From: a virus
Length of the DNA stretch: 22,442 bases
IMG/VR virus record: IMGVR_UViG_3300050821_005531
Location: 1 to 22,442 of that record
Reading direction: 5' to 3' (one strand)
The notes beneath the pieces are model-generated. The model saw only the letters and a list, made by a program, of their open reading frames with translations. It was not told the DNA's origin and did not search any database. Each line of letters begins with the position of its first letter. Position 1 is the stretch's first letter. Both the position numbers and the translations under genes were made by a program. Positions 1 to 22,442 of the stretch are shown in pieces.

Positions 1-1218
1 GTAACCACTCTGAATTTGACTCCTACGCAACAGGATGCGGTAGCCGCAGCCATCGCTCCTTACACTCAGTTGACCGTAGCTGATCTTAAGCAATATCGTT
101 CGGTAATCCAAACTTTGGCTGTGCAGCTTTCAAATAGTTTTGGAACGGGTTCGGCTTATTATAACCAAGTATACGGGCTTCCTCCGCCTGCTCCCAGTAC
201 CCAGCCTATAACCTTGGATCAGTATGCTTTGTTACAAAGTTTATATGATGTTATGCAATCGTACGATACTTTGACGGCGACTACCACTATAGACAGCAAT
301 GTTACTCTCAGCAACATGCAATACGTAGCTGGTTTAGCAGCAAATTCCGATATAGAATTCAACATACCAAACAGTAAGATCATGGCCCCTGTTCCTTTTG
401 GACTTACTATAGAGGCCATAGCGCTCAGATATCTTGGTGACGCCCAAAGATGGCTAGAGATAGCTACGTTGAATAACTTACAAGATCCATACATAGACGA
501 AGACGGATTCCAGCTTCCTTTATTGTCTAATGCCAATGGCAGGCAGATTACTGTAGCAGATGCAGCTAATTTATGGCTAGGTCAGACTGTTACTCTGTAT
601 AGTACTACTCAAACTCCCGTATCTAGAACGGTGCTTGCCATACAGCAACTATCATATTCTAGCTATCTGGTTACTCTGGACGGACTGGGCAATCTTGGCA
701 ATTTTACAATAGCAGATAGCGCCTATATCCAGGCTTATCTGCCTGGTACGGTTAACAGCCAACAAAGGATCTATATACCGAGCGCTTTCCCTCCTCCGAA
801 TATAGAAAATATCTTGATGCCTCCGTCAACAACTAGCGATCCTCTAACGGGTATTAGTCTTGTAGATTTGCTTTTAACAGATGCTGGAGATCTGGCAATC
901 AACAATTACGGAGATTTCAGGTTTTCCTATGGATTGACTAATATAGTCCAAGCTTTAAAGATAAAACTTGCAACTGGTACCGGAACCATTATAACTCATC
1001 CCGAATTCGGTCTAGGGATAAGCCCTGGAACCATGATTTCAGACATCAGTGCCGGAGATGTATTTAATACCATTAACTCGCTTATACAGCAAGATAGTCG
1101 TTTTTCTGGTTTAAGCAGCCTTCAGGTGTCTCTGAATGGACCTATAATGGCCATAAGCCTAGGAGTCCAACTAGCTGGACAGAATGGGGTTTTCCCCGTA
1201 AATTTCCAGTTAACCTAA
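1..1218 (+). CDS. Baseplate wedge protein with LysM/gp53-like and gp25-like regions, 5' end outside window
   Basis: The reading frame is open from base 1, and the first available start, a TTG at 16, has no ribosome binding site in the 15 bases before it. I therefore treat the gene as cut by the window edge. Numbering residues from that TTG, about 125-170 (GLTIEAIALRYLGDAQRWLE and following) look like the LysM-type segment of phage baseplate proteins such as T4 gp53. The last 110 residues (about 289-400) have the gp25/W layout: ATGTGTIITHPEFGLGISPG, then a helix with a DSRFSG turn and two closing beta strands. In T4, gp25 joins the wedge to the sheath, so a structural role at the baseplate rim is inferred. 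The next gene, a J-like protein 65 bases downstream, fits this. Fold assignment is fairly confident; the fusion reading is less so. Confidence 0.72.
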   Translation, partial: VTTLNLTPTQQDAVAAAIAPYTQLTVADLKQYRSVIQTLAVQLSNSFGTGSAYYNQVYGLPPPAPSTQPITLDQYALLQSLYDVMQSYDTLTATTTIDSNVTLSNMQYVAGLAANSDIEFNIPNSKIMAPVPFGLTIEAIALRYLGDAQRWLEIATLNNLQDPYIDEDGFQLPLLSNANGRQITVADAANLWLGQTVTLYSTTQTPVSRTVLAIQQLSYSSYLVTLDGLGNLGNFTIADSAYIQAYLPGTVNSQQRIYIPSAFPPPNIENILMPPSTTSDPLTGISLVDLLLTDAGDLAINNYGDFRFSYGLTNIVQALKIKLATGTGTIITHPEFGLGISPGTMISDISAGDVFNTINSLIQQDSRFSGLSSLQVSLNGPIMAISLGVQLAGQNGVFPVNFQLT

Positions 1219-1220
1219 TA

Positions 1221-1253
1221 GTTCTAATGATATAAGTCATTATACGCTAGAAC
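1221..1253. repeat. Nested inverted repeats in the gap before the J-like gene
   Basis: The 65-base gap holds two overlapping perfect inverted repeats. TAATGA (1225-1230) and TCATTA (1237-1242) flank a six-base loop. GTTCTA (1221-1226) and TAGAAC (1248-1253) enclose them. No T-run follows, so it does not look like an intrinsic terminator. The loop region also contains TGATATAAG (1228-1236), one base away from an extended -10 element, so a late promoter or an RNA structure ahead of the J gene is possible. Function unknown. Confidence 0.4.
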
Positions 1254-1273
1254 CCAATCTTTAGGGTAGCAAC

Positions 1274-1277
1274 GGAG
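1274..1277 (+). promoter_or_regulatory. Ribosome binding site deciding a TTG start
   Basis: GGAG lies six bases before the TTG at 1284. An in-frame TAG at 1248-1250 bars any distant upstream start, and the first in-frame ATG is 16 codons further in, inside the conserved N-terminus. Together these fix TTG 1284 as the start of the J-like gene. Confidence 0.7.
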
Positions 1278-1283
1278 TTTAAT

Positions 1284-4200
1284 TTGGCAGATCTTCCAGT
1301 TCCCGAATCATATGAGCAGTTACTTTCTGATATGCTTTCGGCATATGCTGCCAAAGTAGGTATATCGGACTTTAACGTAGGATCAGCTGTTACTTCATTT
1401 TTTGAGGTTGTAGCTCTCTCCACCGCACGAGCTTCCGGAGATGTATTCCAGATCCTTACGGACTTCGATGTCGATAGAGCTACCGGTCAAGCCCTTCAAC
1501 TTTTGGCTCAAGAAAATAACGTAATTCCTCAAGTAGCCCAGATAGCTACGGGTTATATTACTGTAACGGATACTAGTTTTACAAAAATTTCTACTAATGT
1601 CTATGCAGGTACTATACCTCCAAATGTCGGATCTACCTCCATAAACGTAGGCAACGCTACCTTATTTCCAGCTACAGGATCTATCTATATAGGTCGTGGA
1701 ACTCCGGATATCGAAGGCCCTATAGCCTATGCTTCCATAACCCCAACTGGAAATTATTACACCATAAACTTGAGTGCGCCGACTACCAAATATCATAATT
1801 TGGGAGAAACTGTAATCCTTGCACAGGGTGGACTTAGAACTATTCCATTGAATACCGTAGCTCAATCACCTGGCATCGGCTCGACTCCTGCAATCCAATA
1901 CCAGACTACCGTTCTGTCGTCTATCCTTGATGGAGAAACTGTAGTAGCTAGCGTCCCAATAGCAGCTCTTTTACCTGGCGCTAGCGGCAATGTGCCAATT
2001 GGATCTATAAACTCTTTTGCCAGCCCTCCTTTTCCTAGCGCTACAGTTACCAATCCCTTGCCATTATCTAATGGAGCAGACACTGCTACGGATGATCAAT
2101 TACGAGTACAGATCAAAAATGCATTGGCTTCTCAAGGATTAGGAACAGCTACGGCTATTGAAAATGCCGTTATCGGTGCTACTACTACTAATCCTGTAAA
2201 TGATACCATAAGTAGCGCTAACTTAGTTAATAGTGCCACTGGCACATCTGCTACCGTATATATAGATGACGGTACGGGCTATGAGGCCACTTCTACGGGA
2301 GTTGGCCTAGAGTCTATCGTAAATTACGCAATAGGTGGCGAACAATTTTTTCAATTAGCGACAGGTGGAACGCAAGCTCCTGTAGCCAAGGCATTTCTGC
2401 AGTCTACATTGACTTCTCCGTTTGATCTTATAGGTGGCGACACCTTGGCTATCACCGTTGGCGAAACCGTTTATCAACACGTATTCGCAAACACTGATTT
2501 TATCAGCCCTGGTGCGGCTACGTCATATGAAATTACTGCAAGTGTTAATGCCGATAGCACCATAGGCTTCGAAGCTACTACGGCAGGTGGCGGAACCTAT
2601 GTGGTATTTAGAGCTAAAGCCGAAGCACCAGATTCTCTTCAAACTACGTTACCCACAACTTCTGGACGCAATGCGTCAGTATTATTGGGGCTTCCTGCGC
2701 AGCAAATCCAGACCCTGAGACTATATAAAAATAATCTTCCTCTTTCCAAAGATGGAATGGACGCTGTTGTATTCAGCCAAGCACAATCCTTGTGGTCTAA
2801 TACGATTGCCAATGGCGACACATTGATCCTATCTGTTGACGGTACTGCACCCATAACCTATACCATATTGAATTCTGACTTCATAAATACCGGACTCTAT
2901 ACGTCAGTATCCAGCACGAACTCACTAATTTCTTGGGTCGAGGTATTTAACAATAAGCTAACCGGCATTACCGCTGCAGTTTCTGGTGATCAAGTCTCTT
3001 TGACTTCTAACTTAGGCGTTAGCGATAGGGCACAAGTTATAATCAGTCCGTCGTCTACTTTGGTCAGTAAAGCTATGTTTAGCTCTAATTTAGAGTTAAG
3101 CTCTGTAGGGCATACTTCAGATTTTATCCTAGATAGAAATACCGCACAATTCCAATTAGCCGTCCCATTAGTGGCAGGCGATATGCTTGACGCAGGTAGC
3201 GATCAAACAGAAGCAAATGTATCTTCAGCTCTCCTTACGGGATCGACAATTACATTTGCTGCGAATGCACACGTGTGGTTCTTGATAGATGAACCTGGAA
3301 CCATAATAAATACTGGCGTTATCTCCAATACACTTTTAAGTGTTAGCACTCCTTCTACAAATATAATCAGATATACGTCTGCGGTTGCAGGCGCATTCGA
3401 CAATGTAGTCGTAGGCGATTATGTAATAGTATGGAGCGCAGAGCTTCCTACTACGGACCAACTAGAAGGTCGAGTTCATGCATTTACGGGTACGACTTTA
3501 GATATACAAATTACAGCAGCAGAATGGGCAGCTGTAACCCCAGTAACGAACGTAGTATACAATAATGGATTTGTAGTATTGCGAAGCAATTTTGTTCCAC
3601 AGAAATTTGAAGTAGCTGCTGGAGCATATAGCCTAGATGAGATAGTTTTAGCTTTGCAGCCTCAGACTACCAACATAAACTTCAGTGTTCTGAATGAGCA
3701 ATTCTTAATAGCTCAATCTTCCACGATGAATTTGGATGGTTATTTATTGATCGTTACGGCGGATACCGATGGCATATTGATGCAGTGGCCTATCAGCACT
3801 TCTTCTTCAAGCGAAACTTCACAGATAGCATTTTATGATAGCCAAGAGACAGAAGCTGATTTTCCGTTGTTCGTGCATTCTACGATGGCTGGTGATGCCT
3901 ACGCTAATCCCATTGACAGTTACATAACAGCCATAGATCCCACGTATAGTTTCGTAGGAAGAGAGCCCAACGAACTCGTGGCATTCTTACAGCCTTATGG
4001 TTCTATTCCTGATGCGCAACCCTATAATGAGCATGTGCAGGTAGATTCTATCGTTTCTAGTTCCGTAGTAAATATTACAGAGAACCCAGACCTTAGGCGT
4101 TTGCGTTTAGGTGTCAGTGGCGTAAGCCAAGACAGATTCTTCATTGCTAGCCCCTTGAGTTTTGGTTGGGACGATACAGTTGTAGTTATTTTAGATGAGA

Positions 4201-7200
4201 ATCCTGTAAGTGAAGCCTATACAATTCCTCTATATCGAAGAGCAATAACTAATCAAACGTTGTCTAATAACTCTACATCATTTGACGCATACGATGTCGA
4301 TTCTGGAGCTTCTACTCAATTTTCTACATATTTTCCAGGATTCAATTTCGCTAATTTCAAAGCTTTGATGAGAGCCAAGAATGTACTGGCTGCATATTCC
4401 AATCCAGCAAATACTCAGCTTCTATATCGGGCCGCACAGTGGGGTCGCAGTGGCCAACTTGTAACGGTCGCCTATGGCTATCCATCTTCTGCTAATGCTG
4501 GCATAACTAGTTCTGTGCAAGTCGGCACGGTAGTAAATATAGTAATAAACCTTGCTAGCGGCAACACCGTGGCAAGTTCTATAGATTATACCACACAATG
4601 GAACGTTACTATCACGGCCAATGACCCAATTTCTGGCGTAGATCAAGTGACCTATACTTGGAATGGCGTCGGGACAAATCCAGCTTTAAGCTTAACTAGT
4701 GGCGAATATGTCAACATAGGTACGAATACTGGTTTCGCTACGGCCAATACTGGAGTATATAGGATTTCTTCGGTCATTCCTCCTAGCTCTACTTCTTTCA
4801 CTATACAGCAGCCACACGGCGTTGCGGTACCACAAACTAATGTTCCTACCATGTTCAATGGTGCAATAACCTTTTACGATGCCTCTACAACTACGGCTAA
4901 TCAGGTACTCACATATGTGAATGCAAATCTTTCACAATATGTAACGGCAGCTTTGGCTACAGGATCAACTGGAGCTGGTACTATAGTTTTTGCTACCTAT
5001 GAAGATAGCGGTTTTACTACGCCATATGTACAATTGCAAGATGGCATCAACTGGATAGCTTCTAGCAACGTCAGCGGATCTCCTCAATTCACTTTTAAAG
5101 TGCCGCTGACTTTGCCCTCTGTTGGAACATATTACATGTTCAATAATGGAGAAGAAGTAAGGCTAATACCCACTACAATGGATCAAGTCTACAATCTCAT
5201 ATCCATCCTGGCAGTTACGGGATTTACAACTTATGGTGAAGTAGGATTATCTGATAGAGGTAATCAATTAGAACTCTCTACCCAGACCCTGGGCAGCCTT
5301 GGTGCTATTCAGGTAATAGGCGGGTCTGGCAATCAGTATTCTGTGGCCGTATTCGGTTCTGCAGAGAGATTAGATAATACCAACATGCAGATCTCTGCTA
5401 ATAATGTAGCTTCTGCGCCCATGATGAGTGGCCAATGGTTTAAATTGGAAGCCGCTGAAGAACAAGTAAAAGATACCTTATTTGGCAACAATACCAGCAT
5501 CACGACAAGCAATAACACGCCAATTCCTGGCCAAACTCTTGTTACGATGCTTAATCAAACTATCAATCAGCCATATTTTGGCAATCCTAGAAACAACGTA
5601 AGATCACAAGGCGATACGTTTAGGATCGAAAATCAAGGCGAGTTTGCCTGCCTGAGCTGGAATCCAAATACTGGCTCAAGCCCTATGTTTCAGGCTCCGC
5701 TATTTTTCAATGATTCTGGCGGCGGCACGGTAAGTGTTACGGCCATAGTCGGCTCTGCCGATAGCTATCAATACAATATAGCCAGTGGTGTTGCAAACTT
5801 TACAGAACTTTCTATCAATGATCTTATAACGATAAATGTTACGGGCTTTGGCACAAATAACGGCACCTTCTTAGTTACCGGAGTTTCTGCCAACGGCGCT
5901 ATGATTCAAGTATTGAATCCAAATGGCGTACCGCAATCAGCTACCGCGTTCGCATCAGGAAACTTCTCTGCTACTACGGGCGTTTCTGAAGGCGACACTA
6001 TGATCCTTAGTGCTCCGTTCAATGCCCTCAATCGTGGCCAGTTCCGAGTAATCAGGGAATTCAACAATAGTGTTTGGTATGTAAATCCTGATACCGTACA
6101 AGAAGAAGTATCTTTACCATACAATCCAGTTAGTTTGGGTTTTGATACTACTACCGTATTCAATATAACTACGACTAATAACATAATGCATTTGGCATAC
6201 GGCGGTTCTGGAACTGTCCCAACTTTGGGCAATGCTCAAGTTGGAGATATTGTAACCCTTACGGCGCCATTTTCAACAGCGAATCAAGGATCGTTCATGG
6301 TCATCGATTCTGGCAGTAACTATCTAGATGCCATCAATCCTTCTGCAGTCGTTGAATCTGGGGTGTCTGGCATAACAGCTCCTGAATTAGAAGATCATCG
6401 TCCACAGATCCAGTTCTATCCATATGAAGCCACAGTCCCAGGCGATCTTTTAGTGGTAACTGGAAATGTCTTGCCTCTTACCAGCCAAGGATCTTATCCT
6501 GTTTTTCAGGTACTAAATGAAAGTCAGGTAATTGTTACAGGACTTATCGGAAATGCTACGAACGTAAGTTTCAATGGTCAACAAGCCGCCATCTTCGTTC
6601 AAGAAGGCGTGCCATACTCAGGCTATAAACATGTTCTACTAGTATCTTCAGATCCTAATGGTGCTAATTTAAACTCTATCACGTTTGACACCAATGCTCA
6701 GTACGAAAAGATAAATCAAGAGGCTAGCGTAAGCATGACTTCTTTGAATAAGCTGAATTTCAATACCGCATTAGAAACTGGCTTAGATAGTTACAGATAT
6801 AATACCGGACTTATAGCAGAAGCCAACAGGATTATATACGGGGACCCCAGAGATCCCGTTACCTATCCTGGAGTTGGAGCTGCTGGAACGGATATCTTCG
6901 TTCAAGAACCTTTGACTCTTAGAGTCCAAGTTAGTTTAGACATTAGGCTTGCAACTGGTGTTCCGTTTCAACAAACGGCGACTACCGTTAGAAGTAACGT
7001 AAGTGGATTGATCAACTCGAATCCTGTGGGACAATCCATAGGAATAAGCAGCATCATATCAGCAGTGACGTCTATTCCAGGTATCATCTCTGTAGCTATC
7101 AGCAGTCCTCTTTATAACGTTGCCAATGATTTGATCACTGTGGCTCCTAGCGAAAAGACTAGGGTTATAAATCCAACTACAGATATACAGGTCAGTCAGA

Positions 7201-7214
7201 TCGGCAATAGCTAA
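1284..7214 (+). CDS. Giant baseplate J-like protein with repeated beta-rich modules (1976 aa)
   Basis: This is a baseplate J-family protein, the wedge component that in Mu- and P2-like phages links the hub region to the periphery. The N-terminus (PVPESYEQLLSDMLSAYAA, then ATGQALQLLAQENNV) is typical. A J-core segment follows at about 190-350, including GADTATDDQLRVQIKNAL near residue 264 and YIDDGTGYE. The C-terminal 135 residues (from GLIAEANRIIYGDPRDP, ending in beta strands LTLRVQVSLDIRL) are also typical. Usual J proteins are roughly 300-500 residues, so this one carries about 1400 extra residues between core and C-terminus. That part is Ser/Thr/Asn-rich beta sequence built from repeats: GDTL modules near 381-472 and 509-600, and GD-xVxI...NxGxF modules near 709, 1113, 1495, 1564, 1634 and 1716. 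The gene starts at a TTG with a GGAG site and overlaps the next gene by one base (TAATG). The repeats may be a peripheral baseplate extension or fibre-attachment arm (inference). Confidence 0.82.
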   Translation: MADLPVPESYEQLLSDMLSAYAAKVGISDFNVGSAVTSFFEVVALSTARASGDVFQILTDFDVDRATGQALQLLAQENNVIPQVAQIATGYITVTDTSFTKISTNVYAGTIPPNVGSTSINVGNATLFPATGSIYIGRGTPDIEGPIAYASITPTGNYYTINLSAPTTKYHNLGETVILAQGGLRTIPLNTVAQSPGIGSTPAIQYQTTVLSSILDGETVVASVPIAALLPGASGNVPIGSINSFASPPFPSATVTNPLPLSNGADTATDDQLRVQIKNALASQGLGTATAIENAVIGATTTNPVNDTISSANLVNSATGTSATVYIDDGTGYEATSTGVGLESIVNYAIGGEQFFQLATGGTQAPVAKAFLQSTLTSPFDLIGGDTLAITVGETVYQHVFANTDFISPGAATSYEITASVNADSTIGFEATTAGGGTYVVFRAKAEAPDSLQTTLPTTSGRNASVLLGLPAQQIQTLRLYKNNLPLSKDGMDAVVFSQAQSLWSNTIANGDTLILSVDGTAPITYTILNSDFINTGLYTSVSSTNSLISWVEVFNNKLTGITAAVSGDQVSLTSNLGVSDRAQVIISPSSTLVSKAMFSSNLELSSVGHTSDFILDRNTAQFQLAVPLVAGDMLDAGSDQTEANVSSALLTGSTITFAANAHVWFLIDEPGTIINTGVISNTLLSVSTPSTNIIRYTSAVAGAFDNVVVGDYVIVWSAELPTTDQLEGRVHAFTGTTLDIQITAAEWAAVTPVTNVVYNNGFVVLRSNFVPQKFEVAAGAYSLDEIVLALQPQTTNINFSVLNEQFLIAQSSTMNLDGYLLIVTADTDGILMQWPISTSSSSETSQIAFYDSQETEADFPLFVHSTMAGDAYANPIDSYITAIDPTYSFVGREPNELVAFLQPYGSIPDAQPYNEHVQVDSIVSSSVVNITENPDLRRLRLGVSGVSQDRFFIASPLSFGWDDTVVVILDENPVSEAYTIPLYRRAITNQTLSNNSTSFDAYDVDSGASTQFSTYFPGFNFANFKALMRAKNVLAAYSNPANTQLLYRAAQWGRSGQLVTVAYGYPSSANAGITSSVQVGTVVNIVINLASGNTVASSIDYTTQWNVTITANDPISGVDQVTYTWNGVGTNPALSLTSGEYVNIGTNTGFATANTGVYRISSVIPPSSTSFTIQQPHGVAVPQTNVPTMFNGAITFYDASTTTANQVLTYVNANLSQYVTAALATGSTGAGTIVFATYEDSGFTTPYVQLQDGINWIASSNVSGSPQFTFKVPLTLPSVGTYYMFNNGEEVRLIPTTMDQVYNLISILAVTGFTTYGEVGLSDRGNQLELSTQTLGSLGAIQVIGGSGNQYSVAVFGSAERLDNTNMQISANNVASAPMMSGQWFKLEAAEEQVKDTLFGNNTSITTSNNTPIPGQTLVTMLNQTINQPYFGNPRNNVRSQGDTFRIENQGEFACLSWNPNTGSSPMFQAPLFFNDSGGGTVSVTAIVGSADSYQYNIASGVANFTELSINDLITINVTGFGTNNGTFLVTGVSANGAMIQVLNPNGVPQSATAFASGNFSATTGVSEGDTMILSAPFNALNRGQFRVIREFNNSVWYVNPDTVQEEVSLPYNPVSLGFDTTTVFNITTTNNIMHLAYGGSGTVPTLGNAQVGDIVTLTAPFSTANQGSFMVIDSGSNYLDAINPSAVVESGVSGITAPELEDHRPQIQFYPYEATVPGDLLVVTGNVLPLTSQGSYPVFQVLNESQVIVTGLIGNATNVSFNGQQAAIFVQEGVPYSGYKHVLLVSSDPNGANLNSITFDTNAQYEKINQEASVSMTSLNKLNFNTALETGLDSYRYNTGLIAEANRIIYGDPRDPVTYPGVGAAGTDIFVQEPLTLRVQVSLDIRLATGVPFQQTATTVRSNVSGLINSNPVGQSIGISSIISAVTSIPGIISVAISSPLYNVANDLITVAPSEKTRVINPTTDIQVSQIGNS

Positions 7215-9145
7215 TGCCAGTAACAAGCGTAGAACAAGAGTACGTACGTTTAAGGTCGTACTTGAACCCAATTATCCAAGGTCCAAATGTAGACGCCGTG
7301 TTAACGGCATTGGCATCTGGAAGCTCTAGCTATTTGGTTAATAACGTAAATGCTGTAAATGAGAATCTCTACGTGGTTACGGCAGTCGGTACCTATCTAG
7401 ACGCAAGACTTGCCGAATACGGAATAACACGCCCTCCAGCAATCGGTCTAAGCGATCAGATATTCAGTCAAATTGGTATCCAGGTAAGAAACCGCAAGCA
7501 AGTCCGCGATCTGATGAATAAGATCATGGATCTGATCTTTGGCGATCAGTTCACCAAGGCCAGTGATTCATCTACTACCTATGAACCCTATGATCTAGCC
7601 GATGGCGATACTCTCATAGTAAACTTTGATGAAGCCAATACTACTACCATAGTTTTTCATGCTGCACAGTTCCAAAATATAGCTGCTGCAACGGCCCAAG
7701 AAGTAGCTGACGCCATCACAGAATTCCTAAGCAATCTAGGGCTTAGCGGAACTGCCATTTCCAACAACAACGGCAATGGCAATTACGTACAGCTTTTAAG
7801 CGATACCATAGGCCCAGCATCTAGCGTTACGGTAATGGGCGGCTCCGCTCAAAACGTACTGCTGTTCCCATCGCCCGTGGTAGCTGGTGGCAATATGTCT
7901 ACTCAATGGACTTTGAGCCAACAGAACGGTGGGGTTATCAGGTTCACATGGACTGGCGGAGCGAATCCCCAATTGGGTAAAGTTTTACCACAAGACTACG
8001 TAAATATCTATGGCGGAGGTTTTTCCTCTAGCCAAGAAGGCACGTACACTATAATTAATTCAGTAGGTGGAGCTGTAGACTCTTCTTACTTTGACATAGA
8101 GAATATATTTGGCACTACAGGCATCGTCACACAAGGTGCAGATGATGCTGTGTTGTTCTATAATCCTACCAGGAAGATGCTAGCGAGTTCTCCTTTATAT
8201 GCTGCTTTGTATCAAGTACAAGCAAATACCTTGCAGATATTCTTACCTGCCAGTACACAAGTCGTGAGACGGTCAAGAATCGGATCTGCCCACTTGCACT
8301 ATCCGCCTTCTGGAACTTTTACGCTATTTACTAACCCTAGTCCTGGGGACACGTTCTCTATAACCACAATAAATACGCTGATAGCTGGCACAGATTTCGT
8401 CATTGGCGCTACCCCAGATGTTACGACTCTCAATCTAGCTACGGTCATAGAGACTAATATTCCTGGGCTTGTAACTAATGTAAACTTTACTACATCAGTT
8501 CAAGGGACCATCCTGGATGATGGGATATTGAATACGGTCCTTATACAATCAGATAACGCTGCCTTAACCCTTACAATAGCCTATACGGGCTCCCAGGACG
8601 TCGTAGCAAGCGGGCCTATGGGTGACGTAACGTCGCTTGCGCCTAATCAACCTGGGCCTTACATGTATGATACCACTCAGCCTTTTGTGTTGAGTAATGT
8701 GAATACAACATTGACCCAGGAATTAGACGCTACAAAGTCTAAAGTGTTCACGGTAGTTAGTTCCAACGGTTTTCCCAATACTCAAGGATACATACTTTTT
8801 GGTTATGGAACGGAATCACAAGAAGGTCCTGTCCCCTACATAGGCTCACCGTCTGGTGATACGCTTTTAATTAGTCCTGCTTATACTATACAAAACGTAC
8901 ATCCCGTTGGGACAAGTGTTTTCTTGGTGGAGCAGAATGCTCCTGTAACAGTAAGTTCTGATGGGCTTAATTATCCATTTTACATAACCGACATCGTAAG
9001 TGGTCGTATCTATGCGCAAGATCTTATTGAAAGTGTCGCTGCTGCAGGAGTTAACCTAGTGTTTACGATACTTTATCCCTCGGATGTTGGGCTCGGACGA
9101 GCTGGCACAATTTATTCAGAGATAGTCGAAATTTGGGGCGAGTAG
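7214..9145 (+). CDS. J-related baseplate/tail protein lacking the J core (643 aa)
   Basis: The N-terminal 115 residues resemble the start of J-like proteins: a GTYLDARLAEYGITRPPAIG segment where J proteins carry their GxxLDxxAxxxGxxR motif. Several segments match modules of the preceding giant protein. A GDTL module at about 126-222 has AQEVADAITEFL; another sits near 375-466. A module near 239-296 has DYVNIYGGGFSSSQEGTYTI, matching EYVNIGTNTGFATANTGVYR upstream. The segment GYILFGYGTESQEGPVPYIG near 525-545 corresponds to GSIYIGRGTPDIEGPIAYAS near residue 130 of the J protein. I see no J core or J C-terminal domain. Its ATG overlaps the upstream TAA by one base with no obvious Shine-Dalgarno, so translation is probably coupled to the J gene. 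It is likely a wedge partner or spacer of the J protein; no specific name is supportable. Confidence 0.7.
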   Translation: MPVTSVEQEYVRLRSYLNPIIQGPNVDAVLTALASGSSSYLVNNVNAVNENLYVVTAVGTYLDARLAEYGITRPPAIGLSDQIFSQIGIQVRNRKQVRDLMNKIMDLIFGDQFTKASDSSTTYEPYDLADGDTLIVNFDEANTTTIVFHAAQFQNIAAATAQEVADAITEFLSNLGLSGTAISNNNGNGNYVQLLSDTIGPASSVTVMGGSAQNVLLFPSPVVAGGNMSTQWTLSQQNGGVIRFTWTGGANPQLGKVLPQDYVNIYGGGFSSSQEGTYTIINSVGGAVDSSYFDIENIFGTTGIVTQGADDAVLFYNPTRKMLASSPLYAALYQVQANTLQIFLPASTQVVRRSRIGSAHLHYPPSGTFTLFTNPSPGDTFSITTINTLIAGTDFVIGATPDVTTLNLATVIETNIPGLVTNVNFTTSVQGTILDDGILNTVLIQSDNAALTLTIAYTGSQDVVASGPMGDVTSLAPNQPGPYMYDTTQPFVLSNVNTTLTQELDATKSKVFTVVSSNGFPNTQGYILFGYGTESQEGPVPYIGSPSGDTLLISPAYTIQNVHPVGTSVFLVEQNAPVTVSSDGLNYPFYITDIVSGRIYAQDLIESVAAAGVNLVFTILYPSDVGLGRAGTIYSEIVEIWGE

Positions 9146-9147
9146 AA

Positions 9148-9300
9148 ATGGCTAAGCGAGATACCAAAAAAATAGCATGGCATAGTTTAAGAATCCAAGA
9201 ACAAAGTTTGGATAAGATGCCGCACAAATCTGTACGTAAAGCCATTCGAAAAGAACGCCAAGATGCACGTAAAGAAATAAAAGAACAGCAGGAAGAATAA
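9148..9300 (+). CDS. Small charged protein, 50 aa, coupled between two structural genes
   Basis: This short frame begins at an ATG two bases after the upstream TAG and ends in a TAA whose last base is the A of the next ATG (TAATG at 9298-9302). It fills the whole gap between two structural genes, and a GGGG run lies nine bases before its ATG. The product has 24 charged residues in 50 (9 Lys, 6 Arg, 6 Glu, 3 Asp) and one Trp, starts MAKRDTKKIAWHSL and ends in a long predicted helix (VRKAIRKERQDARKEIKEQQ). No membrane segment or Cys. I do not recognise a family. A small scaffold, assembly factor or minor virion protein would fit the position, but that is inference. An overlap at both ends and a proper ribosome site argue against chance. 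Confidence 0.7.
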   Translation: MAKRDTKKIAWHSLRIQEQSLDKMPHKSVRKAIRKERQDARKEIKEQQEE

Positions 9301-9725
9301 TGGCACAATCATTGATTTTAGCAGGAGCAAATTGTAAACTTTTCGTGAACAATAAGCTCTATAAAGAAGTTGTTTCTATTTCTTTTTCTATTGATTACGG
9401 AGAAACGGAGATTCGAGGAATTGACTCGCCATATGCACAAGAAATTGCATTAACGAATGTGACCGTTCGTGGTTCTGTAAAAGGATTGAGAATCAAAAAT
9501 AGCGGCGGAATTCAAGCTAAGAACATGCGACCGCAATTTTTAGATATGGCAGCGGCTCCTTATGTCAGTATCAGGGTGCAGGACTTCACGAGTTCGGAGG
9601 ACATCATCTTGATCCAACAGGCTAAGATCACTAGAGAGAGCCACACAGTGGAAGCCAAGAGAACATACAAGCTAGATTTCGACTTCGTCGGCATGATTCC
9701 CCTCATGGCCTTGGACAGAGTTTAA
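9300..9725 (+). CDS. Tail-tube-fold-like protein (141 aa)
   Basis: The size, the opening (GANCKLFVNNKLYKEVVSIS, then DYGETEIRGID) and the ending, where a long strand carrying EDIILIQQAKITRES is followed by YKLDFDFVGMIPL, follow the pattern of small phage tube proteins such as PBSX XkdM. In those, monomers form hexameric rings stacked along the tail. In usual tail operons the tube gene sits next to the sheath gene and upstream of the tape measure. Here it follows the baseplate genes, so it may instead be a tube-initiator or baseplate-tube ring rather than the major tube protein (inference). AGGAAG inside the end of the preceding small gene serves as ribosome site. Its stop codon overlaps the stop of the minus-strand neighbour within a TTAA palindrome. 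Confidence 0.5.
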   Translation: MAQSLILAGANCKLFVNNKLYKEVVSISFSIDYGETEIRGIDSPYAQEIALTNVTVRGSVKGLRIKNSGGIQAKNMRPQFLDMAAAPYVSIRVQDFTSSEDIILIQQAKITRESHTVEAKRTYKLDFDFVGMIPLMALDRV

Positions 9726-9964
9726 CTAGTTCTCTCAATTTCAGCCTTATCACCGCTGGCTATGGCCCTTGCGTGGGTAACAAAACCTGCCGTACATTCT
9801 TCTGGAAGTTGCGCCACTAAATATTCGAATGCTGTCTTAAGATTTACATACGAATCCTTGTCTACAACTTCTAAACCGGAAGACCCGCCTTGGGGATTTC
9901 TTTCATAGATCCAGCCTTCGTTGGTCCCATCCATTTTTTGTTTTATAGAAAATTCCCTACTCAT
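9722..9964 (-). CDS. Hypothetical protein, 80 aa, last gene of minus-strand island
   Basis: I do not recognise this family. It is an 80-residue soluble, acidic-leaning protein with no Cys-pair, membrane segment or signal peptide except a single Cys near residue 57. It has a central short helix (LKTAFEYLVAQL). Its ATG overlaps the stop of the upstream transglycosylase gene by one base (TAATG on the minus strand), and GGAGG stands five bases before the ATG, so it is very likely translated. Co-expression with the transglycosylase could mean a partner in wall degradation or lysis, but nothing in the sequence shows this. Its stop overlaps the stop of the convergent tube-like gene. Confidence 0.7.
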   Translation of the reverse strand: MSREFSIKQKMDGTNEGWIYERNPQGGSSGLEVVDKDSYVNLKTAFEYLVAQLPEECTAGFVTHARAIASGDKAEIERTS

Positions 9965-10398
9965 TATTCCTCCGCCACTTCTTCATAACACGATAGCATA
10001 TATTGTAATTCAACTGCAAGATTTTTCTGTACGTTCCGTACGTATCTGAGATTCTTTGGATACCCCGGGGAATTTTGGCTTTCTATATACGACCCTGCAT
10101 TGTAGGCAGAAATACTTTTGCAAAAATTTCCATCATATCTATCTAGTTGATACTTTAGATATTTTGCTGCATACAGCACGTTAGTTTTTGGCTCCATCAA
10201 TCCTTCTGGAGAACCTTTGTATCCTAGATCAAAAGCTGTTCCTGCCTTAATCTGACATACGCCGTAAGTAGGTGAATTTCCGTCGTGTTTAAGCATTGCA
10301 TTTGTTAGATTTGTTTCGGTCATACATACCGCGAGCAAAAGATATGGCGGAACCCCCACTATCTTCGCTATGCCCGTAATCATTGCTATATATTGCAT
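9964..10398 (-). CDS. Small SLT-type lytic transglycosylase (144 aa)
   Basis: This has the soluble lytic transglycosylase fold that cleaves the glycan strand of peptidoglycan between MurNAc and GlcNAc. The family's ordered motifs are visible: the catalytic Glu as E28 in VCMTETN (usually ES, here ET), YGVCQIK at 45-51 where the family has Y/FGLxQI, a helix AAKYLKYQLDRY at 77-88, and AYNAG at 98-102. It is a bare catalytic domain with no signal peptide, no wall-binding domain and no transmembrane segment. It has four cysteines (25, 48, 93, 136), which is many for its size. The start is fixed by GGAGG five bases upstream (plus-strand 10404-10408) and by an in-frame TAG directly before the ATG. 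The place next to tail genes allows either a virion-carried wall-penetration enzyme or a lysis enzyme needing a holin. None is seen here. Confidence 0.88.
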   Translation of the reverse strand: MQYIAMITGIAKIVGVPPYLLLAVCMTETNLTNAMLKHDGNSPTYGVCQIKAGTAFDLGYKGSPEGLMEPKTNVLYAAKYLKYQLDRYDGNFCKSISAYNAGSYIESQNSPGYPKNLRYVRNVQKNLAVELQYMLSCYEEVAEE

Positions 10399-10472
10399 CT
10401 AGACCTCCAAAGAATATGGTAACCCATGTCCTTTGAAAAGTAAAGGCTTTTAACTTCAATGATTTCGGTAGG

Positions 10473-10856
10473 TTAGTCTTCTTCGGTAACTTTTATAATA
10501 CCAGGAACTTTGGTGTTCCATTTTTGAGACTCTGTTCTATGAGCACAGTTCGTGCATTTTCTATAGTACCACGTGGCGTCTGGCCTATTATATAGGCAGA
10601 TCTCCAGGTAGCCTTCTCCATGGCAATCGTGGCAGGCCCATTCTGATCTGAGCTTCTCTAGGATGCCACGACCCTCGGATTCGTCCTCTAATTGATAACT
10701 TCTCTCTATTATATCTTTTACATGTGCGTAACGATCTAAATCGACCCTCGCAAGCTGTTTCCTAAGAGAGGCGACCTCGCGTTTTAATGCCTTATTTTCG
10801 TACGTTAGCTTCTGTTCTCGACTACGCTCTTTATGACCACGCCGGATTTTTCCCAT
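10473..10856 (-). CDS. Coiled-coil protein with a two-CxxC zinc-ribbon-like domain (127 aa)
   Basis: The first 70 residues are basic and helical, with a coiled-coil stretch about 15-60 (YENKALKREVASLRKQLARV). The C-terminal part carries C75-x2-C78 within CHDCHGEG, which matches the CxxCxGxG zinc motif of DnaJ, and C101-x2-C104 within CTNCAHRTES, which is more like a transcription-factor-type zinc ribbon. The four cysteines can bind one zinc ion. Such proteins are often nucleic-acid- or protein-binding regulators in phages, but no specific role can be shown. AGAGGT precedes the ATG. It is the first gene of the minus-strand island, 74 bases upstream of the transglycosylase gene, and is transcribed away from the homing endonuclease gene. 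Confidence 0.7.
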   Translation of the reverse strand: MGKIRRGHKERSREQKLTYENKALKREVASLRKQLARVDLDRYAHVKDIIERSYQLEDESEGRGILEKLRSEWACHDCHGEGYLEICLYNRPDATWYYRKCTNCAHRTESQKWNTKVPGIIKVTEED

Positions 10857-10868
10857 TATGACCTCTAT

Positions 10869-10874
10869 ATTATA
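10869..10874 (-). promoter_or_regulatory. Candidate -10 box for the minus-strand island
   Basis: Read on the minus strand this is TATAAT, 12 bases before the ATG of the zinc-ribbon gene. I find no convincing -35 element or TG extension, and the expected start site would fall inside the ribosome binding site, so this may be chance in an AT-rich gap. Confidence 0.25.
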
Positions 10875-10898
10875 AAGGTTCCAACTGGCCGCGATATA

Positions 10899-10907
10899 TG
10901 GTATAAT
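10899..10907 (+). promoter_or_regulatory. Extended -10 promoter for the homing endonuclease gene
   Basis: TGGTATAAT is a perfect TG-N-TATAAT extended -10 element. The -35 position (TTCCAA at 10879-10884) is poor, as is usual for this promoter class. Transcription would begin about 10913-10915, only 3-5 bases before the ATG at 10918, giving a nearly leaderless message with no room for a Shine-Dalgarno sequence. Confidence 0.6.
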
Positions 10908-10917
10908 ACACTAAGAT

Positions 10918-11763
10918 ATGATATTGTACGAATTATTTAATAAAATAACTAAAATGGGCTATGTAGGAATTACAACTAGGCCCATTAAGATGCGTTTTGT
11001 CCATGAGCATTTGGCTTCATTAAGAGCCAACAGGCATGGAAACATCTATCTTCAGAACGCTTTTAATAAATATGGAGAATCTGCATTTGAGTGTATTATT
11101 CGCAATACTTATGAAACCATAGACGACTTGAATAAGGCCGAACAAGAAGTATTGATTTTAGAAAAACACAGATTATACAATTTAGCTCCTGGAGGCAATT
11201 CGTACAATCATAGTATAGAAGCAAAAGAAAAAATATCAAAAAGTCAATTAAAGCCTGTTGTAGGCATGAATATAAAAACTGGTGAAATTAGAGAATATCC
11301 GTTTGTTATGGACGTAACTAGAGACGGTTTTGATTATAAAGCTATAGGTGGCGCTTGTAAATTGCGCACAAGCACTAATAGAAATGGCACATTTACAAAT
11401 CTATCTGCAAAGGGGTGGGTTTGGATGTATAAAAAAGATTTCAATATAGAAGAAATGGAAAGAAGAAGAAAATTAGCTTTTAGAGGGAAAATCAGGCTAG
11501 AGAGACCTGTTTTGGGCAAACATCTGGTAACTGGAGAAATTGTAAGTTTTCCTTCCACGGAAAAAGCCAAGGCCGCAATAGGTGTGGTCGGTATTTATCA
11601 AGCATGTCAATATGTTAGAGTGAAAAGTCGCGGTGGGTATGTTTGGGTTTATGCCGATTTGGACAACCCCCAATCTTTACTAGAGGAACGCTACAATGCG
11701 TACATAAGCAATCCTCCAAAGACTGGACCTAAAGCGTGGCTATTCAGAGGCGGCAAAATCTAA
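10918..11763 (+). CDS. GIY-YIG homing endonuclease with NUMOD/IENR1-type DNA-binding repeats
   Basis: Residues 1-97 form a GIY-YIG nuclease domain. The two signature strands are ILYELFNKI and GYVGIT, the conserved Arg is R26 in RFVHEH, an NKYGESAFE motif follows, and the catalytic Glu is probably E75 in KAEQEVL. A NUMOD3-like segment comes next (SIEAKEKISKSQ, about 99-111). Two IENR1/NUMOD1-like repeats follow: PVVGMNIKTGEIREYP... ending GWVWMYKK (113-171) and PVLGKHLVTGEIVSFPS... ending GGYVWVYA (197-247). Such free-standing enzymes cut an allele lacking the gene and spread by repair. The coding sequence is clearly more A-rich than the flanking structural genes, which suggests separate origin. 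It has its own extended -10 promoter and ends 28 bases inside the next structural gene, in another frame. Confidence 0.9.
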   Translation: MILYELFNKITKMGYVGITTRPIKMRFVHEHLASLRANRHGNIYLQNAFNKYGESAFECIIRNTYETIDDLNKAEQEVLILEKHRLYNLAPGGNSYNHSIEAKEKISKSQLKPVVGMNIKTGEIREYPFVMDVTRDGFDYKAIGGACKLRTSTNRNGTFTNLSAKGWVWMYKKDFNIEEMERRRKLAFRGKIRLERPVLGKHLVTGEIVSFPSTEKAKAAIGVVGIYQACQYVRVKSRGGYVWVYADLDNPQSLLEERYNAYISNPPKTGPKAWLFRGGKI

Positions 11764-14726
11764 TTTCCCAAGAGAGAATCGATGTTCCGACAATGCGCGG
11801 CATCGAAAGTGCGGTCTCTAACGATTTTGATCAATCAATTCAAGCATTTATCACTGGAGCTGCTGGTTTTACGCAATCCAACAGCAACCCTGGTATCGGT
11901 TACATTATACGCGGTTTCGAAGTTCTCATGAGTGGCGCTATCGGCGGCGCAGCGTCAAGTCTACAATTGTCCGTGGACCCAGGCGCATTGATGAACGTAA
12001 ACTCTTCCCAGTCGGGAACGGTTTATATGGTTCCGCCTGGCACTCCCAATCAGCAATTAAGTTCCGCTACAAATCCTAGCGTAGTTAACGGCGCATTTGT
12101 TCCAAATTCCTTGAATTACGTCGGCCTAGATTATATTCGTTTTGCCGATTCTGCAACGGATCAACAAGATTATTTATGGAATCCCACGAGCAACACGGAA
12201 ACGACCACGGTAGCTCCTGGCGCTATAATCCTTACATATAATATTTACGTTACTACGACTCCTTGGGCAAGCAATGTAATGCCCATAGCAATCGTTGAAA
12301 CCAACGCGGGCAATCTAGTTACCTCGATTACAGACTGTCGCTGGCTTCTTTTTCGTCTAGCTACTGGTGGAGCAGATCCTAATCCTTTCTATCAGTATCC
12401 TTGGCCTGAGACTCAAGTAGAAAATCCTTCTACGTCTACTTCTAATGGTGTAAATCCATTCTACGGCGGTGACAAAGCTATCTCGACTTTGAAAGACTGG
12501 ATGAACGCCATAATGACGTCCATCGAACAGATTCAAGGCACCAATTACTGGTATTCTGCCATCTCGCAAAGCGGCTCTTTAATCACTTTAAGAGAAGATG
12601 TAGCAAATACAGTAGTCACAGGCAACACCACTATTTCTAACGGTGTATTACCAAATACTACTCCTGTACTTTCTACTACTGGTAACACGCACTCAAATAA
12701 CCAATTAGACGGCCTAGCGTCAACCACAGGCATAGTTCCTGGGCAATTGATCATAGGATCTGGACTGCCAAGCAACACTACGGTGCTCAGCATCTCTGGC
12801 TCTACCGTGACCATGTCTGCAAATGCCGTAACGACACTGACCGGTGTTTCCGTTGCTTTCTATGCTCCTGAACAAGTAACCGTCCCTGGCCAAATCAACT
12901 GGGCGAGCAATCCTCCTGGCGATGGTTTCATTTACTTTAAACTGATAGGTTCTAGACTTTCGTATCAGATTGTAGAAAATCCAACCGGTGCTTCTGTAAC
13001 TCTTGCAGATAACGAAGTTGCTTATTTAAATTTAACCCGCAATGTCAACGTAGCTCCACAACTAATATATACTCCTGGATCTGGAATCACGGTAGTTACC
13101 TCAGTAGGTAGCGTGGTGTGGACGACTAGCTTACAGGCTGGCGATTTCATAAGAGCACAATCAGATTCCGATGCAAATTACTATAAAATTCAAAGTGTAG
13201 ATTCTCCTAGCCAGGTGACTCTTACTGGAATTTATACTCCTGTAGGCGCTGCAACTGGCGTAACTTCAGTTTATGCTTTTGGCGTTTATACCTTACCTGG
13301 TGAAACTGGAACTCAAAGGGATATACAGTTAGCCGATAGATCTGCCGTTCCCTTAAACGGCAACACTGTGTGGCTGTTCTTGCGATCAGATGATGGCGGA
13401 TCTGTAGCTAGGGTTTATATAAAATTCCTTGGAGCAGAACTTCAAGATGGCGATTCGCAAGAAATATCTGGACCCACGCTAAATAATGTATTACAATACA
13501 TAGGCTCTCCTATCGAGAGTGCTGTTGCACCAAACTATACGTCGGCTATTTATCCCGGTGCGTTGCCAGAGATTACTCAAATTACTACTCCTGCTGCGTC
13601 GGCAATGGCCAGCAATGAATATTTTTATCAGTACTCTTCTGGAAATTATCGCAAGTATTACGTGTGGGTAAATAAGGATGGAACCGGCGTAGATCCAATG
13701 CCATTCGCCGATTACATAGGAATTCCATGGATAGTAAGCACTGGTCAGACGGCAACACAGACTGCTACGGCCTTAGTAAATGCTCTTAATGGAATAATTC
13801 CCAATGATTTCTTAGCCAATTCTTCTTCTGCAGTTGTAACGGTTAAGAATAATTCTGGCGGTATAACGAATCCATCTACTAATTTTAACGTAAGTGGTTT
13901 ATCTATATCTGTTACTCAAGTAGGAACAGGTATAGGGAACGCTGTAATAAATGATGGCGACAACTTAACATTAGCTATTAAAAAATTAGATGATGAGTTC
14001 GGCAATTTCATTAATTCATTGGATAGTCCTACCTATGATGAGACTATAAATATAGTAACATCCGGTGGACAAACACCGCCATATTTTGGTAGCGGTGCGC
14101 CGAATTATACTCCAGTTACTTTAAATGGCCCCATATCTTCAACTACAGATGTTACTTTGCCTAGCAATACTAGACTCGGTAATATTCCACAGGCATACAC
14201 GGTTGGAAAGGGCACTTTAGAAGTATATCTAAATGGCCAGTTCCAAGAACTAGGGATAGACTGGCTTGAAGTAGGCGCGTTTGATACTGCAAGCACACAG
14301 ATCGAAACTTTACGAACTTACGTAGTAGGCGATTATATACAATTCCGTATCGGCACCGGAGGTGGCGGTGGCGGCGGCGGAGGAGTAGGTCCGCCTGGAC
14401 CGACAGGTCCTCAAGGAGCACCAGGAGCAGATGCTGCCGGTGGACCGATCAATATCAATACGTATACTGGACTTTATACGGTACTTTTGACAAATTGTTT
14501 CCTTAAAGCAAATTGTGCTAGTGGGCCCGTAACATTTACATTGCCTGCTGCCTCCTCGGCTGCGGGCAGAATTTTCTATTTCAATAAGATAGACTCTACC
14601 ACAAACGCTATGATAATTAATCCGAATGGTTCTGATCTTATCGATGGAGCCAATACTTTAACTACTACTGTCCAATATACGGCTTATTCTTTGATATCAG
14701 ATGGTAGCACATGGAGTATTTTCTAA
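11736..14726 (+). CDS. Fibre/baseplate-appendage structural protein with collagen-like segment (996 aa)
   Basis: A large virion appendage protein. The N-terminus after the GTG (AIQRRQNLISQERIDVP, then IESAVSNDFD) reads as a folded attachment domain, and the frame is closed just upstream by TAA (11730-11732), so GTG 11736 is the best start; the only ribosome site candidate is a weak GGA eight bases before. About residues 1-260 look like a conserved domain. Beta-rich repeat sequence follows. A domain near 828-872 carries TLEVYLNGQFQELGIDW and VVGDYIQFRI. Nine consecutive glycines (875-883) and five Gly-X-Y triplets (886-900) follow, then a C-terminal beta module (about 908-996) with VTFTLPAAS and ending STWSIF. 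Trimeric collagen-like linkers are common in phage fibres. The first 28 bases lie inside the homing endonuclease gene. The stop abuts the next ATG. Confidence 0.8.
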   Translation: MAIQRRQNLISQERIDVPTMRGIESAVSNDFDQSIQAFITGAAGFTQSNSNPGIGYIIRGFEVLMSGAIGGAASSLQLSVDPGALMNVNSSQSGTVYMVPPGTPNQQLSSATNPSVVNGAFVPNSLNYVGLDYIRFADSATDQQDYLWNPTSNTETTTVAPGAIILTYNIYVTTTPWASNVMPIAIVETNAGNLVTSITDCRWLLFRLATGGADPNPFYQYPWPETQVENPSTSTSNGVNPFYGGDKAISTLKDWMNAIMTSIEQIQGTNYWYSAISQSGSLITLREDVANTVVTGNTTISNGVLPNTTPVLSTTGNTHSNNQLDGLASTTGIVPGQLIIGSGLPSNTTVLSISGSTVTMSANAVTTLTGVSVAFYAPEQVTVPGQINWASNPPGDGFIYFKLIGSRLSYQIVENPTGASVTLADNEVAYLNLTRNVNVAPQLIYTPGSGITVVTSVGSVVWTTSLQAGDFIRAQSDSDANYYKIQSVDSPSQVTLTGIYTPVGAATGVTSVYAFGVYTLPGETGTQRDIQLADRSAVPLNGNTVWLFLRSDDGGSVARVYIKFLGAELQDGDSQEISGPTLNNVLQYIGSPIESAVAPNYTSAIYPGALPEITQITTPAASAMASNEYFYQYSSGNYRKYYVWVNKDGTGVDPMPFADYIGIPWIVSTGQTATQTATALVNALNGIIPNDFLANSSSAVVTVKNNSGGITNPSTNFNVSGLSISVTQVGTGIGNAVINDGDNLTLAIKKLDDEFGNFINSLDSPTYDETINIVTSGGQTPPYFGSGAPNYTPVTLNGPISSTTDVTLPSNTRLGNIPQAYTVGKGTLEVYLNGQFQELGIDWLEVGAFDTASTQIETLRTYVVGDYIQFRIGTGGGGGGGGGVGPPGPTGPQGAPGADAAGGPININTYTGLYTVLLTNCFLKANCASGPVTFTLPAASSAAGRIFYFNKIDSTTNAMIINPNGSDLIDGANTLTTTVQYTAYSLISDGSTWSIF
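14358..14429 (+). repeat. Poly-glycine run followed by collagen-like GXY repeats
   Basis: Nine Gly codons of mixed type (14358-14384) are followed by Val-Gly and then GPP, GPT, GPQ, GAP and GAD triplets. Five triplets are too few for a stable collagen helix alone, so this is probably a short trimeric hinge between the shaft and the C-terminal head domain. Confidence 0.8.
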
Positions 14727-15143
14727 ATGAGCTATTCGCCAAATACAATATCTCAACTTGTAGGATCTTCATCTGGAAGTGCCTTATCCATACGCGCTAA
14801 CGCGTCAACCACCGCATATTCTTTGTTTTGGCCAGCAGCCCAAGGAGCGGCCAATACAGTACTTACTAATGACGGTAGTGGAAATTTAACTTGGGTTGCC
14901 GCCGGAAGCACTAGTCAAGTTCAGTTGTTCACTCTGGGCAGCGGCGATATAACTAATGGATATATAACGCTTTCTATGGCGCCAGCTACTCCTGCTGACA
15001 CAATCTTACTAGTAGAGAATGCCGGTAATATGTTCTACGGTGTAGACTTTACAGTCACAGGATCTCGTCTGATTTGGACTGGCTTTGCTTTGAACGGTAT
15101 TTTGACTTCTGGCGATAATTTAACAGTTTCTTACATTTCCTAA
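14727..15143 (+). CDS. Small fibre protein built from two shared modules (138 aa)
   Basis: The ATG follows directly after the previous stop (TAAATG), with GGAG ten bases upstream, so this gene belongs to the fibre operon. Residues about 19-60 (RANASTTAYSLFWPAAQGAA, then LTNDGSGNLTW) repeat a module of the 1030-residue fibre downstream (NTSTAAYSLTLPAAQGTANQ). Residues about 66-138, ending GDNLTVSYIS, match the C-terminal domain of the next gene (ending GDVLAVSYSYL). The protein is thus a minimal fibre: short linker plus a head domain. It may cap another fibre, form a short trimeric fibre of its own, or be a remnant of a larger one. The first option is inference from its position between two long fibre genes. 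Confidence 0.75.
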   Translation: MSYSPNTISQLVGSSSGSALSIRANASTTAYSLFWPAAQGAANTVLTNDGSGNLTWVAAGSTSQVQLFTLGSGDITNGYITLSMAPATPADTILLVENAGNMFYGVDFTVTGSRLIWTGFALNGILTSGDNLTVSYIS

Positions 15144-15155
15144 AGGACAACAAAC

Positions 15156-17135
15156 ATGGCTCAGATAGTCAATAAATTTCTCGCACAAGTGCCTGCTACT
15201 ACATTAAAGGGCAACAGCACTGGCAGTACAGCAAACGTAAGCGACCTTAGTGTGGCTACTGTACAGACAATGCTTAGTATACCAACCAATTCCTCGCCAC
15301 TATCGCTGGCATCTGGTGGTACGGGAATTTCAGCCGGTTCAGCAAACGCTGCTTATAATGCTTTATCTCCCATGACAACTATTGGTGATTTAGAATACGA
15401 GTCAGCTACGGGTATCGCTAGTAGGCTGCCAATTGGATCTACGGGTCAGATTTTAACCGTTGTTGGGGGAATTCCCGCATGGGCAGCCGCTCCAGCTACT
15501 GGCGCAAATACCGCGTTAAGCAATTTAACTGCCACTGCAGTTAATGCAGATATCGTTCCAGCAGCAAACACAACGACCAATCTAGGTGCTCTAACCTTTC
15601 AATGGCTAAACGGCTGGATATTGAGAACACAGCTTCATTCAACTCCGGATCAAGGAGTTTTTGGATTACTGACGGGCTTAACTGGAACCCCCGTAACTGG
15701 CATAGGAATACTCTCTACTGGTGACAACACCGGAAATCCTAATCCAGTTTCTGTCGCTTCAGCCAATAATTCAGGATCATTCAACACAAGCTCAGTACAA
15801 TTAGTTACTGGAAGTGCTACCGGTGCTAGCAATAGCAGCGGTAATATCATCCTAACAACTGGCTCCTCATCTGGCGGTACTGCCGGTGTTTTTAAATTCT
15901 TGAAAACTGGCGTCGCCTCAGTGTCTGGCCAAGTTTGGACGGCATCTGCCACTGATGGCACTGGTTACTGGGCAACCGCTGCAGTTTCTGGAATCACACA
16001 ATTAACTGGCGACGTAACAGCAGGTCCTGGATCTGGATCGCAAGTAGCTACTTTAGCTACCGTAAATTCAAACACTGGCTCTTTTGGTTCTTCTACTAGC
16101 ATTCCATCTTTTACTGTGAATGGCAAAGGCCTTATTACTGCCGCCAGCGGCAATGCTGTAGTTGCCCCTGCTGGAACTTTGTCCGGCACAACCTTAAATT
16201 CTACTGTAGTTACTTCAAGTTTGACCTCTTTAGGAACTCAAGCCCAAGCCTTAAATATGGGCTCATTCCAAATCAACAATTTGGCGAATGGCGTTGCAGG
16301 TTCTGATGCGGCAACCTATGGTCAATTACAGGCCGTCCTAGCTGGCCTTTCTTGGAAAAACGCGGTTCTAGTAGCTACTACTGCCAACATTACGCTATCA
16401 GGCGAACAAACTATCGATGGTTTTTTAACGAGTTCGAGCAGGGTATTGGTTAAAAATCAAACTCTTACTCAGAATAATGGCATCTACGTTTCAGGATCTG
16501 GAGCATGGACGCGCGCTACAGATATGAATACCTGGGCTGAAGTTCCAGGAACTGTTGTCGTAGCACAAGAAGGAACTGTAAATGCTGATTTAGCATTTAT
16601 TTGCACTTCTGCTCCTGGCGGAACGTTAGGTACCACGCCTATTACTTTCGGTCCTTTCGGAACATACTTAGCCGATGGCACAACCCTTACCCTAACTGGA
16701 AATGTTTTCTCGATCACGTCTGGCGGGGTTGGAACTACCCAGTTAGCATCTGCTTCAGTAACCGCAGCTAAATTAGCAACTGTAACTGATGGTGTAACGA
16801 CTAATCAGTCCGGTTCTGGTAGTACGATTCAGTCTTTGAAGCCGGTTCGTTATGCGTATACATTGACCTCTACCGATGTAACCAATCAATTCGTCGATTT
16901 AGATATTTCTAATGGTTTTCCTTCAAACGATCCTGCATATGGAACTGTTGCCAATAGCGTTCATCTGGATATCATAGGTGGCGGAGCGCAACAAGAAGCT
17001 GTTGATTACACGATAAATTTAACTGGCGGCTCCAGCGGATCAACTAGACTGTCCTTTATCGGCGGCTTAGCAACTGGCGGAGCATCTGCCCTAGTTTCTG
17101 GTGACGTTCTAGCAGTTTCTTACAGCTATCTGTAA
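15156..17135 (+). CDS. Tail fibre protein (659 aa)
   Basis: A modular tail fibre. The N-terminus (KFLAQVPATTLKGNSTGSTA) is shared with the next gene and probably attaches the fibre to the particle. One copy of the MTT-GD-xxY repeat lies at residues 73-111 (MTTIGDLEYES to GGIPAW). Central beta sequence follows. At about 398-510 is a module widely seen in phage fibres, with WKNAVLVATTANITL, then SRVLVKNQTLTQNNGIYV and WTRATDMNTWAEVPG. The C-terminal domain (about 562-659) carries VDYTINLTG and GDVLAVSY and is shared with the preceding small protein. No catalytic depolymerase motif is visible. AAAGGA nine bases before the ATG serves as ribosome site; only 12 bases separate it from the preceding gene. 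Confidence 0.85.
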   Translation: MAQIVNKFLAQVPATTLKGNSTGSTANVSDLSVATVQTMLSIPTNSSPLSLASGGTGISAGSANAAYNALSPMTTIGDLEYESATGIASRLPIGSTGQILTVVGGIPAWAAAPATGANTALSNLTATAVNADIVPAANTTTNLGALTFQWLNGWILRTQLHSTPDQGVFGLLTGLTGTPVTGIGILSTGDNTGNPNPVSVASANNSGSFNTSSVQLVTGSATGASNSSGNIILTTGSSSGGTAGVFKFLKTGVASVSGQVWTASATDGTGYWATAAVSGITQLTGDVTAGPGSGSQVATLATVNSNTGSFGSSTSIPSFTVNGKGLITAASGNAVVAPAGTLSGTTLNSTVVTSSLTSLGTQAQALNMGSFQINNLANGVAGSDAATYGQLQAVLAGLSWKNAVLVATTANITLSGEQTIDGFLTSSSRVLVKNQTLTQNNGIYVSGSGAWTRATDMNTWAEVPGTVVVAQEGTVNADLAFICTSAPGGTLGTTPITFGPFGTYLADGTTLTLTGNVFSITSGGVGTTQLASASVTAAKLATVTDGVTTNQSGSGSTIQSLKPVRYAYTLTSTDVTNQFVDLDISNGFPSNDPAYGTVANSVHLDIIGGGAQQEAVDYTINLTGGSSGSTRLSFIGGLATGGASALVSGDVLAVSYSYL

Positions 17136-17194
17136 ATAATAAACAATCCTACCTGACGTTCCCATACGACGGCAGATGTTAAAAAGAGGTAAGT

Positions 17195-20100
17195 ATGTCG
17201 CAAGTAAAAAATAAATTCCTGGCTCAGATGGCCACCCTTACTCTCAAGGGCAATAATACTGGCTCTACAGCGAATCCTTCCGATTTGACCGTAGCTCAGG
17301 TTGTTTCTATGCTTAACTCTGCCAATCAGCAATTGAGCAATCTTTCTTCTACGGCAGTAAATGCAGCGATATCCCCAGGTGTAACGAATAGCATAAATCT
17401 TGGGGATGCCAACCACACTTGGGCCGCTGGCTATGTGGTTCAATTAAAAGATAATAGCAATGTTTTATCACTTGACACATTTGCTAGAAAAATATATGAC
17501 ACGGCTGGGAATTCCTCCTTTGATGGAACGAATAGAGTTTTAACAGCTTTTATCAGCAGTGCTTCAACCAATTTATTGAGCTGGTCGACGTCGTTACAAT
17601 TGGGCTCTCCTTCTGGTTTTAACCAGATGACCATTACCAATTCCGGCCCTCAGGTTCAGAATTCACTGCTCTTCTTTGGTGGTACTTCTACCAACAATGT
17701 CACCGTATCTGCTAACACTTCCACTGCGGCATATTCTCTTACTTTGCCTGCTGCACAAGGAACTGCAAATCAGGTCTTAGCACAATCTGGCACCGTAGGT
17801 GCGTTAACTTGGGCAACGGCCACAGCAACGCCTACCGCTTCATCGATTGCAGAATGGGACGCCAATGTAAACCTAACTGCTAATAATTTTATAAATGAAT
17901 ACACTACTACTGCTTCTTCAGTTGGTACATACACTTTAACTGCCGCATCTACGTATTTCCAGTACATAACTGGTGGCACGCTTCTGACCATCACTCTTCC
18001 AGTTGCTTCTACCATGACTGAAGGTCAATCCTTCTTTTTCGTAAGCAATTCTGGTTCTAACGTAACGATTCAAACTTCTGGCTCAAATGCCCTTGTAATC
18101 TTGGGTGGCGGACTCAGTGAATGGGGTTTGGTTACTTGCATACTGAATTCAGGAACTACCACTGCAAGCTGGAATGTTATCAGAGGCGGTCAGAGCACTC
18201 TACCAGTAGGACTTGGAGGAACAGGACAAACAGGCGCTTTAACTCAATATGGATTAGTTTATGCTCCCACGACGACCTCCATGGGATCTACGGCACAAGG
18301 TGCTTTAGGAACCGTGTTGACTGGACAAGGACCTAGCGTTCCTACGTGGCAGCCACTGATAACCGGCAGTAAAAACTATCTATCTGCTATAATTACCTCT
18401 CAAAGTTCTACTCCAAATCCTGGTAATGGAAACTTTGAGCTTGGAAATACCTCGGGCACTTGGAGTTTATTCAATACTACCGTTTCTGGAAGCGCTCCAA
18501 CTGGGACTATCACGCTTACCGCTGCCTCTTTGACTTCTTTCACTAACATCAGCTCTGGTCAAATAGGTGGACAGTATTCTTTACAAGTGGGTACTTCTTC
18601 TGGTACGGCTTGGGGAAGTGGTCAAGGCTTCATAAGCACCGCCTTCAACATTGATGCAGAAGATCAGGCAAAGATGATGACCATAAAGATGTACTACAAA
18701 GTTACATCTGGTGCAGCAAACCTAAATTTCTCTGGTACCACAGCAAATAACTTGGCTGTTGCGATTTACGATGTTACTAATAGCGCATGGATTCAACCAC
18801 AAGGATCGTTCAACTTTGTTCAAAACTCTGGAGTTGGATATGTAACTGGAACCTTCCAGACTACTTCAAATTCTACCCAATATCAAATTGCCGTTCTTAA
18901 CGTAAATGGAACTGCTGCAGGAAGTACTGGCGTAACGACTGTCGTATTTGATGATGTCTTTGTGGGTCCTCAGACTGCTCCGGCTGGACCCGCTATGACT
19001 GATTGGGTTTCATATACGCCAACAGGATCGTGGGTTTCTAATACGACTTATACTGGCAAATGGCGTAGGGATGGCGACACCATGTTTGGTGAAGTATTAA
19101 TTTCTCTAACAGGAGCGCCTACTTCCGCCACTCTGACCGTAAATATACCTTCTGGCTTTACGATTGATACCACTAAAATGGTAGGCGGAGTAGCTCCAAC
19201 TGTCGGCGTTTGGTGGGGATCGGTCGCTGGAGTTGCCCGACCAGGCGGTATTACTAGATATAGTTCTACAACAGCTTTAGATTTAATTACAGGAGCAGGG
19301 ACAGCTCCATTTACGGCTTCTCAGGTTACCCAAGCATATCCTACCACTTTTGCTAATGGTGACTATATTCAATTAACTTTCAGTGCACCAATAGTCGGCT
19401 GGTCTTCAAACTCCAGTATGTCTTCGGATACTGATACTCGTGTTGTGGCAGCTAGATACACGGGAGCAACTGCGTCGTTAACTTCTAGTTATTCTAATGT
19501 AACTTTTACTACTCAGTCTTCCGATACGCATGGCGCTTATTCTGGGGCAACGTATACGATACCTGTTTCTGGTTATTACGATATTGGGGGTCAAATATAC
19601 GTATCTGGAACTGCTTCATTAAACGGAACTACCATAGTCGGATTATTGCAAAATGGGTCTACTATAGCTGAAAATGATTTTACTTATGCTGGAGCCGTAA
19701 CTGGATCTGTAGGGATTCCATTTAGTTTTGGATCTATTTTATGTAAAGCTGGCGACACCATAGTTATTCAGGCAAAGAGTAGCATAACTCTTCCAGTAAT
19801 CACCGCAAGTTCTACTGAGAATTTCTTACAAGTAGCACGCAGATCTGGTCCCGCAGTTGTTGCTGCTACTGAATCGGTGAACATGAGATATCACTCGGCT
19901 TCAGGAACGCCAGGAACCCTTGTTTCTCCAAACGCTATTACGTTTACGACCAAAGATTTTGATAGCCATAATGCCTACTCAGGAAGTACTTATACGGTTC
20001 CAGTGAGTGGAAAATACCAAGTAAACGCTTCGACCTATCAAAGTGCTACCACGACCGCAGCAAATGAGCAGGTAAGTACATTCATTTACCATAGCGGCTC

Positions 20101-20287
20101 TCCGGTATCACAAAGTGTTACTCAATTTTCTGGAGCGACTTCTCTCCAGGGTTGTCTTATTTCTGATCTAGTATCATGTCTTGCTGGCGATACTATTCAA
20201 ATATTTGCTGGTAATGCTGGTACCACTCCAAATCTCCAAGTGAGCACGGTCATCAACTTCATTTCGATTGCTAGAATAGGAAATTAA
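17195..20287 (+). CDS. Large tail fibre/receptor-binding protein with tandem C1q-like domains (1030 aa)
   Basis: Modules in order: an N-terminal attachment segment (KNKFLAQMATLTLKGNNTGS) that matches the previous fibre; an NTSTAAYSLTLPAAQG module near 172-210; a beta module near 235-329 with LTITLPVASTMTEGQSFFF; a GLGGTGQTGALTQYGLVYA repeat; a carbohydrate-binding-module-like beta sandwich near 405-600 (GNFELGNTSGTW, IDAEDQAKMMTIKMYYKV, ending TTVVFDDVFVGP); a segment with YTPTGSWVSNTTYTG and GKWRRDGDTMFGEV near 607-735; and two C1q/TNF-like domains at 749-885 and 893-1030, each with AYSG-xTYT-PVSG-Y/K-Y and ending in a hydrophobic strand. Such domains trimerise and bind surface ligands, so this is a strong receptor-binding candidate. 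AGAGG six bases before the ATG; 59 bases from the preceding gene. Confidence 0.85.
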   Translation: MSQVKNKFLAQMATLTLKGNNTGSTANPSDLTVAQVVSMLNSANQQLSNLSSTAVNAAISPGVTNSINLGDANHTWAAGYVVQLKDNSNVLSLDTFARKIYDTAGNSSFDGTNRVLTAFISSASTNLLSWSTSLQLGSPSGFNQMTITNSGPQVQNSLLFFGGTSTNNVTVSANTSTAAYSLTLPAAQGTANQVLAQSGTVGALTWATATATPTASSIAEWDANVNLTANNFINEYTTTASSVGTYTLTAASTYFQYITGGTLLTITLPVASTMTEGQSFFFVSNSGSNVTIQTSGSNALVILGGGLSEWGLVTCILNSGTTTASWNVIRGGQSTLPVGLGGTGQTGALTQYGLVYAPTTTSMGSTAQGALGTVLTGQGPSVPTWQPLITGSKNYLSAIITSQSSTPNPGNGNFELGNTSGTWSLFNTTVSGSAPTGTITLTAASLTSFTNISSGQIGGQYSLQVGTSSGTAWGSGQGFISTAFNIDAEDQAKMMTIKMYYKVTSGAANLNFSGTTANNLAVAIYDVTNSAWIQPQGSFNFVQNSGVGYVTGTFQTTSNSTQYQIAVLNVNGTAAGSTGVTTVVFDDVFVGPQTAPAGPAMTDWVSYTPTGSWVSNTTYTGKWRRDGDTMFGEVLISLTGAPTSATLTVNIPSGFTIDTTKMVGGVAPTVGVWWGSVAGVARPGGITRYSSTTALDLITGAGTAPFTASQVTQAYPTTFANGDYIQLTFSAPIVGWSSNSSMSSDTDTRVVAARYTGATASLTSSYSNVTFTTQSSDTHGAYSGATYTIPVSGYYDIGGQIYVSGTASLNGTTIVGLLQNGSTIAENDFTYAGAVTGSVGIPFSFGSILCKAGDTIVIQAKSSITLPVITASSTENFLQVARRSGPAVVAATESVNMRYHSASGTPGTLVSPNAITFTTKDFDSHNAYSGSTYTVPVSGKYQVNASTYQSATTTAANEQVSTFIYHSGSPVSQSVTQFSGATSLQGCLISDLVSCLAGDTIQIFAGNAGTTPNLQVSTVINFISIARIGN
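19439..20284 (+). repeat. Tandem duplication of a C1q-like domain
   Basis: Two consecutive domains of about 140 residues align along their length. HGAYSGATYTIPVSGYYDIG in the first matches HNAYSGSTYTVPVSGKYQVN in the second. Both continue with KAGDTIVIQA or LAGDTIQIFA and end with FLQVAR or FISIAR. Divergence is high, so the duplication is old. Confidence 0.75.
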
Positions 20288-20288
20288 T

Positions 20289-21680
20289 ATGGGCGTACCT
20301 TTAGACACACGACAATCAATCAACAGAGCAGCTCTTCCAGGAATCGGGGTAGCTGCAAATACGACCCTGGACTCCATTCTGACAGTCATAGGTGAAGCTA
20401 CTTACTTACCTACTGCATCAGTTTTGATGACCAGGGATGCAAATGCAAATACGCAGGCCAATAATTTCATACCTGGGTTGACAGCTATATCAAATTCTGG
20501 TGGAACAACCACGTTGGTTGCTTCCAGTTCATTTACTCAGGTATTCTTTGGAACTGGAAATCAAACGGTAGTCCTTCCTGATGCTACAACTTTGACTGAT
20601 GGTCAACAGTTCTATATTTCAAACGAAAGTAGCGGCACTGTAACGATCAATGCAAACGGCGGTGGATTGCTTCAAACAATGACCACTGATACACATGTGT
20701 TAGCTACTGTAACAAATACAAGTAGTGGTCCAGGGGTATGGGATATAAACTACACTGCCAATAACGTTTTGGCAAATCCAATGACAACCGCTGGAGACAC
20801 CATCTATGGTGGAACCCCTATTGGCGGAGTTGCGCCCCCAGAACGGCTTGGAATTGGATCTAATGGTCAATTTTTGTCCGTGATTAGTGGTCTTCCAGCT
20901 TGGGGTGGCGGTCCCATGACTACTGAGGGCGATATAATTTATGAAGGCACTCTTGGAGTTCCAGAAAGACTTCCTTTGGGTACTGCTGGACAGGTGTTAG
21001 CAGTAGGAAGCGGAATACCTGCGTGGACTACGCCAACTGGCGTTCAGGTAACTCAAGATTTCGTATCTAGTGGTACCCAAACCTACATAACTCCTACTGA
21101 CGCTCTATATCTGCGCGTCCGAATGGTCGGCGGTGGTGGTGGCGGAGGTGGTTTCGCAAATACTGGATCTACTGGAGGTTGCGGCGGCGGTGGCGGCGCT
21201 TACGTAGAACACATAGTTGTAGGTCCACTGGCTTCCACTTATACTTATAGTCTTGGTGCTGGCGGAACCGCTGGTGCAGCAGCAAATACTGGCACGGCTG
21301 GATCTGGTGGAAATACCCTGTTTTCCGGTGGCTCACTAGTAGCTGGAGGCGGCGCTGGCGGCGGGAATGGACCCAATAGTGGAACTAGTTTTGCAGTACC
21401 TGGCAACGGAGGAACGGCAACTGGTGGAAATGTTACTAATAATTCTGGCGGAGCTGGATATTATGGAGGGTTTGGGGTAAACACCAATAACTTTTTCGGA
21501 GGCAATGGTGGAGGCTCTTTCTATGGAAGCGGCGGGCATGGTGGAGCGCCAAATGTTGGCGCTAATGCATCGGCTGGCGAGGCCTATGGATCTGGTGGTG
21601 GTGGCAATGGTGGTAGTGGTACTGCCACTGGAACTGCCGGAGCGCATGGCGGTATTATTATAGAAGCCTACTACCAATAA
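20289..21680 (+). CDS. Glycine-rich tip adhesin / fibre protein (463 aa)
   Basis: The last gene of the fibre run, one base after the previous stop, with AGGA before the ATG. The first 160 residues hold a beta module (VVLPDATTLTDGQQFYISNE) like those in the 1030- and 996-residue fibres. Two tandem MTT-GD repeats follow (165-208 and 210-248). From about 281 to the end the sequence is dominated by glycine (runs such as MVGGGGGGGGF, then GGCGGGGGAY), interspersed with Asn, Ser and Thr, closing with HGGIIIEAYYQ. This pattern matches glycine-rich fibre-tip domains. In phage S16 gp38 such a region folds into packed polyglycine type II helices that present receptor-contact loops. Here the adhesin seems fused to its own beta shaft. 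Receptor binding is inferred; no chaperone gene is adjacent. Confidence 0.8.
   Translation: MGVPLDTRQSINRAALPGIGVAANTTLDSILTVIGEATYLPTASVLMTRDANANTQANNFIPGLTAISNSGGTTTLVASSSFTQVFFGTGNQTVVLPDATTLTDGQQFYISNESSGTVTINANGGGLLQTMTTDTHVLATVTNTSSGPGVWDINYTANNVLANPMTTAGDTIYGGTPIGGVAPPERLGIGSNGQFLSVISGLPAWGGGPMTTEGDIIYEGTLGVPERLPLGTAGQVLAVGSGIPAWTTPTGVQVTQDFVSSGTQTYITPTDALYLRVRMVGGGGGGGGFANTGSTGGCGGGGGAYVEHIVVGPLASTYTYSLGAGGTAGAAANTGTAGSGGNTLFSGGSLVAGGGAGGGNGPNSGTSFAVPGNGGTATGGNVTNNSGGAGYYGGFGVNTNNFFGGNGGGSFYGSGGHGGAPNVGANASAGEAYGSGGGGNGGSGTATGTAGAHGGIIIEAYYQ
20781..21032 (+). repeat. Two tandem MTT-GD fibre repeats
   Basis: Two units of about 40 residues: MTTAGDTIYGG to SGLPAWGG, and MTTEGDIIYEG to SGIPAWTT. 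Each has a central ERL-(G/P)-(I/L)-G-GQ segment. A third copy lies in the 659-residue fibre (15372-15488). This is a common shaft repeat in phage fibres. Confidence 0.8.
21129..21653 (+). repeat. Glycine-rich, GGN low-complexity coding region
   Basis: About 525 bases with an excess of GGN codons, in mixed synonymous use rather than exact tandem units. It creates spurious open frames on the other strand. The mixed codons argue for selection on the protein, not recent slippage. Confidence 0.7.
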
Positions 21681-22364
21681 CTATGATTTAACTCCAGCAC
21701 CTGCTGCGTTAATCAAATTAGCTGGCATTCCTTCATTGGATTTTATAAGTTCAATCAATCTAAGCCGCATCTCCCTATCTGGAATGCGGTCGGCAAAATC
21801 ATAAAAACTTTTCAAAACGTGTACGTAAGTATTACAAAGCATCTCGCCTTGTGGAGTTAAAGATGCCCCTCCACCTCTAGCTAAGTTAGCCACCCTAGCT
21901 TTTATCTTATAGATATCATTAGAATTCTCTTGTTTACGTTCCCATTCTTCTATCTGTTCTAGGCTCATCTTGCCAAAATTCGGTTGGTTCGTGGGCTTCA
22001 CTGGTCTTTCCTTAAAGTATTTAGCTAAATCATTTTGTGCTAATTCGCCATCATATTCGTGATCTTGTTGCACTACGTCCCTAACTATGGCCTTTGCGTG
22101 ACGTCTTTTGGGATTCTCTAGTTCTTCTTGCGCTCGTAGTGTGTTCTCATGGAATCTGCGGTTTTCATTATCTATACGATTAGTCTCATTAAATTGCATA
22201 AGTTCTTTCGCCTCTTGAAACCAATCGGAATCCTCTGAGCCCATTTCTATCATGGCTGATTCAATTATGCTTGTCAACTTTTGTATGTATTCCCTTTGAG
22301 CCCTATCGTGGTTAGCTAAAGTCTTTAGGGAATTTTGTATACTCTCAGCGTCTAAAAAATTCAT
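21681..22364 (-). CDS. Hypothetical helical protein (227 aa)
   Basis: I do not recognise this family. It is rich in Glu, Lys, Arg, Asn and Gln, with long helical stretches (about 10-100, with RRFHENTLRAQEELENPKR, and 133-160, with SLEQIEEWERKQENSNDIYK). No Cys pair, signal peptide or membrane segment is evident. A second helical part near 180-215 has VLKSFYDFADRIPDREMRLR. The start is firm: an in-frame TAA directly abuts the ATG, and AAGGAAC precedes it. Its ATG overlaps the TGA of a gene entering from the right edge (ATGA), so both are probably one operon. Its stop directly abuts the stop of the convergent adhesin gene, leaving no intergenic bases. An intracellular or DNA-packaging helper role is conceivable but unsupported. 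Confidence 0.75.
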   Translation of the reverse strand: MNFLDAESIQNSLKTLANHDRAQREYIQKLTSIIESAMIEMGSEDSDWFQEAKELMQFNETNRIDNENRRFHENTLRAQEELENPKRRHAKAIVRDVVQQDHEYDGELAQNDLAKYFKERPVKPTNQPNFGKMSLEQIEEWERKQENSNDIYKIKARVANLARGGGASLTPQGEMLCNTYVHVLKSFYDFADRIPDREMRLRLIELIKSNEGMPANLINAAGAGVKS

Positions 22365-22442
22365 TTAAGTTCCTTACCACAATCCGTGCATTCTTTTATT
22401 GTAGTGGTCAAAAGATGGATCTCTCTTACATTCTTATGCCTG
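22361..22442 (-). CDS. 3' end of a CxxC-containing protein, cut by window edge
   Basis: On the minus strand a frame is open from the right edge and ends in TGA at 22363-22361, overlapping the next ATG by four bases (ATGA). The visible 26 residues end REIHLLTTTIKECTDCGKEL plus a final Lys. The CxxCGK ending looks like half of a zinc-binding site. The overlap with the downstream start and the sensible C-terminus support a real gene, but only its tail is visible and no function can be given. Confidence 0.55.
   Translation of the reverse strand, partial: RHKNVREIHLLTTTIKECTDCGKELK

Follow-up and report, generated by a model that had tools for sequence, protein, structure and literature searches.

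The fibre junction and its nuclease gene

The DNA analysed here (the window) is the 22,442-nt viral record IMGVR_UViG_3300050821_005531. It contains a homing-endonuclease-like gene that runs into the start of a gene for a tail-fibre-like structural protein (Table 1). The sharing of 28 bases between the two open reading frames, first noticed from the window alone, is exact. The same sequence-only reading named a zinc-ribbon gene as the other neighbour of the nuclease, which holds, but this gene is encoded on the minus strand, and the region that the nuclease occupies is therefore a divergent intergenic one. A zinc-ribbon-like gene is also located left of the fibre gene in L001 to L003 and most close relatives. 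Relatives of the window fibre are found in IMG/VR and in Myxococcus phage Mx1.

Table 1. Features of the nuclease-fibre junction and of the second motif copy in the window
Feature	Position	Strand	Description
Zinc-ribbon-like gene, divergent, to the left of the junction	10473-10856	-	ORF with CxxC pairs
Left remnant of the zinc-ribbon/fibre intergenic region	10857-10917		Ends GATATATGGTATAATACACTAAGAT before the nuclease ATG
Nuclease ORF	10918-11763	+	ATG to TAA, 281 aa; GIY-YIG homing-endonuclease-like, two NUMOD-like repeats
Nuclease C-terminal tail, putatively doubling as fibre leader	11656-11763	+	Residues 247-281 and stop
CAATCTTTA, late-promoter-like motif in nuclease codons	11671-11679	+	65 nt upstream of the fibre GTG
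Weak Shine-Dalgarno-like TGGA	11724-11727	+	AGGA in L145 and L082
Stretch shared by nuclease 3' end and fibre 5' end	11736-11763	+	28 nt; nuclease stop TAA at 11761-11763
Fibre ORF	11736-14726	+	GTG to TAA, 996 aa; tail-fibre-like structural gene, collagen-like C-terminal repeats
Second exact CAATCTTTA	1255-1263	+	29 nt ahead of a large gene that starts with TTG at 1284

The nuclease matches phrog_314 with an E value of 1.7e-19, which supplies the GIY-YIG catalytic domain of a free-standing homing endonuclease, and phrog_20162 in two stretches, the match ending at residue 247. The Pfam GIY-YIG model aligns with residues 2 to 84 at an E value of 6e-4 and 20.5 bits, below the cut-off of 22.6; the nucleases of L145 and L136 exceed this cut-off. 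The closest solved structure is the catalytic domain of I-TevI (PDB 1mk0 and 1ln0; E values of 0.0045 and 0.013). The gene forms its own frame between two genes and is variably present, being absent from L070, L074, and L077 and found in L145, L088, L148, L136, and L149. The window nuclease is predicted to be active and homing at this junction. Cleavage near the fibre 5' end, as previously suggested, is plausible: among 62 loci, five GIY-YIG genes and five of HNH type adjoin the fibre start.

Searches of viral contigs yield no matches with the C-terminal half of the nuclease as the sole query, and the tail alignment recovers only the L088 contig again. DNA patterns anchored at the motif find only L082 to L084, L088, and L145 in these contigs, and a second pattern finds the same set minus L088. 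The fibre alignment detects one relative among genome_contigs, the nuclease-free L147, on a contig assigned to a Saprospiraceae MAG.

Start codon and ribosome site of the fibre gene

All 68 fetched fibre relatives show a start codon at the position aligned to GTG 11736 (67 ATG and 1 GTG), and homology thus supports the GTG start. Removal of duplicates leaves 59 relatives; L083 and L084 duplicate L082 at this locus and are dropped from the deduplicated counts. A start at the ATG at 11793, named beforehand as a finding that would speak against the sequence-only reading, is contradicted by N-terminal conservation: it would delete residues 5, 8, 12, 14, and 16, which are invariant in a six-sequence alignment. 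The ribosome site, described earlier as weak, is the weakest among 62 loci: the best anti-Shine-Dalgarno duplex in the 20 nt upstream of the GTG reaches -3.0 kcal/mol, against a median of -5.35. The predicted RNA fold around the fibre start is less stable than shuffled sequences (z of +1.38), and no hairpin control is claimed.

Because of this duplex and the GTG codon, translational coupling still has room in the window. Here, the fibre would be made by read-through, and ribosomes ending the nuclease would re-initiate at the GTG 25 nt before the stop. The 28-nt overlap and the want of a good initiation site of its own fit such a pair. The distance does not, as 25 nt is more than 8 codons and lies outside the re-initiation window of ∼7 codons quoted in a passage of PMC2988022. 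Two relatives, L136 and L149, show what read-through might look like. Their nuclease stop lies 3 nt before the fibre ATG or has one base in common with it, and since their AATCTTTA copies near the fibre gene are located upstream of the nuclease, with none in the tail, read-through is probably the mode of fibre expression there. Against coupling in the window stand the late-promoter-like motif inside the nuclease tails of the window, L145, and L088 and the similar leader of L082 to L084, which has no nuclease at all; as an account of the window, coupling is unlikely.

A late-promoter-like motif in the nuclease tail

Coupling is not needed because CAATCTTTA sits in the last codons of the nuclease, 65 nt before the GTG. 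The window contains only two exact copies of this motif, the other one preceding a large gene whose position corresponds to that of the baseplate J-like gene of Mx1. The core AATCTT occurs in the sense direction within 120 nt upstream of the fibre gene in 50 of the 59 deduplicated loci, compared to 7 of 59 for the antisense and a random mean of 3.35. The 150 kb of Mx1 contain 26 copies of CAATCTT, both strands together; sense copies lie within 80 nt of the coding sequence start for 12 of 86 plus-strand genes and 0 of 145 minus-strand genes. By its position, CAATCTTTA may act as a late promoter of the fibre gene.

The intact nuclease of L145, a relative of the window nuclease at the same junction, overlaps the fibre ATG by 10 nt, and its CCCCCAATCTTTATTAGAGG is identical to the CCCCCAATCTTTACTAGAGG of the window in 19 of 20 positions. 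The seven-codon stretch at the motif shows 19 of 21 identical nucleotides between the two, jointly the best conserved of the whole gene (mean, 11.0) with the stretches starting at residues 120 and 121. L088 contains a frame-broken nuclease copy at this junction that keeps the motif in its tail.

The motif could also be a coincidence of protein coding without promoter function, with the fibre transcribed from further upstream. The nucleases of the window, L145, and L088 have the tail protein motif P(Q/E)SLL...GPK(A/S)W in common, AATCTTTA is compatible with the codons of its conserved Q/E-S-L, and a simple sigma-70 scan finds no plus-strand site at the embedded motif; part of the conservation of AATCTTTA may therefore reflect protein constraint. 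Coincidence as the whole explanation is nevertheless improbable: AATCTTTA is expected at random places in ∼0.2 of 59 such stretches, yet the window, L145, and L082 all have it 62 to 65 nt ahead of the fibre gene, and in none of these three do the 120 nt upstream of that gene contain a further AATCTT.

Leader replacement and the origin of the tail

Nuclease-free sisters exist for the window (L070), for L088 (L077), and for L145 (L074), and their ordinary leaders are unlike the nuclease tail. The fibres of L145 and L074 are 92% identical over the stretch compared, while the two differ in the leader and in the initial ∼33 nt of fibre coding sequence. A displaced former leader is thus seen in L145 against L074 and in the window against L070. 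The sequence-only reading proposed that the insertion replaced the fibre leader and made fibre expression depend on nuclease read-through. The first part stands, as the sisters' leaders differ; the second, in the form proposed, lacks support in view of the embedded motif and of L082 to L084.

In these last three loci, the DNA between the motif and the fibre ATG is tail-like although a nuclease is missing upstream, and their fibre must be made without one. This stretch resembles the tails of L145 (z of 7.9) and L088 (z of 8.2; 0 of 500 shuffles each) and, to a lesser extent, that of the window (z of 2.7; 11 of 500). The adjacent 70 nt upstream of the motif are of the ordinary leader type, with a z of 7.2 to L074 and no more than 0.9 to any of the three nucleases. 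The leader of L082 to L084 is apparently a scar of nuclease loss, L082 presumably being a locus that once had a nuclease; a tree gives L082 no resolved placement. A nuclease-free relative with the GTG and the same upstream bases had been named as a finding against the sequence-only reading, and L082 approaches this in its upstream bases but starts with ATG.

The tail could alternatively be the fibre's own ancestral leader, kept in place and translated as part of the nuclease, an origin proposed for T4 segG. Such an origin would give the tail the same function as the preferred reading, and the probability attached to it does not exclude that reading. A clear leader capture is found only in the HNH gene of L078 at the same junction, whose last codons traverse CAATCTTAATGAGAGTA like the leader of the nuclease-free L070. 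The CAACCCCCAATCTTTAC of the window resembles the leaders of the near relatives L071 and L072, and its DNA after the motif is no less similar to the ordinary L072 leader (z of 3.4) than to the other tails, to which the similarity is weak (z of 2.7 to 3.0). However, the tail of L145 does not resemble the leader of L074, the sister with the 92%-identical fibre, and the nuclease tail aligns with a linker native to L136, located between its repeats, and with the C-terminus of L149 (LLEERYN, NLEEKYN, and DLLKKYK). A CAATCTT copy immediately precedes the nuclease ATG in L148, and a nearly identical stretch, reading AATCTA, is kept in L145, so the position of the ancestral motif seems to be upstream of the nuclease. 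The left remnant of the window is similar to the TATATGATA element found in nuclease-free leaders; it contains no intact AATCTT. An ancestral origin is accordingly rather unlikely, and we infer that the tail travelled with the nuclease rather than being a captured leader. Derivation of the motif-containing tail as a repeat of pre-nuclease DNA was rejected as a general origin, as the window and L145 do not show the repeat; it is present only in L088 (11 of 11 bases; 3 of 1,000 shuffles).

Proposed mechanism

The overlap, the homologous GTG, the replaced leader, and the motif within coding DNA, together with its recurrence in two other tails and a nuclease-free leader, can be read directly from the sequences compared. 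On this basis, it is probable that the nuclease displaced the fibre leader and that its tail doubles as a leader with a late-promoter-like element, independent of nuclease expression. A free-standing GIY-YIG gene would have entered the divergent zinc-ribbon/fibre region just upstream of the fibre start, and its arrival would have displaced the ordinary leader. The DNA for the last ∼35 nuclease residues would serve both as C-terminus and as fibre leader, providing the CAATCTTTA element and a weak ribosome site. This dual-use tail would run onto the fibre start codon, and the nuclease stop falls 25 nt downstream of the fibre start. Late transcripts from the embedded element would include the fibre start and exclude the nuclease start, and the fibre supply need not rely on nuclease expression. 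The insertion need not silence the fibre, because the nuclease tail appears to carry the fibre start signals.

A further reading, possible though doubtful, makes the homing nuclease a vehicle that rewrites fibre regulation: at each homing event, its tail would swap in a late promoter and ribosome site for the leader of the recipient, and this new leader would persist after nuclease loss, as in L082. If true, selfish nucleases would be one driver of promoter turnover at the tail-fibre genes of this phage family. The loci form an allele series of ordinary leaders, read-through insertions, motif-in-tail insertions, and a nuclease-free leader resembling a leftover tail. This series makes testable how a selfish gene persists beside an essential gene and whether its regulatory DNA stays behind.

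Comparison with known systems

The nuclease shares the GIY-YIG catalytic domain with I-TevI, which is intron-encoded; the C-terminal half of the window nuclease instead consists of NUMOD-like repeats. Phage Mx1 (OR576727) contains a relative of the fibre with 39% identity over residues 1 to 278, an AATCTT 28 nt before its start, and a related small tail gene as neighbour, but neither a nuclease nor a zinc-ribbon gene at the junction.

The closest parallel is T4 segG (ORF 32.1), located upstream of gene 32, with gene 32 promoters embedded in the endonuclease coding sequence, as described in passages of PMC2988022 and PMC535899. Further features are common to segG and the window: a free-standing GIY-YIG gene beside an essential gene, relatives without the endonuclease, and a frame overlapping downstream regulatory sequence. 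The putative promoter at 11671 to 11679, like its counterparts in the L145 and L088 tails, would correspond to the segG-embedded promoters. According to a part of PMC2988022, T4 segA, segE, mobB, and mobC contain embedded promoters for downstream genes as well, and these are likened to the window by arrangement. The present case differs from segG in belonging to an unrelated phage family and a structural gene, with a putative promoter. The window frame also crosses the ribosome site and start codon, reaching 28 nt into the gene, and nuclease-free phages with a tail-like leader are seen. The segG-type arrangement is already known in T4, and the window would add a second, unrelated case.

Overlap of the nuclease and the fibre gene

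The window is a virus record of 22,442 bases. The C-terminal codons of its GIY-YIG homing-endonuclease-like ORF (the tail, from 11656) appear to double as the leader of the fibre gene. The overlap of the two ORFs, described in the sequence-only reading, is sound and comprises 28 bases. Searches with the window protein alone give four fibre relatives, besides Myxococcus phage Mx1 (OR576727), and an alignment of six N-termini gives 68 loci (handles L001 and onward). The position aligned with GTG 11736, the fibre start proposed earlier, is a start codon in all 68, ATG in 67 and GTG in L112. The fibre start has therefore been inherited at an unchanged position, with GTG in the window where nearly all relatives have ATG. 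The ribosome site, previously called weak, ranks lowest in Shine-Dalgarno match among 62 deduplicated loci. In L149 and L088, the fibre start is repeated in a short second copy (GTGGCTGTT, GTGGCA) where the nuclease frame ends, immediately 5' of the used start, as if it were a repair scar. Two further long genes of the window share related N-termini (NKFLAQ..TLKGN.TGSTAN.SDL) and are probably duplicated adhesin or fibre genes.

Features of the window and of relative loci
Feature	Position or loci	Remark
GIY-YIG protein, two NUMOD-like repeats	10918-11763	ORF and profile matches
Long fibre-like protein, collagen-like repeats	11736-14726	ORF
Bases common to both ORFs	11736-11763	
Zinc-ribbon-like gene		divergent; left neighbour of nuclease
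CAATCTTTA copy	1255	29 nt before TTG start (1284) of large gene
CAATCTTTA copy	11671	within nuclease, 65 nt 5' of fibre GTG
Long genes, related N-termini	15156-17135; 17195-20287	
GIY-YIG at fibre start	window, L145, L088, L136, L096	L088 broken; L096 remnant
HNH-type at fibre start	L073, L076, L078, L121, L071	L071 on opposite strand
Second fibre-start copy	L149:2780-2810; L088:2960-3005	
GIY-YIG or NUMOD-like gene before small tail gene	L002:4214-4846; L148:1-477; L075	L075: about 2300-2940 nt before fibre start

Nucleases at the fibre junction

A nuclease gene adjoins the fibre start in 10 of 62 loci surveyed (59 deduplicated fibre relatives, the window, L145 and L147), five being GIY-YIG and five HNH-type; L145 is a biased addition obtained through its tail pattern, and the figure becomes 8/59 if both L145 and the window are left out. 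Further searching adds the junction nucleases of L149 and L148, the latter contig ending within the gene. L147, a nuclease-free relative, lies on a contig of 129 kb that was assigned to a Saprospiraceae MAG, possibly a host hint or a misbinning.

The window, L145 and L088 have the leader motif described below inside the tail of the nuclease. L136 and L149 show copies of AATCTTTA upstream of the nuclease and none in its tail; the nuclease stop lies 3 nt before the fibre ATG or shares one base with it, and the Shine-Dalgarno sequence sits in the final nuclease codons. Among the HNH genes, the ordinary leader motif falls inside the ORF in L078 and at or just past the stop in L076 and L121, and L073 has no clear motif close to the fibre start. 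HNH/endonuclease VII-like genes of several kinds occur on both strands at or near the junction (L071, L073, L076, L078, L088, L113, L121). The stretch just before a small tail gene (MAQSVV.. type) is a possible second nuclease hot spot in L002, L148 and L075; in L002, the stop of the nuclease-like gene touches the likely start of the tail gene.

A late-promoter-like motif in the leader

In close relatives without a nuclease, the divergent zinc-ribbon gene is retained, followed by an intergenic region of ~150 nt, in which TATATGATA (in many) is followed by AATCTT[T/A]A, the Shine-Dalgarno sequence and ATG. AATCTT occurs in sense within 120 nt upstream of the fibre gene in 50/59 loci and in antisense in 7/59, compared to an average of 3.35 for random places. 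Among the annotated genes of Mx1, where CAATCTT is found 26 times in 150 kb with both strands counted, the sense motif lies within 80 nt upstream of 12/86 plus-strand CDS and 0/145 minus-strand CDS; the plus strand holds most annotated structural genes. Because of this enrichment, the element is read by its position as late-promoter-like. In Mx1, it reaches as near as ~12 nt before the ATG of plus-strand genes, which suggests very short late leaders. The part of the Mx1 genome announcement consulted reports no promoter motif (PMC10720576).

Exact CAATCTTTA occurs only twice in the window. The copy within the nuclease falls inside the codons for P-Q-S-L (residues 251-254), just after the end of the NUMOD-like profile match at residue 247. 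The large gene behind the other copy, taken as the longest ORF, corresponds in place to the Mx1 baseplate J-like gene.

Leader replacement and origin of the tail

The proposal that the nuclease replaced the fibre leader is supported by L145 and L074, whose fibres are 92% identical over the stretch compared: L074, without a nuclease, has an ordinary leader where L145 has the nuclease tail, and the blastn match resumes only ~33 nt into the L145 fibre gene. In the fibre tree (60 rows), L070 is the partner of the window (100/97) and L077 that of L088 (100/100), both partners being nuclease-free. L082 falls into the same group of 21 rows as the window and L088, with no resolved position inside it. 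These pairings place tail-type leaders in separate lineages, two having sisters without such leaders.

The post-motif DNA of the L145 tail, the L088 tail and the L082 leader is alike (z 7.5-8.2, 0/500 shuffles). That of the window resembles these three more weakly (z 2.7-3.0, 7 to 12/500 shuffles) and the ordinary leader of L072 with z 3.4 (3/200 shuffles); in amino acid sequence, PQSLLE and GPK(A/S)W are common to the tails of the window and L145.

L082-L084 carry a single leader allele, identical across the 110 nt shown, with no nuclease ORF at the fibre junction. The leader is ordinary as far as the motif: TATATGATA stands at -52, as is also the case in L071 and L081, and the pre-motif DNA is similar to L074 (z 7.2; no higher than 0.9 against the three nucleases). 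From the motif to ATGG, the leader is tail-like. Such a leader would be expected to result if an upstream motif recombined with the one in the tail. In the opposite reading, it is the ancestral leader, later captured by the nuclease. The alignment of the nuclease tail to a linker inside the L136 nuclease and to the C-terminus of L149 favours native nuclease sequence over a captured leader. Under either origin, a leader resembling the nuclease tail appears to serve the fibre gene alone in L082-L084; the coupling of fibre expression to nuclease read-through, as put forward in the sequence-only reading, is not required.

Upstream of the nuclease, L148 has an intact CAATCTTATAAGT immediately before the ATG, L145 retains 16/20 bases of this stretch, with AATCTA, L088 has AATTTATTGAGT, and the window has nothing clear of the motif. 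From these sequences, the ancestral motif seems to have stood before the nuclease gene and to have been eroded in those loci that have a copy in the tail.

Comparison with known systems

No report of this nuclease/fibre junction was found in the literature searched, with subscription journals mostly outside its coverage. According to one account, several free-standing endonucleases of T4 displaced transcription starts and have promoters of downstream genes within their coding regions, segG and gene 32 being the case named first; re-initiation by ribosomes over a distance of up to about seven codons from a stop codon is also described there (PMC2988022). Another source presents segG as a possible chimera with its frame extended into the leader of the recipient (PMC535899). 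The arrangement proposed for the window is of this already known kind.
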